Shown here: positions 1 through 64,000 of the stretch, piece by piece
Position numbering within the stretch: position 1 is the stretch's first letter
Layout: each line of letters begins with the position of its first letter
DNA from: Brochothrix thermosphacta DSM 20171 = FSL F6-1036
Lineage (GTDB): Bacteria; Bacillota; Bacilli; Lactobacillales; Listeriaceae
Assembly (NCBI RefSeq): GCF_036884295.1
Contig: NZ_CP145608.1
Coordinates: forward strand, 806,001-870,000
Length of the DNA: 64,000 nucleotides
Direction of reading: 5' to 3'
Translations under genes and position numbers: made by a program
Notes under the pieces: model-generated
Told to the model about the DNA's origin: nothing
Databases searched by the model: none
Seen by the model: only the letters and a program-made list of their open reading frames with translations

Positions 1-2
1 CC

Positions 3-875
3 TTAGCTTCTCAAAGTACACAAGAGGTAGAGATAGATATCGATAACTACTCTTACGCTGCCGTCTTAACATTAATACGTGATGAGAGTGGCGAATTGAA
101 TGTTATTGTTATCACAAGAGACTATACAGAATTGAAACGTATGATAAAAATGCGTATTGATTTTATTAGTAATGTGTCTCATGAGTTGAAAACCCCGTTA
201 TCAATGATGACAGGTTATAGTGAGGCCATCATTGATGGTGTTGCTGAGTCAAAGGAAGAGATTATCGAATTTTCTACGATCATTAATGAAGAGGCAAATC
301 GACTCGCGAGACTTGTTAATGATTTGCTGGATGTTACACGAATGGAATCGGGTTTTGTTGACCTTAACTTAAATTTCCAAGAACTACGTCCTTTAGTAGA
401 AAAAGTATTATATAATTATGAAAACTTTGCAATGGAACATAAAGTGGAGATGATTTCTGAATTTGAAACAGCAGATTTTGTTTATAACTTTGATGCAGAT
501 CGAATGCATCAAGTATTCGTCAATTTAATATCGAATGCTTTGCGTTACGCATCTGATCTTGAACATGGTGGTCAGGTAACAATTAAGCAATATGTCACCG
601 ATTATTTTGTAGTGCTAGATATTATTGATAACGGTCCTGGTATTACTGCAGAAGACTTGCCTTATGTTTTTGATCGTTTTTACAAGGCTGACAAAGCTCG
701 TAAACGACATAAAACAGTTGGGACAGGTATTGGGCTAGCGATAGTGAAAAGTATCATTGAAGCCCATAATGGACGTATCAGTGTATTGAGTAATTATGGT
801 GAAGGTACAACATTTAGAATTGAGTTACCGCTATTAGCAAAAAGCACATTAACAATTGATAAGGGAGAGAAATAA
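3..875 (+). CDS. resE: ResE-like sensor histidine kinase, C-terminal part (5' end outside window)
   Basis: The frame is open from base 3, so this is the last 290 residues of a longer membrane kinase (Bacillus ResE is about 590 aa). The visible part begins with the end of a PAS-like domain, then the dimerisation/phosphoacceptor helix with the H-box SNVSHELKTPLS, the N-box (NLISNALRYA), the DNGPGI ATP-binding motif, the DRFYKAD F-box and the GTGIGLAI G2 box. It should autophosphorylate on the H-box histidine and pass phosphate to a response regulator lying upstream of the window. In Bacillus and Listeria resDE lies just upstream of ribU (ypaA) and fer, as here, so ResE (redox/anaerobic respiration signalling) is the best assignment. 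The sensor region itself is not visible. Confidence 0.8.
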   Translation, partial: LASQSTQEVEIDIDNYSYAAVLTLIRDESGELNVIVITRDYTELKRMIKMRIDFISNVSHELKTPLSMMTGYSEAIIDGVAESKEEIIEFSTIINEEANRLARLVNDLLDVTRMESGFVDLNLNFQELRPLVEKVLYNYENFAMEHKVEMISEFETADFVYNFDADRMHQVFVNLISNALRYASDLEHGGQVTIKQYVTDYFVVLDIIDNGPGITAEDLPYVFDRFYKADKARKRHKTVGTGIGLAIVKSIIEAHNGRISVLSNYGEGTTFRIELPLLAKSTLTIDKGEK

Positions 876-879
876 AGTG

Positions 880-1398
880 ATGAAAATGAATAAAACGTGT
901 ACGGAATCATTTACGGCTAAAACAAGCCGAGTGTTTCCATTTGATATTAACGCATTTGATACATTGTTTGGAGGGAATTTGATGTCGATGGTAGATGACA
1001 TCGCTTCTGTCAGCGCATCACGTCATTCGCAACGCAATTGTGTAACGGCAAGTACTGATAATGTAAGTTTTTATGCTCCAATACACTTGAATGATTCGGT
1101 TTGTTTACAATCGTATGTGTGTTATACAGGGCGTACGTCAATGGAAATTTTCATTAAAGTAGTCAAAGAAAATATGATGACGAGCGAACGTGAGTTGGCA
1201 GCAACTGCATTTATGACTTTTGTTGCAATCGGTGAAGATGGCAAGCCGACTGAAGTACCAACAGTTGAACCTGTAACTGAAGAGCAGAAATTCATTTGTG
1301 CAGGTGGCGAAGCGCGAGCAATCGAACGTAAAAAACGAATGATAGAACAAAAAGAAATGGCGAGTCAATTAGGTTTATCTCGTCCATGGGAACAATAA
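880..1398 (+). CDS. Acyl-CoA thioesterase, hotdog fold (YkhA/VdlD family)
   Basis: About 172 residues. It carries the hotdog-fold acyl-CoA hydrolase pattern of the YkhA/VdlD family: an N-terminal FPFDINAFDTLFGG segment, the MVDDIASVSASRH active-site helix, and a TASTDNVSFYAPI strand, followed by a charged C-terminal tail. It would hydrolyse acyl-CoA to free acid and CoA in the cytosol; chain-length preference cannot be read. AGGGAG at 861-866 precedes the cluster GTG877/ATG880/ATG886; ATG880 is chosen for spacing, GTG877 is possible. It starts four bases after the kinase stop and may be cotranscribed with it. A strong terminator follows. Confidence 0.85.
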   Translation: MKMNKTCTESFTAKTSRVFPFDINAFDTLFGGNLMSMVDDIASVSASRHSQRNCVTASTDNVSFYAPIHLNDSVCLQSYVCYTGRTSMEIFIKVVKENMMTSERELAATAFMTFVAIGEDGKPTEVPTVEPVTEEQKFICAGGEARAIERKKRMIEQKEMASQLGLSRPWEQ

Positions 1399-1407
1399 AA
1401 TATAGCG

Positions 1408-1440
1408 AAACGTTAGCTCATTCAGGGCTAACGTTTTTTT
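1408..1440 (+). terminator. Rho-independent terminator after the thioesterase gene
   Basis: A perfect 10-bp stem AAACGTTAGC / GCTAACGTTT with a 9-nt loop runs into a T tract. It ends the resE-thioesterase transcript and isolates it from the repeat array downstream. Confidence 0.9.
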
Positions 1441-1529
1441 ATGGGCTGAAAATTTTTTGTAATGAAGTAGGTGGAACAGTAATCTTAGAATATTAGTAAG
1501 AGGATAGGTACTCACAGTTATTAATTTAA

Positions 1530-1906
1530 GGAGCGGTACTCGCTTTCTTGAAGGAGTGGTACTCGCTTGCGCTCCGTCCCATACTACTCTCGTAAAGCGG
1601 ATAAATCCGCTACGATATTAGCAAAGGAGTGGTATTCTTAAAGCATTTAACATAAGGATTGTTAATCTCACGATGTTAATACAAGGAGTGTTACTCTTAA
1701 AGCATTTAACATAAGGAGTGGTACTCGCTTGCGCTCCGTCCCATACTACTCTCGTAAAGCGGATAAATCCGCTACGATATTAGCACCCATACTGCTCTCG
1801 TAAAGCGGATAAATCCGCTACGATATTAGCAAAGGAGTGGTACTCGCTTGTGCTCCGTCCCATACTGTTCTCGTAAGCGAATAAATTCGCAACGATAACA
1901 GCAGCA
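1530..1906 (+). repeat. Family-1 repeat array: GGAGTGGTACTC boxes and four covarying hairpins
   Basis: The stretch between the thioesterase and the FMN riboswitch has no gene. It contains several copies of a 12-bp box GGAGTGGTACTC (e.g. 1530, 1553, 1714, 1833), the linker CTTGCGCTCCGTCCCATAC, and four imperfect hairpins (1580-1624, 1742-1784, 1788-1831, 1861-1904) whose core is AGCGGAT-AA-ATCCGCT. The fourth hairpin changes both arms together: AGCGAAT/ATTCGCA inside and CTGTT/AACAG outside. A second linker TTAAAGCATTTAACATAA occurs twice. Other copies lie at 35205-35339 and 59463-59511, and in reverse at 22700-22755, 28305-28356 and 28521-28565. It looks like a REP-type or MITE-like dispersed element. 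Confidence 0.85.
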
Positions 1907-1913
1907 GATAGTG

Positions 1914-1941
1914 TTGAATTTAGAAAAGTCTGTGCTATACT
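1914..1941 (+). promoter_or_regulatory. Sigma-A type promoter of ribU
   Basis: TTGAAT (1914-1919), a 16-bp spacer and TATACT (1936-1941). It lies just upstream of the FMN riboswitch, so transcription would begin about 15 bases before the aptamer. Confidence 0.7.
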
Positions 1942-1963
1942 AATAATGTATTAAAATAAAACG

Positions 1964-2080
1964 TTCATCTTCAGGGCAGGGTGTAATTCCCGACCGGTGG
2001 TAAAAGTCCACGAGCTTCTTTCGAGAGGTTGATGCGGTGTAATTCCGTAACCGACTGTAAAGTCAGGATGGGAGAAGATG
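1964..2080 (+). promoter_or_regulatory. FMN riboswitch (RFN element)
   Basis: The conserved RFN blocks are all readable in order: TTCAGGGCAGGGTG, AATTCCCGACCGG, GGTAAAAGTCCACGAGC, GATGCGGTGTAATTCCG, ACCGACTGTAAAGTC and the closing GGATGGGAGAAGATG. It binds flavin mononucleotide and, in this family, turns off riboflavin genes when FMN is abundant. Here it precedes an intrinsic terminator and ribU, so control is probably by premature termination. Confidence 0.95.
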
Positions 2081-2110
2081 TGATCGCAGGAATGATACGC
2101 GGTCCTTATT

Positions 2111-2146
2111 TCCCTTTGCCTAAATTTATAGGTTAAGGGATTTTTT
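2111..2146 (+). terminator. Riboswitch expression-platform terminator
   Basis: CCCTTTGCCTA pairs with TAGGTTAAGGG and is followed by six Ts. It lies about 30 bases after the RFN element and about 95 bases before ribU, the expected place for an FMN-dependent terminator. Confidence 0.85.
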
Positions 2147-2241
2147 GGTATATACGTGGCAATCAATAACAGGTAGTCTTGTTAAATGCGTTGATTTTTG
2201 GCGAACTCTTCACTTGATGAACAACAAGGGAGAGAATTTGT

Positions 2242-2814
2242 ATGTCAAATTCAAAAGTAAGAATGTTAGTTAGTGTTTCAATGTTAAGTGCGTTATCGTA
2301 TTTGTTAACGTTTATTAAGTTTCCATTGCCGGTTTTTCCTGATTTCCTCACGATTGATTTCAGTGATATTCCTGCGATGATTGGTACTTTTATTTTTGGA
2401 CCATTAGCTGGAACCTTAGTATTGTTAATCAAAAATATTATTAATTACATTACGACAGGTAGCCCAGTTGGTTTTCCTGTTGGACAAGTGGCGAATTTCG
2501 TTGCAGGTATGTTATATGTAATGCCGATGTACTATATTTACCGTCACTTTAAAGGTAGTAAACGAGGGTTGTTAGTAGGTATTGGTACTGGAACACTCGC
2601 AATGACCTTGTTTATGTCGCTGTTTAATTATATAATTTTATTACCGTTATATTTAAAACTACTTAACTTTGATTTAGGTGTCTCTTTTGCTAAGGCGGTT
2701 GTAGTGAGTATCATGCCGTTCAATCTCATCAAAGGGGTGTTAGTTGGTTATCTCTTTATGTTGATGTTTGGTCGGTTGAAAAAATGGATTGAGAGACAAC
2801 AACTTCAGCGCTAA
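2242..2814 (+). CDS. ribU: Riboflavin ECF transporter S component RibU
   Basis: A 190-residue, very hydrophobic protein with about five to six membrane segments, an FSDIPAMIGTFIFGPLAG segment and an NFVAGMLYVMPMYYIYR segment typical of RibU/YpaA. It is the substrate-binding subunit that captures riboflavin outside the membrane; transport needs the shared ECF module (EcfA, EcfA', EcfT), which is encoded elsewhere. The upstream FMN riboswitch directly supports the substrate assignment. Start ATG follows AAGGGAGAG at a normal distance. The ferredoxin gene starts 14 bases downstream and may be cotranscribed, up to the terminator at 3087. Confidence 0.95.
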   Translation: MSNSKVRMLVSVSMLSALSYLLTFIKFPLPVFPDFLTIDFSDIPAMIGTFIFGPLAGTLVLLIKNIINYITTGSPVGFPVGQVANFVAGMLYVMPMYYIYRHFKGSKRGLLVGIGTGTLAMTLFMSLFNYIILLPLYLKLLNFDLGVSFAKAVVVSIMPFNLIKGVLVGYLFMLMFGRLKKWIERQQLQR

Positions 2815-2828
2815 AGGAAGTGTGAAAA

Positions 2829-3077
2829 ATGGCATTATATACAATCATTGATAAATCAACGTGTATTGCTTGTGGTATGTGTGCAGTTTGCGCACCAACA
2901 ACGTATGATTATGATGATGAAGGCATTGCCTATGTTGTGCACGATGATAATACAGGAACACAGGCTGTTGCTGTTGATATAGAAGAAGATGTCATTGAGG
3001 CAGAAATGAGTTGCCCTAGTGCTTCTGTACGAACGGCGGAGAGCTCTTTTCAAGGAGATCCCGATCGTTTTGAATAA
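2829..3077 (+). CDS. fer: [4Fe-4S] ferredoxin
   Basis: 82 residues, the length of Bacillus Fer. The cluster ligands are C12, C15 and C18 (CIACGMC) and C62 followed by Pro (SCPSAS). The rest is strongly acidic ([15 protein letters not shown]), as expected of a one-electron carrier, with the usual C-terminal GDP-(x)-FE ending. An extra cysteine, C21, sits three residues after C18 where Bacillus Fer, as I recall it, has alanine; whether it binds metal cannot be told. It is a small soluble electron donor. The gene lies beside ribU as in related genomes. Confidence 0.93.
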
Positions 3078-3086
3078 AATGAAGTA

Positions 3087-3121
3087 ACCTCTGAAAATAA
3101 TTGTTTTTCAGAGGTTTTTTT
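3087..3121 (+). terminator. Terminator after fer
   Basis: ACCTCTGAAAA / TTTTTCAGAGGT stem with a short A/T-rich loop and a seven-T tail, ten bases after the fer stop codon. Confidence 0.92.
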
Positions 3122-3135
3122 AAGGAGCTAATTAA

Positions 3136-4035
3136 ATGAGGATTGAACGCCTATTCAATATTTTATTGTATTTATTAAATCATCAAAAAGTAACGGCCGC
3201 TCAATTATCTGAGGTTTTTCAGGTAAGTAAACGCACAATTTATCGTGATATTGATACGCTATCGTCTAGTGGAGTGCCATTATTTACAGTGTTGGGTGTG
3301 AACGGTGGTATTCAACTAATGGAAAATTATCGCTTGAATCGTTTTACTTTTAGTGAGGCTGAAAAAAACATATTGATTCAAAGTTTAAATACACAGCATA
3401 CGTTAATTGAGACAGATAAGGCGACAGAATTAGTGTATAAGATTAATCTTTTACAAGAGGGAGAACAAACATCAGTCTTTCAGGTCAATTTTACTGAAGC
3501 AACATTACATCGTGGGAGCATCGAACGTGACGTTCAAAATAAGTTAAGTGCTATTCAAACGGCAATGAGTGTTGGTGAAAAAATCCAGATTAATTATATC
3601 GCTGGAGATGGTACAGCGACAAAACGGATTGTGCAACCGCTAGAACTGTTATTAAAGGATGGGAGTTGGTATTTATCAGCTTACTGTGAGTTGAGAAAAT
3701 CCCAGCGACTATTCAAATTGACGCGCATCAGGTCATTTGAGCATTTGCCGATTAAAAGTGATTATCTATCTAAAGATGATTTGATGGTTGAAACACCAAA
3801 TTTAACCACAATCGAATTACAATTTGAAAAAAATCAGTTAGGAAAACTTTACGATTACTTTCTAGAAAAAGAGATGTCACTTTGTGACACTTGTATTAAT
3901 GTGCGTTTCAAATATGACTCTCGAAAAAATATTTTGCCGTTTTTACTGATGTTTGGTAGCAATGTAAAAGTCATAGCGCCTATAGCGCTTAAGAATAGTT
4001 ATCAAGATGAAGTGAAAAAAATGAATGAAAGTTGA
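3136..4035 (+). CDS. HTH/WYL-domain transcriptional regulator (YafY type)
   Basis: 299 residues. An N-terminal HTH_11 winged helix (residues about 1-60; TAAQLSEVFQVSKRTIYRDIDTL is the recognition region) is followed by a WYL domain (about 135-225) with the SWYLSAYCELRKSQR-LFKLTRI motif and a C-terminal extension. Proteins of this class are DNA-binding regulators whose WYL domain senses a ligand. AAGGAG precedes ATG3136 by eight bases. The stop codon lies inside the candidate promoter/operator of the next gene, which encodes a GyrI-like ligand-binding protein. The pairing of a YafY-like regulator with a GyrI-like protein is common, so the neighbour is probably its target; the inducer is unknown. 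Confidence 0.88.
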   Translation: MRIERLFNILLYLLNHQKVTAAQLSEVFQVSKRTIYRDIDTLSSSGVPLFTVLGVNGGIQLMENYRLNRFTFSEAEKNILIQSLNTQHTLIETDKATELVYKINLLQEGEQTSVFQVNFTEATLHRGSIERDVQNKLSAIQTAMSVGEKIQINYIAGDGTATKRIVQPLELLLKDGSWYLSAYCELRKSQRLFKLTRIRSFEHLPIKSDYLSKDDLMVETPNLTTIELQFEKNQLGKLYDYFLEKEMSLCDTCINVRFKYDSRKNILPFLLMFGSNVKVIAPIALKNSYQDEVKKMNES

Positions 4036-4058
4036 CAAACAGTTGTCAGCTTTATCCT
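4032..4058 (+). promoter_or_regulatory. Candidate promoter and operator for the GyrI-like gene
   Basis: TTGACA (4032-4037) lies inside an inverted repeat TGACAA-N4-TTGTCA (4033-4048), with a weaker TATCCT (4053-4058) 15 bp downstream. The palindrome overlaps the -35 box and the regulator's stop codon, so a dimeric repressor or activator bound here would control the next gene. The short spacer makes the -10 assignment uncertain. Confidence 0.5.
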
Positions 4059-4091
4059 GTTAAGCTCCTTATATAAGGGAGGATGATTTAA

Positions 4092-4469
4092 ATGAAAAAA
4101 CAAATTGTTTATGGCGAAAAAATTAGAACAAATAACCAAACGTTTGCCGGAATTGCTGAATTATGGCAACGTGTAGCAAAACGAGGTGATAAAGCACCGC
4201 TTTATGCCGTCTATCATAATTACGAATCGGATGAGAAAGGTGATTATGATTTATTAATTGGCACAACGATACCTGATATACTTTTGTCTGACATAACATT
4301 AGGCAAAAACAACTATTTAACGTTTGCTGTAGATACAAAGAAGGAACAGGGCGTGTATGAAAAGTGGTGCGAAATTTGGGCGACTGATTTAAAGCGTCTT
4401 TATACAACGGATTATGAGTATTATGACGTTAACGGTGAAATAACTATTTTTATCGCAGTCAAAGATTAA
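4092..4469 (+). CDS. GyrI-like / AraC-type effector-binding domain protein
   Basis: 125 residues forming one SOUL/GyrI-like effector-binding domain: the PLYAVYHNYESDEKGDYDLLIG segment and the KWCEIWATDLKRLYTTDYEYYD-(x)-NGE-(x)-IFIAVKD ending are typical. Such domains bind small amphipathic or cationic molecules. Alone, without a DNA-binding part, it may sequester or sense a drug, or act with the upstream WYL regulator. GGGAGG precedes ATG4092. It has its own candidate promoter and is closed by a terminator, so it is probably monocistronic. Confidence 0.85.
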   Translation: MKKQIVYGEKIRTNNQTFAGIAELWQRVAKRGDKAPLYAVYHNYESDEKGDYDLLIGTTIPDILLSDITLGKNNYLTFAVDTKKEQGVYEKWCEIWATDLKRLYTTDYEYYDVNGEITIFIAVKD

Positions 4470-4490
4470 GCGTCTCGTTAGCAGTGCATA

Positions 4491-4527
4491 AAAAACTAGA
4501 ACACATTTTTAGTGTTTTAGTTTTTTT
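4491..4527 (+). terminator. Terminator after the GyrI-like gene
   Basis: AAACTAGAACAC pairs with GTGTTTTAGTTT around a short T-rich loop, then a T run. Confidence 0.88.
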
Positions 4528-4603
4528 GTCTGTTTGTTAAATACGGTGGTATTTGCTTTCATCTTCGCTATAATAGATAGTGAATAGAGAGGAGGCTTTG
4601 GCG

Positions 4604-5632
4604 GTGAATGATTATCAACGAGTAATACTTGATCTTATTCGACAGTTGAATGGATCGAAAAAATTAAAGCAAGTGACTGATATTTTACAAGGTGTTAAAA
4701 CTAGCCAAAACATGGTCGATTTATTCCTCTATCGTATACAGCCGTTTTTCGGTGTGTTTGAAAATAAAGCCTTTTTTGATCTGAAAATGACATGTGATAA
4801 TTTAATAACAGATGGTTACATCATCTTAAAATCAGAAGATCGTTTAGCGTTGTCATCGCTAGGCTTATCAACGGTATCTAATTTCACTTTACAAGCAAAC
4901 TACCAAAATGTGAATGGTTGGCGGTGGCATAGAAGGTTACCTGTTTTTGCTTTAAGTTTACAGTTAGCCACTCAAATGACAGCCAATCGTTATCATGAAA
5001 TCGCTCATTACTTTCCAATTGTACGTGATACAACAATACAAGCCTTATGTAAACGTTGGTGGTTAGGTTTGGAGAAAGATGACGAACAGGTTTTGGCGAA
5101 AAATTATCATGATGAATTGACGAGTTTACTTGATTCTTTAACGGTATCACCTGAAATTGTAGTGGATCGTTTAACAGGAGGGCAAACGATTGGTTTAACA
5201 GCGGAACAAAGCGCTAATAAACATCATTTGGAAAAAAACACGTATGATATGCAGTGGCTTGAAGCACTCTCGCAAATGATGTTCCTATTAGAACGTTATC
5301 CCAAAAGTTGGCCCCTTTTATCCCAATTGTTACTTGATCGCCCTGTAGCACAATTAACTGAATCGGCTCAAATCACCTATCAATTATTACTGGATGGGAC
5401 ATCTGTAGCAGATATTCAACAACAAAGGCGTTTGAAAAAATCAACGATCGTGGATCATTACGTCCAATTGATTGGGTTAGAAATTATGCCGTTAGATGCA
5501 TTTGTAAATAAAGCCAATCGTGAATATTACGAAGCGAATAAAAAAATGGCAACATCGCTGAAAGAAGCACGAATGAATATGCCTGAATTAAGTTACGATA
5601 CGTTAAAACTATGTCTTGTATCAGGGAGGTGA
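4604..5632 (+). CDS. ypbB: YpbB-like helix-turn-helix protein (helicase-associated)
   Basis: 342 residues from GTG4604. The C-terminal third (about 250-310; AQITYQLLLDGTSVADIQQQRRLKKSTIVDHYVQLI) is an HTH_40 module of the kind found at the C-termini of RecQ and RNase D proteins; the N-terminal part is alpha-helical without a motif I know. The upstream in-frame GTG4580 is rejected because AGAGGAGG (4588-4595) sits correctly only for GTG4604. A TATAAT at 4569-4574 is a likely -10 box. It overlaps none of recS but ends five bases before its ATG, the same order as Bacillus ypbB-recS, so it may act with or position the helicase. Biochemical role unknown. Confidence 0.85.
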   Translation: MNDYQRVILDLIRQLNGSKKLKQVTDILQGVKTSQNMVDLFLYRIQPFFGVFENKAFFDLKMTCDNLITDGYIILKSEDRLALSSLGLSTVSNFTLQANYQNVNGWRWHRRLPVFALSLQLATQMTANRYHEIAHYFPIVRDTTIQALCKRWWLGLEKDDEQVLAKNYHDELTSLLDSLTVSPEIVVDRLTGGQTIGLTAEQSANKHHLEKNTYDMQWLEALSQMMFLLERYPKSWPLLSQLLLDRPVAQLTESAQITYQLLLDGTSVADIQQQRRLKKSTIVDHYVQLIGLEIMPLDAFVNKANREYYEANKKMATSLKEARMNMPELSYDTLKLCLVSGR

Positions 5633-5636
5633 AAGT

Positions 5637-7067
5637 ATGCTTGAAAATGATTTGAAAACCTATCTAGGATTTGATGAGTTCCGTCTTGGGCAAAAAGAAG
5701 TAGTTGAGGCTGCTGTTGCAGGGGAAGATACGTTTGTAATGTTACCGACAGGCTCAGGTAAAACCGTTTGTTTTCAATTAGCAGGCTACTTAAGAGAAGG
5801 TTTAGTTGTGATTATTTCACCACTGTTATCATTGATGCAAGATCAAGTAGAGCGGATGAAAGTATACGGTGAAAAGAGAGTTGTTGCATTAAACTCATTT
5901 TTGAATGCTAACGAAAAAACAACAATCCTCAATCAATTAGAACGTTATAAATTCGTATTTATTTCGCCTGAAATGATACAACAGGAGCACGTTTTGGCAG
6001 CTTTTCAACGACAAAAAATTGGTTTGTTTGTCATTGATGAAGGACATTGTATCGCACAGTGGGGCCCTGATTTCCGCCCTGATTATTTGCAATTAGGTGC
6101 TGTTAGAGAAACGCTTAATTACCCTGTAACGATGGTTCTAACCGCAACAGCGACAGAAACGGTGCGTGCAGAAACACAAAAAGTGTTGAATTTGAAAAAT
6201 ATGAAACAATTTATATATAGCGTTAATCGTGAGAATATTGCTTATAAAGTTATTACATGTGAACAAAGAAAAGATAAGGATACGGAGTTGTTAAAGTTAG
6301 TAAAAGAATTAGAAGGCCCGGGTATTATTTATTTTAGCAGCCGTCAAAAATGCCAAGATATGAGTTTGCTTTTGAGCGAACGCCTTAATCTAGATGTGGC
6401 ATACTATCACGGTCGAATGGACCCTGCAGATCGTATTGCAATTCAACAGCAATTTACGCATCACCAACTTGATATTATTTGTGCAACTAGCGCCTTTGGT
6501 ATGGGGATTGATGTACCTGATATTCGATTTGTTATCCATTATCATCCCGCGCAAAATATCGAAAGTTTTGTGCAAGAAGCGGGCCGTGCCGGTCGAGATG
6601 GAAAGCCATCATTAAGCATTTCGCTCTGCCATCAAGAAAGTGATTATTACCTAGCGCAGTCATTATCTGTTCGTGATTTACCGGACTATAATACAATTCT
6701 TAATCCACAATCTTATACGCGCGAGGCATTGGAAAATAACTGGGTAACAGATACACAGTGGCGTTTTCTAAAAACATACAAAGAAATGGGTTTTAATCCG
6801 AATGCGATATGGGAAGTTGTGCAAGCACGACAAACACTAAAAAAAGAGCAAATTGATGCTTATTTTAAATGGTTGCAAACAACACAGTGTCGTCGAGATC
6901 GACTTTTACGTTTTTTTGGCGAAGCGGATATTCATCAAGAATTTCAATGCTGTGATAATTGTGACTTAGACGAAAGTATCTATCATAAAGTAGCGAATGA
7001 TTTCACTAAAGTGGTTAAAAATGACTGGAAAAAGACGTTGTGGGAAATGTTTGTAAAGAAAATGTAA
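5637..7067 (+). CDS. recS: ATP-dependent DNA helicase, short RecQ type (RecS)
   Basis: 476 residues. The N-terminal half has Walker A PTGSGKT (about 37-43), ISPLLSLMQDQV, VIDEGHCIAQWG (a DEGH box in place of DEAH), and TATAT; the second RecA-like domain has IIYFSSRQKCQ and the QEAGRAGRDG arginine-finger motif. The end carries the RecQ zinc-binding cysteines (CRRDRLLRFFGE...CCDNCD) but there is no HRDC domain, as in Bacillus RecS rather than RecQ. It should unwind branched DNA 3' to 5' in recombination and fork repair. Start ATG5637 follows GGGAGGTGAAAGT; the annotation-length extension upstream lies inside ypbB and is rejected. Confidence 0.93.
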   Translation: MLENDLKTYLGFDEFRLGQKEVVEAAVAGEDTFVMLPTGSGKTVCFQLAGYLREGLVVIISPLLSLMQDQVERMKVYGEKRVVALNSFLNANEKTTILNQLERYKFVFISPEMIQQEHVLAAFQRQKIGLFVIDEGHCIAQWGPDFRPDYLQLGAVRETLNYPVTMVLTATATETVRAETQKVLNLKNMKQFIYSVNRENIAYKVITCEQRKDKDTELLKLVKELEGPGIIYFSSRQKCQDMSLLLSERLNLDVAYYHGRMDPADRIAIQQQFTHHQLDIICATSAFGMGIDVPDIRFVIHYHPAQNIESFVQEAGRAGRDGKPSLSISLCHQESDYYLAQSLSVRDLPDYNTILNPQSYTREALENNWVTDTQWRFLKTYKEMGFNPNAIWEVVQARQTLKKEQIDAYFKWLQTTQCRRDRLLRFFGEADIHQEFQCCDNCDLDESIYHKVANDFTKVVKNDWKKTLWEMFVKKM

Positions 7068-7085
7068 TATTTATAGTGATATTTC

Positions 7086-7114
7086 TTGTTGTCAAAAGGT
7101 TTTATCGCTATACT
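7086..7114 (+). promoter_or_regulatory. Promoter of the LysM gene
   Basis: TTGTTG (7086-7091), 17-bp spacer, TATACT (7109-7114), about 55 bases before the start codon. Confidence 0.65.
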
Positions 7115-7168
7115 GATATATATAGATAAATTTTATAAAAGCGATATTGTTTTGGAGGTGCTAAGGAA

Positions 7169-7873
7169 ATGTCTGAATTTAACAACGATGATTTTAAACG
7201 AGAAGAAGAAGATACGGATAGTGAGATAAGTCGAGCGAGTCGACGTCATCACAGAAAGAAAAATGTGATATTTAGATACCCATTTTTAAGTACGTTACTT
7301 ATTGCAATTATTATTATTCCATTAGCATGCCTGATTACATATGCCTACGTTCATGAGAATGCTAAAAATAATAATGATGTTGTAACAGATACAAGTTCAG
7401 AAGATAGCAGTGTTGTTATCGAAAAAAACACGTCAGCTGCATCTAAAGAAACTGTAAGTTCTTCTGAAAAGGCAAAAGAAGAAGCAAAAAAAGCAAAAGC
7501 TGAAAAAGAAAAACAAGCGAAAGCTGATGAAGAAAAAGCTGAATCTGAACGAATTGTGAAGGAAGAAGCAGATGCGAAAGCTAAAGCTGAATCTGAATCG
7601 CAAGCGAAAGCAGAGGAATTAGCTAAAACAGAGGCTGAAAAAGAAAGACTTGCCCAAGAAAAGGCTGAGTCAGAAGAAAAAGCTTCAAGTGAGAGCGAAA
7701 AACAGGAAACTAAATCATATACTGTCAAAGCGGGCGACACATTATACAACATTGCGTTGACTCATTACGGTTCTGGTAATGCTGATAATCAACAATTGAT
7801 TCGTTCCGCTAATGGGATTTCAGGAAATTCAATTCCAGTCGGAACAGTATTAACAATTCCACCAAATAATTAA
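7169..7873 (+). CDS. Membrane-anchored LysM protein (YpbE-like)
   Basis: 234 residues. A charged cytoplasmic N-terminus (about 1-36) is followed by one membrane segment (about 38-60, LLIAIIIIPLACLITYAYV), an extracellular Ser/Ala/Lys/Glu-rich stretch of about 100 residues that is probably coiled coil, and a C-terminal LysM domain (about 180-232; YTVKAGDTLYNIALTHYG...VGTVLTIP). It should sit in the membrane with its LysM bound to peptidoglycan. In Bacillus ypbE follows recS, as here. The low-complexity A/K/E region explains a long antisense open frame on the minus strand that is not a gene. GGAGGTG precedes ATG7169. Confidence 0.88.
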   Translation: MSEFNNDDFKREEEDTDSEISRASRRHHRKKNVIFRYPFLSTLLIAIIIIPLACLITYAYVHENAKNNNDVVTDTSSEDSSVVIEKNTSAASKETVSSSEKAKEEAKKAKAEKEKQAKADEEKAESERIVKEEADAKAKAESESQAKAEELAKTEAEKERLAQEKAESEEKASSESEKQETKSYTVKAGDTLYNIALTHYGSGNADNQQLIRSANGISGNSIPVGTVLTIPPNN

Positions 7874-7877
7874 AAGT

Positions 7878-7920
7878 AAACAGGTGCAAAAGGTTAACTA
7901 CTTTTGTTACCTGTTTTTTT
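7878..7920 (+). terminator. Terminator after the LysM gene
   Basis: AAACAGGT-(G)-CAAAAG pairs with CTTTTG-(TTA)-CCTGTTT, with a T tail. Confidence 0.88.
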
Positions 7921-7934
7921 ATGGCGGAATTTTA

Positions 7935-7963
7935 TTGCATATCATGTAAAAGATAGGTATCAT
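7935..7963 (+). promoter_or_regulatory. Promoter of cmk
   Basis: TTGCAT (7935-7940), 17-bp spacer, TATCAT (7958-7963), 45 bases before the cmk start. Confidence 0.65.
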
Positions 7964-8008
7964 AGTGAGTGGATAAATAACAGTTTTACTAGGAAAGAGA
8001 GTGAGAAA

Positions 8009-8692
8009 ATGTCTGGAATTTGTATTGCAATTGATGGACCGGCTGCAGCCGGTAAAAGCACTGTTGCTAAGATAGTTGCAAATCGTTTAGGATATATCTA
8101 TTTGGATACGGGAGCGATGTACCGTACATTAACATATGCTGCTTTGAAAGCAGGTATTGAATTATCAAATGAAACACAATTGAAAATGTTGATGCCGAAA
8201 ATTAATATTACATTTTCACCTGATGAAAAAAATGGCGGGCAACGTGTTTTTCTAAATGGTGAAGACGTTAGCGATGCTATTCGCTCAGAATCTGTTACTA
8301 GCAATGTTTCAGAGGTTGCGATGGTATTAGCTGTTCGTGAAGAAATGAAAGCACGTCAATTAGCATTTGCTGAAAATGGTGGAGTGGTAATGGATGGGCG
8401 TGATATCGGTACGAATGTTTTACCGAACGCAGAGTTGAAAATCTTCTTGCTTGCGTCAGTTGACGAACGAGCAATTCGTCGTTTTAATGAAAATAAAGCC
8501 AAAGGTTATAAACATGTACCATTGGACGTTTTAAAACAAGAAATTGAAGCGCGTGATCACTTGGATTATACGCGTGAACATGCACCCTTGAAAAAAGCAG
8601 AGGATGCAATTGAGTTAGATACAACTTCATTGTCAATTGAAGATGTTTCAACACGTATTTTCACATTGGCTCAAGCGAAAATCAACGACTAA
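8009..8692 (+). CDS. cmk: Cytidylate kinase
   Basis: 227 residues, the usual length. [13 protein letters not shown] (about 5-17) is the P-loop, LDTGAMYRT the CMP-binding segment and VMDGRDIGT the conserved DGRD motif; [10 protein letters not shown] is the lid region. It phosphorylates CMP and dCMP to the diphosphates in pyrimidine salvage and nucleic-acid supply. The longer frame upstream is not used: AGAGAGTGAG sits just before ATG8009, and residues before it would overlap the preceding terminator. The S1-like gene follows as in Bacillus cmk-ypfD. Confidence 0.96.
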
Positions 8693-8781
8693 AAAAACGA
8701 TTTTATTTTTTAGCAAGTTATGTGTTAAAATAAGGATAACTGTATATTAAACAGATAGATGGTAGAGAGAGGATGAATGAA

Positions 8782-9963
8782 ATGACTGAAGAAATGTTTT
8801 CATTTGAAATTGCAGAATTAAAAAAAGGTGACACAGTTGTAGCGACTGTATCAAGTGTAGAAGATAAAAAAGTATATGTAAGCATCCCAAACGCAAAACA
8901 AGATGGTTTATTACCAGCATCTGAATTATCAGTTGAGCCTGTAGAAGACGCTCATACATTAGTAAAAGTTGGCGATGAGTTAACGCTTGTTGTTACTCGT
9001 GTTGAGGATGATTTGATTGTTTTATCTAAAACTAAAGCTGCAGAAGGCGAAGTTTGGACAGACTTAAAAGAAAAATTTGAAAATGGTACAATCTTTGATG
9101 CAACAATTACAGAGGTTGTAAAAGGTGGACTGGTTGCTAACGTTGGTATTCGTGCGTTTATTCCAGGTTCATTAGTAACAGATCATTTTGTTGAAGATTT
9201 TTCAGCATATAAAGGCGAAACATTAGCGGTTAAAATCGTTGAGTTTGTTCAAGAAAAAGGCCGTGTTGTTTTATCACATCGTGCGATTGTTGAAGCTGAG
9301 AAAGCTGTTAAACAAGCAGAATTATTTGCAACAATTAACGAAGGCGATGTTGTTGAAGGAACAGTTGCACGTTTAACTAATTTTGGAGCGTTTGTAACTG
9401 TTAACGGTGTTGATGGACTTGTTCATATTTCACAATTAGCAAACAAACGTGTAAGCAACCCGAGCGAAGTCGTAGCAGTTGGTGATGAAGTGAAGGTTAA
9501 AGTTCTTAGCGTTGATACAGAGAAAAACCGCTTAGCACTTTCAATCAAAGCAACTTTACCGCAACCATGGGATAACATTTCTGAGCAAGTAGCTCCTGAT
9601 GATGTTCTTGAAGGAACAGTTGCGCGTTTAACAACATTCGGTGCTTTCATTAACATTTTACCAGGTGTAGATGGCTTGGTTCATATTTCTGAAATCGCAC
9701 ATGAGCGTATTGGTACGCCACAAGAAGTTTTATCTGAAGGTCAAGCTGTGACTGTTAAAGTTCTTAGCGTTGATACTGCAGAACGTCGTATTGGTTTATC
9801 AATCAAAGCTTTAAGCGATGCGCCTGTAACTGAAGAAAAAGCAAAATCAACAGCAACTAAAGAAGTTGTTGAATCATATAAAATGCCAGAAGAAGAAACT
9901 GGTTTTTCATTAGGCGATTTACTTGGTGCAGATAAGTTGAAAGAAATGGATTTAAAAGATTAA
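8782..9963 (+). CDS. rpsA: Ribosomal protein S1 homologue with four S1 domains
   Basis: 393 residues with four S1 RNA-binding repeats (about 12-80, 97-167, 182-253 and 269-342); the third and fourth contain near-identical GTVARLTxFGAF...VDGLVHISxxA motifs. The C-terminal 45 residues are non-S1 and charged. Bacillus YpfD and Listeria homologues have the same short four-domain form, unlike the six domains of E. coli S1. It likely helps mRNAs bind the ribosome. ATG8782 is preferred to ATG8773 because the GAGAGG signal ends directly at 8772, leaving no spacing for the earlier codon. It lies between cmk and der in the conserved order. Confidence 0.93.
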   Translation: MTEEMFSFEIAELKKGDTVVATVSSVEDKKVYVSIPNAKQDGLLPASELSVEPVEDAHTLVKVGDELTLVVTRVEDDLIVLSKTKAAEGEVWTDLKEKFENGTIFDATITEVVKGGLVANVGIRAFIPGSLVTDHFVEDFSAYKGETLAVKIVEFVQEKGRVVLSHRAIVEAEKAVKQAELFATINEGDVVEGTVARLTNFGAFVTVNGVDGLVHISQLANKRVSNPSEVVAVGDEVKVKVLSVDTEKNRLALSIKATLPQPWDNISEQVAPDDVLEGTVARLTTFGAFINILPGVDGLVHISEIAHERIGTPQEVLSEGQAVTVKVLSVDTAERRIGLSIKALSDAPVTEEKAKSTATKEVVESYKMPEEETGFSLGDLLGADKLKEMDLKD

Positions 9964-10074
9964 TCGTATGATAGGAAAGCGTCTCTCTTGTCTTCAATCA
10001 CACGTTTGCTTAAGCTAGAGATGTGTGATGTACAGGTGAGGCGTTTTATTAATTGAGGAAAAGAAGGTGAGCGT

Positions 10075-11385
10075 ATGGCAAAACCAGTAATAGCAATTGT
10101 TGGACGTCCAAATGTAGGAAAGTCAACAATTTTCAATCGTATCGTAGGTGAACGTATTTCAATCGTTGAAGACGTAGCAGGTGTAACACGTGACCGTATT
10201 TATTCATCGAGTGAATGGTTAACACAACAATTTAATGTCATTGATACAGGTGGTATTGATATTGGTGACGAACCGTTCTTGGAACAAATTCGTCAACAAG
10301 CAGAAATCGCAATCGAAGAAGCAGACGTTATTATCTTTATCGTTAATGGACGTGAAGGCGTAACTGATGCAGATGAGACTGTCGCTAAAATTTTATACCG
10401 TTCAAAAAAACCAGTTGTTTTAGCTGTAAATAAAGTCGATAACCCAGAAATGCGTTCAGAAATTTATGATTTCTATTCGCTTGGCTTTGGTGAACCGTAT
10501 CCAATTTCAGGTTCACATGGTTTAGGTATCGGGGATTTATTAGATAAAGCAATTGCAAGCTTCCCTGAAAAAGAGGAAATTGAATATGAGGAAGGTACGA
10601 TTAAATTTAGTTTAATTGGACGTCCTAATGTTGGTAAATCATCAATGATTAATGCCATGTTAGGTGAAGAACGTGTTATTGTTTCTGATATCGCAGGTAC
10701 AACACGTGATGCTATTGATACACCGCATACGTTTGATGATCAAGAGTATGTTATGATTGATACAGCAGGGATGCGTAAAAAAGGTAAAGTATACGAGAAC
10801 ACAGAAAAATATAGTATTTTGCGTGCATTGCGTGCAATTGAACGTTCTGATGTTGTTCTTGTCGTTATCAATGCTGAAGAAGGTATCCGTGAACAGGATA
10901 AGAAAATCGCTGGTTATGCTCATGAGGCAGGCCGTGGTGTCATTATTGTTGTTAATAAATGGGATACACTAGAGAAAAATGATAAAACACTCGACAAATT
11001 TACAACTGATATTCGTGAACAATTTGTATTTTTAGACTATGCTCCGATTTTATTTGTATCAGCTAAAACACGTCAACGATTAGTTAAGCTGTTTCCGATT
11101 ATTAACGAAGTATACAATAACCACTCAATGCGTGTACAATCAAGCGTGTTAAATGAGGTCATCACAGATGCAGTTGCAGTTAACCCTGCACCACAAGATA
11201 AAGGGCAACGTTTACGTATCTACTATGCAACACAGGTAGCGATTCAACCACCAACATTTGTAGTATTTGTTAACAATCCTGAATTAATGCATTTCTCTTA
11301 TCAACGTTTCCTTGAAAATCGTATTCGAGACGTCTTTACGTTTGAGGGAACACCAATTCGTTTGATTTCACGTCAACGTAAATAA
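10075..11385 (+). CDS. der: Ribosome-assembly GTPase Der (EngA)
   Basis: 436 residues with the tandem GTPase layout unique to Der: first G domain with GRPNVGKS (8-15), DTGG and NKVD; second with GRPNVGKS (about 182-189), DTAG and NKWD; then a KH-like C-terminal domain (about 350-436). It is needed for late 50S subunit assembly. AAGAAGGTGAGCGT precedes ATG10075. The 110-base gap after the S1 gene contains a candidate stem (ATCACAC...GTGTGAT) but no clear T tract. gpsA follows 26 bases downstream and is probably cotranscribed. Confidence 0.97.
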
Positions 11386-11411
11386 ATTCATGTGAATGAA
11401 AGGTGATAATT

Positions 11412-12413
11412 ATGGGTAAAATTGCGCTTTTAGGTACAGGAAGTTGGGGAACAGCTTTAGGGCTTGTTCTTGCTGATAACAATGAAGAAGTCATGATGTG
11501 GTCACACCGTGAAGAAGCAGCACTTGAAATTAACGAGCAACATCGTAATCATAAGTACTTGCCAGATATAGTGTTGCCTGAACGGTTGAGAGCGACTTCA
11601 TCTATTCAAGAAGTTTTGTCTGGAGCAAACATTGTTATTTTAGCCGTTCCAACGAAAGCAATTCGTGAGGTTATTGGGCAAATAAATCAATACTTAACGC
11701 AGCCAGTTATTGTCGTACATGTAAGTAAGGGGATTGAGCCCGAAACAAACAAACGTATTTCTGAAATTATTGCTGAGGCAATGGATTCAACACTTGTTTC
11801 AGCGATTGTAGCGTTATCTGGGCCTAGTCATGCAGAAGAAGTATGCAGACGTATGCCTACAACGTTAACAGCGGCTTCTACAGATATTGTAGCAGCTCAA
11901 ACAGTTCAGAATGCGTTTTCTAATTTAAACCTGCGTGTGTATACACATGATGATATTATCGGTACTGAAATTGGTGGGGCTTTAAAAAACATCATTGCTC
12001 TCGGTGCGGGTATATCTGATGGTTTAGGTAATGGTGATAATGCAAAAGCAGCTTTGATTACACGCGGAATGAGAGAAATAATTCGTCTCGGTGATGCGGT
12101 TGGAGCTGATGAAGGCACATTTTCTGGTCTGACAGGTATTGGTGACTTAATTGTTACTTGTACAAGTCAACATTCACGAAATTGGCGTACAGGTTATCGA
12201 CTTGGAAAAGGTGAAACGCTTGGAGAGGTTCTTGAATCTGTCGGTATGATTGTTGAGGGTGTTCGTACTACAAAAGCAGTTTATTTGTGGTCGAAAGAAC
12301 TCGAGGTATCAATGCCAATTACGACAGCGATTTATGGGATTTTATACGAAGGTAAAAATCCTCAAGTAGCTGTTGATGAGTTGATGGGACGTCAGAAAAA
12401 AAGCGAATATTGA
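11412..12413 (+). CDS. gpsA: NAD(P)H-dependent glycerol-3-phosphate dehydrogenase
   Basis: 333 residues. The dinucleotide-binding [10 protein letters not shown] motif is at the very N-terminus; [27 protein letters not shown] and the catalytic-lysine region [18 protein letters not shown] follow. It makes sn-glycerol 3-phosphate from dihydroxyacetone phosphate for phospholipid synthesis. GAAAGGTG precedes ATG11412; GTG11403 overlaps the ribosome-binding signal and is rejected. In Bacillus spoIVA follows, but here hup follows directly, one sign that the organism does not sporulate. Confidence 0.97.
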
Positions 12414-12474
12414 GCTAAATATAGTTATAATATAGTCTAAAAGACTTGAAAACGCTTAAAAAACGTGCAATCAC

Positions 12475-12501
12475 TTGCAGTGACAAGGTTTATGTGATAA
12501 T
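12475..12501 (+). promoter_or_regulatory. Candidate hup promoter
   Basis: TTGCAG (12475-12480) and an extended TGTGATAAT ending at 12501, spacer 15 bp. The predicted 5' leader is about 80 bases, A/T rich, ending in a strong AAGGAGGTG ribosome-binding site. Confidence 0.5.
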
Positions 12502-12588
12502 CTTTTAATGAAATTAAGAATTTATAAAAATTCATAATTTTTAACAAATAAGTTTTTCTAATATCCTTTTCAAGGAGGTGAAAACATA

Positions 12589-12864
12589 ATGGCAAATAAG
12601 ACAGATTTAGTAAATAGCGTTGCAGAAGCAACAGAATTATCTAAAAAAGACGCAACTAAAGCGGTAGAAGCGGTTTTCGCTTCTATTCAAGAAACTTTAG
12701 CTAAAGGTGACAAAGTTCAATTAATTGGCTTTGGTAACTTTGAAGTTCGTGATCGTGCAGCTCGTAAAGGCCGTAACCCACAAACTGGTAAAGAAATCCA
12801 AATTCCAGCAAGTAAAGTACCTGCATTCAAACCAGGTAAAGCACTTAAAGATGCTGTAAAATAA
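12589..12864 (+). CDS. hup: DNA-binding protein HU
   Basis: 91 residues, the usual length of HU. The conserved arm [21 protein letters not shown] (split: [15 protein letters not shown]) and the [20 protein letters not shown] ending are diagnostic. It is the histone-like dimer that bends and compacts DNA. AAGGAGGTG just upstream is an unusually perfect ribosome-binding site, consistent with very high expression, as is the optimal-looking codon use. It is flanked by its own promoter and terminator, so it is monocistronic. Confidence 0.97.
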
Positions 12865-12884
12865 TTACATATTTTACAGAGTGA

Positions 12885-12919
12885 AAAAAGAGGACTGCTT
12901 CGGCGGTGCTCTTTTTTTG
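12885..12919 (+). terminator. Terminator after hup
   Basis: AAAAAGAGGACTGC-TTCG-GCGGTGCTCTTTTTTT: a stable UUCG-type tetraloop hairpin with A and T flanks. Confidence 0.93.
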
Positions 12920-13135
12920 TTTAAATTGAGGAATCGGTGTCAATAAACAGAAATTTGATTACGTTGAATAACAGCATAGTAGGTGTTTTTATAGGGTTTA
13001 AATCTTCATTTTATAAAAGCCTTTTCATCGTTAATTTTACAAGGTTATTACATTAGACTGAAAGACTGTATTTATTTATAAAAGGGTGTATGATATGATA
13101 TATTAGAAGTATTTTATAAGGTGGAGAAGCCGTCT

Positions 13136-13696
13136 ATGACTGTAAATAAAGAGAAAATAGCATTAGCTGTGAAAGATATATTAGAGGCTGTGGGTGAAGA
13201 CCCCAACCGTTCAGGCTTATTAGATACACCGATGCGTGTTGCACGGATGTATGAAGAAATTTTTAGTGGATTAGAAAAAGATCCTAAAAAACATTTAGAA
13301 ACAGTATTTGAAGAAGAATACAGTGAAATGGTCCTTGTGAAAGACATTGGGTTTCATTCTGTATGTGAACATCACTTGGTACCATTTTATGGTAAAGTAA
13401 GCATTGCTTATCTACCTGCGGATGGAAATGTCGTTGGTTTGAGTAAGTTGGCTCGTATTGTTGAAGATATTAGCAAGCGTCCTCAGGTACAAGAACGTAT
13501 TACCAAAACAATTGCTGATTTAATCGAAACAGAATTGAAAGCTGTGGGCGTTTTTGTTTATGTTGAGGCAGAACATATGTGCATGGCGATGCGCGGTGTA
13601 AAAAAACCAGGAGCAGTAACAATTACAACAGCAGCCCGTGGTTTATACGCGAATGATGCGGATGCACGTATCGAAATTTTGACAATGATAAAGTAA
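13136..13696 (+). CDS. folE: GTP cyclohydrolase I
   Basis: 186 residues. [19 protein letters not shown] is the conserved N-terminal segment; zinc and catalytic ligands are in [12 protein letters not shown] and EHMCMAMRG. It converts GTP to 7,8-dihydroneopterin triphosphate, the first step of folate synthesis. AAGGTGGA (13118-13125) fits ATG13136; GTG13121 overlaps this signal. In Bacillus the orthologue mtrA is followed by mtrB (TRAP), which is absent here, in line with the missing trp operon. hepS follows 21 bases later. Confidence 0.96.
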
Positions 13697-13717
13697 GTTA
13701 TGAGAAAGGGGTACACG

Positions 13718-14449
13718 ATGTTTCAGCAAAAAATAGATGGATTGGATAGTGCGTTATCTTACGTTCGTAAACGTGCGAATTATCCTTATTTGAAAGAAAA
13801 TCTGGCACAACTTGCAAGCATTGATACTGAAGTGTTAATCAGTTATGAATTGATAAATAAACACAGTCATACTAATAAAGAATTAAATCATATTATGTGT
13901 GCCCTATTATTAATTAAGCAAGCATTGGATATTCATGAATCAGTCACTGAGGGGAACCTTACTTCTGAAAAAATGAGAAAGCAGCGACAATTAACTGTTT
14001 TAGCTGGCGATTTTTATAGTGGCTTATATTATCGTGAACTAGCTATGTTGGATAAACCACAATTAATTGAGATTTTTGCAGAAGCCATTGCAGGAATTAA
14101 TCAAGCACGAGCTAATTCTTACCAAGCGCTTCAAGCTGGAAAATTTAAAATTGAAAATTTAATATTAGCAGAGAGTTATATTCATCAACATCTAGCTCGC
14201 TATTTTGGCGAATCAACAGAATATATTAACGTGATTAAAACTGCTATGACCTTAGCTCGATTGAAAGGCAACAAAAATAATGTAATAGATGTTAAAATAG
14301 AAGCTAAGAATCTGTGGATACAGTTTCTTGAAACAGAGCTTACAAAACAATTAAATAAGATAAAAAACGGGGAATTAAGTGATCGTCTTAAAAATCATTT
14401 AACCGCGCTTATACAACCGAAACACGAAGGGGAGTTAATCATATTATGA
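13718..14449 (+). CDS. hepS: Heptaprenyl diphosphate synthase component I
   Basis: 243 residues. It matches the HEPPP_synt_1 family by the [18 protein letters not shown] motif, by length and by context (folE - hepS - menG - hepT). This small subunit has no DDxxD motifs; it pairs with HepT to make the long prenyl chain of menaquinone. GAAAGGGG fits ATG13718, so the ATG at 13700 is rejected. The last four bases (ATGA) overlap the menG start, suggesting translational coupling. Sequence conservation of this family is low, so the context is an important part of the call. Confidence 0.88.
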
Positions 14450-15171
14450 GCCAAGAAGAATTAGATCAACAATCCAAGTTAGAAAAAGTGCACAATGTGT
14501 TTGAAAAAGTATCACCAGGTTACGATAAAATGAATGCTGTTATCAGTTTTCAATTGCATAAAGGCTGGCGAAAAGAAACAATGGATGACATGATGATTGT
14601 ACAAGGTGCAAAAGCCTTAGACGTTTGTTGTGGGACTGCTGATTGGACTTTATCGATGGCTGAGGCTGTTGGCGAAGAGGGCGAAGTGATTGGTTTTGAT
14701 TTTTCTGCAAATATGTTAGCTGAAGGTCAAAAGAAAGTGGATGCTTCTTCGTTTGAAAATATTACTTTAATTGAAGGTAATGCTATGGAATTACCATTTG
14801 AAGATAATTCGTTTGATTACGTAACTATTGGTTTTGGATTGCGTAATGTTCCTGATTATTTAACGGTATTAAAAGAGATTAATCGCGTGTTAAAACCAGG
14901 CGGTTTGTTTGCATGCTTAGAAACATCGCAGCCTACTCTACCTGTTTATCGTCAATTGTATTTTGGTTATTTTAAATATGTAATGCCATTATTTGGGCGT
15001 GTTTTTGCCAAGAGCTATAAAGAATATGCTTGGTTAAATGATTCCACTCGTCTATTCCCTGATAAGGAACGATTAGCACAACTCCTTGTAAAAGCTGGTT
15101 TTGTTGCTGTTACCTACAAATCGTTTTCAGGCGGGGCGGCAGCTACTCATATGGGAGTTAAAAAAAGCTAA
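14446..15171 (+). CDS. menG: Demethylmenaquinone methyltransferase
   Basis: 241 residues. Motifs: [13 protein letters not shown] at the N-terminus, the SAM-binding [12 protein letters not shown] (about 60-72), [10 protein letters not shown] and [15 protein letters not shown]. It methylates demethylmenaquinone to menaquinone with SAM (UbiE/MenG family). The start overlaps the hepS stop by four bases and the stop is followed at once by hepT, so the three genes form one translationally coupled unit making menaquinone. Confidence 0.96.
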
Positions 15172-16158
15172 ATGGTTTTGAAAAAAGGAAATACATTTGA
15201 TTTATTGAGTCTTTATAGTTCTTTGAAGAAAGACCTCAAGAAAATCGACCAAGCGCTGTTAGATATTGTCATATCGGAGGAATCACCGATTATTGAAGCA
15301 GCGGCACATCAATTGTTAGGAGCTGGAGGAAAACGCATCCGCCCTATCTTTGTATTAATCTGTGCACGGCTTGGAGATATCGATAAAGAAGCAGCGATGA
15401 AGTTAGCGTTGTCTGTGGAATTGATTCATTCGGCATCTATTTTACATGATGATGTTGTTGATGATTCCGACGTACGTCGAGGTAGAACCTCTGTTAAAGC
15501 GATGTGGGACAATCATGTTGCCATGTATGCCGGTGATTATTTGTTTGCTAAAAGCTTAACCAGTGTGGCAACATTGAATAATCCGCTGATACATGACGTT
15601 TTATCACAAACAACATATGAATTGAGTTTAGGTGAAATTGAACAGATACGCTATCAGTATGATAGCACGCAATCTTTGCGTGTGTATCTGCGACGAATTA
15701 AACGTAAAACGGCAGTTCTTATAGCGGCTAGCTGTCAACTAGGTGCAATTGCTGGTGGAATGGAAGATAAGGCAAAACGCCTTTACTTATTTGGGTATTA
15801 TGTCGGCATGTCATTCCAAATAAGAGACGATATTCTTGATTACACAATGACGGAAGCTGAAATAGGCAAACCTGTCGGAGGTGATTTACAGCAGGGGAAT
15901 ATAACTTTACCAGCCTTTATTGCGATGGAAGATCCTGTATTGAAACGCCAAATTGAAAAAATTAATGAAAAAACGACAAGTTCTGAAATGGTTGATGTAT
16001 TAGAAGCCATACGAACGAGTGGTGCCTTAGAAAAAGCACAGAATATCAGTGAGAAATATTTACAAAAAGCAGTCGCAGTTTTAGATGAGTTTAATGATCC
16101 TAAAGCGACAAAACCGCTGCGACAAATTACTAACTATTTATTAGACCGCGCAGATTAA
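15172..16158 (+). CDS. hepT: Heptaprenyl diphosphate synthase component II
   Basis: 328 residues of the trans-prenyltransferase fold. The first Asp-rich motif is LHDDVVDDSDVRRG (about 87-100), the second is FQIRDDILDY; GAGGKRIRP is the IPP-binding segment. With HepS it extends farnesyl diphosphate with isopentenyl units to the menaquinone side chain. The ATG directly follows the menG stop; the GGGAG 17 bases upstream lies within menG. Confidence 0.95.
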   Translation: MVLKKGNTFDLLSLYSSLKKDLKKIDQALLDIVISEESPIIEAAAHQLLGAGGKRIRPIFVLICARLGDIDKEAAMKLALSVELIHSASILHDDVVDDSDVRRGRTSVKAMWDNHVAMYAGDYLFAKSLTSVATLNNPLIHDVLSQTTYELSLGEIEQIRYQYDSTQSLRVYLRRIKRKTAVLIAASCQLGAIAGGMEDKAKRLYLFGYYVGMSFQIRDDILDYTMTEAEIGKPVGGDLQQGNITLPAFIAMEDPVLKRQIEKINEKTTSSEMVDVLEAIRTSGALEKAQNISEKYLQKAVAVLDEFNDPKATKPLRQITNYLLDRAD

Positions 16159-16232
16159 TCAAAAAATGTAAGAGACTAAGCTTTGAACGGAACGATTTTT
16201 TACAAACTTAATTTAACTAGGGGTGTATTGAA

Positions 16233-16646
16233 ATGGAAAAAACATTTATTATGGTTAAACCAGATGGTGTTAAACGTCATTTAATCGGTGAAGTAGTAAA
16301 GCAGTACGAACAAAAAGGATTGATATTGGTGGCAGGAAAATTAATGGTAATATCAGAAGAGTTGGCGAAAAAACATTATGCAGAGCATGTTGATAAGCCG
16401 TTCTTTGGAGAACTTGTATCGTTTATAACATCGGGACCAGTTTTTGCAATGGTATGGCAGGGAAATGATGCAGTAGTGATTGGACGTAAAATCAATGGTA
16501 AAACAAAACATTTAGAAGCAGACCTAGCCTCTATCAGAGGACGCTTTGCAACAGACACAGCTTTTAACGTTGTTCATGGCTCAGACTCTCTGGAAAGCGC
16601 TGAACGTGAAATTAACCTGTTCTTTGATGAAAGTGAGTTTGTATAG
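16233..16646 (+). CDS. ndk: Nucleoside diphosphate kinase
   Basis: 137 residues. [17 protein letters not shown] at the N-terminus and the active-site NVVHGSDS with His115 identify it. It balances NTP and dNTP pools by transferring the gamma phosphate through phosphohistidine. The C-terminus is somewhat shorter than Bacillus Ndk (149 aa). The TAG stop is immediately followed by the GTGAAAG head of a family-2 repeat whose hairpin may serve as its terminator. It follows hepT as in Bacillus; the intervening cheR is absent. Confidence 0.96.
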
Positions 16647-16905
16647 TGAAAGCACCTTCACACCCATTTAAAATTGAAGAGATTGGAGAAAATACCATTT
16701 TGACGCTATTTGTCAGGATGGTGTTTTTGAAATATCACAAGTTTTGGTGTGAAGTGCTAGAGAAAAATAAAAACGAAAATAGTCCGTTTAATGGCGACGA
16801 GCTTGGAGAAAATAAAAGCAGAACCAAACGTTCAGTTACAAATAAACTGAAGAAAATAAAAGTTTGATTCATTTTATCAAAATGTCATTTTTGAAATTTT
16901 GCTGT
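16646..16905 (+). repeat. Family-2 repeats after ndk (two copies)
   Basis: Begins GTGAAAG at the ndk stop, then a TTGGAGAAAA box, then a hairpin with outer stem ACCAT/ATGGT around the core TTTGACG...TGTCAGG (16690-16725) and the tail TTTTTGAAATATCACAAGTTTTGG. A second, variant copy (about 16800-16905) has TTTGATTC...ATCAAAATG and the same GAAATTTTG tail; its closest relative is at 59880-59945 in reverse. A short open frame across it (16646-16867) is not a gene. Confidence 0.75.
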
Positions 16906-17020
16906 AGTTGTTTGGGTTTTGCTAGACAATAATGACAACGAGCGAATGATGTTACATATACTGATGGTACGTAATCGTGAGAGAGTAGTAAAAAGCTAGC
17001 TTTTTGTTTATCTTCAGTCT

Positions 17021-17055
17021 GAAACCCAATGTATGAGTGCATTGGGTTCTTTTAC
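17021..17055 (+). terminator. Terminator in the ndk-aroC gap
   Basis: AACCCAATG-TATGAGTG-CATTGGGTT followed by CTTTT. Upstream, AAAAAGCTAGCTTTTT (16990-17005) is a second self-complementary stretch. Between about 16920 and 17055 there is no open frame; the stretch could be the end of the ndk transcript or a small independent RNA. No T-box or known riboswitch motif is visible in this gap. Confidence 0.8.
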
Positions 17056-17106
17056 ATAATGAATTGTGAGATAATTGTGACAGTTATAAACTAAAAGCGT
17101 ATGAGG

Positions 17107-17135
17107 TTGAAGTTAACGAAAATATATGATAAAAT
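17107..17135 (+). promoter_or_regulatory. Promoter of the aro operon
   Basis: TTGAAG (17107-17112), 17-bp spacer, TAAAAT (17130-17135), about 42 bases before aroC. Confidence 0.65.
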
Positions 17136-17177
17136 GCTAATATACTTTAAAGCGATAAAGAATAGGGAGTGTAAATA

Positions 17178-18347
17178 ATGAGATATTTAACAGCTGGAGA
17201 ATCACATGGTCCACAACTAACAACGATTATTGAGGGATTACCTGCAGGGTTTACAATATTGGCAGAAAATATTAACGTAGATTTAAAACGTCGTCAAGGC
17301 GGTTATGGCCGTGGGGGACGTATGAAAATAGAAAAAGATCAAGTTGCAATTACCGCGGGTGTACGTCATGGTAAAACGTTAGGTTCACCTGTAGCGTTAA
17401 GTGTAACGAATCTTGATTACCGTCATTGGTTAAAAGAGATGGGAAGCGAGCCAGTAGCTGATGATGTTGTTGTTAAACGTACTGTAACACGTCCACGTCC
17501 CGGTCATGCTGATTTGGTGGGTGGAATCAAGTATGGACACAGAGATTTGAGAAACGTCTTAGAACGCTCGTCAGCGCGTGAAACAACGATGCGTGTGGCA
17601 GCTGGTTCTGTAGCCAAACAATTACTGAAAGAATTAGGCATTGATGTGAGTAGTCATGTGCGTAAAATTGGTGGGGTGACTGCAACTGTTGATATTTCAA
17701 ACCTATCAGCAATTGAAATTCAAGAACGAGCAGAAGCGTCAGAAACACGTACATTGGATGAAGAAGCCAACGAAAAAATGAAAGAACGAATGGACCAAGC
17801 ACGCCGCGATGGCGATACTATTGGTGGTTTAGTTGAAGTGGTCATTGATAATGTGCCAGAAGGTATCGGAAGCTATGTTCACTTTGATCGTAAACTCGAT
17901 GCCCGTATTGCAGCAGCTGTAATGAGCATCAATGCCTTTAAAGGCGTTGAATTTGGTTTAGGGTTTGAAATGGCAAACATTCCAGGTAGCCAAGTACAAG
18001 ATGAGATTTTATATGATGAACAACAAGGATACACACGCGCAACGAATCACTTGGGTGGTTTTGAAGGAGGTATGTCGACAGGGATGCCTATCATAGTGCG
18101 TGGTGTCATGAAGCCGATACCGACTTTATACCGTCCGTTACAAAGTGTTGATATTGATACTAAAGAGCCGTTTAAAGCAAGTGTTGAACGTTCTGATTCA
18201 TGTGCTGTACCAGCAGCAAGTGTTGTAGCAGAACATGTGGTTGCATGGGAAGTAGCCAATGCGATTTTAGAGGAGTTCTCGCATGCGACATTAGCTGATT
18301 TAAAACGTGAAGTTGACGCAAGACGTCAAGCAGCGAAGGAGTTTTAA
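17178..18347 (+). CDS. aroC: Chorismate synthase
   Basis: 389 residues. AGESHGPQL at the N-terminus, [12 protein letters not shown], the FMN-binding signature [20 protein letters not shown] (about 112-131) and [13 protein letters not shown] are diagnostic. It converts EPSP to chorismate using reduced FMN. It is the first gene of aroC-aroB-aroH-tyrA-aroA; the aroB ATG comes two bases after its stop. Called aroF in Bacillus. Confidence 0.97.
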
Positions 18348-18349
18348 CG

Positions 18350-19429
18350 ATGGTAGCTATCGAAGTGAACACAGCAACAGCAAATTATCCTGTCTTAGTA
18401 GGAAAAAATTGTTTGAACACTGAAGAAGCGACGATTAAAGCTCAATTATCAGGCTATTCAAAAGTTCTGTTTATTACCGATGAGAATGTCGCAGCACACT
18501 ATGCACACGTGATGGTCACGTTGACTGAGGGATTAGATCAAACCGTCCCAGTTTATATTACACCAGCAGGTGAAGCCGCTAAAACATTTTCTGTCTATGA
18601 AAAAGTAATGACGCATTTGATTCAACAGGGTTTGGATCGTAAGAGTGTCATCGTAGCTTTTGGTGGAGGTGCCGTTGGTGATTTAGCAGGCTTTGTTGCC
18701 GCTTCATTCATGCGAGGCATCGATTTTATTCAAATGCCCACAACCATATTAGCACACGATAGTGCTGTAGGTGGAAAAACAGCCATCAATCACCCCTTAG
18801 GTAAAAATCTTGTGGGTGCCTTTCATCAACCGGTAGCTGTTTATTATGACACGGCATTGTTAGAAACCTTACCCGAACGTCAAATGCGTTCTGGTTTTGC
18901 TGAATTGATTAAACATGGTCTAATTGCAGATAATGTATTGTTAGAGAAAGTAATGACACAGTATCCGACAATGGCTTCGTTATATAAAAATGACATGACA
19001 ACCTATTTGGAAGAAGGCATCCAGATCAAAGCGAATATTGTAGCTGTTGATGAGAAAGAACAAGGCATTCGTGCGCACCTTAATTTTGGTCATACGTTTG
19101 GTCATGCGATTGAAGCGGCTGGTAATTTCAGTCGTTGGTTTCATGGTGAGGCGATTATGGTAGGTATGAAATTTGCACTGTTATTATCGGAAGAAGTTAC
19201 GGGATTACAATTTGAACGTGAGCGTTGGGAAGCTTGGAGTGAAACGCTTGGATATGACTTGAGTGTGCCAGACGATTTAACGTTCGAAGAATTGTTTAAA
19301 AGTATGTTACATGATAAAAAAACAACCTATCAGGCGATACATTTTGTCCTGTTAAATAAAATTGGTGAACCAAGTATCCATGTCGTTGAAAAAGAAATAC
19401 TTCAGCGCGTTTTTGAAAAAATGAGATAA
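18350..19429 (+). CDS. aroB: 3-dehydroquinate synthase
   Basis: 359 residues. Contains FGGGAVGDLAGFVAASFMRG (NAD-binding), LAHDSAVGGKTAIN (substrate loop; most relatives have AQVDSSVGGKT), KHGLI, and the zinc-ligand segment FGHTFGHAIE. Second step of the shikimate pathway: DAHP to 3-dehydroquinate. Tightly packed between aroC and aroH. Confidence 0.97.
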   Translation: MVAIEVNTATANYPVLVGKNCLNTEEATIKAQLSGYSKVLFITDENVAAHYAHVMVTLTEGLDQTVPVYITPAGEAAKTFSVYEKVMTHLIQQGLDRKSVIVAFGGGAVGDLAGFVAASFMRGIDFIQMPTTILAHDSAVGGKTAINHPLGKNLVGAFHQPVAVYYDTALLETLPERQMRSGFAELIKHGLIADNVLLEKVMTQYPTMASLYKNDMTTYLEEGIQIKANIVAVDEKEQGIRAHLNFGHTFGHAIEAAGNFSRWFHGEAIMVGMKFALLLSEEVTGLQFERERWEAWSETLGYDLSVPDDLTFEELFKSMLHDKKTTYQAIHFVLLNKIGEPSIHVVEKEILQRVFEKMR

Positions 19430-19453
19430 TTGAAGGTAAAGAAAGAGGCGAAG

Positions 19454-19828
19454 ATGATGATAAGAGGTATCCGAGGCGCAACAACTGTTGCAGAAAATAG
19501 CGTCACAGCAATTGAGGAAGCAACGATAGCATTACTGGAAGAACTATTCAGAGAAAACAAGTTAGAAGCGGATGCAATTACATCAATTTTCTTTTCGGCA
19601 ACAGCCGATGTGAACGCCTGCTTTCCAGCAAAAGTTGTTCGCACCTTTAAGGGATTTGAATATGTGCCTGTGATTAGTATGGTTGAAATGGATGTACCAA
19701 AGGCTTTGCCACTTTGTATTCGCGTCATGTTGCACTGTGATACAACAATCGCACAGTCTGATGTTCATCATGCTTATCAAAAGGGTGCACAGCATCTTCG
19801 TCCGGATTTATCACAAAAAGAGGTGTAA
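19454..19828 (+). CDS. aroH: Chorismate mutase, AroH type
   Basis: 124 residues, the monofunctional trimeric AroH class of Bacillus rather than the helical AroQ class. MMIRGIRGATTV at the N-terminus, SIFFSATADVNACFPAKVVR and RVMLHCDTT are conserved active-site segments. It isomerises chorismate to prephenate. GAAAGAGG precedes ATG19454 (ATG19457 is equally possible); the in-frame TTG at 19430 is too close to the aroB stop and lacks a signal. In Bacillus the trp genes and hisC come next; here tyrA follows directly. Confidence 0.95.
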   Translation: MMIRGIRGATTVAENSVTAIEEATIALLEELFRENKLEADAITSIFFSATADVNACFPAKVVRTFKGFEYVPVISMVEMDVPKALPLCIRVMLHCDTTIAQSDVHHAYQKGAQHLRPDLSQKEV

Positions 19829-19832
19829 AGGT

Positions 19833-20939
19833 ATGCGAAAGAAATTATTAGTCATCGGTATTGGCTTAATTGGTGGATCGATTGCCTTAGCAGTTAAACG
19901 CGGGCGACCTGATGTTACAATTTTAGGCTACGATGCTAATCCAGAGACGTTATCAGAAGCGTTGCGATTAGGTGTCATTGATGAACGTGTTATCAATTTG
20001 GATGAAGCAGCGACGTCAGCTGACCTTATTTTGTTAGCGGCACCTGTGCGACAAACAAAACAATTAATTTCACATTTAGCACAATTACCCTTAAAACAGT
20101 CAGTGTTAATCACTGATGCCAGCAGTACGAAAACAACGATTGAAGCAGCAGCTAAAGAGCTGACAGCTAAAAACTACAGCTTTATTGGTGGTCATCCAAT
20201 GGCAGGTTCACACAAAAGTGGCGTTCAAGCAGCTAAGGAAATCCTCTTTGAAAATGCACTTTACATATTAACACCAGCGGATGAACAAGCAGCAGCACGC
20301 GTTCCAGAGTTAGAAAACTACCTGGTTGGAACAAAAGCACATTTTTTAATTAGTTCAGCAAGTCAACATGATAAAATGGTAGGGATGATCAGCCATTTAC
20401 CGCATTTAATTGCTTCAGGGCTCATCCAACAAACAGCCAAATTTACAGAGGAACTGCCACAAACAATTCAATTAGCAGCAGGTGGTTTTAGAGATGTAAC
20501 CCGTATCGCTGCTAGTGACCCTAAAATGTGGACAGATATTACGATGGAAAACAGAGAAAACCTGATGCAGTTGTTAAGTTCGTGGCAAACAGAAGTTGGA
20601 GCCATTCAAGACTTGGTAGCGACCGGTAGCGAAACAGATATTTACCGCTTTTTCGACGATGCTAAACGTTACCGTGATGAGTTACCAGATAAACAGCGTA
20701 ATGCGCTTCATTCTTATAGCGATTTAATGATTGATATACCAGATTACCCAGGGGTTATTTCTGAGGTGACAAGTTTATTAGCACGTGAAGAAATCAGCAT
20801 TACAAATATTCGAATTATTGAGACACGTGAAGATATCATGGGTATTTTACAAGTGAGCTTCCAGTCAACTCAGGAACGCCAGCGTGCTAAATCAGTGATA
20901 GAAGCGACGACTAATTTTGAATGTAGTGTGCTAGGTTAG
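19833..20939 (+). CDS. tyrA: Prephenate dehydrogenase with C-terminal ACT domain
   Basis: 368 residues. NAD-binding GIGLIGGSIA (7-16), GGHPMAGSHKSGV, and a catalytic HLPHLIA segment, then an ACT domain (about 298-366; DYPGVISEVTSLL) that in this family binds tyrosine for feedback control. It oxidatively decarboxylates prephenate to 4-hydroxyphenylpyruvate. AAGAGGTG precedes ATG19833; the longer frame upstream lies within aroH. No aromatic aminotransferase gene (hisC in Bacillus) is present in this operon. Confidence 0.96.
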   Translation: MRKKLLVIGIGLIGGSIALAVKRGRPDVTILGYDANPETLSEALRLGVIDERVINLDEAATSADLILLAAPVRQTKQLISHLAQLPLKQSVLITDASSTKTTIEAAAKELTAKNYSFIGGHPMAGSHKSGVQAAKEILFENALYILTPADEQAAARVPELENYLVGTKAHFLISSASQHDKMVGMISHLPHLIASGLIQQTAKFTEELPQTIQLAAGGFRDVTRIAASDPKMWTDITMENRENLMQLLSSWQTEVGAIQDLVATGSETDIYRFFDDAKRYRDELPDKQRNALHSYSDLMIDIPDYPGVISEVTSLLAREEISITNIRIIETREDIMGILQVSFQSTQERQRAKSVIEATTNFECSVLG

Positions 20940-20949
20940 GAGCAGATAA

Positions 20950-22227
20950 ATGAAAACAGTTAATGCAATTAAACAACTTAACGGGACCATTGAGGTACCC
21001 GGTGATAAATCAATTTCGCATCGCGCAATTATGTTTGGTGCTTTAGCAAATGGACAAACGACCATCGAACATTTTTTACATGGTGAAGATTGCCTCAGCA
21101 CAATTGCTGTATTTCGTCAGCTAGGTGTTGCTATCGATGTTTCATCTGATAAAATCACAGTGCACGGGACTGGCATTGAGTCGCTTAAACAACCTTCAAC
21201 TATTTTAGATGTGGGTAATTCAGGCACGACCATTCGTTTAATGATGGGAATTTTAGCAGGACGACCCTTTGTAAGCCAATTGACAGGTGACGCCTCTATT
21301 CAAAAACGACCAATGAATCGTGTCATCACACCATTAAAAACAATGAGTGCAGCAATCAGTGCTCAAGAAGGTGGCTTGGCACCAGTGACAGTTTCAGCTG
21401 TTGAGGCTATTACGGGCATTAATTATGATATGCCAGTTGCAAGTGCACAAGTCAAAAGCGCCTTGTTATTTGCAGGTATGCAAAGTGATGATGTCACAAT
21501 TATTAATGAAAAAGAAAAATCTCGTGATCATACAGAGCGTATGCTGCAACAATTTGGTGGTGAAATTACCATCAATGGTTTAAGCATCAGTATTACAAAA
21601 CAACCACCGTTACAAGGGCAAAACATCTACGTGCCAGGTGATATTTCCTCAGCAGCATTTTTCCTTGTTGCAGCAAGTTTATTAGCCGGTTCAAAGGTGA
21701 CGCTTAAAAATGTGGGGATGAACCCAACGCGAACAGGTATCATTGATGTATTGCGTGATATGGGTGCCGCTATTGCTGAAACAAGTCAACCGACAACGGG
21801 TGAACCATTATCTGATTTGACTGTAAGCGCAGCGCCATTGAAAGCTACTGAAATTGGTGGCAGTCTTATCCCTCGTCTCATTGATGAGCTGCCGATTATT
21901 TCCTTGCTGGCCACTCAGGCAGAAGGAACAACAGTGATTAAAGATGCAGAAGAATTAAAAGTTAAAGAAACCAATCGAATTGATACGGTGGCAGAAGAAT
22001 TAACTAAAATGGGTGCCGATATTACAGCGACACCAGACGGCTTAATTATTAAGGGGCCAACAGCGTTGCATGGTGCCACAGTTTCTTCACATGGTGATCA
22101 TCGTATCGGTATGATGTTAGCAGTCGCAGGATGTATTGCGTCGTCACCAGTAGAATTAGAAGATGCAGAAGCCATTGCCGTTTCTTATCCCAACTTCTTT
22201 GAACACGTTGAACAATTAAGTAAATAA
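20950..22227 (+). CDS. aroA: 5-enolpyruvylshikimate-3-phosphate synthase
   Basis: 425 residues. PGDKSISHRAIM, GNSGTTIRLMMG, KRPMNRVITPL, EKEKSRDHTERML, GDISSAAFFLVAA and the final DHRIGMMLAVAG are EPSP synthase motifs. The RPMNR motif resembles the class II enzymes of Gram-positive bacteria (inference from memory). It joins shikimate 3-phosphate and PEP. AGGAGC precedes ATG20950. Last gene of the operon; a terminator follows about 85 bases downstream. Called aroE in Bacillus. Confidence 0.96.
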   Translation: MKTVNAIKQLNGTIEVPGDKSISHRAIMFGALANGQTTIEHFLHGEDCLSTIAVFRQLGVAIDVSSDKITVHGTGIESLKQPSTILDVGNSGTTIRLMMGILAGRPFVSQLTGDASIQKRPMNRVITPLKTMSAAISAQEGGLAPVTVSAVEAITGINYDMPVASAQVKSALLFAGMQSDDVTIINEKEKSRDHTERMLQQFGGEITINGLSISITKQPPLQGQNIYVPGDISSAAFFLVAASLLAGSKVTLKNVGMNPTRTGIIDVLRDMGAAIAETSQPTTGEPLSDLTVSAAPLKATEIGGSLIPRLIDELPIISLLATQAEGTTVIKDAEELKVKETNRIDTVAEELTKMGADITATPDGLIIKGPTALHGATVSSHGDHRIGMMLAVAGCIASSPVELEDAEAIAVSYPNFFEHVEQLSK

Positions 22228-22312
22228 TAATAAAAACGAATTCAACCAAGTTAAAAAAATCGTAAAGCTTCATATATTCTCAAAACGTTCATATTTTTTA
22301 TATCAACGTTTT

Positions 22313-22350
22313 CAGGCGTTTCACAATTCACTTTGCGAAGCGTCTTTTTT
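22313..22350 (+). terminator. Terminator of the aro operon
   Basis: AGGCGTTTC / GAAGCGTCT stem (two wobble pairs) with a T6 tail. A weaker AAAACGTT...AACGTTTT pair lies just upstream at 22281-22313. Confidence 0.75.
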
Positions 22351-22720
22351 ATTATGCAATATATCAAATAAGTCGTTATTAATTCAGCTGCACTTTTGTT
22401 GCTTATATTGTTGCGAAAGTATGAGCTTACAAAGACAGCATGAGTGCTAATATGGGGCGGAGGTTTCCCAAGAAAATCAGTACCAGTCCATCAATTGAGT
22501 ACCATTCCAAGTCATTCCTCATGTGAGGGAAGCTTTCTGCGTGTGACTCCTTATCCTCCTCGCTCCGCTGTGGGGTATTCGGACGCCACTTTTCCCGCTA
22601 GAGTCCCCCTCACAACCGTCATGACTGTACATGTTTATGATTAAAGCTAAGTAGAATTCGATTGCAGAAATTTTTTTGATAATTTTAATTTTGTTGTTGC
22701 TGACATCGTTGCTTATTTAT
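22351..22720. other. Gene-free stretch of decayed repeats at the island's left edge
   Basis: No coding region can be supported here. 22390-22460 is a badly decayed reverse copy of family 1 (TGCTTATATTGTTGCG ... GCTAATATGGGGCGGAGG). 22480-22515 is a fragment of the unit repeated at 22721 and 28184 (TCAATTGAGTACCATT). 22617-22660 (TCATGACTGTACATGTTTAT...AAGTAGAATTC) matches 31599-31641 at about 36 of 43 positions. The Bacillales-like REP element at 22521-22614 lies in the middle. Confidence 0.7.
22521..22614. repeat. GC-rich REP-like element
   Basis: A compact element much richer in G+C than its surroundings, bounded by a perfect 8-bp inverted repeat TGTGAGGG (22523-22530) / CCCTCACA (22607-22614), with a nested GACTC (22545) / GAGTC (22601) and the internal CTCCTCGCTCCGCTG and GGACGCCACTTTTCCCGC. 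From memory it resembles a repeat scattered through many Bacillaceae genomes (GACTCC ... TTTCCCGC-(x)-GGAGTC). Only one copy is in this window. Confidence 0.6.
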
Positions 22721-22808
22721 TCGCTTACGAAGACAGTATGGGACGGAGATTTCAGGAGAAATTGAGTACTATGCAATCAATCGTTTCAAGACATTTTCCA
22801 TTTATTTG
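22721..22808 (+). repeat. Left copy of an 88-bp direct repeat flanking the hsd island
   Basis: Aligns without gaps to 28184-28271, 78 of 88 positions identical by hand count. Its first half is a reverse family-1 end (ACAGTATGGGACGGAG); the second half is ATTGAGTAC...AATCAATCGTTTCAAGA-(x)-ATTTTCCATTTATTTG. The two copies bracket truncated hsdM, hsdS, hsdR and the rpsI fragment. Confidence 0.85.
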
Positions 22809-22823
22809 AAAGATGTCTTTTTT
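22789..22823 (+). terminator. Hairpin with T tail at the left repeat
   Basis: AGACAT (22789-22794) pairs with ATGTCT, followed by seven Ts; the loop is long (about 18 nt), so strength is uncertain. It would block read-through into the hsdM remnant. Confidence 0.45.
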
Positions 22824-22887
22824 TGTTGAAAAAAATAGTCTATTTTGAGTTGGAAATAAGAATTTGTTTCTTGCCAACATTGATTGA

Positions 22888-23565
22888 GGACAAGAAAAGT
22901 TAGTCGAAGATTCTCGATGGAAATACGGAACGCCACCTAAAAATAATGCCAACTATGCTTGGATACAACACATGGCATCAAAATTAGCACCAGAAGGTAC
23001 AGCAGGCTTTGTTTTAGCAAATGGTAGTATGTCTACATCAACGAGTGGCGAATTTGAGATACGTAAAAACCTTATAGACAATGACATGGTGGAATGTATT
23101 GTAACGCTACCTAGTCAAATGTTCTATTCAACACAAATTCCAGTTTGCTTATGGTTTATTACGAAATCTAAGACTAAGAAAAAAGAACGTAATCATCCAG
23201 GTGAAATATTGTTTATTGATGCCAGAAATGAAGGGTTCATGGCAGATAGAACGACTAAAGAGTTTAGCAAAGAAGATATTAATAAAGTAGCAGATGTTTA
23301 TCATGCATGGAAAGGTACTTCTGAAACAGACTATCAAGATATAGCAGGATTCTGTATGTCTGCTTTATTAGAAAAAGTTCAAGAACATGATTATATATTA
23401 ACGCCTGGTCGTTATGTCGGATTAGAAGATGAAATCGAAGATTCAGAACCATTTGAAGAAAAGATGGAACGCTTAACAACGACTTTGTCGGAACAATTTA
23501 TTAAGTCCCATAAATTAGAGGAAGATATAAGAAAAGCTCTAGGGGGAATTGGATATGAAATATAA
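22888..23565 (+). pseudogene. hsdM: Type I restriction-modification methylase HsdM, 5'-truncated
   Basis: The frame can be read from 22888 (GQEKLVEDSRWKYGTPPKNN...YAWIQHM) through to 23565, giving about 225 residues that match the C-terminal 40 percent of HsdM (GTAGFVLANGSMS, EGEIRK-like GEFEIRKNLI, LPSQMFYSTQIPVCLWF). Typical HsdM is about 500 aa. The SAM-binding half and the NPPF catalytic motif are missing. Just upstream, in frame, FLANID-stop-GQEKL suggests a LANPPFN...WGQEKL region that has lost its NPPF and turned Trp into TGA. The first ATG left is 22972. No promoter or ribosome-binding site supports translation, and without the catalytic half no methylation is expected. Confidence 0.85.
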
Positions 23566-24802
23566 GATTAAGGATGTAGTTAATTTAAATCATAGTTCAA
23601 TAAAGAAAGATGAACTGACTAATATTTTATATTTGGACACCGCTAATCTAAACCAGAATACAATAAATGAATTAACAGAATATAATTTTGTTATAGATAA
23701 AGTCCCGAGTAGAGCAAGGAGAAAAGTTAATAATAATGATATTTTATTGTCAACAGTGAGACCTAATCAAGAACATTATGGTATTTTAGATAATCCTCCG
23801 ACTAATTTAATAGTATCGACAGGCTTTGCAGTATTATCACCAAAAAAAGATATAGTAAATCCTAATTATTTATATGCTTACTTAACTCAAAGAAGAATAA
23901 CGGATTATTTGCAAATAATTGCAGAAAATAGTACGTCAGCTTATCCTTCTATAAAGCCTTCTGTTATTGCAAATTTGGATATAGAATTACCCAGTATGGA
24001 AAAACAAAATTCTATTGGGGAATTTTCAAAAAGTTTGGAAAATAAAATTAAATTGAACAACCAAATCATATCCACCCTAGAAGAACTAGCCTCAACCCTA
24101 TTCAAAAGATGGTTTGTAGATTATGAATTCCCAGATGAAAATGGTAATCCATATAAATCAAGTGGTGGGAAGATGATAGAGAGTGAGTTAGGTGACATAC
24201 CAGAGGTATGGGAAGTATTAAATTTAGCTGATGTATCGGAAGACATAATTACAGGAAAGACCCCTAGTACCAAAGAAAAAGAAAACTACGGTGATGAGAT
24301 ACCTTTCATAAAAATTCCTGATATGCATAATAATACTTATGTTGTTAATACAGAAAGTTCTCTTTCTTCTCTCGGAAGTAGTCTGCACCCTAAAAAACTA
24401 TTACCTAAAAATACTATTTGCGTTAGTTGTATTGCAACGCCTGGGCTTGTATCCATTACATCAGAAGAAAGTCATACCAATCAACAAATAAATGCAATAT
24501 TACCAAAAAAAAATGATTTATATTTTCTATACTTGAATATGAAGTCAAAAAGTAATTTAATTAAGGAGCTAGGGAGTGGGGGCAGCACTACTTTAAATTT
24601 AAACAAAACCCAATTTGGAAAGATTAAATTAGTATACCCGCCAGAAATCATTAAAGAGACTTTTAATGATTTCTGTTCTCCACTATTTTTAAAAATTTTA
24701 TTACTTAAGAGGAGTAATAATCAGTTAGTAAACCTGAGAGATTCTTTATTGCCTAAGTTGTTATCAGGTGAAATAGAAATACCACAAGGTGAGGATGTGT
24801 AA
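23555..24802 (+). CDS. hsdS: Type I restriction-modification specificity subunit HsdS
   Basis: 415 residues with two target-recognition domains (about 1-150 and 215-385), each followed by a helical conserved region; the central one (about 165-205) reads LEELASTLFKRWFVDYEFP and the C-terminal one LRDSLLPKLLSGEIEIP. HsdS gives the complex its DNA recognition sequence. It overlaps the hsdM end by 11 bases, with AGGGGG before ATG23555. The first domain is very A+T rich compared with the core genes, as usual for exchangeable hsdS. Intact in sequence, but its methylase partner is broken here. Confidence 0.92.
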   Translation: MKYKIKDVVNLNHSSIKKDELTNILYLDTANLNQNTINELTEYNFVIDKVPSRARRKVNNNDILLSTVRPNQEHYGILDNPPTNLIVSTGFAVLSPKKDIVNPNYLYAYLTQRRITDYLQIIAENSTSAYPSIKPSVIANLDIELPSMEKQNSIGEFSKSLENKIKLNNQIISTLEELASTLFKRWFVDYEFPDENGNPYKSSGGKMIESELGDIPEVWEVLNLADVSEDIITGKTPSTKEKENYGDEIPFIKIPDMHNNTYVVNTESSLSSLGSSLHPKKLLPKNTICVSCIATPGLVSITSEESHTNQQINAILPKKNDLYFLYLNMKSKSNLIKELGSGGSTTLNLNKTQFGKIKLVYPPEIIKETFNDFCSPLFLKILLLKRSNNQLVNLRDSLLPKLLSGEIEIPQGEDV

Positions 24803-24805
24803 TTT

Positions 24806-27800
24806 TTGGCAGAAGAGTATGTATTTAATGAAAATGAGTTAGAACTTGTTGCATTACGTTGGTTAGAAGAAGTAGGCTATACTTCTGTATCTGCAAAAGA
24901 ACTAGAAGATAGTGGGATGTCTAAACGCAACGATTATAAAGAAGTCGTGTTGAAAGACCGTTTACAAGAAGCATTAATTACAATCAATCCCAACATTTCA
25001 ATAGAAGTAATCGATGAAGCTCTTAAAAAGATAACAGTTCCAGAGCACCCAAACATGGAAGTAAACAATCAGACTTTCCATAAATATATTACAGATGGCA
25101 TAGAGATTCAAACTAGAGAAAATAATACGAACGTTACTAAACGAATCCTATTATTTGATTTTAATGAACCAAGGAATAATGATTTTTTAGCAGTCAATCA
25201 ATTTATAGTGGAAGAAAACAATCAACGTAAACGGACAGATATTATTTTATTTATTAATGGATTACCACTTGTTCTATTTGAATTGAAAAACGCCACTGAT
25301 GAAGCAGTTGGCACTTCTGATGCCTACAATCAACTACAAACTTATAAACAAGAAATACCATCTTTATTAACCTTTAATGAGTTCATGGTCGCAAGTGATG
25401 GTGTTCATGCTAAAGTGGGCACATTGTCAAGTAATGAAGAACGCTTCATGGTATGGAGGACAATTGATGGTCAAATTGAGTATGGAACAGCCAGTAGTCA
25501 ATTAGAAGTTTTAATTAAGGGGATGTGTAATCCAGAAGTATTATTGGACTTAATTCATCATTTTATTTTGTTTAAAACAGATGGTGATAAAACAATTAAG
25601 ATTCTTGCTGCTTATCATCAATATCATGCTGTCAATAGTGCTGTTGAAGAAGCCAAAAGAGCTGTTAGTTCAGAAGGTGATAACAAGATAGGTGTTATTT
25701 GGCACACACAAGGCTCAGGTAAAAGTTTATCTATGGTGTTTTACACAGGAAAATTGGTTCAAGAGCTTAATAACCCAACCATTGTCGTTTTGACAGATAG
25801 AAATGACTTAGATGACCAGCTGTTCTTAACTTTTAGTCAATCTAGTGATTTACTAAGGCAAACGCCTAAACAAGCCAACAATAGAAACGATTTAAGAGAG
25901 TTATTATCCGTTAACGCAGGTGGGGTGATTTTTAGTACCATGCAAAAGTTCTCCCCAGAATCTGGCAATCAAATGGATGTTTTAACTGATAGACGGAATG
26001 TAATTGTGATGGCAGATGAAGATCATCGTTCACAGTACGGTTTTAGTGCCGATATTAAAGAATCAGACGGAACTATCAAATATGGTTATGCCAAATATCT
26101 TAGAGATGCCTTACCTAATGCTTCTTACATAGGATTTACAGGTACGCCAATATCTAGTACCGATAAGTCAACTAAGGCTGTTTTTGGTGATTATATTGAT
26201 GTGTATGACATGACCCAATCTGTGGAAGACGGAGCAACGGTTAAAATTTATTATGAGAGCCGTATTATTCCAGTATCATTACCAGAAGACTTAGAAATAG
26301 ATGATTTAGTAGAGGAAATCGTAGAAGGACAAGAAGATACCATTGCCTCTAAATCTAAAGTAAAATGGAGTCGAGTCGAGGCCATTACAGGTGCACAACC
26401 ACGATTAGAACAATTGGCAAAAGACTTTGTGACACACTTTGAAACAAGACAAGAAGCTTCCTTTGGTAAGTCGATGATTGTGGCAATGTCTAGACGGATT
26501 GCGATTGATTTGTATCAAGAAATAATTAAGTTACGTCCCAAATGGCACTCAGATGATGATGACAAAGGCAAGATTAAAATTGTAATGACAGGTTCGAGCA
26601 GTGACCCTGATTACTGGCAACCATTTATTGGCAATAAGTCAAGACGTGATAAATTGGCTACACGTATGAAAGATGATTCTGATGAACTACAAATTGTTAT
26701 TGTACGGGATATGTGGTTAACAGGCTTTGATGTGCCTTCAATGAACACGATGTACATTGATAAGCCAATGCAAGGACACAATCTCATGCAAGCAATAGCA
26801 CGTGTAAATAGAGTATTTAAAGATAAAACAGGTGGCTTAGTGGTCGATTATATAGGAATAGCACCTAAACTTAAATCAGCCTTACAAGAATATACACCAA
26901 GCGACCAAGCACAAGCGGGGATAGACACTAAAATTGCGGTTAATCTAGTCAAAGAAAAATATGACCTAATTACCAATACAATCATAGATAAATTTGATTA
27001 TTTAGAGTTTAACTCATCAGACCATGTTAAAAAGTTAACAGTAATTACCAATGCAGCTAACTATATATTAGGGTTAGATGATAAAGAAGAAGTCAAACGA
27101 TTCAAAGACCTAGTAACTGAAATTACAAGAGCCTATGCGTTATGTGTAACCGAGGAAGAGGTTCAACAGTATAATGCTGAAATAGCCTTCTTTAAAGCGG
27201 TTAAAGTTTACCTAATAAAATTGAATTTTGTAGATGGAGTAAAATCACCACAGCAGATTGATGAAGAACTTAAACAGTTAATTTCTAAATCTGTTGTGAC
27301 AGAAGATATTGTGGATATATACGAATCATTAGGACTAGAAAAAGCTGAGCTATCAATTTTATCTGATAAGTTCCTAGAAGAAATCAAGGAAATGCCACAA
27401 AAAAATCTAGCACTACAGCTATTAGAAAACTTATTAGCAGGCAAAGTAAAGTCAATTCAACGCACCAATATTGTGCAAGCTAAAAAGTATTCAGACCTAC
27501 TTCAACAATCGATTGATAAGTACAATTTAAGAGGAATTGATTCAGAAATTGCTATTCGAGAATTGATTGAGTTAGCAAAAGAAATGAAGAATATGAAAGA
27601 AGAAGGCGAAGAATTAGGCTTAACGGTAGAAGAAAAAGCCTTTTACGATATCATATCTAAAGATTCCGAAGTAGATAAACAAGTACTTAAAGATATTTCA
27701 GTGGATATTGCTAAAACAGTCAATGACAATATGACGTTGGATTGGACAAAACGTGCTTCTGAAAAAGCTGGAATGAGAGTAGAAGTAAAAAGGCTACTAA

Positions 27801-27886
27801 GAAAACACCAATTCAAAGCTAGTCCTGAAACAATTCAATTAGTAATTGAACAAGCGGAATCAATGGCAGGTAATTTAACAGAATAA
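24806..27886 (+). CDS. hsdR: Type I restriction enzyme translocase/nuclease subunit HsdR
   Basis: 1026 residues, full length. The nuclease domain shows RTDIILFINGLPLVLFELK with E159-x-K161; the SF2 motor shows Walker A GSGKS (303-307), motif II DEDH (404-407; usually DEAH), and FTGTP. The C-terminal helical part binds the MTase. It would translocate DNA and cut at a distance from unmethylated HsdS sites. TTG24806 is the start, with AGGTGAGG upstream. No in-frame damage is visible, yet hsdM is truncated; HsdR needs HsdM and HsdS to act, so it is probably silent unless an intact hsdM exists elsewhere. Confidence 0.94.
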   Translation: MAEEYVFNENELELVALRWLEEVGYTSVSAKELEDSGMSKRNDYKEVVLKDRLQEALITINPNISIEVIDEALKKITVPEHPNMEVNNQTFHKYITDGIEIQTRENNTNVTKRILLFDFNEPRNNDFLAVNQFIVEENNQRKRTDIILFINGLPLVLFELKNATDEAVGTSDAYNQLQTYKQEIPSLLTFNEFMVASDGVHAKVGTLSSNEERFMVWRTIDGQIEYGTASSQLEVLIKGMCNPEVLLDLIHHFILFKTDGDKTIKILAAYHQYHAVNSAVEEAKRAVSSEGDNKIGVIWHTQGSGKSLSMVFYTGKLVQELNNPTIVVLTDRNDLDDQLFLTFSQSSDLLRQTPKQANNRNDLRELLSVNAGGVIFSTMQKFSPESGNQMDVLTDRRNVIVMADEDHRSQYGFSADIKESDGTIKYGYAKYLRDALPNASYIGFTGTPISSTDKSTKAVFGDYIDVYDMTQSVEDGATVKIYYESRIIPVSLPEDLEIDDLVEEIVEGQEDTIASKSKVKWSRVEAITGAQPRLEQLAKDFVTHFETRQEASFGKSMIVAMSRRIAIDLYQEIIKLRPKWHSDDDDKGKIKIVMTGSSSDPDYWQPFIGNKSRRDKLATRMKDDSDELQIVIVRDMWLTGFDVPSMNTMYIDKPMQGHNLMQAIARVNRVFKDKTGGLVVDYIGIAPKLKSALQEYTPSDQAQAGIDTKIAVNLVKEKYDLITNTIIDKFDYLEFNSSDHVKKLTVITNAANYILGLDDKEEVKRFKDLVTEITRAYALCVTEEEVQQYNAEIAFFKAVKVYLIKLNFVDGVKSPQQIDEELKQLISKSVVTEDIVDIYESLGLEKAELSILSDKFLEEIKEMPQKNLALQLLENLLAGKVKSIQRTNIVQAKKYSDLLQQSIDKYNLRGIDSEIAIRELIELAKEMKNMKEEGEELGLTVEEKAFYDIISKDSEVDKQVLKDISVDIAKTVNDNMTLDWTKRASEKAGMRVEVKRLLRKHQFKASPETIQLVIEQAESMAGNLTE

Positions 27887-28045
27887 ACTAGTCTATAGGC
27901 TATATAAAATGTTATTTAAAAGCTATTGTGACGGTTGAAATTGGGTCTTTAAAAACAGTCTATAACTGTTAAAAATGTCATTTAATAAGAAATCGTGAGA
28001 AGTTCAAACAAGTATTTGAAATCAGAAAAAGCCTATTAAATAAGC
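27887..28045. other. Gap between hsdR and the rpsI fragment
   Basis: No gene. It holds an inverted repeat AACAGT-CTATA-ACTGTT (27953-27969) and TTCAAA-CAAGTA-TTTGAA (28004-28021), the latter about 25 bases before the rpsI homology begins. The second palindrome is a possible recombinase arm or core site, but no integrase gene is present. Confidence 0.5.
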
Positions 28046-28159
28046 TTCCGTTCAGCACTTAAATCTAAAGGTTTACTTACTCGTGACTCACGTATGGTTG
28101 AGCGTAAAAAACCAGGTCTTAAAAAAGCCCTTAAAGCAAGTCAATTCTCTAGGCGTTAA
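28046..28159 (+). pseudogene. rpsI: Orphan 3' end of the ribosomal protein S9 gene
   Basis: In frame from 28046 the DNA reads [17 protein letters not shown], then [20 protein letters not shown] and a TAA stop: 37 residues matching the C-terminus of ribosomal protein S9, ending in the near-invariant QFSxR. There is a stop just upstream (28037) and no start or rest of the gene. From memory, Listeria S9 ends ARRAPQFSKR while streptococci and enterococci end ARKASQFSKR with [12 protein letters not shown]; this fragment looks more like the latter. The 3' end of rpsI is a known integration site for some integrative elements in Firmicutes, so this may be an attachment-site scar carried in with the hsd island. 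Confidence 0.85.
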
Positions 28160-28183
28160 TTGCTGGATCCGTGGTGAATTCAT

Positions 28184-28271
28184 TCGTTTACGATTACAGT
28201 ATAGGACGGAGATTTTAGGAGGAATTGAGTACCATTAAATCAATCGTTTCAAGATATTTTCCATTTATTTG
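28184..28271 (+). repeat. Right copy of the 88-bp direct repeat flanking the hsd island
   Basis: Pairs with 22721-22808 (78 of 88 identical, no gaps). It starts 25 bases after the rpsI fragment's stop codon. Confidence 0.85.
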
Positions 28272-28304
28272 GACTCTGTGTCAAATAGTGTTGGTGAGAA
28301 AAAT

Positions 28305-28565
28305 TGCTAATATCGTAGCGAAGTCATGAGCGTACGAGAGTAGTATGGGACAGAGCGAAAGCGCCAATCCATTCTATTAAGTTAAGAAGCTTTTTGGATT
28401 GTAGATTAAGTTCTACAATCCTTTTTTATATGATTAATTAGTGAAACAGAGAAGAATGATACTTTCGGAAATTAGTGCAATTCTTGCAACCAAAACTAAC
28501 ATGTTTGATAAGCTTAATCTTGTTGTTGCTACTATCATAGAGAAGTTAGTAGTATGGGACGGAAG
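28305..28565 (-). repeat. Two reverse-oriented family-1 copies before ypiA
   Basis: 28305-28356 reads TGCTAATATCGTAGCG ... TACGAGAGTAGTATGGGAC, the reverse complement of the family-1 hairpin and linker; its loop differs (GAAGTCATGA). 28521-28565 reads TTGCTACTATCATAGAGAAGTTAGTAGTATGGGACGGA, with TACTAT/... still able to pair with AGTAGTA. No gene can be supported between 28160 and 28848 apart from the terminator at 28392. Confidence 0.7.
28392..28427 (+). terminator. Terminator with a twin at 56839
   Basis: GGATTGTAGA / TCTACAATCC with loop TTAAGT and a T6 tail. The same stem with loop TTAATT follows greA at 56839-56870. No intact gene precedes it here, so it may have been copied. Confidence 0.85.
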
Positions 28566-28848
28566 TTTCGCCAGAAATTGAGAGCCATTCATTCTATCTA
28601 TCTCGGTTGAATAATAATAGACGAAACTCGTGTGAATATTTGTGTAAGTGATATAGGCTCTTTTTCAAATAGCGAGCAGCACAGTTATATTTCTATTTTT
28701 TTTGCTTAAAAATAGTGTTAGTGACTTATTCCGTCATGAATACATAATTTATAAAGTTTTTTTATTTGTCCACAAGCAATCACCAGTCATTTATTATGTA
28801 TATATGGTACAATTAATAACCATGAGTAAGAGAAAGGATTTGAAAACA

Positions 28849-30117
28849 ATGGCATACGGTTTAAAAATGATAGAAGCGTTACATAACGAGGATTTAGAAG
28901 GGGCACATGCTTTATTGGATCAGGCAATTGAGAATGATTCAGATGAGGAGCATTTTGACTTAGCAGAACAACTTTTACAACTAGGGTTCTTAGATGAAGC
29001 AGAGGCATTATATGGCACATTGCTTATTAATTATCCTGGTGAAGGTGAATTGCTTGTTGCCCTTGCTGAAATCAGTGTTGATCGCGACGATGAAGATACA
29101 GCTTTAGCTTATCTTGAACAAGTACATCCAGAAGATGAAAACTACCCACGTGCATTATTGGTGTTAGCAGATTTGTATCAATCACAAGGTTTATTTGAAG
29201 TGACTGAACAAAAATTACAAGAGGCAAAAGATATGTTACCAGAAGAGCCAATTATCGATTTTGCCTTGGCAGAACATTACAATCAAATGGGACGTTTTTC
29301 AAATGCAATTAACCATTATAATGCAGTAAGTGAAGCGGGTATTGATGAAATATCTGGCGTATTAATGCATCAACGATTAGCAGAATGTTACAGTAGTGGG
29401 GGTGCCTTTGAAGAAGCGATTCGTCACTATGAAGAAGCTTTGGAACAACGTGCCAATACGGACACTTTATTCGGTTTAGCGTTTACAGCTTATCAAGCAC
29501 ATAAGATGGTACGTGCGATTGAAGCGTTTAACCAACTTAAAGAATTAGATCCAAACTATACATCGTTGTATCCATATCTAGCGAAAGCTTACGAACATGA
29601 AAATCGCTTAGTAGAAGCATTTACAGTGATTAAAGAAGGTACAGTGTTAGATAACTTTAATAAAGAGTTATACTATGAAGGTGGAAAACTCGCATTGAAA
29701 TTGGATGATGAAAAAGCCGCTGAAAAATATTTGCGTGAGACACTTGTACTAGATCCACACTTTATGGAAGCCGCATTAACGTTGAATAAATTATTCTTAA
29801 AACAAGAAGACTACCCAGCAGTAATCGATTTAAGTGGTTGGATGGAACAAGAGAACGAAGAAATTGATCCACAACTAGATTGGGATATGGCTTTAGCACA
29901 TAAAGAGTTAGAAGAGTATGATAAAGCAGGTAAAGCTTTTGAGAAGGCATTGACACGTTATCAGGATAACCCATTATTCTTAAAAGACTATGGTTATTTT
30001 ATGCGTGAAGAAGGAAATGTTAAACGAGCACTTGAATTATGGAATAAATACCTCGGTTATGAACCGGAAGATGATGAAATTATTCAAGAAGTGAGTTATT
30101 TAAACGAAAGAGAATAA
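28849..30117 (+). CDS. ypiA: TPR-repeat protein YpiA
   Basis: 422 residues built of about ten tetratricopeptide-like helical pairs (for example the units around 70-105, 175-240, 330-370), the same length as Bacillus YpiA and in the same place after aroA. Acidic and cytosolic, with no enzyme motif; probably a protein-interaction scaffold. GAGAAAGGA precedes ATG28849; the frame is open for 49 codons upstream but those are A+T-rich leader sequence without a ribosome-binding site. ypiB follows 13 bases downstream. Confidence 0.88.
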   Translation: MAYGLKMIEALHNEDLEGAHALLDQAIENDSDEEHFDLAEQLLQLGFLDEAEALYGTLLINYPGEGELLVALAEISVDRDDEDTALAYLEQVHPEDENYPRALLVLADLYQSQGLFEVTEQKLQEAKDMLPEEPIIDFALAEHYNQMGRFSNAINHYNAVSEAGIDEISGVLMHQRLAECYSSGGAFEEAIRHYEEALEQRANTDTLFGLAFTAYQAHKMVRAIEAFNQLKELDPNYTSLYPYLAKAYEHENRLVEAFTVIKEGTVLDNFNKELYYEGGKLALKLDDEKAAEKYLRETLVLDPHFMEAALTLNKLFLKQEDYPAVIDLSGWMEQENEEIDPQLDWDMALAHKELEEYDKAGKAFEKALTRYQDNPLFLKDYGYFMREEGNVKRALELWNKYLGYEPEDDEIIQEVSYLNERE

Positions 30118-30130
30118 GGAGTGTTGTATT

Positions 30131-30679
30131 TTGAATATAACAACGGCTGAAAAACGCGACTTTTTAACATGGTTTCTGCAGCATTATCGTGTACATATTC
30201 CAGAGGTCATTATCTTGTTAGATTTTTTGAAAAACAATGATGAAGTATTGGAATCTGTCCATTTTGTCAATGATATTACACGTTGTGAACGCGCGATGAT
30301 TGTTTCAACAGATAATCTTGATCAAGAGCCTTTTTTGTTTTTTAAGAAGCACTTGGTTACAACTGATCCTCAAAAAGCATTTCATGATATTAGAATGCAT
30401 CCAGAACAAGCGATCTATGTACAAGTTGATTTTCCTCATGCATTAACATCGCCAGAATATGTCGGCGTTAAGGAAGACAACCCGTATCAAATGATGCAAA
30501 CCTTATCGAATGCTGAGCGAAGTGAAGTCAACACGTTTATCAGTGAAACATTACGTCAGGAAAGAATTGCTGATGTAACAGAATTGATTAATCAAGCCTT
30601 GGACGAAGGTAATCTTGACGATTTTAACGAGTGGACACGTGTTTTAAAAGAATTAAAAGAAATTTCACTTGCAAAGTAA
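30131..30679 (+). CDS. ypiB: UPF0302 family protein YpiB
   Basis: 182 residues matching YpiB: the N-terminal RDFLTWFLQHYRVHIPEVIILLDFL, VHFVNDITRCERAMIVST and the C-terminal IADVTELINQALDEGNLDDFNEW. Function is unknown; YpiB-type proteins form a small family limited to Bacillales. TTG30131 is the start, with AAGGAGTG seven bases upstream that overlaps the ypiA stop region, so expression with ypiA is very likely. Confidence 0.88.
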   Translation: MNITTAEKRDFLTWFLQHYRVHIPEVIILLDFLKNNDEVLESVHFVNDITRCERAMIVSTDNLDQEPFLFFKKHLVTTDPQKAFHDIRMHPEQAIYVQVDFPHALTSPEYVGVKEDNPYQMMQTLSNAERSEVNTFISETLRQERIADVTELINQALDEGNLDDFNEWTRVLKELKEISLAK

Positions 30680-30708
30680 TGAGATTTAGCAATTGAGCCC
30701 TTTATTGA

Positions 30709-30737
30709 TTGCGTATAAAGGTCAAAGTATGTAAAAT
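30709..30737 (+). promoter_or_regulatory. Promoter of the YugP-like gene
   Basis: TTGCGT (30709-30714), 17-bp spacer, TAAAAT (30732-30737). Confidence 0.6.
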
Positions 30738-30773
30738 ATAAGGTAATACTAAAAACAAATGGGAAGTGAAAAT

Positions 30774-31451
30774 ATGGGAGCTTATTTAATTTATTTTGTG
30801 TTTATTATGATTATTCCACTCTGGGCACAATTCAGAGTGAAATCAACTTATGCAAAATATCAAAAAGTACAAAACCGCACGGGAATGACCGGTGAACAAG
30901 TAGCACGTCGTATACTTGACGAAAATGGTTTGTATGACGTAACAATACATGCTGTTAAAGGTCATTTAACAGATCATTACGATCCAAGTAAAAAAGGTGT
31001 CTTTTTATCAGAAGATAATTATTTTGGAACAACAATTGCTGGAACTGCCGTAGCAGCTCATGAGGTTGGACATGCAATTCAAGATGCTCAAAATTATAAC
31101 TTTATGCGTGTACGTTCTGCACTTGTACCCGTAGCAAATTTAAGTTCTAATATGGCTTATGTGTTCATTTTAATTGGTATTATTTTTACAGCGCTTAACA
31201 GTTTCTTGTTAATTGGTATTGCTTTGATGGCTGCAGGTGTTCTTTTCCAATTGGTAACATTACCAGTTGAGTTTGATGCATCAAGCCGCGCGTTGAATCA
31301 ATTAGTCTCAACAGGCATATTGCAAAGTGATGAAGAACCTCAAGCACGAAAAGTACTTAGTGCAGCAGCAATGACTTATGTTGCAGCAGCAGCAGTTGCA
31401 GTAATGGAACTATTACGTCTATTGCTTATCTACTTAGGTCGTCGCGATTAA
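30774..31451 (+). CDS. Membrane zinc metallopeptidase, YugP family
   Basis: 225 residues. One membrane segment at the N-terminus (about 3-20), the zinc motif AAHEVGHAIQDA (HExxH about residue 96-100), then two central membrane segments (about 125-165), a conserved PVEFDASSRA containing the likely third ligand Glu, and a final hydrophobic helix. This is the YugP (peptidase M48-like, DUF2227-type) architecture; substrates are unknown. GGGAAG precedes ATG30774. It has its own promoter and terminator. Confidence 0.88.
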   Translation: MGAYLIYFVFIMIIPLWAQFRVKSTYAKYQKVQNRTGMTGEQVARRILDENGLYDVTIHAVKGHLTDHYDPSKKGVFLSEDNYFGTTIAGTAVAAHEVGHAIQDAQNYNFMRVRSALVPVANLSSNMAYVFILIGIIFTALNSFLLIGIALMAAGVLFQLVTLPVEFDASSRALNQLVSTGILQSDEEPQARKVLSAAAMTYVAAAAVAVMELLRLLLIYLGRRD

Positions 31452-31459
31452 ACATAATA

Positions 31460-31498
31460 AAAGAGAGTAACGCTCATTGAGTGTTACTCTTTTTTTTG
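31460..31498 (+). terminator. Terminator after the YugP-like gene
   Basis: AAGAGAGTAACGCTC / GAGTGTTACTCTTTT with a four-base loop and an eight-T tail; symmetrical enough to work in both directions. Confidence 0.93.
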
Positions 31499-32616
31499 CT
31501 CAGTTTCAAATAGTGTTGCTATTCAAAATCCAGCAAAATAAGTTACTTAGGCAGCTATCTTTTTGTAGCTGTTTACTTTAATCATTCATCTTGCTGACAT
31601 CATGACGATACATTTTTATTATTGAAGCCAAGTAGAATTCTCACGACAGTTTTTACAGAAGCTTTTGTTTGGTGCGAATAACTGAGAACATATTCTTTGA
31701 GATGATATCTACTACTAACTAGGAAGCATATCAATGATTTCATTATTTTTAGCATCTGTAAAAAAATCTTATCTCACTGTCGGCACTTTTACTGATTTTA
31801 ATTTATATATTGAAAGGTGATATGTTAAGAAGGCTTATATTATGGTTACTATTATAATTCCTCCTTTGGATCGGCTCAGCGACTTTATTTTAAAGAAAAT
31901 TTATAAATGTCGTCTAGACTATAGATTGTAGAGTCTGAATTATAAATAGGAGTACATCGAAGTGTTATTTACTTAATCTTAAATATTGATTAAGTGATTT
32001 ATCGATTTAAATATACCTAGTCATATAGTTTTTTTCAAGGATAACAGAGTTACATAGTTTTTTTAAATAATCTTTAATATTCATTTGTTTTTCAAAGAAA
32101 GTGAAAATATAGATATATAGTTTTTTGTCTGTTTCAAAATAGTTATTTGTAGTTCTTTGAATATTAAAATATGGTATTATAGATACAGTCATATTTAAAA
32201 TTTTAATGTAAAAAGGGAAGGTCTTATATGTGTTTTAAAAGATGATGATTTTATATGTTACGTTTAATTGGTATAGGAATAGCTATAGCCTTGGATTATC
32301 GATTATCTACACGAATTATTTCAAACAAATAATTCAAAGCTAGAGATTATTGTATATAGTGAAAATACTTTGGTGAAATGAAAAGTTTCCCTGAATTACT
32401 TAGTTTCACCAAACATTAATAAGTATGAAAAAATACTCTCCATTCGTCAATTATTTGATGGGTGTTTTGTTGAATAATAACCCAAATGAAGTGGGCGGTT
32501 ATAAAAAGAAGGGACTCATATACTTTAATATGAGTAGATATTTAGGATGTCGCAGTGATGACGTGGACCTAAATATTAAAGAACTAATAAATAGCCAAAG
32601 ATAGGAGTTGTTATTT
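31499..32616. other. Gene-free, decayed accessory DNA upstream of the broken ABC exporter
   Basis: No complete gene. 31551-31572 is a CAGCTA/TAGCTG hairpin. 31599-31641 matches 22617-22660. The stretch is very A+T rich with many stops. Two coding-like scraps remain: 32255-32331, in frame MLRLIGIGIAIALDYRLSTR..., and 32478-32603, which reads NPNEVGGYKKKGLIYFN then MSRYLGCRSDDVDLNIKEL to a TAG two bases before the AGGAG of the ABC gene. The second is coupled to the exporter as an operon neighbour would be, so it is probably the C-terminus of a lost gene. I do not recognise either. Confidence 0.6.
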
Positions 32617-33545
32617 TTGAAACGAAATGTTCTTGAAATTACAAATCTGAAAAAAAATATGCAGACACTCACGTGGTGAATATTTCAAAAATGACATTTG
32701 AAAAAGGAAAAATGATTGGTGTTCTTGGGCCAAACGGTGCCGGTAAATCAACTTTAATTAAAATTTTGATGGGTTTAACTCAATTTGATAATGGTGAAGT
32801 TCTTTATAATGGTAATACGAATTTACAAAAAGAAATTTTAGGTTTAGTACCACAGGATTTGGCACTGTATATGGAACTAAATGCTTATGAAAATCTAACT
32901 TTTTTTGGTTCGCTTTATAACAATAAAGAACAAGATTTAAAGCAAACTGTTAAACAGATGATTCAAAAAATAGGGTTAGAAGATAAAGCGAAAAAAACAA
33001 TTAAAACCTATTCTGGTGGTATGAAGCGTAGGGTGAATATTGGAGCTGCCTTAATTCATAACCCTGAAATTATCTTTATGGATGAACCAACAGTCGGTAT
33101 TGATCCTCAATCACGCAACAAAATTTATGAAATAATTGAAGAACTAAAAAAAGCAGAAAAAACAATAATTTATACTACGCACTACATGGAAGAAGTCGAA
33201 AAAATGTGTGATTATATTTATATTTTAGATGAGGGTGAAATTATTAAAGAAGGCGATTTATCGACGTTATTAAAACAAATAAATAATGGTGTGATAGAAG
33301 TCGTATTCGCTGATGCTAATGCAGATGTAATCTTGGAGATATTAAATACTTATAGTGCAGTTGATTTAGTAAAGTACGATGATATGAAATATACCTTGTT
33401 AATAAAAGATGAACTACAAGTAGTTACAGCAGAACTAATGTCACTATTTAAGCATGAAGATATTGTCATAAGAGATTTCAGCTTTCACAAACCAAATCTT
33501 GAAACGTTATTTTTGTTAATAACAGGCAAAACACTAAGAGAATGA
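32617..33545 (+). pseudogene. ABC transporter ATP-binding protein, frameshifted near its start
   Basis: From TTG32617 (AGGAG nine bases upstream) the protein starts MKRNVLEITNLKK, then shifts frame in a run of eight As (32650-32657): adding one A would give KKKYADTHVVNISKM and join the long frame that continues from 32673 to the stop. The remaining 290 residues are a complete exporter-type ATPase: Walker A GPNGAGKS, YSGGMKRR signature, IIFMDEPTVGIDP Walker B, and the H-loop TTHYMEE. DrrA/YhaQ-like, for drug or peptide export. Without the frame repair the first beta strand is lost, so it is likely inactive unless slippage or a downstream GTG start (32673) rescues it. A sequencing error in the A run is also possible. 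Confidence 0.8.
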
Positions 33546-33555
33546 GGTGCAATTT

Positions 33556-34830
33556 ATGAAGTGGTACTCTATCGCAAAAAAAGATATCAAGTTGATGTTG
33601 AAAGATCCGAGTGCAATTGTGGTCTTACTCCTTTTACCGATTATGTTTATTACAATAATGAGCCTCGCTCTTAGTTCAACATATGGAAGTGTAGATGCAC
33701 CGATAGAAATAGTTTACTTGGATTAAGATCAAACTAAAATGTCAGATAAATATATTAATAGGCTTCAAAAAATAGATGGTATTATGTTGAAAAAAACAGT
33801 CAGTGAAAAAGAGGGCAAGAAGCAAATTGATAAAGGTAAATATCCAATGTTTTTAATTGTACCAAAAGCATTTTCTGAAGAACTATCCAAAAATGGATCA
33901 ATAACATTGAAAATTTATAGTGATTCTATGCAAAAATCAACAGTTGGTATTTTTGAACAGACAATTAGAGGTATATCCAAACAGTTTGAATTAGAATCTC
34001 AACTTGAACTCTATGGTGTTTCACAAGAAAAAATCATTGGAAATTATTTGAATGGCAAGATTAAAGAGCTAGAGAATAGATTTGACACACAGAGTTATTT
34101 AGCTAGTAACACTGATAATTTAGTAGATGGAGGTTTATCTGAATCAATCAAATCTTCAATGAATAGTATTCTTAAAAAAAATGTTATTAAACAAGAAGCG
34201 CGAACCAATAATTCTAGCATAGTAGAACCAGATACTTTTCAACAAAACGTACCTGGATACACTGTTATGTTCGCTTTTTTTATTATTATGTGGGCAGGTA
34301 AATCCTTTTTATCAGAAAAAAACAATGGGACTTGGGATAGACTCATGATTTCTAATATATCAACGGCAGAAGTATATTTGGGTAAATATGTCCCTAACTT
34401 TCTAATTGGTTTATTGCAAGTGACACTTTTGTTTTCGTTTGGTCACTTTGCCTTCGGTATGGGTCTGGGGAGCTCTCCTATTTCTGTGGGGATACTTAGC
34501 GTTGCATTGATTATTTGTAGTACATCTTTAGGGATGTTGATTTCCTCCATCGCTAAAACAGATTCACAAGTTACAGGCGTATCATTATTTATCGTTTTAA
34601 CATCAGCTGCTATAGGTGGAACAATGGTACCTTTAACGGTTATGCCTGACTTTATGCAAAAAATAGCAAAGTTTGTACCTCAATCTTGGGCGTTAGAGGG
34701 ATATCAAAACCTAATAGTAAGAAATCAAGGGTTCCAAAGTATTTTGCCGAACATTTTGGTATTACTTTCTTTTTCGTTAGTGTTTCTAGTTGTAGCGTTT
34801 GTATTTATTAGAAGAGCTATAAAAAAATAA
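33556..34830 (+). pseudogene. ABC-2 type exporter permease with an internal stop codon
   Basis: ATG33556 follows GAGGTG after the ATPase stop. The frame reads MKWYSIAKKDIKLMLKDPSA, a hydrophobic signal-anchor, and DAPIEIVYLD, then TAA at 33724-33726, and continues in frame (DQTKMSDKYINRLQ...) to 34830. Total length would be 424 residues: one N-terminal membrane helix, a large extracytoplasmic domain (about 50-230) and five to six C-terminal helices from about 235. One substitution (GAA to TAA is the simplest) accounts for the stop. Together with the damaged ATPase this exporter is probably dead. Confidence 0.85.
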
Positions 34831-34839
34831 GACGGTGTT

Positions 34840-35097
34840 TTGAATGAAAATACATTATTAGCGATAGCAAATATATCCGCGATAGAACCTGACAGAGTTG
34901 CTTTTCTTACGAGTAATAGAAAATGGACTTACAGTGATATATGGATTAATATAAAAAGAATAGTTTCTTCGAGTAAAACATACTTCTTGGAAAATGATGA
35001 CATCATACTATTCGATAAAACAGAATCTATTTTAGAAAATAACTTTCCAAAATCTGTGTTGCTTCAAAAAGAAATCACTCACCAAGAAAATCATTGA
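34840..35097 (+). pseudogene. N-terminal fragment of an AMP-forming (DltA/NRPS-like) ligase
   Basis: 85 residues from TTG34840, starting MNENTLLAIANISAIEPDRVAFLTSN-like (LLAIANISAIEPDRVAFL) and RKWTYSDIWINIKR, the typical first 60 residues of acyl-adenylate ligases such as DltA or an NRPS adenylation domain. All catalytic motifs lie further on and are missing; the last 25 residues do not match. It begins ten bases after the permease stop, so the original operon probably encoded an adenylating biosynthetic enzyme next to its exporter. Confidence 0.65.
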
Positions 35098-35141
35098 AAT
35101 ATTGTGCATCAGTTGAAGTGTTTTTGAGTTACGTAAATTAA

Positions 35142-35178
35142 GAGGAATTGTCCATCTTAAATGGATGATTCCTCTTAT
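35142..35178 (+). terminator. Long hairpin after the ligase fragment
   Basis: AAGAGGAATTGTCCAT pairs almost perfectly with ATGGATGATTCCTCTT. No clear T run follows, so termination is uncertain. Confidence 0.55.
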
Positions 35179-35204
35179 AGTGTTACTCATAGTTAGTAAT
35201 ATAA

Positions 35205-35339
35205 AGGGATGGTACATGGAATGGTACTCGGACTTGAAGGAATGGTACTCTTAAGACATTAACATAATGATTGGTACTCGCTGTCGCTGCGTCCCATACT
35301 ACTCTCGTAAAGCGGATAAATCCGCTACGATATTAGCAG
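35205..35339 (+). repeat. Family-1 copy with several GGAATGGTACTC boxes
   Basis: Boxes GGATGGTAC, GGAATGGTACTC, GGAATGGTACTC and ATTGGTACTC occur at 35208-35272, with CTTAAGACATTAACATAA between, then CGCTGCGTCCC and the hairpin at 35295-35339 (CTCTCGTAAAGCGGAT-AA-ATCCGCTACGATATTAG). Same orientation and same modular order as the array at 1530-1906. Confidence 0.85.
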
Positions 35340-35346
35340 CAGCAGC

Positions 35347-35383
35347 AAAAAAAAATCATGGCGATTATATCCCATGATTTTTT
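35347..35383 (-). terminator. Terminator of the minus-strand gene at 35386
   Basis: AAATCATGG / CCATGATTT with an A run on one side and a T run on the other, so it can stop transcription in both directions. It begins three bases beyond the minus-strand stop codon. Confidence 0.85.
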
Positions 35384-35385
35384 CA

Positions 35386-35757
35386 TTATTTAATTAGGGC
35401 GATTTTTTGAATTTTCACATCATTTACAAGGATGTTTCCATTACTTTCGTTTGACCAAAAAGGACCTTGTAATCGCGCACGTTTCTTATCAGAAAGAATA
35501 TGTTTTTCTTTGTAAGAAACTTCTACTTCGTAGCGACGATTGATTTTTATAGCATCCCATGTTTTTTTATCAACACTAAAAACGAAATGTTCACTTCCAG
35601 CACCTTCAATTAGTCCTGAAATTTGTTTTGTTGTATCCTTTTCTTGTACAAGCATGACAAATGTTAAATCAACACGCTTTGAACTAAATTGTTGGAAAAG
35701 GAAAAAAGCACCAATGAGTATAACGAAAACAATCGTTACAATCGGAAATCGTTTCAT
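35386..35757 (-). CDS. Small single-pass membrane or secreted protein, function unknown
   Basis: 123 residues. Residues 4-22 (FPIVTIVFVILIGAFFLFQ) form a membrane anchor or uncleaved signal; the remainder is hydrophilic, probably extracellular and beta-rich (VDLTFVMLVQ, HFVFSVDKKTWDAI, YEVEVSYKE). It has no cysteine for a lipid anchor. I do not recognise the family. GGAGTG lies seven bases before the ATG. A good promoter lies 60-90 bases upstream and a terminator directly after, so it is a separate unit. Confidence 0.75.
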   Translation of the reverse strand: MKRFPIVTIVFVILIGAFFLFQQFSSKRVDLTFVMLVQEKDTTKQISGLIEGAGSEHFVFSVDKKTWDAIKINRRYEVEVSYKEKHILSDKKRARLQGPFWSNESNGNILVNDVKIQKIALIK

Positions 35758-35816
35758 AATGTATCACTCCAGTCGAAGAAGGCATAGCTCATTCTTTACT
35801 TATACGTTCACCCTTT

Positions 35817-35845
35817 ATTATATAGAGGTATTGTGTAAAAGACAA
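35817..35845 (-). promoter_or_regulatory. Promoter of the small membrane-protein gene
   Basis: On the minus strand TTGTCT, exactly 17 bp, TATAAT. A near-ideal sigma-A site, just downstream of the gene ending at 35873. Confidence 0.75.
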
Positions 35846-35872
35846 AGGATAACTAGTGAGCTGTTAGACCAC

Positions 35873-36157
35873 TCATTTTTTATTCTTGTCAAAAATGTCT
35901 GAAGCAATCATTACTAATAAGATACTGAAAAGAGCAGCCCCAAAAAACATTGATCCTAATTGTCCATATAAAAAGTTGTTGAAACTACTTTGGAAAATAG
36001 ATAAAGCCAAGAAAATCAAACTGGTTATGACAAATACAGCAGGCATCAGCAGTAAAAAACGGTTTTGTAAAAATTTAAGCTGCAATGCCGTTAGTAAAAG
36101 CGCAAGGGCATATATGCCAATTAGTGCAAACCAAAAATAAGTAAAAGTAGACGTCAT
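35873..36157 (-). CDS. Small membrane protein, function unknown
   Basis: 94 residues with three predicted membrane helices (about 6-25, 35-55 and 66-86) and a short charged C-terminus (SDIFDKNKK). Not recognised. It starts 18 bases after the cymR stop on the same strand, with AAAGGA before the ATG, so it is expected to be cotranscribed with cymR. Confidence 0.7.
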   Translation of the reverse strand: MTSTFTYFWFALIGIYALALLLTALQLKFLQNRFLLLMPAVFVITSLIFLALSIFQSSFNNFLYGQLGSMFFGAALFSILLVMIASDIFDKNKK

Positions 36158-36175
36158 AGTTATCGTCCTTTCTCG

Positions 36176-36595
36176 CTAAATATAGAACATGTACCCTGCA
36201 GGACCTTCAGTTTCTTTATAGTTAGCAAGATCCTCAATTGTCGTTGAATCAAGTACGTCTTTCACAGCATCGCGGATACGTCCCCATAAATCACGTTTAG
36301 CAGGTTCTTCATTTTCCATACCCTCAACGAGAGATATTGGCCCTTCCAACAAACGAATCACATCGCCGGCAGTAATTTCAGAAGGCTCCTGTGCAAGTAT
36401 ATAACCACCATAGGCACCACGAACCGAACGTACGATTCCAGCATTTCGTAAGGGTGAAATAAGTTGTTCAAGATAATGCTCACTTAAGTCGTGTGTTTTT
36501 GCAATCGTCTTTAACGAAGTAGGACCTTGTCCGGTGCGTTTTGCCAATTCAATGACAATAGTTAAACCATAACGTCCTTTTGTTGATATTTTCAA
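36176..36595 (-). CDS. cymR: Rrf2-family cysteine-metabolism repressor CymR
   Basis: 139 residues, very close to Bacillus CymR in memory: MKISTKGRYGLTIVIELAK, the winged-helix segment SLKTIAKTHDLSEHYLEQLI, SVRGAYGGYILA, and the C-terminal GYMFYI. It lacks the three cysteines that bind Fe-S in IscR/NsrR, as CymR does. CymR with CysK represses sulfur-uptake and cysteine-synthesis genes. It is divergent from rarA and near a cysteine desulfurase, as in Bacillus (yrzC-yrvN-yrvO). A perfect palindrome ACAATATTGT (36612-36621) sits between its promoter and start and might be an autoregulatory site. Confidence 0.93.
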   Translation of the reverse strand: MKISTKGRYGLTIVIELAKRTGQGPTSLKTIAKTHDLSEHYLEQLISPLRNAGIVRSVRGAYGGYILAQEPSEITAGDVIRLLEGPISLVEGMENEEPAKRDLWGRIRDAVKDVLDSTTIEDLANYKETEGPAGYMFYI

Positions 36596-36632
36596 AAAAA
36601 TAACCTCCTACACAATATTGTATCTATCTAAA

Positions 36633-36659
36633 ATTATAACATAAATATTGTGAGGTCAA
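36633..36659 (-). promoter_or_regulatory. Candidate cymR promoter
   Basis: Minus strand TTGACC and TATAAT, spacer only 15 bp, which is shorter than ideal. Confidence 0.5.
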
Positions 36660-36785
36660 GCAATCATTAACTATACAATAAATCTTAGATAACCTCTAAA
36701 AAGGAAGCTTGCTGTAATATGTGATAAAATGGAAGAATATGACATTGGATAATGTTTACAATTAGAAGTTAAGGAGTTGAACAAA

Positions 36786-38078
36786 ATGGGGATGGATGCA
36801 CCGTTAGCTTATCGTATGCGACCAACTGACCTGAGCGAAATCATCGGTCAAAGTCATTTAGTAGCAGAAGGTGAAATCATTGAAAGAATGGTACGAGCTA
36901 AACGTCTGACCTCCATGATTTTATATGGCCCACCAGGGATTGGTAAGACGTCGATTGCAAATGCAATTGCCGGGAGTACAAAGTATTCGTTTCGAAAATT
37001 GAACGCTGTTACAAACAATAAAAAAGACTTAGAAATTGTTGTAGCTGAAGCACGTATGAGTGGGCATGTGATTTTATTGTTAGATGAGGTTCATCGTCTT
37101 GATAAAACCAAGCAAGATTTTTTATTGCCGCATTTGGAAAGCGGTCGTATTATTTTGATAGGCGCAACAACCAGCAACCCTTATATTGCAATTAACCCAG
37201 CGATTCGTAGCCGTGCGCAAATTTTTGAATTGAAGCCGTTAGTAGTCTCAGATATTTTAATAGCATTAAATCGAGCGCTCACTGATGAGGAACGTGGTTT
37301 AGCAAGTTATAAACCAAAGGTAACAAAAGAAGCGTTAGAGCATTTTGCAGTGAGTAGTAACGGCGATGTTCGTGGTGCTTTAAATGGCTTAGAGTTAGCC
37401 GTTATTTCAACGCCAGCAAATGATGAAGGCGTCGTTTTGATTGATGTAAAAACAGCTGAAGTTTGTTTACAACGTAAAAGTCTTGCGATGGATAAAGATG
37501 GTGATGGGCATTATGATGTGTTAAGTGCTTTACAAAAATCAATCCGAGGCAGTGATGTTGACGCGTCTTTACATTATTTAGGACGTTTAATTGAGGCAGG
37601 TGATCTTTTTAGTATTAGCCGCCGTATTTTAGTGATGGCTTATGAAGATATTGGGTTAGCGAACCCTCAAGTCGGTGTTCACGTTTTGGCAGCAGTACAG
37701 ACTGCTGAAAAAATTGGATTTCCAGAAGCGCGAATTCCACTAGCTAATGCAGTAATTGAATTAGCATTGGCACCTAAATCAAATTCAGCTTATCTTGCAA
37801 TTGACGGTGTTTTAAGTGACATTCGTAAGGGTGTCAGTGGAGAGATTCCAGATCATCTCAAAGACGGTCATTATAGTGGTGCTGAAAAATTAGGCCGTGC
37901 AATCGGTTATCAATACCCACATGATTTTCCCACAAAGCAGTTTCCTGGTTACTGGGTAGACCAACAATATTTACCAAATAACATAAAAAATAAGCAGTAC
38001 TACTCACCTAAACGTTCTGGTAAGTTTGAAAATGCTTTGGCTGATATGTATGTTTTAATTGAAAAAAATAAAAAATAA
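36786..38078 (+). CDS. rarA: Replication-associated recombination protein RarA (MgsA)
   Basis: 430 residues of the clamp-loader-like AAA+ family. Walker A GPPGIGKT (48-55), Walker B LLLDEVHR, sensor IGATTSNPY, arginine finger AIRSRAQIFEL, then the tetramerisation region LGRLIEAGDLFSISRRILVMAYEDIGLANP and GYQYPHDF. It acts at stalled replication forks. AAGGAG fits ATG36786; TTG36777 overlaps the signal. It converges on the 6S RNA gene; their ends share the A/T-rich region at 38079-38090. Confidence 0.94.
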   Translation: MGMDAPLAYRMRPTDLSEIIGQSHLVAEGEIIERMVRAKRLTSMILYGPPGIGKTSIANAIAGSTKYSFRKLNAVTNNKKDLEIVVAEARMSGHVILLLDEVHRLDKTKQDFLLPHLESGRIILIGATTSNPYIAINPAIRSRAQIFELKPLVVSDILIALNRALTDEERGLASYKPKVTKEALEHFAVSSNGDVRGALNGLELAVISTPANDEGVVLIDVKTAEVCLQRKSLAMDKDGDGHYDVLSALQKSIRGSDVDASLHYLGRLIEAGDLFSISRRILVMAYEDIGLANPQVGVHVLAAVQTAEKIGFPEARIPLANAVIELALAPKSNSAYLAIDGVLSDIRKGVSGEIPDHLKDGHYSGAEKLGRAIGYQYPHDFPTKQFPGYWVDQQYLPNNIKNKQYYSPKRSGKFENALADMYVLIEKNKK

Positions 38079-38085
38079 AAAAAGA

Positions 38086-38272
38086 ATCCCGATCGCGCCG
38101 TCGATTTTCCCTAAATTTTGTACCCGCACTTATAGCAGGTGGGTGACCCTCACCATTGATTACAAGTCCTCATGAAAAGGCTTTTGTTCTCAATGTTTGT
38201 TGCGTCTCCCGTAACAAACATGTTCGGTCAAAATAAATAGGTACTCTAACGTACACATCAGGATTTCTTTAT
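38086..38272 (-). ncRNA. ssrS: 6S RNA
   Basis: Read on the minus strand the sequence starts AAATCCTGATGTGT, contains GTTTGTTACGGGAGACGCAACAAAC, CAATGGTGAGGGTCACCCACCTGC, AAGTGCGGGTAC, and ends GGCGCGATCGGGATT with a T run. These are the conserved blocks of Bacillus 6S-1 (bsrA). The 5' AATCC-GAT pairs with the 3' ATCGGGATT to close the long rod with its central bubble. TATATT at 38279-38284 (minus) is a likely -10. 6S RNA binds sigma-A RNA polymerase and dampens transcription in stationary phase. Neighbouring rarA (yrvN) also fits the Bacillus location. End points are approximate. Confidence 0.92.
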
Positions 38273-38433
38273 GACCCTAATATAGCATTTTTTTTTTGAA
38301 TAATCAAATGAAGTTAACTGAAAAAGCAGATAAAAAAAAGATAAACAGCAAATTTGCTTTTTAGCGTATTTTTTTCTAAAATCAATAAATATGGTTTAAA
38401 AGAACGGCTTTAAAATAGAGGAGATGCTTTCGA

Positions 38434-39576
38434 GTGAAACAGTTATATATCGATCATGCGGCTACATCGCCAATTGATCCCGAAGTTATGTCAGCAATGG
38501 TTGACAATATGTTATCTATCAGCGGTAATCCGAGCAGTGTACACCGTTACGGACGCGAAGCGCGATATGCCTTAGATACCGCTCGTGCTGTATTGGCAGC
38601 ATCAATCCACGCGAAAGAAAGTGAGATTGTTTTCACGAGTGGCGGTACAGAAAGTGATAACTTAGCGTTGTTAGGAACAGCCTATGCGAGACAATCAGAA
38701 GGAAAACATATCATTACAACAGCGATAGAACATTCAGCTATATTGAAAACTGCACAGGCGTTGGAAAAAGATGGTTTTGAAATAACCTACTTACCTGTTT
38801 CTAAAAATGGTGAAATTTCACTTAATGATTTACAAGAAGCTTTACGTCCAGATACAATCTTGGTATCGATTATGTATGGAAACAATGAGGTTGGGAGTCG
38901 ACAGCCAATTCAAGCGATTGGATTAATGTTGGAAACACACCCGTCCTACTTTCATACAGATGCCGTGCAAGCTTATGGTTTAGAGAAACTAAATGTTGAT
39001 GAACTCAAAGTTGACTTGCTCTCAACAAGTGCGCATAAATTAAATGGTCCTCACGGTATCGGTTTTTTATATGTACGATCACAAATACGGTTAAATTATA
39101 CGATGTTTGGTGGCGATCAGGAGCGTAAGCGACGTGCTGGAACTGAAAACTTACCGGCAATTGTAGGCTATGCTAAAGCAGTTGAGTTAGCAGAAGAAAC
39201 ACGTGCTGATAAGCGTGATAGTTACGAAAAATTCAAACAGATTATTATAAGTGCATTGGATATTGCAGGTGTTAAATATGAGATTAATGGAACGATTGAC
39301 AACAGTCTTAGCCATATCTTAAACATTCATTTTATTGGCGCCTCAGTTGAAGCATTTTTAGTAAACTTAGATATGGCAGGTGTTGCTGTATCAAGTGGTT
39401 CGGCATGTATGGCAGGTAGTATTGAACCCTCGCATGTGTTAGTGGCGATGTATGGGGAAGATACACCTGTATTGAAAGAAAGTCTGCGATTTAGTTTTGG
39501 TGCAGGTTTAACAAAAGAAGATATCACTTATGTAGCTGATGAAACAGTACGTATTTATCAACGCATTGTAAAATAA
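38434..39576 (+). CDS. Cysteine desulfurase (YrvO/IscS-like)
   Basis: 380 residues. YIDHAATSPIDPEVMSAM, FTSGGTESDN, the PLP lysine in LLSTSAHKLNGPHG and the persulfide cysteine in SSGSACMAGS identify a NifS/IscS-type enzyme with the long catalytic loop. It takes sulfur from cysteine; in Bacillus the neighbour YrvO feeds MnmA for tRNA 2-thiouridine, and the same order (desulfurase then mnmA 15 bases later) is seen here, so that is the likely role. Start is GTG38434 with AGGAGATG upstream. Confidence 0.94.
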   Translation: MKQLYIDHAATSPIDPEVMSAMVDNMLSISGNPSSVHRYGREARYALDTARAVLAASIHAKESEIVFTSGGTESDNLALLGTAYARQSEGKHIITTAIEHSAILKTAQALEKDGFEITYLPVSKNGEISLNDLQEALRPDTILVSIMYGNNEVGSRQPIQAIGLMLETHPSYFHTDAVQAYGLEKLNVDELKVDLLSTSAHKLNGPHGIGFLYVRSQIRLNYTMFGGDQERKRRAGTENLPAIVGYAKAVELAEETRADKRDSYEKFKQIIISALDIAGVKYEINGTIDNSLSHILNIHFIGASVEAFLVNLDMAGVAVSSGSACMAGSIEPSHVLVAMYGEDTPVLKESLRFSFGAGLTKEDITYVADETVRIYQRIVK

Positions 39577-40710
<1,134 letters not shown>

Positions 40711-41435
40711 GTGAAAGTGGAAACACCTCGTTTATTCTCTGAGAAATTGGAAAACTAAAAAATATTCGTTAGACTAGAAATCTTAAATGAGGGTCGACTG
40801 ATCCATGTCGACTTTACCATTTAAATTTCAGGTCTAATGTTTTTTATTTGTTCTGAAATTAATCGAGAGAATAGGTGTTATAACTGGAGAAAAGTGAAAG
40901 TGGAAACACCTCGTTTATTCTCTGAGAAATTGGAAAACTAAAAAATATTCGTTAGACTAGAATTGAAAGAACGACAAGCTCATTCTACTTTATCTAAATT
41001 GGAATGTGAAAAAAGTCACTCGTTAGATTAGAAAATTCAATTAGGATAGACTGATTGTTGAAAGAAAGTTAAGCTCGCTTTATTTTATCCCAATTGAAAT
41101 ACTAAAAATATCACTCATTAGGCTAAGGAAATTAAATTGTTATAGACTGCTCCATGTCTATACTCCAATTTGATTTTCAGGTCTAGTGATTTTTTTATGT
41201 GTTTATGAAATTTTGATAAAGTCAGCTTAGTTTTCTGGAGACTATTCTATTTAAAATTAAATTTCAGGTCTAGTGATTTTTTTAACGTTTATGAAGTTTT
41301 GATAAAGTAAGCTTGGAGTTCTGGAGACAGAAGGAAACATCAAAGACAATAATATTTAAAATTTAAATTTCAGGTCTAATGTTTTTTATTTGTTCTGAAA
41401 TTAATCGAGAGAATAGGTGTTATAATTAGAGATAA
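40711..41435 (+). repeat. Family-3 repeat cluster after mnmA: giant covarying hairpins
   Basis: No gene. A 69-bp unit starting GTGAAAGTGGAAACACC is identical at 40711-40779 and 40894-40962. A 64-bp unit (TTTAAATTTCAGGTC ... GGTGTTATAA) is identical at 40820-40883 and 41362-41425. The first hairpin (40751-40846) has outer arms AAAATATTCGTTAGAC / GGTCTAATGTTTTTT, inner arms TTAAATG / CATTTAA, and tip GTCGAC-TGATCCAT-GTCGAC. Another (41105-41208) has ATCACT...AGTGAT outside and tip ATAGAC-TGCTCCAT-GTCTAT: both arms changed together, loop kept. A third (about 40960-41115) pairs CAATTAGGATA with TATCCCAATTG. Partial copies lie at 41190-41330. Confidence 0.85.
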
Positions 41436-41540
41436 GTGAAAGTATTTTCAAGCCCGTTTGAAAATGAATAAATTGGAGAAAACACTATTTTGACGTATTT
41501 TGTCAGGATAGTGTTTTTGAAATTTCAGAAGTTTTGGCTT
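41436..41540 (+). repeat. Family-2 repeat before yrrB
   Basis: GTGAAAG head, TTTTCAA-GCCCG-TTTGAAAA hairpin, ATTGGAGAAAA box, then hairpin AACACTAT-TTTGACG...TGTCAGG-ATAGTGTT (41481-41516) and the tail TTTTTGAAATTTCAGAAGTTTTGG. Same modular order as at 16646. The 41541-41717 gap to the next gene shows an extended TGGTAAAAT -10-like element ending at 41682 and little else. Confidence 0.8.
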
Positions 41541-41717
41541 GGTTGAGTAGCGTCCCTTAATCACTAAAATCACCTAAATAATGAGCAGTTATAATTAATT
41601 CCTTCAAACAAATTTTTTTATTGTGATAAAAGCTGTTTTTACAGAGGTCAATGGTTTTAAAAAGCGGAATATATGGTAAAATGGTCTAATGAAGATATTA
41701 AGAAGAGGAGCGGGACA

Positions 41718-42380
41718 ATGACTGATTTAAATGCACAAGCGTTAGAACATATGCAAAAAGGTGAAGTAGAAGAAGCAGTGAAGGTTTTAACTGAACAAAT
41801 TGAAAAGGTACCTACAGATGTAGTCGCATATATTAACTTTGGGAATGTTTTATTATCAATGGGAGATGTAGAACGCGCGGCACGTTTTTATGATCGTGCG
41901 ATTGAAATCGATTCAAATGTACCAACGGTTTATTATAGCTATGGGAACTTGTATTACCAAGCCCAAGAATATACTAAGGCCGCACAAAAATTTCAAATGG
42001 CACTTGAAAAAGGACTGGATGAAGCGGATGTTTACTTTATGTTAGGTATTTCATTGTTGAATCAAGGTGAAGCTAAATTAGCAATGCCTTATCTTTTAAC
42101 AGCAACTGAAAAAAATCCCGATGATATTGAAGCGTGGTTCCAATATGCATTAGTATTAGCACAATTATCACTATTTGACGAAGCAATTAATGCTTTTAAC
42201 CAAGTGTTGGCGATGGATGACACGCATGCAGATGCTCTTTATTATTTAGGTACAGCTCGTCTGATGAATGGTGAAGATTCAACAATCATTAAACCGCTGT
42301 TTGAAAAAGTTGTCACATTACAACCGGAACATGAAATGGCGTTAAGTGCGTTAGATGCAATTACAGCTTACGAAAAATAA
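41718..42380 (+). CDS. yrrB: TPR-repeat protein YrrB
   Basis: 220 residues of about six consecutive tetratricopeptide repeats (units with the pattern A-Y-NFGNVLLSMGDVERAARFYDRAIEI). It matches Bacillus YrrB in size and position between mnmA (trmU) and recD2. TPR proteins of this kind bind partner proteins; the partner is not known from sequence. GAGGAG precedes ATG41718; the 15 codons upstream overlap a promoter-like region and are rejected. recD2 follows 21 bases later. Confidence 0.88.
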   Translation: MTDLNAQALEHMQKGEVEEAVKVLTEQIEKVPTDVVAYINFGNVLLSMGDVERAARFYDRAIEIDSNVPTVYYSYGNLYYQAQEYTKAAQKFQMALEKGLDEADVYFMLGISLLNQGEAKLAMPYLLTATEKNPDDIEAWFQYALVLAQLSLFDEAINAFNQVLAMDDTHADALYYLGTARLMNGEDSTIIKPLFEKVVTLQPEHEMALSALDAITAYEK

Positions 42381-42401
42381 TAAACAAGGAGGTGGAGGAA
42401 G

Positions 42402-44780
42402 ATGACGGATACAATGAACACATCAGAGGGTGAAAATATACCACCGTATGTTAAAGGCAATGTGGTCACCACCATCTTTCATAATGCCACTAACTTGTTT
42501 TCTGTGTTGCGTATGGAAGTGAAAGAAAGTAATGTCGAATGGGATGACCGTGAAATTGTCATCACCGGTTATCTACCAGAACTTTCACAAGAAGACCGTT
42601 ATCATTTAGAAGGAACGGTATCAGAACATCCAAAGTATGGACGACAGTTTCAGGTCACAACTTTCAGAAAAGAAATGCCTGCTACTAAGGCGGGTGTTTC
42701 TACTTATTTATCTGGAGAAATGTTCAAAGGTGTCGGTAAAAAGACTGCTGAACGAATTGTCGATATACTAGGTAACGATGCCATTTCACGGATTTTACAA
42801 GATCCAACTGTGTTAGATCAAGTCCCAAAATTAACAACAAAATTAAAAGAATCATTAGCCAAAACACTTCAAGAAAATGAAGGCATTGAATTGGTGATGA
42901 TTAAACTTAATGAAATGGGATTTGGTCCCCAATTAGCGATGCGTATTTTTCAAACATACCAACAAAAAACGATGGAAGTTATTAATGAAAATCCGTATCA
43001 ATTGATTCATGATGTCACAGGTATCGGCTTTAATCGTGCGGATGAACTGGGCCAAAAAATTGGTATGGGTGGTAATCATCCTTCTCGTTTAAGTGCAGCA
43101 CTGATGTTTACGGTTGATTCGGAAAGTATGCAAAACGGTCATGTTTATATGGAATATGATGAAACGGTATTAGCTACAAAGCGTTTATTATTAAGTAGTA
43201 ATGGCTCTTCTGTCATTGCGGAAAATGAAATTAGTGACGCATTGCAAGAACTATTACAAAATAATGAGCTTGTGCAAGAAGAGACACGCATCTATTTACC
43301 ATCGTTGTATCATGCCGAAAAAGGTGTCGCACATCATTTAATGCGACTTGAAAAAGCACAGGCGAAGCGTACAACTTTTCCGAAGTCAGAGTTTTTAAAA
43401 GCGCTTGGTGAATTGGAAGAACGTATTAATGTAACCTATGCACCGTCTCAAAGTGATGCGATTGAAACAGCTTTAAATTCGTCAACAATGATTTTAACAG
43501 GTGGACCAGGTACAGGTAAAACAACTGTTATTAAAGGGATTGTTGAATTGTTTGCTGAATTAAATGGCGTTAGTCTAGATCCAAGTGAATATAAAGATGG
43601 AAAAACATTCCCTGTCGTTTTGGCAGCACCCACGGGACGAGCAGCAAAACGTATGAGTGAATCGACTAATCTACCTGCGATGACAATTCATCGTTTATTG
43701 GGGATGACAGGTCAAGAAAATAAGTCTGAAGATGTTGATCGTGATATTGAAGGACAATTGCTTATTATCGATGAAACAAGTATGGTTGATATTTGGCTAG
43801 CAAACCAACTGTTGCGAGCTGTGCCAACTAATATGCAGGTTATTTTTGTCGGTGATAAAGACCAGTTGCCATCAGTAGGGCCGGGTCAGTTTTTAAAAGA
43901 TATTTTAAAATCAGAAGTCATTCCAACAATTTCGCTAACAGAAATTTATCGACAAGCAGAAGGCTCATCGATTATTGAATTGGCTCACCATGTAAAAGAT
44001 GGCGTTTTGCCTGCTGATTTTACTGAAAATCAGTCAGATCGTTCGTTTTTCCGTTGTAATACACAACAGTTGTCAGAAGTAGTGGGGCAAGTGGTTAAAA
44101 ATGCCGTGAAAAAAGGTTTTACTTCTAAGGATATTCAAGTGTTGATCCCGATGTATCGTGGTCCTGCTGGAATTAATAAAATGAATGAAGAGCTGCAGGA
44201 AATTTTAAATCCTAACCCTGAGGGTAAGCGGAAAGAAATAACCTATGGCGATGTGATTTATCGTGTGGGTGATAAAGTGCTGCAACTTGTTAATCAGCCT
44301 GAGAGTAACGTTTTTAATGGTGATATGGGAACAATTGTATCAATTATCTATGCGAAGGAAACCGTCGAAAAACAAGATACGCTTGTCATTGAATTTGATC
44401 AAACAGAAGTGACATACTTACGCGGTGATTTGAACCAAATTACGCATGCCTATTGTTGCTCTGTGCATAAAGCACAAGGATCTGAATTCCCAATTGTTAT
44501 TTTACCGTTATTAAAAAGTTATTATCGAATGTTACGCCGTGATATTTTATACACAGCGATGACTAGAAGTCGGCAATTTTTAATTATGTGTGGCGAAGAA
44601 GATGCCTTTGCGCAAGCGACAGTGAGGCAATCAGATGTTGCACGACAAACATCTTTATTTGAACGACTTACTCGCACAACTGCAGAGTTAGAACCGGTGA
44701 ATGAAGCAGGAGAATATATTTTAACACCTGAAAATATTCATTCAATTGACCCAATGATTGGTATGGTAGAGAGTCCGTAG
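42402..44780 (+). CDS. recD2: RecD2-type DNA helicase
   Basis: 792 residues. The N-terminal region (about 1-330) includes the helix-hairpin-helix pairs typical of RecD2 (GVGKKTAERIV, GIGFNRADEL). SF1B motifs follow: Walker A GGPGTGKT (367-374), IDETSMVD motif II, VGDKDQLPSVGPG, and the C-terminal VHKAQGSEFPIV. It is a 5' to 3' helicase not associated with RecBC, involved in replication-fork and mismatch-related repair. GGAGGTGGAGG precedes ATG42402. It is followed by a family-4 element that ends in a terminator. Confidence 0.94.
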   Translation: MTDTMNTSEGENIPPYVKGNVVTTIFHNATNLFSVLRMEVKESNVEWDDREIVITGYLPELSQEDRYHLEGTVSEHPKYGRQFQVTTFRKEMPATKAGVSTYLSGEMFKGVGKKTAERIVDILGNDAISRILQDPTVLDQVPKLTTKLKESLAKTLQENEGIELVMIKLNEMGFGPQLAMRIFQTYQQKTMEVINENPYQLIHDVTGIGFNRADELGQKIGMGGNHPSRLSAALMFTVDSESMQNGHVYMEYDETVLATKRLLLSSNGSSVIAENEISDALQELLQNNELVQEETRIYLPSLYHAEKGVAHHLMRLEKAQAKRTTFPKSEFLKALGELEERINVTYAPSQSDAIETALNSSTMILTGGPGTGKTTVIKGIVELFAELNGVSLDPSEYKDGKTFPVVLAAPTGRAAKRMSESTNLPAMTIHRLLGMTGQENKSEDVDRDIEGQLLIIDETSMVDIWLANQLLRAVPTNMQVIFVGDKDQLPSVGPGQFLKDILKSEVIPTISLTEIYRQAEGSSIIELAHHVKDGVLPADFTENQSDRSFFRCNTQQLSEVVGQVVKNAVKKGFTSKDIQVLIPMYRGPAGINKMNEELQEILNPNPEGKRKEITYGDVIYRVGDKVLQLVNQPESNVFNGDMGTIVSIIYAKETVEKQDTLVIEFDQTEVTYLRGDLNQITHAYCCSVHKAQGSEFPIVILPLLKSYYRMLRRDILYTAMTRSRQFLIMCGEEDAFAQATVRQSDVARQTSLFERLTRTTAELEPVNEAGEYILTPENIHSIDPMIGMVESP

Positions 44781-44802
44781 TCTAATTATAGATACTGCAA
44801 CC

Positions 44803-45003
44803 TACAGCGATAAACTGTGGGGTGCAACTGAAGATAAACGCTGTTCCAGTTCGTCACTTACTCGTTGTTCCTACGATCACAGCATTTCTATTCAGCCTTC
44901 TCATATTGGAATCAAAGTTGCTTAAATCATGTTCAACGAAAAAAGAAGTTTTCAAGACTTTGTCAACAATCTGAACCCACAGTGATAAACTGTGGGTTTT
45001 TTT
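44803..45003 (+). repeat. Family-4 structured element after recD2
   Basis: About 200 bp, aligned with 58591-58822. Shared blocks: ACTGAAGATAAA-(x)-CTGTTC-(x)-AG-(x)-TCGTCACT, CAGCATTTCTATTCAGCCT-(x)-CTCATAT, CAAAGT-(x)-GCTTAAATCAT-(x)-TTCAA, GACTTTGTC-(x)-ACAATCTG. Within the element CTGAAGATAAACGCTG can pair with CAGCATTTCTATTCAG. The ends pair too: ACTGTGGGG (44814) with CCCACAGT (44976). In the other copy those ends read GAGGTGTT / AACACCTC, so pairing is kept while sequence changes. Confidence 0.8.
44974..45003 (+). terminator. Terminator of recD2 within the family-4 element
   Basis: AACCCACAGT-GATAA-ACTGTGGGTT with a T7 tail. The same AC-(x)-ACAG(C/T)GATAAACTGTGGG string occurs at 44799-44821, so alternative pairings across the element are possible. 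Confidence 0.9.
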
Positions 45004-45069
45004 GGAGTAATAGATTGTTTTGAGCAAAAAAAATGACACGTTTTAAAAAGTATGGTAAATTATATTGTA

Positions 45070-45084
45070 CACAACTTAATTGTG
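45070..45084 (+). promoter_or_regulatory. OhrR-type operator upstream of ohr
   Basis: CACAACTTAATTGTG, a 15-bp near-palindrome, resembles the OhrR site TACAATT-AATTGTA known from Bacillus. It overlaps the region just downstream of a TATATT -10-like box (45061-45066), where a bound repressor would block transcription. Confidence 0.7.
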
Positions 45085-45109
45085 AAAAACTTAATCGGAG
45101 GTAACAACG

Positions 45110-45532
45110 ATGAAAAAATTATTTGAAACGACGGTAATTAATACAGGTGGACGTAAAGGTGAAGTTTCTTCACCAGATAATGTTTTTTATTATGATATTT
45201 CTGCACCAACTGAACTTGGTGGCGATGGCGGTTCTGGTACAAACCCGGAACAATTATTCGCAGCTGGTTACAGTGCATGTTTTAACAGTGCCTTGGAATT
45301 AGTATTACAACGCTCAAAAATAACTGCGGAAAGTAAAGTTTCTGCAACAGTGTCACTTTATAGCGATCCTGAAGACAACGGTTTTAAATTAGGTGTTATA
45401 ATGGATGTTGAATTACCTGGCGTTGAAAAAGAATTAGCGCAATCATTGGTAGAAAAAGCGCATCAAGTATGTCCGTACAGTAAAGCTACAAGCGGAAATA
45501 TTGATGTGACACTTAACCTCATCAATGCTTAA
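45110..45532 (+). CDS. ohr: Organic hydroperoxide resistance protein Ohr
   Basis: 140 residues of the OsmC/Ohr fold. The two redox cysteines are in GYSACFNSAL and HQVCPYSKAT, and GGDGGSGTNPEQLFAAGYSAC is the Ohr signature region. It reduces organic hydroperoxides (fatty-acid peroxides) with lipoyl-linked electrons. GGAGGTAAC precedes ATG45110. It lies between an OhrR-like operator and the ohrR gene, which strongly supports Ohr rather than OsmC. Confidence 0.95.
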   Translation: MKKLFETTVINTGGRKGEVSSPDNVFYYDISAPTELGGDGGSGTNPEQLFAAGYSACFNSALELVLQRSKITAESKVSATVSLYSDPEDNGFKLGVIMDVELPGVEKELAQSLVEKAHQVCPYSKATSGNIDVTLNLINA

Positions 45533-45560
45533 GCAAAAAATCAGGAAGAGGTGATGTCCA

Positions 45561-45995
45561 GTGACTCTAGATCAACAACTCTGTTTTACTGTCCATAAAC
45601 TCGCCAGACAGTTCGACCAACTCTATCGTCCTATTTTAACGAAACATGCCATTACTTATCCTCAATACTTGGTATTGCTCGTTTTATGGAAAAACGATCG
45701 ATTAACGGTGACTGAAATAGGCAATCAACTAAAGCTTGATTCGGGTACATTATCCCCAATGTTAAAACGAATGGAAAAAAGCGAATTGATTGTTAGAAAA
45801 CGTGCACTGACAGATGAACGACGTGTTGTTATCGCTTTAAGTGATACAGGACGTGCGCTTGAAGAAGCGTTGAAAAATGACGTTGCTGATTGTTTTGCAG
45901 CGTTCAAATTACCCGTAACAAAAGAATCGGAAATTCTTATAAAGCTTAATGAATTAAGCAAATTACTAAACGAAGGAAGTCTTAAAAATGAATAA
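45561..45995 (+). CDS. ohrR: MarR-family peroxide sensor OhrR
   Basis: 144 residues. The N-terminal LDQQLCFTVHKLAR carries the single reactive cysteine (Cys8 here; equivalent to Cys15 of Bacillus OhrR) and ITYPQYLVLLVLW, LDSGTLSPMLKRME and RKRALTDERRVVIALS are typical OhrR winged-helix segments. Oxidation of the cysteine releases DNA and induces ohr. GTG45561 is the start, after GAGGTGATG. The stop overlaps the next gene's start by eight bases, so a nitroreductase and a membrane protein are part of the same operon, which suggests a wider electrophile/peroxide response. Confidence 0.93.
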   Translation: MTLDQQLCFTVHKLARQFDQLYRPILTKHAITYPQYLVLLVLWKNDRLTVTEIGNQLKLDSGTLSPMLKRMEKSELIVRKRALTDERRVVIALSDTGRALEEALKNDVADCFAAFKLPVTKESEILIKLNELSKLLNEGSLKNE

Positions 45996-46644
45996 AGATA
46001 TTAAACTAATTGATGCGATTAACAATCGTCACTCCGTAAAAGAATTTGATCCAAATGTTAAAATCTCTAAAGAAGAAATGGAAGAAATGTTAAGTTTAGC
46101 AACCCGTGCACCTTCTTCGATTAACTTACAACCATGGCGTTTTGTCATTGTTGAAGCTGAAGAACAAAAGCAACAATTGGATAAACTTGTACGTTTCAAC
46201 CAAACACAATTACATACATCTTCAGCAATGATTTTAGTGTTAGGTGATAATAATCACGCGGATAAAGTTGAAGAAATCTTCAGCCAAAATGTTGCAGCAG
46301 GATCAATGACAGAAGATATTAAAAACTATTATATCCAAGCTGTAACAGAACAAATTATTAAAGCACCGGTTGAAGTTCGACGTCAATTAGCTATTTCTGA
46401 TGCTAACCTTGTAGCGATGCAAATTATGTTAGTTGCAAAAGCATATGGTTATGATACGAATCCTATTGGTGGTTATGAACGTAAAGAAGTCATGGATGTT
46501 CTTAATATTGATAGTGAACGCTATACGCCAGCAATGTTTATTGCGATTGGTAAAAGCGTAAAAGAGGCACACGGTTCTGAACGTCTTCCAATTAAAGCTA
46601 TCGCTAGTTGGAATACAGGAACTAACGGTGTAGTAGGAGAGTAA
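45988..46644 (+). CDS. Nitroreductase-family NAD(P)H-dependent oxidoreductase
   Basis: 218 residues. RHSVKEFD at the N-terminus and RAPSSINLQPWRF are the FMN-binding nitroreductase signatures; PIGGYERKEVMDVL and ERYTPAMFIAIGKS follow. It reduces nitro compounds, quinones or similar electrophiles; the physiological substrate is not evident. Translationally coupled to ohrR (overlap of eight bases), so probably induced by organic peroxides. AAGGAAG lies before ATG45988. Confidence 0.9.
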   Translation: MNKDIKLIDAINNRHSVKEFDPNVKISKEEMEEMLSLATRAPSSINLQPWRFVIVEAEEQKQQLDKLVRFNQTQLHTSSAMILVLGDNNHADKVEEIFSQNVAAGSMTEDIKNYYIQAVTEQIIKAPVEVRRQLAISDANLVAMQIMLVAKAYGYDTNPIGGYERKEVMDVLNIDSERYTPAMFIAIGKSVKEAHGSERLPIKAIASWNTGTNGVVGE

Positions 46645-46647
46645 AAA

Positions 46648-47022
46648 ATGACAATCTTAGCATATATTTTAATTATGATTGTAGCAATTGAACATCTTTA
46701 TATTCTAGCTTTAGAAATGTTCTTTTCAACCTCTACAGCAGCACGACGTACGTTTGGTGTCACTGAGGAGTTTATTGCAAACAAGCAAGTGCAATCACTA
46801 TTTGCTAATCAAGGTCTATACAATGGCTTTTTAGCAGCAGGTTTAATTTGGGGCTTATTGATTGTGCCGAGCGCTTTTCAATTTAGTGCGGTGGTCTTCT
46901 TTTTAAGCTGTGTTATTATCGCCGCGGTTTATGGTGGTTTAACAGCGAATAAAGGGATCTTAATTAAACAAGGATCACCTGCAATTCTAGCGTTAATTGT
47001 TACGTTAATCGCCTTAGGTTAA
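46648..47022 (+). CDS. DUF1304 family membrane protein
   Basis: 124 residues with four predicted membrane helices (about 2-24, 52-72, 77-97 and 102-123) and the conserved IEHLYILALEMF and FANQGLYNGFLAAGL segments of DUF1304. Function unknown. It starts three bases after the nitroreductase stop, with GGAGAG upstream, making it the fourth gene of the ohr operon, which then ends at a bidirectional terminator. Confidence 0.88.
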   Translation: MTILAYILIMIVAIEHLYILALEMFFSTSTAARRTFGVTEEFIANKQVQSLFANQGLYNGFLAAGLIWGLLIVPSAFQFSAVVFFLSCVIIAAVYGGLTANKGILIKQGSPAILALIVTLIALG

Positions 47023-47023
47023 T

Positions 47024-47065
47024 AAAAAAGCAGGTCTGCTATATTTAGCGGACCTGCTTTTTTTA
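47024..47065. terminator. Bidirectional terminator between the ohr operon and the minus-strand gene
   Basis: AAAAAAGCAGGTC-(T)-GCT pairs with AGC-(G)-GACCTGCTTTTTTT, with A and T runs on the two sides. Confidence 0.92.
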
Positions 47066-47596
47066 TTATTTAACTTCACCGTGGAATTTTTTTAAAATTT
47101 TATCGGTTGTTTTGTAATCATCTTCTGTGACGATATATTTTTCACGTTTATATACTTTTTGACGTTCGCCCCAACCTTCACTTGTGCGAGGACGTTCCAT
47201 TTTGTATTCTTTGTATTCAATTGTTAATGTTTTTTGAGCAACTGGAACGTTAACACGTTTAAGTTTATAAACATCTAACATTGAATAAAAAGCTTTTTTG
47301 CGAATTTCACTTGTTGATGATGGGTCCTTAATTACTGTCATTGCAGCGGACATGATCTCTGCTTCGGGAGCATCGTCACCATAGATAAAATCAGCATCGT
47401 TAACGATTAATGAAGCATCAAAAGCGTTGTCTTCAGTTAAACCATAAACTGCTTTTATTTTTGAAACAAGGGCTTTGTGATCCATTGCATCCTTTGCCTT
47501 TTTAGTCGTTGTTTTCTTGAATTCATTTGAGTAAAAGATATCTCTTACCATTGCAAGGTCTATTGCCTTGTCCATTATTTTCACACGTCGAGCCAT
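47066..47596 (-). CDS. Hypothetical cytosolic protein
   Basis: 176 residues, Lys-rich and mostly helical at the N-terminus (MDKAIDLAMVRDIFYSNEF, KKTTTKKAKDAMDHK), with a basic C-terminal part (TIEYKEYKMERP, KVYKREKYIVTEDD). No signal, membrane segment or enzymatic motif; I do not recognise it. GAGGAGG lies eight bases before the ATG on the minus strand, a strong signal that makes the gene real. It is next to, but about 100 bases downstream from, the two-component genes on the same strand and could be transcribed with them. Confidence 0.7.
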   Translation of the reverse strand: MARRVKIMDKAIDLAMVRDIFYSNEFKKTTTKKAKDAMDHKALVSKIKAVYGLTEDNAFDASLIVNDADFIYGDDAPEAEIMSAAMTVIKDPSSTSEIRKKAFYSMLDVYKLKRVNVPVAQKTLTIEYKEYKMERPRTSEGWGERQKVYKREKYIVTEDDYKTTDKILKKFHGEVK

Positions 47597-47696
47597 TAAA
47601 AAATTCCTCCTCTATATCTACATCATTAAAAGTATAACACATTATCTCCAGAAAAGAATCATCACTTTAAGGATGATTAAAGATTATTCGTTTAAC

Positions 47697-49118
47697 TTAA
47701 ACAGTCAGCAAAGGCAGTTTTATAATGAAGCAAGTACCAGAACCTTCTTCACTTTTAACTTCAACAGTACCATCATGAAAGGCGATAAGTTGTTTTACAA
47801 TCGATAAACCAATACCTGATTCACCATATTTTGTGTTTGTTCGCGAGATATCCGCTTTATAGAATCGTTCCCAAATCTCTTCGATATCTTCCTGTTTAAT
47901 ACCGATTCCCGTATCTTCAACTTCAATCACCGTATGATGACTTGTGTTGTAACCTCTAAGAGCAACTGTTCCATTATCTGTAAATTGAATACTATTCTTA
48001 ACTATATTAATCAATACTTGCGTCATACGATCGTAGTCAGCATGTAACATGATTTTTTCAGAAACATCTACCGTGATTTGATCGCCTTTTTTATCAGCAG
48101 CAAATGCAAGAGAATCTTTGACAATTTCAAACAATTCTTGTAATTGGAACGTTTCTTTTTTGAGCGTCACTTGATTTGTACGGATTCTTTCATAATCAAT
48201 ATTTTCGTTGACCAATCGTATCAGACGTTTGGATTCAGTTTGGATTAAACGAATACTTTCTTCTGCATCTTCAAGCGGTATAACATTTGTAGCTAAAGCA
48301 TCGGAAACGCCGCTAATCGTTGTGAGTGGTGTACGTAATTCATGTGAAACATCGACTGTAAACTGACGACGACGACGTTCTTGCAATGCAACTTCTTCAT
48401 TGGATTGTTTGAGTGAAGAAGCCATTTTATCGAAATCATTCGCTAAATCACCAATTTCATCACGATCTTTTGAATTTAGTTGAACATCAAAATCACCACT
48501 TGTAATCGATTGTGTTGCTCGTTGTAATTTAGTGATGCGATTAACTTGGAAACGAGAGAACATGTAGCTAAGAACCAAAGCAATTAACAATGAAGCACCG
48601 CTTGCAATAATGACATTATTTCGTAAAAGAGCGATAGCTTTTTGTGTTTCTGAAACAGGGGACATCAGTAATATACCACCTGCAAATGTACCGTTATTGT
48701 TAGTTATAGGTGTCAGTACGAAGGAGACCGTACGGTTAAATCGTGTATCTTCAAAAGGAACTGAGACTTGATTCCCATTCTTTAGATTTTCCCATTCTTG
48801 AGAGTCAATTTGAAAAGAGACACCGGGTTGAGCATAACGAAATCTTTTTTCTGAATCAAATAAAATGATGGTAGCATCTTTGGCATTGAGTAGCGTTTGG
48901 TATTTTTCGACAGTTTCGATACTAATCGTATTATCTGTTTTTTTAAACTCCTTGGCCATCGCAGAGCCAAAACGCTTGAGCTCATCAACTTTTCCTTCGT
49001 AAACATAGTTAGAAAGAAAATGCGTCATTAAAATTGCAATTGTGGCACTTGTGGCAAGGACGATAAATAAATTTGTAAGAAAAAGCTGTGTGAAATATTT
49101 AATTTTCATAACAATCAT
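47697..49118 (-). CDS. Two-component sensor histidine kinase
   Basis: 473 residues. Membrane helix about 10-33, an extracytoplasmic sensor domain (about 35-165), second helix about 165-187, HAMP (about 190-245), H-box FTVDVSHELRTPLTTISGV, then N-box NIVKNSIQF, DTGIGI, ERFYKAD and GESGIGLSIVKQL. The start ATG49118 overlaps the regulator's stop by four bases (ATGA), so the pair is coupled. In Listeria a two-component pair also lies between recD2 and alaS (as I recall lmo1507/1508), linked to ABC-type drug export; no transporter genes are next to it here. The signal is unknown. Confidence 0.92.
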   Translation of the reverse strand: MIVMKIKYFTQLFLTNLFIVLATSATIAILMTHFLSNYVYEGKVDELKRFGSAMAKEFKKTDNTISIETVEKYQTLLNAKDATIILFDSEKRFRYAQPGVSFQIDSQEWENLKNGNQVSVPFEDTRFNRTVSFVLTPITNNNGTFAGGILLMSPVSETQKAIALLRNNVIIASGASLLIALVLSYMFSRFQVNRITKLQRATQSITSGDFDVQLNSKDRDEIGDLANDFDKMASSLKQSNEEVALQERRRRQFTVDVSHELRTPLTTISGVSDALATNVIPLEDAEESIRLIQTESKRLIRLVNENIDYERIRTNQVTLKKETFQLQELFEIVKDSLAFAADKKGDQITVDVSEKIMLHADYDRMTQVLINIVKNSIQFTDNGTVALRGYNTSHHTVIEVEDTGIGIKQEDIEEIWERFYKADISRTNTKYGESGIGLSIVKQLIAFHDGTVEVKSEEGSGTCFIIKLPLLTV

Positions 49119-49813
49119 TCCGTTTCATCAAATTTATAACCAACACCCCAAACTGTATGAATGAAGGAATGTGACTCAGTCGATATTTTTTTTCGAAGAC
49201 GTTTAATATGAACATCGACCGTACGTTCGTCACCATAAAATTGATAACCCCATACATGTTCTAATAACTGTTCACGTGAAAAAACTTGGCGTGGATGTTC
49301 CATTAAAAAGTAAAGTAAATCAAATTCCTTGGGTGTAAGTGCCGCCAGAGCAGTACCTTTGTAAAATAATTCGTGTGTCACACGGCTGATTTTAAAATAT
49401 TCAGTTGTTAAAGTATCTGTATCTTCCGTTTCTTCTTTTTTTACACCGCTAGACGATCGGCGCGAAACGGCCTTAATACGAGCCATTAAAGTGAGGGCAT
49501 TAAAAGGTTTAGTGACATAATCATCAGCACCTAATTCCAAACCTAGTACTTGATCAGCTTCTGATTCTTTCGCAGTTAAAATAATGATTGGCACGTTACT
49601 AAATTCACGGATTGCCATAACAATGGACATACCGTCGAGTGAAGGCAACATCAAATCCACAATTAAAATATCAAAATCTTCAGGTGTCGCTTTAAACAAA
49701 TCAAGACCTTCTTGGCCATCGTGTGCAAATACAGACTCAAAGCCTTCTTTTTTGAAAAACATATTTACCATTTTACAAACGCTCTCATTATCTTCTATCA
49801 TTAGTAGTTTCAT
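49115..49813 (-). CDS. OmpR/PhoB-family response regulator
   Basis: 232 residues. Receiver domain with acidic pair ED (7-8), phosphoacceptor Asp53 in LIVDLMLPSLDG and Lys in YVTKPF; DNA-binding winged helix (about 135-230) with LTPKEFDLLYFLMEHPRQVFSREQLLEHVWGY and TVDVHIKRLRKKI. It is phosphorylated by the coupled kinase and regulates unknown genes. Divergent from alaS. Confidence 0.94.
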   Translation of the reverse strand: MKLLMIEDNESVCKMVNMFFKKEGFESVFAHDGQEGLDLFKATPEDFDILIVDLMLPSLDGMSIVMAIREFSNVPIIILTAKESEADQVLGLELGADDYVTKPFNALTLMARIKAVSRRSSSGVKKEETEDTDTLTTEYFKISRVTHELFYKGTALAALTPKEFDLLYFLMEHPRQVFSREQLLEHVWGYQFYGDERTVDVHIKRLRKKISTESHSFIHTVWGVGYKFDETE

Positions 49814-49958
49814 TTGTTTTATCCCCCAGAGTTCATAGTAACTGGCTACATAAAATAGCTTTACCTTTACTATACTCGAAAAAAACTAGAATAGTGTGTA
49901 AAAACTATTAACAAATCATTAAAAGTACAATTACTTTAGTATTAACAGAAAATTTCAG

Positions 49959-49987
49959 TTGAAATAAGCAAGAATATCATCTAAAAT
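49959..49987 (+). promoter_or_regulatory. Promoter of alaS
   Basis: TTGAAA (49959-49964), 17-bp spacer, TAAAAT (49982-49987). Transcription would start near 49994, at the beginning of the T-box leader. Confidence 0.75.
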
Positions 49988-49993
49988 GATTGT

Positions 49994-50231
49994 ATAAGAA
50001 TAAAGTGAAATTTTGAAAAGGAATATTTTGCAAAGGTGAATGAAAGAGAGGCGGTTGCACGGCTGAAACAACTGCTCATCATCAGTGAAATACGCTACCT
50101 TTTTCGAGCATAACCTGCCGTCTCATCAACGTTAAATGATGTTTGAGAGGTAATGATGTCTATGTCGTTGCAATTAGGGTGGTACCGCGAATTTTCGTCC
50201 CTAATATTGCAAAGGGATAGCTTTTTTTATT
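49994..50231 (+). promoter_or_regulatory. Alanine T-box leader
   Basis: The T-box sequence AGGGTGGTACCGCG is at 50176-50189. Stem I lies at about 50040-50125 (GAGAGGCGGTTGCACGGC ... GCCGTCTC) with a likely GCT alanine specifier at 50094-50096 followed by A. The terminator is formed by TTGCAATTAGGG (50168-50179) with CCCTAATATTGCAA and the T run at 50222-50228; the T-box bulge can form the competing antiterminator. Uncharged tRNA-Ala binding would allow transcription of alaS. Confidence 0.93.
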
Positions 50232-50254
50232 TATATAGAGGAGGAATTTAACTA

Positions 50255-52900
50255 ATGAAAGCTTTAAAGGGTGCAGAAATACGTCAAATGTTTTTAGAAT
50301 TTTTTGAATCAAAAGGTCATAAAATTGAGCCAAGTGCTTCACTTGTGCCAAAAGAGGACCCGACTTTACTATGGATTAATTCGGGAGTAGCAACATTGAA
50401 AAAATATTTTGACGGTACAGTTATCTCAGACAATCCTCGTTTAACAAATGCTCAAAAAGCAATTCGTACGAACGATATTGAGAATGTCGGAAAAACAGCA
50501 CGTCATCATACATTTTTTGAAATGCTTGGTAACTTTTCTATCGGCGATTATTTCCGTGAAGATGCCATTAAATGGGCTTGGGAATTATTAACAAGTGATG
50601 AGTGGTTCGCAATGCCAAAAGATAAACTATATGTGACTGTTTTTCCAGAAGATACGGAATCAATTGCTGTATGGAAGTCGTTAGGTTTATCGGATGATCG
50701 TATTATTCCGATTGAAGATAACTTCTGGGAAATTGGTGCTGGACCTTCCGGACCAAATACAGAAATTTTTTACGATCGTGGCGAAGCGTACGATAAAGAA
50801 AAAATTGGTTTGCGTTTGTTAGCAGAGGATTTAGAGAATGACCGTTACATTGAAATATGGAACGTAGTACTTTCACAATTTAATGCTGATCCAGCAGTTC
50901 CTCGTAGTGAGTACAAAGAGCTTCCAAACAAAAACATTGATACGGGGATGGGTCTTGAACGAATGGCTTGTGTGTTACAAGAAGTTGAAACTAACTTTGA
51001 GAGCGATTTATTTATGCCCATCATCAATCATGTTGAAAAAATTGCAGGTGTAAACTATTCTACAAGCGATGTACAAACAAAAACAGCATTTAAAGTAATT
51101 GCTGATCATATTCGTACGGTTGCTTTTGCAGTAGGTGATGGTGCATTACCTTCAAATGAAGGTCGTGGATATGTACTTCGTCGTTTAATTCGTCGAGCAG
51201 TTCGTTACGCTAAGTTCTTAAATATCGAAAAACCATTCATGTATGAATTAGTAGGCACAGTTGCTAAAAACATGAGTGACTTTTATCCAGAAGTATTACA
51301 AAATCAAGCGTTTATCGAAAAAGTGATTCGTAATGAAGAAGAGCGTTTCCATGAAACATTAAATGATGGTTTAGCAATTTTGGAAAAATTAATTACAGAT
51401 GCGAAAGCTGCAGGTACAAAAGAACTACCAGGCGAAGCTATCTTTAAATTATATGATACATATGGTTTTCCAGTCGAGTTAACAGAAGAGTATGCCGAAG
51501 ATCAAGGGTTAAAAGTTGATCATGAAGCGTTTGAAATTGAAATGAATAAACAACGTCAACGCGCACGTGATGCACGTTCAACAGAAGGATCAATGAATAT
51601 TCAAAGCGATGTTCTTTCAAAAATAACAGTTGCAAGTGAATTTGTAGGTTATACTCACACTGCTATTGAAGCGAACATTGTTGCAATCATTAAAGATGGT
51701 GAACAAGTAAAAGAATTGGCAGCTGGTGAAACGGGTGACGTTATTTTTGATAAAACACCTTTTTATGCTCAAGCCGGTGGTCAAGTTGCTGATATAGGGA
51801 CAATTACTTCTGCTGATGTTGCAGCAAGTGTAACAGCCGTTCAAAAAGCACCACAACAACAAAATCTTCACAGTGTTAGCGTAGAAAAAGGAACGTTAGC
51901 GGAAGGTTCTAGCTATCATTTGGAAATTGATGCTGCAGCGCGTCGTTTGATTGTTAAAAATCATACAGCGACTCATTTATTACACCGTGCACTCAAGAAT
52001 GTTTTAGGTGAACATGTTAACCAAGCAGGTTCATTAGTTGATTCTGAACGTTTACGTTTTGATTTCTCGCATTTTGGTCAAATTACAGCAGATGAATTAA
52101 AAGTAATTGAAGCTGAAGTTAATGCACGTATTTGGGATGAAATTCCTGTTGTTATTGAAGAAAAAGGTATTGAAGAAGCCAAAGAATTGGGCGCAATGAT
52201 GCTCTTCGGTGAAAAATACGGAGATGTTGTGCGTGTTGTTCAAGTAGGCGATTATAGTCTGGAATTCTGTGGAGGCGTACATGTAAAAAATACTTCTGAA
52301 ATCGGTATTTTTAAAATTGTTTCCGAAAGTGGAACAGGAGCAGGTATCCGTCGTATTGAAGCAGTAACTAGCCAAGCTGCATATGCTCATGACAATCAAT
52401 TAATCGAAGCGTTAAGCACAACAGCAACAACGCTTAAAACGTCAGTAAGTGATGTGCCTGTTAAAGCGTTACAATTACAAGCAGATTTAAAAACAGCACA
52501 ACAAGAAAATGAAAAATTAACAGCACGTTTGTCTGCGCAAGCGGCACAATCATTGTTTGAAAACCCAGAACAAATTGATGGTGTAAATGTTACGGCAGCA
52601 AAAGTAGATGTAAAAGATATGAACCAATTACGTCAATTAGTAGATTTATGGAAACAAAAAGAAGAAAGTGGTATTGTCGTATTAATTGCATCACCAGAAA
52701 GTGATAAAGTAAATATTATTGCAGCAGTATCACCTGATTTAATTAAAAAAGGCTTCAAAGCAGGGGCACTTGTAAAAGAAGTAGCGGTTATAACAGGCGG
52801 TAACGGTGGTGGACGCCCTGATATGGCTCAAGCTGGAGGGAAAGATGCAAGTCAAATTCCAGCCGCTTTAGAGGCAGTTAAAGCATGGGTAAAAGCTTAA
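50255..52900 (+). CDS. alaS: Alanyl-tRNA synthetase
   Basis: 881 residues, full length. Class II catalytic domain (about 1-360; [14 protein letters not shown] motif 2, GMGLERMA motif 3), the editing domain with HTATHLLH and FCGGVHV zinc ligands (about 560-670), and the C-terminal oligomerisation/DHHA1 region ending [15 protein letters not shown]. It charges tRNA-Ala and clears mischarged Ser and Gly. GAGGAGGAATT precedes ATG50255. Controlled by the T-box upstream; a family-2 hairpin 80 bases after the stop may end the transcript. Confidence 0.97.
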
Positions 52901-52980
52901 TCGTATTTTAAATCATAGTTGAAATGTCATAATTTCTAGCTTGTTGAGTTGAAAATATGAAAATAAAGACAGTAAACTGA

Positions 52981-53022
52981 AAAAGCAACGTTTTGACGAT
53001 TTTTGTCAGAATGTTGCTTTTC
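52981..53022 (+). repeat. Family-2 hairpin after alaS
   Basis: AAAAGCAAC-(G)-TTTTGACG...TTGTCAGA-ATGTTGCTTTT. The outer stem GCAAC/GTTGC differs from all other copies but still pairs, while the TTTGACG...TGTCA core is kept. With A and T runs it could terminate alaS. The rest of 52901-53284 has no gene, only the ireB promoter. Confidence 0.8.
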
Positions 53023-53217
53023 TCATTGCTATAGTTGAGTAATGTTAGTATTGAAACATAATTAAAGTAATGTAAAAAGAGTAATGATACATTTAAGTTA
53101 ATTGCAGAAAAAATTATTATTTTAAAAACACTTTTTTTGAGCAATCCACTCGCATTTTTAAGTGTTAACATATAAAATATTACACAGTGCTTACAATCAG
53201 ACAGATTTACTTTATGT

Positions 53218-53246
53218 TTGTGAGATACTGATAAATGGTGTAGAAT
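53218..53246 (+). promoter_or_regulatory. Promoter of ireB-ruvX-yrzB
   Basis: TTGTGA (53218-53223), 17-bp spacer, TAGAAT (53241-53246), about 38 bases before ireB. Confidence 0.65.
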
Positions 53247-53284
53247 AAGATTGTATTCTAGCTTAGGAAGAAGAGGTGTTTATG

Positions 53285-53554
53285 ATGCGTCCTTTTGACG
53301 AAACAATGAGATACGATTTTGGTGATGATCTGAATAAACCAGCCATAAAAGATGTGTTGCAAAAAGTTTATGTTGCACTCGAAGAAAAAGGATACAACCC
53401 CACAGGGCAAATAGTGGGATATCTTTTAAGTGGTGACCCTGCTTATATTCCGCGACATAATGAAGCTAGACAATTAATTCGTGGACTTGAGCGCGATGAA
53501 ATTATCGAAGAATTGGTTAACAGTTATTTAAAAGTGGAAAGTGAGAGCAACTAA
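53285..53554 (+). CDS. ireB: IreB-family regulatory phosphoprotein (UPF0297, YrzL)
   Basis: 89 residues. FDETMRYDF at the N-terminus, [24 protein letters not shown] and [18 protein letters not shown] are near-invariant in this family. In Enterococcus IreB is a substrate of a PASTA kinase and modulates cephalosporin resistance; the same role here is inference. AAGAGGTG fits ATG53285. First gene of the widely conserved ireB-ruvX-DUF1292 operon; ruvX starts three bases after its stop. Confidence 0.93.
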
Positions 53555-53557
53555 CTT

Positions 53558-53974
53558 ATGAGAACGATGGGACTGGATGTTGGTTCACATACAGTGGGCG
53601 TTGCAATCAGTGACACACTTGGATGGACAGCTCAAGGAATAGAAACAATACGTATCAATGAAGAAAAAGAAAATTTCGGATTTGATCGTGTCGCAGAATT
53701 GATTAAGGAGTATACTGTAACGAAAGTTGTAGTAGGATATCCAAAGAATATGAATAATTCTATTGGGCCAAGAGCAGAAGCTGCTGAGCGTTATGCAGCC
53801 TCGATTGGTGAACTCTTTAACCTTCCTGTTGTTTTATGGGATGAACGTCTAACGACAGTTGCTGCAGAGCGAATGCTAATAGAAGGCGATGTCAGACGAA
53901 ACAAACGTAAAGGTGTTATTGATAAAATTGCTGCAGGATTAATTTTACAAGGCTACCTTGATTCACAATCTTAA
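53558..53974 (+). CDS. ruvX: RuvX/YqgF-family putative 16S pre-rRNA nuclease
   Basis: 138 residues of the RNase H fold. [16 protein letters not shown] holds the first catalytic Asp, [17 protein letters not shown] and [14 protein letters not shown] the others. YqgF proteins process the 5' end of 16S rRNA; a Holliday-junction role was once proposed. Called yrrK in Bacillus, in the same order between yrzL and yrzB. Confidence 0.94.
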
Positions 53975-53994
53975 TTAATAAGGAGAGATATATT

Positions 53995-54318
53995 ATGAGC
54001 GAAAACAATCACGAACACGAACATGCACACGATCATGAACACATTACAGTTATTGATGAAAATGGTAACGAGGAACTCTATGCAGTATTATTAACATTTG
54101 AACCAGAAAAAGAAAGTCCTTTCTTCGGTAACTCTTATGTTTATTGCTACCCAGAGAGTGAACATGATGCAGAGGAAGTTGAATTACAAGTTTACACTTA
54201 CATCCAACAACCTGATGGTACTGCTGGTGAATTAAAACCAGTTCTTGAAGATGACGAGTGGGAAATGGTAGAAGAAGTATTAAACACATTCCTAGTTGAC
54301 GAAGAAGAAGCTGAATAA
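53995..54318 (+). CDS. yrzB: DUF1292 family protein (UPF0473, YrzB)
   Basis: 107 residues, strongly acidic. The N-terminus is His/Glu rich (NNHEHEHAHDHEH), suggesting metal binding; the DUF1292 body follows (ITVIDENGNEELYAVLLTFE, KSPFFGNSYVYCYP-like). Function unknown. AAGGAGAG precedes ATG53995. Last gene of the operon; a terminator follows. Confidence 0.9.
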   Translation: MSENNHEHEHAHDHEHITVIDENGNEELYAVLLTFEPEKESPFFGNSYVYCYPESEHDAEEVELQVYTYIQQPDGTAGELKPVLEDDEWEMVEEVLNTFLVDEEEAE

Positions 54319-54329
54319 TAAATGAGTCA

Positions 54330-54367
54330 CCCTTTCTTTCCTATTAGGAGAGAAAGGGTTTTTTATT
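54330..54367 (+). terminator. Terminator after yrzB
   Basis: CCCTTTCT-(TTC)-CTATTAG-(GA)-GAGAAAGGG followed by a T-rich tail. Confidence 0.88.
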
Positions 54368-54418
54368 TTTAAAATAATTACCATAACGTACATTTCTATA
54401 ATTGTTAACTATTAACCC

Positions 54419-54447
54419 TTGAAAAAAATCACGAATATCGCTATTAT
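54419..54447 (+). promoter_or_regulatory. Promoter of mltG
   Basis: TTGAAA (54419-54424), exactly 17 bp, TATTAT (54442-54447). Confidence 0.72.
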
Positions 54448-54487
54448 AGATAAAGGAACTTGAGGACGTACAGAAAAGAGGAGAAAA

Positions 54488-55558
54488 ATGAAAAAACGTA
54501 AAAAGTCATCCAATAAAGGTAAGATGATTGTTTTAATTGTTTTGAGTTTTATCGTTATTTTAGCAATCGGAGGTTATTTTTACTTCGTGTATACTATTTC
54601 TGCAGTGGATAAAGATAATAAAACAGATATTTACATTAAAGTGAAACAAGGTGAAACAATGAGCAGTTTAGCCGACGAATTGAAGAAAAAAGATTTGATT
54701 CATCAACCGCTTATTTTCACGTATTATGCGAAATACTTGCAACAAACTGAGTTAAAAGAAGGTCAATACATTGTTGATAAAACAATGAATGCCAAAAAAA
54801 TTATCGATAAGTTTGTTAATGGGGAGCAAGCTAAAGCGCCTGCACTTACAATTCCTGAAGGATTGAATATCCCTCAAACAGCAGAAAAGATTTCTGCTTA
54901 TACAAATCTTAAAGACGCAGATGTAATGGCTCAGCTAAACGATAAGGTTTTTGTTAAAAAAATGATTGAAAAGTACCCCAATTTAATCACAGATAATGTG
55001 CTGCAAGAGGGAATCAAGTATCCGTTAGAAGGTTATCTTTTCCCAGCAACATATACATTCCCAGTTGGAGATAAACCAACTGTGCAACAAATTGCAGAGG
55101 AAATGATTCAGAAAACAGATAAAGTTATCACACCACATTTGGAAGAGATTAAGAAAACTAATTTAAGTGTAAATCAGTTTTTGGCTTTCACATCTCTCCT
55201 TGAAAAAGAAGCGACTGCACATACGGACCGCTCAAAAATCGCAAGTGTATTCTATAACCGTTTAGAAGCAAAAATGCCTATTCAATCAGATGTTACAGTG
55301 TTATATGCATTGAATAAAACAGGCACAACATTTGTGAGTTATAAAGATATCAAAGTAGATTCACCGTATAATACTTATCTCATTGATCATTTGCCGATTG
55401 GTCCGATTAGTAATAGTAGTGAACTTTCAATTAATGCAGCACTTAACCCTGCTAAAACGGATTATTACTACTTCTTAGCAGATACAGAAACTGGCGATGT
55501 TTATTATGCTAAAACACTCAAAGAGCATAATCGTCTAGCAGCAAAACACGTAAAATAA
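54488..55558 (+). CDS. mltG: Endolytic murein transglycosylase MltG
   Basis: 356 residues. A Lys-rich cytoplasmic start, one membrane helix (about 13-35), a LysM-like subdomain (about 50-110; VKQGETMSSLADELKKK), and the YceG catalytic domain with the active glutamate in LLEKEATAHTDRSKIASVFYNRL and QSDVTVLYAL. It cuts nascent glycan strands at the membrane and so sets peptidoglycan chain length. GAGGAG precedes ATG54488. udk follows 18 bases later, as in Bacillus yrrL-udk region. Confidence 0.94.
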   Translation: MKKRKKSSNKGKMIVLIVLSFIVILAIGGYFYFVYTISAVDKDNKTDIYIKVKQGETMSSLADELKKKDLIHQPLIFTYYAKYLQQTELKEGQYIVDKTMNAKKIIDKFVNGEQAKAPALTIPEGLNIPQTAEKISAYTNLKDADVMAQLNDKVFVKKMIEKYPNLITDNVLQEGIKYPLEGYLFPATYTFPVGDKPTVQQIAEEMIQKTDKVITPHLEEIKKTNLSVNQFLAFTSLLEKEATAHTDRSKIASVFYNRLEAKMPIQSDVTVLYALNKTGTTFVSYKDIKVDSPYNTYLIDHLPIGPISNSSELSINAALNPAKTDYYYFLADTETGDVYYAKTLKEHNRLAAKHVK

Positions 55559-55576
55559 ACTTAAGGGGAATCATAT

Positions 55577-56206
55577 ATGGGTAATCAATCAATCGTCATC
55601 GGAATAACAGGGGGAACAGGCTCTGGTAAAACAAGTGTCTCGCGATCAATAATTGAATATTTTTCAGGAAAATCAATTTTGATGATTGAACAAGACGCTT
55701 ATTATAAAGACCAAAGTCATCTTTCTTTTGAAGAAAGATTAAACACGAATTACGACCACCCCTTTGCGTTTGATACTGACCGTTTTATCGATGATATTAA
55801 AGCGTTACGACAAGGGAACGCAATCGAAAAACCTGTTTATGATTACGCCGCACATACAAGATCAGATAAAACAATTTATCAAGAATCACAAGATGTTATT
55901 ATAGTTGAAGGTATTCTTGTTTTAGCAGATGAGCGTTTGCGAGATTTAATGGACATTAAAGTTTATGTCGATACCGATGATGATATTCGGATCATTCGAC
56001 GTATGCTTCGTGATATTAAAGAACGTGGTCGTACAATTGAATCGGTTGTAGAGCAATATACTACAGTTGTAAAACCGATGCACAATCAATTTATTGAACC
56101 AACTAAAAAATATGCAGACGTTATTATTCCAGAAGGTGGCGAAAACAAAGTTGCGATTGATTTATTGCAAACAAAAGTAAGCCACTTCTATCAAAATAAG
56201 GACTGA
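55577..56206 (+). CDS. udk: Uridine kinase
   Basis: 209 residues. P-loop GGTGSGKTS (about 11-19), [29 protein letters not shown] and [17 protein letters not shown] are conserved. It phosphorylates uridine and cytidine for salvage. AAGGGGAATC precedes ATG55577. No terminator separates it from greA. Confidence 0.96.
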
Positions 56207-56319
56207 TAGTAGACAGTTCAAGTAGCAGTGTGTTACATTGTAACGTATAATGCGAATCGTGTGTATACACTGTTCACATGTATTATTATGTTCTTATAAC
56301 AATCAAAGGAGCGATTACT

Positions 56320-56796
56320 GTGGAAGAAAAAGTATTCCCAATGACATTAGAAGGTAAGAAGAAATTAGAAGATGAAATTCATGAACTAAAGACAGTTAAA
56401 CGTAAAGAAGTAGTAGAGCGTATCAAAATTGCCCGTGGTTTTGGTGATTTAAGTGAGAACTCTGAATACGATGCAGCTAAAGATGAGCAAGCATTTGTAG
56501 AAGGTCGTATCACAACGCTTGAAAATATGGTTCGTAACGCTGAAATCATTGATAGCTCAGATTCAGCAAATGATATCGTTTCCATCGGAAAAACTATCAC
56601 TTTTAAAGAATTGCCTAAAGGTGATGACGAAACTTATACAATCGTTGGTAGTGCTGAAGCAGATCCGTTTAAAGGTCTTATTTCTAACGATTCACCAATT
56701 GCCAAAGCATTACTTGGACATAAAGTGAATGAAGAAGTATCAGTTCCAACACCAAGCGGTGAAGTTAACGTTCGTATTGTGGATATTAAAGCGTAA
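56320..56796 (+). CDS. greA: Transcription elongation factor GreA
   Basis: 158 residues from GTG56320, the standard length. The coiled coil (about 10-75; [33 protein letters not shown] with the tip acidic residues) and the C-terminal FKBP-like domain ([25 protein letters not shown]) are intact. It rescues backtracked RNA polymerase. AAAGGAG sits eight bases before GTG56320; the 14 codons upstream from 56278 do not resemble GreA and are rejected. Confidence 0.96.
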
Positions 56797-56838
56797 TAGC
56801 TCTATATCGCATGAGGATGAGAAAGTAAGAATTATTTT

Positions 56839-56870
56839 GGATTGTAGATTAATTTCTACAATCCTTTTTT
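56839..56870 (+). terminator. Terminator after greA
   Basis: GGATTGTAGA / TCTACAATCC with a T6 tail; nearly identical to 28392-28427. The rest of the 56797-57108 gap has no gene; 57019-57036 contains AAATAGTGTTAGTCACTT, a short string also seen at 28711-28728. Confidence 0.9.
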
Positions 56871-57108
56871 GATACTTTTATAGCGAGAAGTATGTGAATT
56901 AAAGAGACAAAAATGAGCAAGTTTTATGTTAAAGTAACTGACTTGCTACAGCTAGAAAATAGATGCCACTCAAAACTAAAGGATTGAACATTAGCAATTA
57001 CATATTTAGCTGGTGTAAAAAATAGTGTTAGTCACTTTTAACGATGTAAACTTTAGATTAATTTGTTTTTTTATGATAGTATTGTTATGTACTTTGGAGG
57101 TGTAAAGA

Positions 57109-57819
57109 ATGAGTCGTCAAGAAAAATACCATAACAAATCTGAAAAAAAGCAATATGTAACCCCGAAAGAAACGCCGAATTATGGAATTGATGATAATGA
57201 AGGCGAGATGAATGAATCGTCACGTTTAAGCAAAAGCCAAAAACGTAAACGAACAAACTTCATCTTAAATATTATGATTGTTGTTTTATTGATAGCAATC
57301 GCTACAACGTTGTACTTTGTCATTTTAACGACAGACACACCAGGTAAACAACCAGAGGGTGTTAAAACGGCAAGTGGTGAATCGTCATCTGAACAGGTAA
57401 TAAAAAAGAAAAGTTCAGATGATGATAATTCATCATCTAAAAAGAAAACAAAAGAAACATCCGATATTAAAATAACTAAAAAAGCGGGTCCAGCTGATTC
57501 TAATATCAAAGAAGAGTGGACAGCAGACTGGCAACCGATAGGTACTAAACAAACAGGGCAACACGTTAATTCTTATGAGAGTGGTAGTGATGATTGGGCT
57601 GAAAAAATTGCTGCAATTGCCAAAACACTTACTATTTCTGAAACTAACGTTCAAACATGGTATATTGAAAATGGTGTAGGTTCAGGCAGCGATGCAATTG
57701 CGACAGTCTCTCCTAAAGATAAAGAGGATGATACCTACCGTTTGTATTTAAGCTGGGTTGATAAAAAAGGTTGGAAAACCGACAAGGTAGAAGAATTAAA
57801 AACAAACGATAAAAAATAA
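57109..57819 (+). CDS. yrrS: YrrS-like DUF1510 membrane protein
   Basis: 236 residues. A basic cytoplasmic N-terminus (about 1-48), one membrane helix (about 50-72; NIMIVVLLIAIATTLYFVI), a Ser/Lys/Asp-rich extracellular linker (about 80-135) and a DUF1510 domain (about 140-230; EEWTADWQPIGTKQTG, YLSWVDKKGW). In Bacillus yrrS lies beside a penicillin-binding protein gene (yrrR), absent here. Function unknown; cell-envelope location is clear. GGAGGTG precedes ATG57109. mtnN starts 18 bases after it. Confidence 0.88.
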   Translation: MSRQEKYHNKSEKKQYVTPKETPNYGIDDNEGEMNESSRLSKSQKRKRTNFILNIMIVVLLIAIATTLYFVILTTDTPGKQPEGVKTASGESSSEQVIKKKSSDDDNSSSKKKTKETSDIKITKKAGPADSNIKEEWTADWQPIGTKQTGQHVNSYESGSDDWAEKIAAIAKTLTISETNVQTWYIENGVGSGSDAIATVSPKDKEDDTYRLYLSWVDKKGWKTDKVEELKTNDKK

Positions 57820-57837
57820 AGATGGGAATGACTAACA

Positions 57838-58536
57838 ATGAAATTTGGGATTATTGGTGCAATGCAAGAAGAAGTTGAGTTATTAAAAGGAATGTTGGTT
57901 GATCGAGAAGAACACCAGATTGCTAATGGTTTATTTTACACCGGTCAATTAGAAGGTCGCGATGTTGTCTTATTACAGTCGGGTATTGGAAAAGTTAATG
58001 CCGCATTGACGACATCAATTTTAATCGATCGTTTTTCGCCAGATGTAGTAATCAATACAGGTTCTGCAGGTGGACTAGATACGAATTTAAACGTAGGAGA
58101 CGTTGTGTTAGCCAAACAACTTACTTATGGTGATGCTGATGCAACAGCCTTCGGTTATAGCTATGGGCAAGTGCCTCAAATGCCAGCATTTTATGAGCCT
58201 GAAGCTGAATTACAGTCGAAAGTATTGGCATTATTAAAAGCTATTAGTACAGATTATCAAGTGGTGGAAGGACTTATCTTAACGAACGATTCCTTTATTC
58301 ACCGACCTGATCAACGTGAACATCTGTTAGCACATTTCCCTAATGCACAAGCTTCGGAAATGGAAGCAACAGCTATTGCACAAACAGCGTTCCAATTTAA
58401 AATACCAAGCATTGTTATTCGTTCATTATCAGATATTGCTGGAAAAGAATCTTCAATGACATATGAAGAATTTTTGCCATTAGCTGCTGAAAATTCTGCA
58501 AGAATTGTTAAAACAATTGTGACGGAGCTTAATTAA
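57838..58536 (+). CDS. mtnN: 5'-methylthioadenosine/S-adenosylhomocysteine nucleosidase
   Basis: 232 residues. MKFGIIGAMQEEVELL, SGIGKVNAALTT, NTGSAGGLD, the ribose-binding Glu in SEMEATAIAQ and the catalytic Asp in SLSDIAGKES. It hydrolyses MTA and SAH and feeds the methyl cycle and autoinducer-2 precursor supply. Follows yrrS; ends in front of a family-4 element. Confidence 0.96.
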   Translation: MKFGIIGAMQEEVELLKGMLVDREEHQIANGLFYTGQLEGRDVVLLQSGIGKVNAALTTSILIDRFSPDVVINTGSAGGLDTNLNVGDVVLAKQLTYGDADATAFGYSYGQVPQMPAFYEPEAELQSKVLALLKAISTDYQVVEGLILTNDSFIHRPDQREHLLAHFPNAQASEMEATAIAQTAFQFKIPSIVIRSLSDIAGKESSMTYEEFLPLAAENSARIVKTIVTELN

Positions 58537-58590
58537 ACAATAAGCGATGAGTAGCTCGATATGCTGTGCGCTGATATTAAACTCCTAGTT

Positions 58591-58822
58591 TGAGGTGTTT
58601 GAGACTGAAGATAAATACTGTTCTAGGTCGTCACTCCTTGCTCGCTCGGGATTACGTACCATCAGTACGCGCACCGTCAATCGCTCGTCGTTTCTACTAT
58701 AACAGCATTTCTATTCAGCCTGCTCATATCGTAGACAAAGTGGCTTAAATCATTTTCAAATGAAAAGCAGTTTTGCGAGACTTTGTCTACAATCTGGAAC
58801 ACCTCTTTAGGTTTTTTTTTAT
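58591..58822 (+). repeat. Family-4 structured element after mtnN
   Basis: About 230 bp, matching 44803-45003. It has an extra inner stem of about 50 bases at the tip (GCTCGCTCGGGATTACGTACC...GTACGCGCACC...CGCTCG). Ends pair as GAGGTGTT (58592) / AACACCTC (58798). It finishes ACCTCTTTAGGT plus T9, a small terminator. No gene in 58537-58854. Confidence 0.8.
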
Positions 58823-58854
58823 AAACTGATGTTATTAATAGGGAGGGAAGCGTT

Positions 58855-59373
58855 ATGGATAAATTATCGGGTTCTGAGCTATATTCAAAACAATGGGGAC
58901 AACCTACACATGACGATACACAATTATTTTACTTGCTGACAGTAGGTACTTTTCAAGCAGGGCTTAGTTGGAAGATGGTCACCAATAAAAGAGAGGTATT
59001 TCTTCGAAACTTCCACAATATGTCTATTCGAGATGTAGCGGGAATGACTGAAGCAGACGTTGATAACATATTGAACGATCCAGAGATGATTCGTAATTAT
59101 CGTAAAATAATGGCAACGGTGATAAACGCACAAGCCATTGTTAAGATACAAGCAGAGTACGGTAGTTTTGCACGTTATCTTTGGGAATATGTCGAGGGAA
59201 GACCGCGTGAAATAATTTATACTCACAGTGATGAAATTTCTAACGTCTCACCCTTTGCAAGTATCGTAGCGAAAGATTTGAAAAAACGTGGTTTTAAATT
59301 TGTTGGTCCAGTGGTAACTTATATGTTTTTAAAAGCAGGTGGGATTGTAAAAGATATTGTTATTGATCAATAA
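58855..59373 (+). CDS. DNA-3-methyladenine glycosylase I-like protein, atypical
   Basis: 172 residues. WGQPTHDDTQLFYLLTVGTFQAGLSW and KKRGFKFVGPVVTYMFLKAGGIV follow Tag closely. But compared with E. coli Tag as I remember it, the N-terminal Cys and His zinc ligands and the C-terminal NDH...C ligands are absent (the protein ends DIVIDQ), and the glutamate before QQAGLSW (catalytic Glu38) aligns with Gly here. So it is a zinc-less Tag paralogue that may not excise 3-methyladenine in the standard way. GGGAGGGAAGC precedes ATG58855. Flanked on both sides by repeats. Confidence 0.8.
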   Translation: MDKLSGSELYSKQWGQPTHDDTQLFYLLTVGTFQAGLSWKMVTNKREVFLRNFHNMSIRDVAGMTEADVDNILNDPEMIRNYRKIMATVINAQAIVKIQAEYGSFARYLWEYVEGRPREIIYTHSDEISNVSPFASIVAKDLKKRGFKFVGPVVTYMFLKAGGIVKDIVIDQ

Positions 59374-59388
59374 ATAAAGATGAATTAG

Positions 59389-59432
59389 AGAAAACACTAT
59401 CCTGACAAAGAACGTCAAAATAGTGTTTTCTT
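59389..59432 (+). repeat. Family-2 hairpin after the Tag-like gene (reverse orientation)
   Basis: AAAACACTAT-CCTGACA...CGTCAAAA-TAGTGTTTT. Sixteen bases after the stop codon, with A and T runs on both sides, well placed to act as its terminator. Confidence 0.82.
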
Positions 59433-59462
59433 TAATTCATTCAATTGTTAAAAAGATGGATT

Positions 59463-59511
59463 GATGGAATGGTACTCTCGTAAAGCGGATAAATTCGCTA
59501 CGATAGTAGCA
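59463..59511 (+). repeat. Minimal family-1 copy
   Basis: GATGGAATGGTACTCTCGTAAAG...: the GGTACTC box runs directly into the hairpin without the CGCTTGCGCTCCGTCCC linker. The stem shows the variant TACT/AGTA and GCGGAT/ATTCGC. Confidence 0.8.
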
Positions 59512-59529
59512 ATTTTTTTGTAGCTGACC

Positions 59530-60106
59530 GTCTTTTTTTACTTTTAATTTTTTTCTCTAGCAAAAACCAAACAACTCCTGTTAAATTTCAAAAAACTCTT
59601 CCTGACAAAAAGCGTCAAAAAGAGTTTTTACTGTTCTCTAACTACAACAGCCAATGGCTTACTCTCTTTCAAAAAAATCAGTAGGCATAGAGAGCCTCCT
59701 TCATTTTTCTCCAAGCTAGTAGCCATTGTATGGGCTGTTTTCGTTTTTATTGGAGCTAAGCGTTTAGTTTTTACTTTTATTTATTCTCCAGTAAAAAAAG
59801 CCAAAACTTGTGAGATTTCAAAGATACTATTCTGACAAATTACGTCAAACTATTTTTTATCTACCTTCAGTGAAAGACAAACAACTCCTACTAAATTTCA
59901 AAAATAACATTTTGATACAAAAAATCAAACTTTTATTTTCTCCAATTTCTTTGAAGCTCAACGTTTGCTATCACTTTCAATTATTCCAATCTCTTCAGTT
60001 CTGACTGTCTTTTTTTACTTTTAATTTTTTTCTCTAGCAAAAACCAAACAACTCCTGTTAAATTTCAAAAAACTCTTCCTGACAAAAAGCGTCAAAAAGA
60101 GTTTTT
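59530..60106 (-). repeat. Family-2 cluster with an exact 100-bp duplication
   Basis: 59530-59629 and 60007-60106 are identical by eye over 100 bases (GTCTTTTTTTAC... to ...GTCAAAAAGAGTTTTT), 477 bases apart; each includes a reverse family-2 hairpin ACTCTT-CCTGACA...GTCAAA-AAGAGT. Between them lie a third, imperfect hairpin at 59821-59858 (ATACTAT-TCTGACA...CGTCAAA), a variant at 59880-59945 (CATTTTGATAC...ATCAAAC), and GGAGCTAAGCGTTTAGTTTTTACTTTT (59753), repeated in near-identical form at 60119 up to the pepF stop codon. No gene between 59374 and 60144. Confidence 0.85.
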
Positions 60107-60144
60107 TTCCAATTTATTCGGAGCTAATCGTTTAGTTTTTGCTT

Positions 60145-61932
60145 TTATTTCGTCAATTCTAAAAATTCGTCGATGTCTTTTAAAATGATGTCGACTGCAG
60201 CTTGCCAAAAATCAGGTTTTGTAAGGTCAACGTTCAAGTGTTTTTGTGCGAGTTCTTCAGTTGTCATTGAACCTGTATCTTGTAACAAGGCAATATAAGC
60301 ATCCTCATAGCTGCCTTCCACTGTTCCAGCGTGCGCATATATACCGGCTGAGAAGAGGAAGCCAAACGTATAAGGGTAGTTATAGAACGGAATATCATCA
60401 ATATAGAAATGTAATTTTGATTGCCAAAATGTTGGGTGGTAATCTTTCAAGCTATCAACGTAGGCTTCTTTTTGAGCATCTTCCATTAACTTGTTCAAAC
60501 CTTCAACTGTAACGGCACCGTCTAAACGTGCTTTATGGAAGCGTTTTTCAAAGAGGAAACGAGAATGAATGTTCATAAAGAAAGCGACGCTGCGTTGAAT
60601 TTTATCTTCGAGTAATTGGATATGTTCTTCTTTAGAGGCTGCTACCTTAATAGCTGCATCCGAAATAAGAATTTCTGCAAAAGTTGATGCTGTTTCAGCA
60701 ACATTCATCGCGTAATCACGATTTAGAGGTGACTGGTCACGCATAACATGTGAATGGAAAGCATGGCCTAACTCATGTGCTAACGTAGAGATTGTATTCG
60801 CAGATCCATCATATGTCATAAAGATACGGCTTTCGCCATCTTCAGGAAATTCAGTGCAAAATCCGCCTGGTCGTTTATTATCACGATCTTCAGCTTCAAT
60901 CCAGTTGTTTTCAAACGCATTGCGTGCAAATTCGGCCATTTTTGGACTGAACTTGGCAAAGTGTTCTTCAATAAATTCAGCGCCTTCTTGGAATGTCAGT
61001 GTTGTTTGAGTGTCAGTTAAAGTTAAGGGCGCTTCTACATCAACCCAACCCAGTTTATCAAGATTAAGCATTTTCGCTTTACGCTCTAGAAAGGCTAAAA
61101 CAGGTGCTTTGTTATTTGAAACAACATCCCAAATGCTATTTAAAGTTGCTTCTTCTAAACGATTGAGGCGCAATGACTCATCAAGGATATCCCACTCACG
61201 CGCTTGATATTTTGCTAATCGGAAGCCAATTAAGTGGTTTAAGGTATCAGCAAATAACGCGCCTTTTTCTTGCCACGTTTGTTCCCAAACTTTAAAGGCG
61301 TTGTGGCGAACGTCATAGTTAGCTGAGTTCAAAAGGTTGTCAGTCTGACCTGCTGATAACGAAACAGCCTCACCTTGCTCATTAACAACATCAAAACGCA
61401 TAGAATGAACAAGCGTATCATAATGCGCTGACCAGCCAGCATACCCATCAACACTTAAATTATTGATAAGTGTCTCTTCTTTATCAGAGAGCAGGAAGGT
61501 TTGGTTCGTGCGTAACTCATCTAATACAAAAGCAATTTCTTTTAAAGCATCAGTTTCTAACCATTGTTGCCAATGTTCATCAGATAATAAGGTTGTTTTC
61601 TTTGAAAGTTCATTAGAAGCATTTTGTAGGGTTGCATTTAATGAACCCAAACGGTTGAGCAGTGTGTCGCTATACGTATCACTAGCATCAGCAGCTGAGA
61701 AACACTCCACAAATGAACCCATTTGGAAAGTGGCCATTCCTAAATTCGCATAACTGGATGTTAACTCAGTAAAGACGGTGTAATCTTGACCATCCCACTC
61801 TGAGACTGCTGTAGTAAAAGCAGCCAATTCTTTGCTTGTTTGTTCTAATTTAGCTTGAAGCTCAGCTGAATGTGAGCCACCTTTGAAAAATGAATCAATA
61901 TCCCAAGATAGCGAATAATTTTTTTTCGACAT
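60145..61932 (-). CDS. pepF: Oligoendopeptidase F family protein (peptidase M3B)
   Basis: 595 residues. The zinc site HELGH (386-390) in STLAHELGHAFHSH is intact, with the downstream glutamate region AETASTFAEIL; the C-terminal YNYPYTFGFLFSAGIYA is typical of the M3 PepF group. It is a cytosolic metallopeptidase cutting oligopeptides of roughly 7-20 residues. AGGGAGATG lies before the ATG61932 on the minus strand. It is transcribed toward the repeat cluster, whose hairpins may terminate it. Confidence 0.93.
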   Translation of the reverse strand: MSKKNYSLSWDIDSFFKGGSHSAELQAKLEQTSKELAAFTTAVSEWDGQDYTVFTELTSSYANLGMATFQMGSFVECFSAADASDTYSDTLLNRLGSLNATLQNASNELSKKTTLLSDEHWQQWLETDALKEIAFVLDELRTNQTFLLSDKEETLINNLSVDGYAGWSAHYDTLVHSMRFDVVNEQGEAVSLSAGQTDNLLNSANYDVRHNAFKVWEQTWQEKGALFADTLNHLIGFRLAKYQAREWDILDESLRLNRLEEATLNSIWDVVSNNKAPVLAFLERKAKMLNLDKLGWVDVEAPLTLTDTQTTLTFQEGAEFIEEHFAKFSPKMAEFARNAFENNWIEAEDRDNKRPGGFCTEFPEDGESRIFMTYDGSANTISTLAHELGHAFHSHVMRDQSPLNRDYAMNVAETASTFAEILISDAAIKVAASKEEHIQLLEDKIQRSVAFFMNIHSRFLFEKRFHKARLDGAVTVEGLNKLMEDAQKEAYVDSLKDYHPTFWQSKLHFYIDDIPFYNYPYTFGFLFSAGIYAHAGTVEGSYEDAYIALLQDTGSMTTEELAQKHLNVDLTKPDFWQAAVDIILKDIDEFLELTK

Positions 61933-62076
61933 GGATAATACATCTCCCTTATAGTTAATAGTAGAAGTAACAGAAGTTCCAAAGTGGATTTTTAAGCAAC
62001 TTGCAAAGATTCGTTAGAAAGATAACAAACCTCTTAAGAAGGTGTTTTTCCAATAAGGACAATAACTTCCTATTGA

Positions 62077-62105
62077 ATTATACACTTAGTTTTTGTTAAA
62101 TTCAA
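62077..62105 (-). promoter_or_regulatory. Promoter of pepF
   Basis: Minus strand TTGAAT, exactly 17 bp, TATAAT, giving a leader of about 140 bases that contains a small inverted repeat (AACACCTTCTTAAGAGGTTTG). The 61933-62290 gap holds this promoter and that of yqeG; nothing else is seen. Confidence 0.75.
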
Positions 62106-62226
62106 AATATTGGGACAAGAGAAATATTTTGTGCAAGGTAGCGTGTTTGTTAATAGGTCACTATAATTAATTAAAACGTTCAGCTAATTGATTGTGGTTT
62201 ATCTAACAGGAACTTCTAAAGTTTAT

Positions 62227-62255
62227 GCGACAAACACCATTTTTTCAGTTATAAT
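62227..62255 (+). promoter_or_regulatory. Candidate promoter of yqeG-yqeH-aroE
   Basis: A perfect TATAAT (62250-62255) with a weak GCGACA at 62227-62232, spacer 17 bp. Confidence 0.6.
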
Positions 62256-62290
62256 GTATAAGAATGAGAAAAAGCGAGGTGCCTGAAATT

Positions 62291-62812
62291 TTGTTGAAAA
62301 TGTTTTTACCCAATCGAATGGTTACATCACCGTATGTAATCACGCCGGAACAACTACAGCGAAATGGAATTAAAGTCGTGTTTACGGATCTTGATAACAC
62401 ACTAATTGCATGGGATGATGAAGCGGCGCCTGAACAATTACACAATTGGATTAAAGAATTGAAAACAGCTGGAATCGAGCTGACAATTGTTTCTAATAAT
62501 AATGAAGAACGTGTGAGCAAATTTGCGGAAGAGGTTGGCGTTCCGTTTGTTTATCGTGCAAAAAAACCATTGAACTCCGGTTTTAAACGAGCAATGCGTA
62601 TCTATGCAGTTCGTCGTGACGAAGTAGCAATGATAGGAGATCAGCTTTTGACGGATATTCTCGGTGGTAACCGTGCCCGTTTATTTACGATTTTAGTTCA
62701 GCCAGTTAAGCAAAGTGATGCTTGGAACACTAAAATTAATCGTCAGATTGAAAAGTTGATTGTGTCATTATTAAAACGAAAGAATCCATTAAAATGGGAG
62801 GATACACTATAA
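62291..62812 (+). CDS. yqeG: HAD-superfamily phosphatase YqeG (subfamily IIIA)
   Basis: 173 residues from TTG62291, which gives MLKMFLPNRM, matching the start of Bacillus YqeG; GCGAGG lies nine bases upstream. The ATG at 62264 would place the ribosome-binding site inside the gene. HAD motifs: TDLDNTL (DxDxT), IVSNNNEERV, KKPLNSGF (Lys) and GDQLLTDILGGN. A phosphatase of unknown substrate, conserved beside yqeH in Firmicutes. The yqeH ATG follows its stop directly. Confidence 0.93.
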   Translation: MLKMFLPNRMVTSPYVITPEQLQRNGIKVVFTDLDNTLIAWDDEAAPEQLHNWIKELKTAGIELTIVSNNNEERVSKFAEEVGVPFVYRAKKPLNSGFKRAMRIYAVRRDEVAMIGDQLLTDILGGNRARLFTILVQPVKQSDAWNTKINRQIEKLIVSLLKRKNPLKWEDTL

Positions 62813-63913
62813 ATGGAAAATGAAGAATTACATTGTATTGGTTGCGGGGCAATCATTCAATCAGAAGATCCAAACGCGCTAGGCTATGCTCCGGCTTCAA
62901 GCCTAGGAAGAGAACAAGTTATTTGTAAACGTTGTTACCGCTTGAAACACTATAACGAGGTTCAAGATGTATCTTTAACAGATGATGATTTCTTGCGTAT
63001 TTTGAACGGACTAGGCGCTAAAAAAGGTTTAATTGTTATGATAGTTGACATCTTTGACTTTGATGGTAGCTGGTTACCTGGGTTACAACGTTTTGTTGGA
63101 AATAACCCGATCCTTTTATTGGGAAATAAAGTTGACTTACTGCCACATTCGCTTAAACGTCCTCCACTAATGAACTGGATGCGTGGTCGTGCAAAAGAGT
63201 TAGGTATGAAACCTGTTGCAGTTGATTTAATCAGCTCGTTAAGAGATGGTGAAATTAGTCCTGTGTTAGAATTGATTGAAAAACACCGTAATGGTGGGGA
63301 TGTTTATGTTGTCGGTTGTACCAATGTTGGGAAATCAACATTTATCAATCGTATTATCCACGATGTGAGTGGTGAAAAAGACATTATTACAACGTCTCAT
63401 TTCCCAGGCACAACACTTGATACGATTGAGATTCCGTTAGATGACGGCAGCATGTTAGTTGATACACCAGGAATTATAAATCATCATCAAATGGCACATG
63501 TTGTCACAAGCAAAACATTAAAAGCAATCACACCGAAAAAAGAAATCAAACCAGTTAGCTATCAATTGAATGAGGAACAAACACTCTTCTTTGGTGGACT
63601 TGCAAGATTAGATTATATTTCAGGTGGTAGACGCTCACTTACATGTTACTTGCCAAACAGCATTAAAATCCATCGTACCAAATTAGAAAAAGCAGATGAG
63701 CTTTATGCAAATCATTTAGGTGAGTTATTACAACCGCCATTTGCTGAGGATGTTGCTGATTTCCCTAAACTAGTGGGGCAAGATTTTCATGCGAAAGCGA
63801 AAATGGACATTGTTTTTTCTGGACTTGGCTGGGTAACAGTAGAAGAAGGTGCCCATATTAAAGCTTGGGTTCCTGAAAATGTGAATGTTACAATTCGTAA
63901 ATCAATCATGTAA
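62813..63913 (+). CDS. yqeH: Ribosome-biogenesis GTPase YqeH
   Basis: 366 residues. An N-terminal treble-clef zinc finger (CIGCGAIIQ...ICKRCYRLKHY), then a circularly permuted GTPase: NKVD (G4) comes before GCTNVGKSTFIN (G1), SHFPGTT (G2) and DTPG (G3). It acts in 30S assembly. Together with yqeG and aroE it forms the Bacillus yqeG-yqeH-aroD gene order. Confidence 0.96.
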   Translation: MENEELHCIGCGAIIQSEDPNALGYAPASSLGREQVICKRCYRLKHYNEVQDVSLTDDDFLRILNGLGAKKGLIVMIVDIFDFDGSWLPGLQRFVGNNPILLLGNKVDLLPHSLKRPPLMNWMRGRAKELGMKPVAVDLISSLRDGEISPVLELIEKHRNGGDVYVVGCTNVGKSTFINRIIHDVSGEKDIITTSHFPGTTLDTIEIPLDDGSMLVDTPGIINHHQMAHVVTSKTLKAITPKKEIKPVSYQLNEEQTLFFGGLARLDYISGGRRSLTCYLPNSIKIHRTKLEKADELYANHLGELLQPPFAEDVADFPKLVGQDFHAKAKMDIVFSGLGWVTVEEGAHIKAWVPENVNVTIRKSIM

Positions 63914-63934
63914 CAAAAGGACGGTGATGGATCG

Positions 63935-64000
63935 ATGAAAAAAACATATGCGGTAATTGGTTATCCAGTTTCTCATAGTATCTCTCCAGCAATTCATCAG
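63935..64000 (+). CDS. aroE: Shikimate dehydrogenase, N-terminal 22 residues (cut by window end)
   Basis: From ATG63935 the frame reads MKKTYAVIGYPVSHSISPAIHQ, the shikimate dehydrogenase start; GYPVSHSISP is the substrate-binding signature. AAGGACGGTGATGG precedes it. It reduces 3-dehydroshikimate to shikimate, complementing the aro operon at 17-22 kb. Called aroD in Bacillus. Confidence 0.93.
   Translation, partial: MKKTYAVIGYPVSHSISPAIHQ

Follow-up and report, generated by a model that had tools for sequence, protein, structure and literature searches.

The question raised by this locus of Brochothrix thermosphacta DSM 20171 is how the end of a ribosomal protein gene came to lie beside restriction genes and not at rpsI. 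The window, that is, the whole stretch of 64,000 nucleotides analyzed here, contains at 28046-28159 the 37 C-terminal codons and the stop codon of ribosomal protein S9 (rpsI) in a single reading frame. The answer proposed here, to which a probability of about 0.88 is assigned, is that this fragment is the end of a lactic acid bacterial rpsI, displaced by an element at the donor site and then imported.

The fragment matches the Pfam family Ribosomal_S9 (E=7e-11) at profile positions 86-121 and the frame on its upstream side is closed by stops, which confirms what the earlier note had read from the letters, namely 37 in-frame codons up to the stop and nothing of the remainder of the gene. A search of the whole genome with PF00380 yields two matches: (i) the intact rpsI (C1:132496-132858; E=6e-51); and (ii) the fragment (E=8e-10). 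Since the profile responds only twice, the similarity is far beyond chance. Compared with the native rpsI end, as that note had proposed, the fragment shows 73% nucleotide identity over 114 nt and, by a count made by eye on the alignment, 26 of 37 identical residues; hence, it is no copy of the native gene. In addition, it carries deviating residues (L instead of R, and R instead of K near the end) where most of the 25 compared S9 ends agree, a pattern to be expected of a pseudogene. In its present form, the fragment probably has no function.

The fragment lies to the right of a type I restriction cluster formed by an N-terminally truncated hsdM, hsdS and hsdR (Table 1). The whole island occupies the spacer that separates an aroA-like gene from a TPR gene, which we take to be aroA and ypiA. 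In the sister species, represented by G001, the single further genome of the genus (85% complete), both genes are about 0.3 kb apart, without the island, and homology to the window resumes at about 28784. In view of this empty spacer, in one sister genome, the fragment is not conserved vertically in all relatives; likewise, 18 other genomes of the family gave no second long match to it. As a separate observation, some ten Listeriaceae genomes have one weak 40-nt match (78-80%) to window 28149-28185, across the S9 stop and away from rpsI.

Table 1. Features of the island and its edges (positions in the window).
Feature	Position	Strand	Basis
Second S9 3' end, decayed (about 50 bp of the stop-proximal part, frame lost), with element-type terminator	22244..22350	+	Local alignment
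ISL3-type IS, 3' end remnant	22510..22673	-	88% over 164 bp to G000:C1:1904222-1904385
RNA element copy (R1), terminator-like sequence after it	22697..22776	+	R1 78.7 bits
Left arm of rpsI-type element	22843..22885	+	86% over 43 bp to G001:C15:887-929
hsdM without about 280 N-terminal residues, among them the DPCCGAGG and NPPF motifs	22882..23565	+	PF02384 positions 170-310; motif check
hsdS, specificity subunit	23549..24802	+	PF01420, two stretches; 30% to E. mundtii hsdS
hsdR, restriction subunit	24806..27886	+	Pfam HSDR_N, SWI2_SNF2, T1RH-like_C; 88% aa over 1024 residues to E. mundtii
Displaced S9 3' end, 37 codons and stop; putative right border (attR) with donor host sequence	28046..28159	+	Pfam, alignments, E. 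mundtii comparison
RNA element directly after S9 stop, donor-type	28160..28239	+	R1 69.4 bits; identity 0.787 vs 0.710
Weak further RNA element copy	28304..28371	+	R1 31.3 bits
Further RNA element copy, right of S9 end	28526..28592	+	R1 35.8 bits; 0.648 own vs 0.625 others

The nearest counterpart of this arrangement is found in Enterococcus mundtii Pe161. When genome contigs were scanned with hsdR and the best 80 of 384 related places were kept, E. mundtii Pe161 ranked first with 88% identity (the next, 59%) and, among those best 80, it was the only locus in which the fragment was matched at E<=1e-3. This genome carries a displaced 114-nt S9 end and its native intact rpsI on the same strand, about 18.4 kb apart. 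Between them lies a complete element, unannotated in the E. mundtii data, with the following order: a tyrosine integrase (PF00589) beside rpsI, a second short tyrosine recombinase, a resolvase, a gene with a PriCT primase domain, hsdM, hsdS, a PIN-domain gene, hsdR and, finally, the displaced S9 end. No relaxase was found among the seven proteins of the element that were scanned. At the 5' boundary, both S9 ends of E. mundtii share the same 29 nt, whereas downstream they show many differences, as expected for a crossover at a core that replaces the last 37 codons.

The window shares with E. mundtii the junction itself: in both, the end of an hsdM/S/R cluster abuts an S9 scrap with the same 5' start, next to homologous hsdR genes, and the S9 stop is followed by the same RNA element. 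Window 28046-28240 is homologous to the E. mundtii border without a break (195 bp, 84%), reaching 81 bp past the stop, and there is only weak similarity immediately to the left of the fragment. On the other hand, the E. mundtii element is complete, located at rpsI and equipped with integrase, second recombinase, resolvase and primase-like gene; its hsdM is full-length and a PIN-domain gene separates hsdS from hsdR. The window has the hsd end only, elsewhere in the chromosome. The search for S9-end borders next to hsd genes, recommended in the earlier note, led to E. mundtii, with an integrase at the other border. This comparison supports the view that the window holds the right border of an E. 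mundtii-type rpsI element together with donor host DNA.

Regarding the present condition of the island, the remaining part of hsdM is 83% identical at the amino acid level to residues 311-507 of its E. mundtii counterpart, with DNA homology beginning at 22882, and the motif check found neither catalytic motif I nor IV in it. Motif II of hsdR reads DEDH in the window vs DEAH in E. mundtii. Type I restriction requires HsdM and, since this hsdM is devoid of its catalytic part, the hsd system should not methylate by itself and hence should not restrict. The genome has another, full N6_Mtase gene (C1:2528540-2529466), 27.5% identical to the E. mundtii hsdM. A tblastn search with the E. mundtii integrase (E<=1) gave no integrase match in the window, where only the left arm is preserved, and the three island proteins contain no relaxase or conjugation genes, their Pfam matches being hsd only (the scan covered ORFs from 90 aa upwards). 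Around the own rpsI, which is intact, no integrase-like ORF was noted by eye among the ORFs listed there. Judged by its truncated hsdM and its missing integrase, the island is a relic. It may be mentioned that the N6_Mtase gene G000:C1:2528540-2529466 and a tyrosine integrase gene at 2542659-2543795 are about 13 kb apart, possibly another restriction island.

As for the donor, the nearest of the 25 compared S9 ends belong to two genomes (L194 and L195, family f8) of the order, presumably Lactobacillales, with 86% nucleotide identity and 35 of 37 residues; the E. mundtii end shows 84% and 31 residues, and in a genome of family f3 (G391, additional to those 25) 91 nt were matched at 90%. Since two genomes of the order share 35 of 37 residues with the fragment vs 26 in the own S9, the donor was probably a lactic acid bacterium of this order, outside this genus; between families f8 and f3 the matches do not decide. 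The impression, stated beforehand, that the fragment looks more like lactic acid bacteria is therefore supported by the sequence. Moreover, the RNA copy that follows the fragment has a mean identity of 0.787 to 20 copies of other genomes vs 0.710 to 12 dispersed copies of the own genome, 11 of these 12 being nearer to each other than to the copies of other genomes. Because 28160-28239 is nearer to the copies of other genomes, the fragment most likely arrived along with the DNA behind it. In consequence, the claim that the island is foreign stands for the S9 fragment, and has to be extended to the DNA after the stop.

A plasmid or a phage as the vehicle was considered and set aside. Searches of collections of mobile elements with the fragment plus 81 bp gave two plasmid records, both from Listeria, one of which is annotated as rpsI and the other chromosome-sized; in the phage collection, nine unannotated "phage" records matched, two of them, by their headers, unverified wastewater clones. 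These two clones (L273, L274), labelled Listeria phage, are 82% identical to the S9 fragment and perhaps represent host DNA.

With these elements at hand, the following route may be proposed. An element with a tyrosine integrase and a type I restriction cargo would have recombined within the donor rpsI, using a short core around codons 94-103. The element would supply its own copy of the last 37 codons, keeping rpsI whole, and the original last 37 codons of the host, along with RNA element and terminator, would be pushed to the far border beside hsdR. Then, donor DNA comprising the hsd end, the border and host DNA beyond it would have entered an ancestor of B. thermosphacta and ended between aroA and ypiA. 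Decay would have followed there, leaving the present state, in which the integrase and the catalytic part of hsdM are missing and an IS remnant and other fragments occupy the left edge. The arrangement is seen in E. mundtii and the same junction in the window; it is from both that we infer the recombination. Since donor DNA beyond the border came along, the insertion would not have been a clean integrase reaction, but most likely came about through recombination between RNA-element repeats or through a rearrangement linked to an IS. Homology for such recombination would be offered by the copies of the RNA element at 22697, 28160, 28304 and 28526. Consequently, the idea of an integration scar beside a restriction cluster holds in that the fragment appears to be the border of an element, as indicated by the E. 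mundtii junction, but the integration would have occurred in the donor rpsI and not here.

The left edge of the island is a mosaic. Its S9 end, aligned with the rpsI/integrase junction of G022, reaches a local score of 104 (the maximum of 1000 mononucleotide shuffles being 27) and, with that of G028, a score of 100; the terminator that follows is 95% identical over 37 bp to E. mundtii. This end resembles the left (attL) border of rpsI elements, and S9 ends are thus present at both edges of the island, the decayed left one resembling a repeat class other than the 114-nt one. Further to the right there are: (i) the IS remnant, whose counterpart G000:C1:1904222-1904385 overlaps the end of an ORF with DDE_Tnp_ISL3; (ii) an RNA-element copy, 83-84% identical to the copy after the S9 end and to E. 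mundtii; and (iii) the left arm, which is covered by only one of 14 matches to G001 and scores 56 (maximum of 1000 mononucleotide shuffles, 39), and whose counterpart in G001 lies between rpsI and a tyrosine integrase. The shuffles used for left border and left arm preserve base composition, not dinucleotides. Sequence similar to the ISL3-type remnant (window 22510-22673) also occurs near several contig ends of G001.

The presence of both S9 ends, in the same orientation and with an element-type terminator after the left one, would suit an alternative in which an integrase of the 50-56-bp class excised a composite circle from the donor rpsI and this circle then entered a secondary site in the aroA-ypiA spacer, the left S9 end being attL and the right one attR; besides, the 114-nt fragment includes the stop-proximal stretch used by that class. 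This route is rather improbable, as the DNA to the right of the core should then be the own aroA-ypiA spacer, whereas 28160-28239 is donor-type (0.787 vs 0.710), the homology to E. mundtii continues past the S9 stop, and inspection by eye showed no core-like site next to aroA in the sister species. In general, the case for a clean integrase insertion at aroA-ypiA is weakened by the donor-type sequence that follows the stop. Less probable still is the chance capture of lactic acid bacterial chromosomal DNA carrying hsd genes and an rpsI end, with no integrative element involved: the window gives no integrase match and the right breakpoint lies beyond the S9 end, but in E. mundtii an S9 scrap with the same 5' end adjoins a homologous hsdR and forms the border of an element, and the left arm and the second S9 end are found on the other side of the island. 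Finally, a local or segmental duplication of the own rpsI or a vertically inherited pseudogene, which an S9 fragment in a genome with intact rpsI might suggest, was rejected and is hardly credible in view of the 73% identity, the sister spacer of about 0.3 kb without such sequence, the family genomes lacking a second long match, and the lack of an RNA-element match (R1 model) near the own rpsI in L003.

The displacement at the donor rpsI proposed above has parallels among described elements. The 3' end of rpsI is the target of tyrosine integrases of three families in streptococcal IMEs and ICEs, in which tandem accretion and decayed elements are described (PMC5357655; for IMEs and ICEs in rpsI, also PMC4701971). 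In Enterococcus faecium, the esp pathogenicity island is located at rpsI, with an imperfect 54-bp repeat at the very end of the gene, and its transfer between strains has been shown (PMC2858755). The statement that this gene end is a known target in Firmicutes is accordingly borne out for streptococci and E. faecium (PMC5357655, PMC2858755). The window resembles the streptococcal elements in the rpsI 3' end as target and in the existence of decayed elements (PMC5357655), and the esp island in the rpsI 3' end as repeat and in that the nearly whole rpsI island of strain U0317 is found downstream of tuf instead of at rpsI; unlike the window, the esp island has its 54-bp repeat at the very end of the gene and another cargo (PMC2858755). 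IMESag-rpsI encodes a relaxase (PMC5090054), whereas no mobilization gene was found in the window island. In titles and abstract beginnings, the literature on rpsI elements covers streptococci and E. faecium, with no hsd element at the E. mundtii rpsI; at the same level, the literature searched contains no treatment of the window island or the RNA element.

Displaced S9 ends were surveyed in 22 stretches from 19 genomes, picked for earlier extra S9 ends or RNA-element copies (L163, L165 and L169 were left out). Besides the intact native gene (outside the stretch in L268-L270), 14 of the 22 stretches contain extra S9 ends, 20 altogether: 16 of 50-56 nt, three of 17 nt and one of 114 nt. The latter, in E. 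mundtii, is the single intact example of its class. Fifteen of the 20 have the RNA element behind them, in full or in part; it is missing after the second end of L164, after each of the three ends in L166 and after the 52-nt end of L260. Since 15 of 20 extra ends show it, in these selected stretches, the combination of S9 end and RNA element can be taken as the mark of a displaced end. Three stretches of the 22 have genes similar to the hsdM or hsdR query, namely that of E. mundtii itself and, at 24-29% identity, L266 and L268. In G150 (L257 and L258), a region of about 35 kb that takes in rpsI and the sequence downstream of it has seven RNA-element copies, some of them with S9 ends, an array suggestive of a long tandem accretion of rpsI elements.

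Beside the rpsI of the sister species lies a partial integrase, 67% identical to the E. mundtii integrase over the C-terminal half; across the nine genomes searched, the relatives ranking next stand at 40%, and the own genome has one of them (C1:2542659). Because of this partial integrase and the arm beside that rpsI, the genus has met rpsI-type elements at rpsI too. By eye, the partial rpsI-type tyrosine integrase of G001 (L062) is apparently cut by an IS3-like sequence near a contig end.

A displaced rpsI end can be seen as a "passport stamp": it persists after the integrase is lost, even at a distance from rpsI, with a sequence indicative of the donor group. In combination, S9 end and RNA element would mark the far border of rpsI islands. 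The RNA element is, in turn, a candidate new structured RNA, whose spread and role are testable.

This element comprises some 75-80 nt directly after the S9 stop which fold into two hairpins. Its R1 copies in the window lie at 1552-1624, 1714-1786, 1833-1904, 22697-22776, 28160-28239, 28304-28371, 28526-28592 and 35267-35339. Rfam 15 gave no match at E<=1 in window 22227-28830 and, in L172, L173 and L177, only L13_leader below the gathering score, at positions other than the element. When 395 genomes of the order were searched with 28046-28275, matches were obtained in 101 (E<=1e-22). The 29 best loci besides the window comprise 26 with intact rpsI and three with an S9 end only (L171, i.e. E. 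mundtii, L197 and L199); by a count made by eye, the ca. 80 nt after the stop are present in 24 of them, partial in two (L193, L196) and absent in three (L194, L195, L198), figures that are no measure of frequency, as the loci are ranked by likeness to a query containing the element. In L193:1615-1704, after the rpsI of G289, the first hairpin is kept and the second replaced by a different sequence.

In an alignment of 21 sequences (20 from other genomes and one own copy), seven of 25 pairs show changes on both sides; compared with 500 shuffles, the observed value was reached by none in four of five measures and by seven in the fifth, the two-hairpin structure having been derived from the same alignment of related sequences. 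For 49 distinct rows of the own genome, in an alignment fitted to the model, two-sided changes affect 19 of 25 pairs, a value reached by 0 of 500 shuffles.

A deeper search of 14 genomes (150 candidates scored in each; E<=0.001) gave 78 matches in the own genome, some partial or overlapping, seven in G150, four in G305, two in G041 and one each in G024, G070, G272 and G282, and found no element in G001, G003, G004, G015, G020 and G021. A shallower one, in which 11 candidates were scored in each genome, detected it in 61 of the 395 genomes, and in none of the 20 other genomes of the window's family listed there. One may tentatively regard the element as an undescribed portable 3'-UTR RNA, at home mainly right after rpsI of lactic acid bacteria and multiplied to about 78 copies here, some of them immediately following the stops of unrelated genes. 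Under the same reading, doubtful as it is, rpsI islands would leave the element behind displaced S9 ends, it would have arrived perhaps with the island, and its fold would be kept by compensatory changes. Among 28 own copies examined (from 59 matches), the ORF of at least 80 aa that precedes the element lies on the same strand in 20 cases and on the opposite strand in eight, and five of the 28 begin at, or a few nt from, the stop of that ORF.
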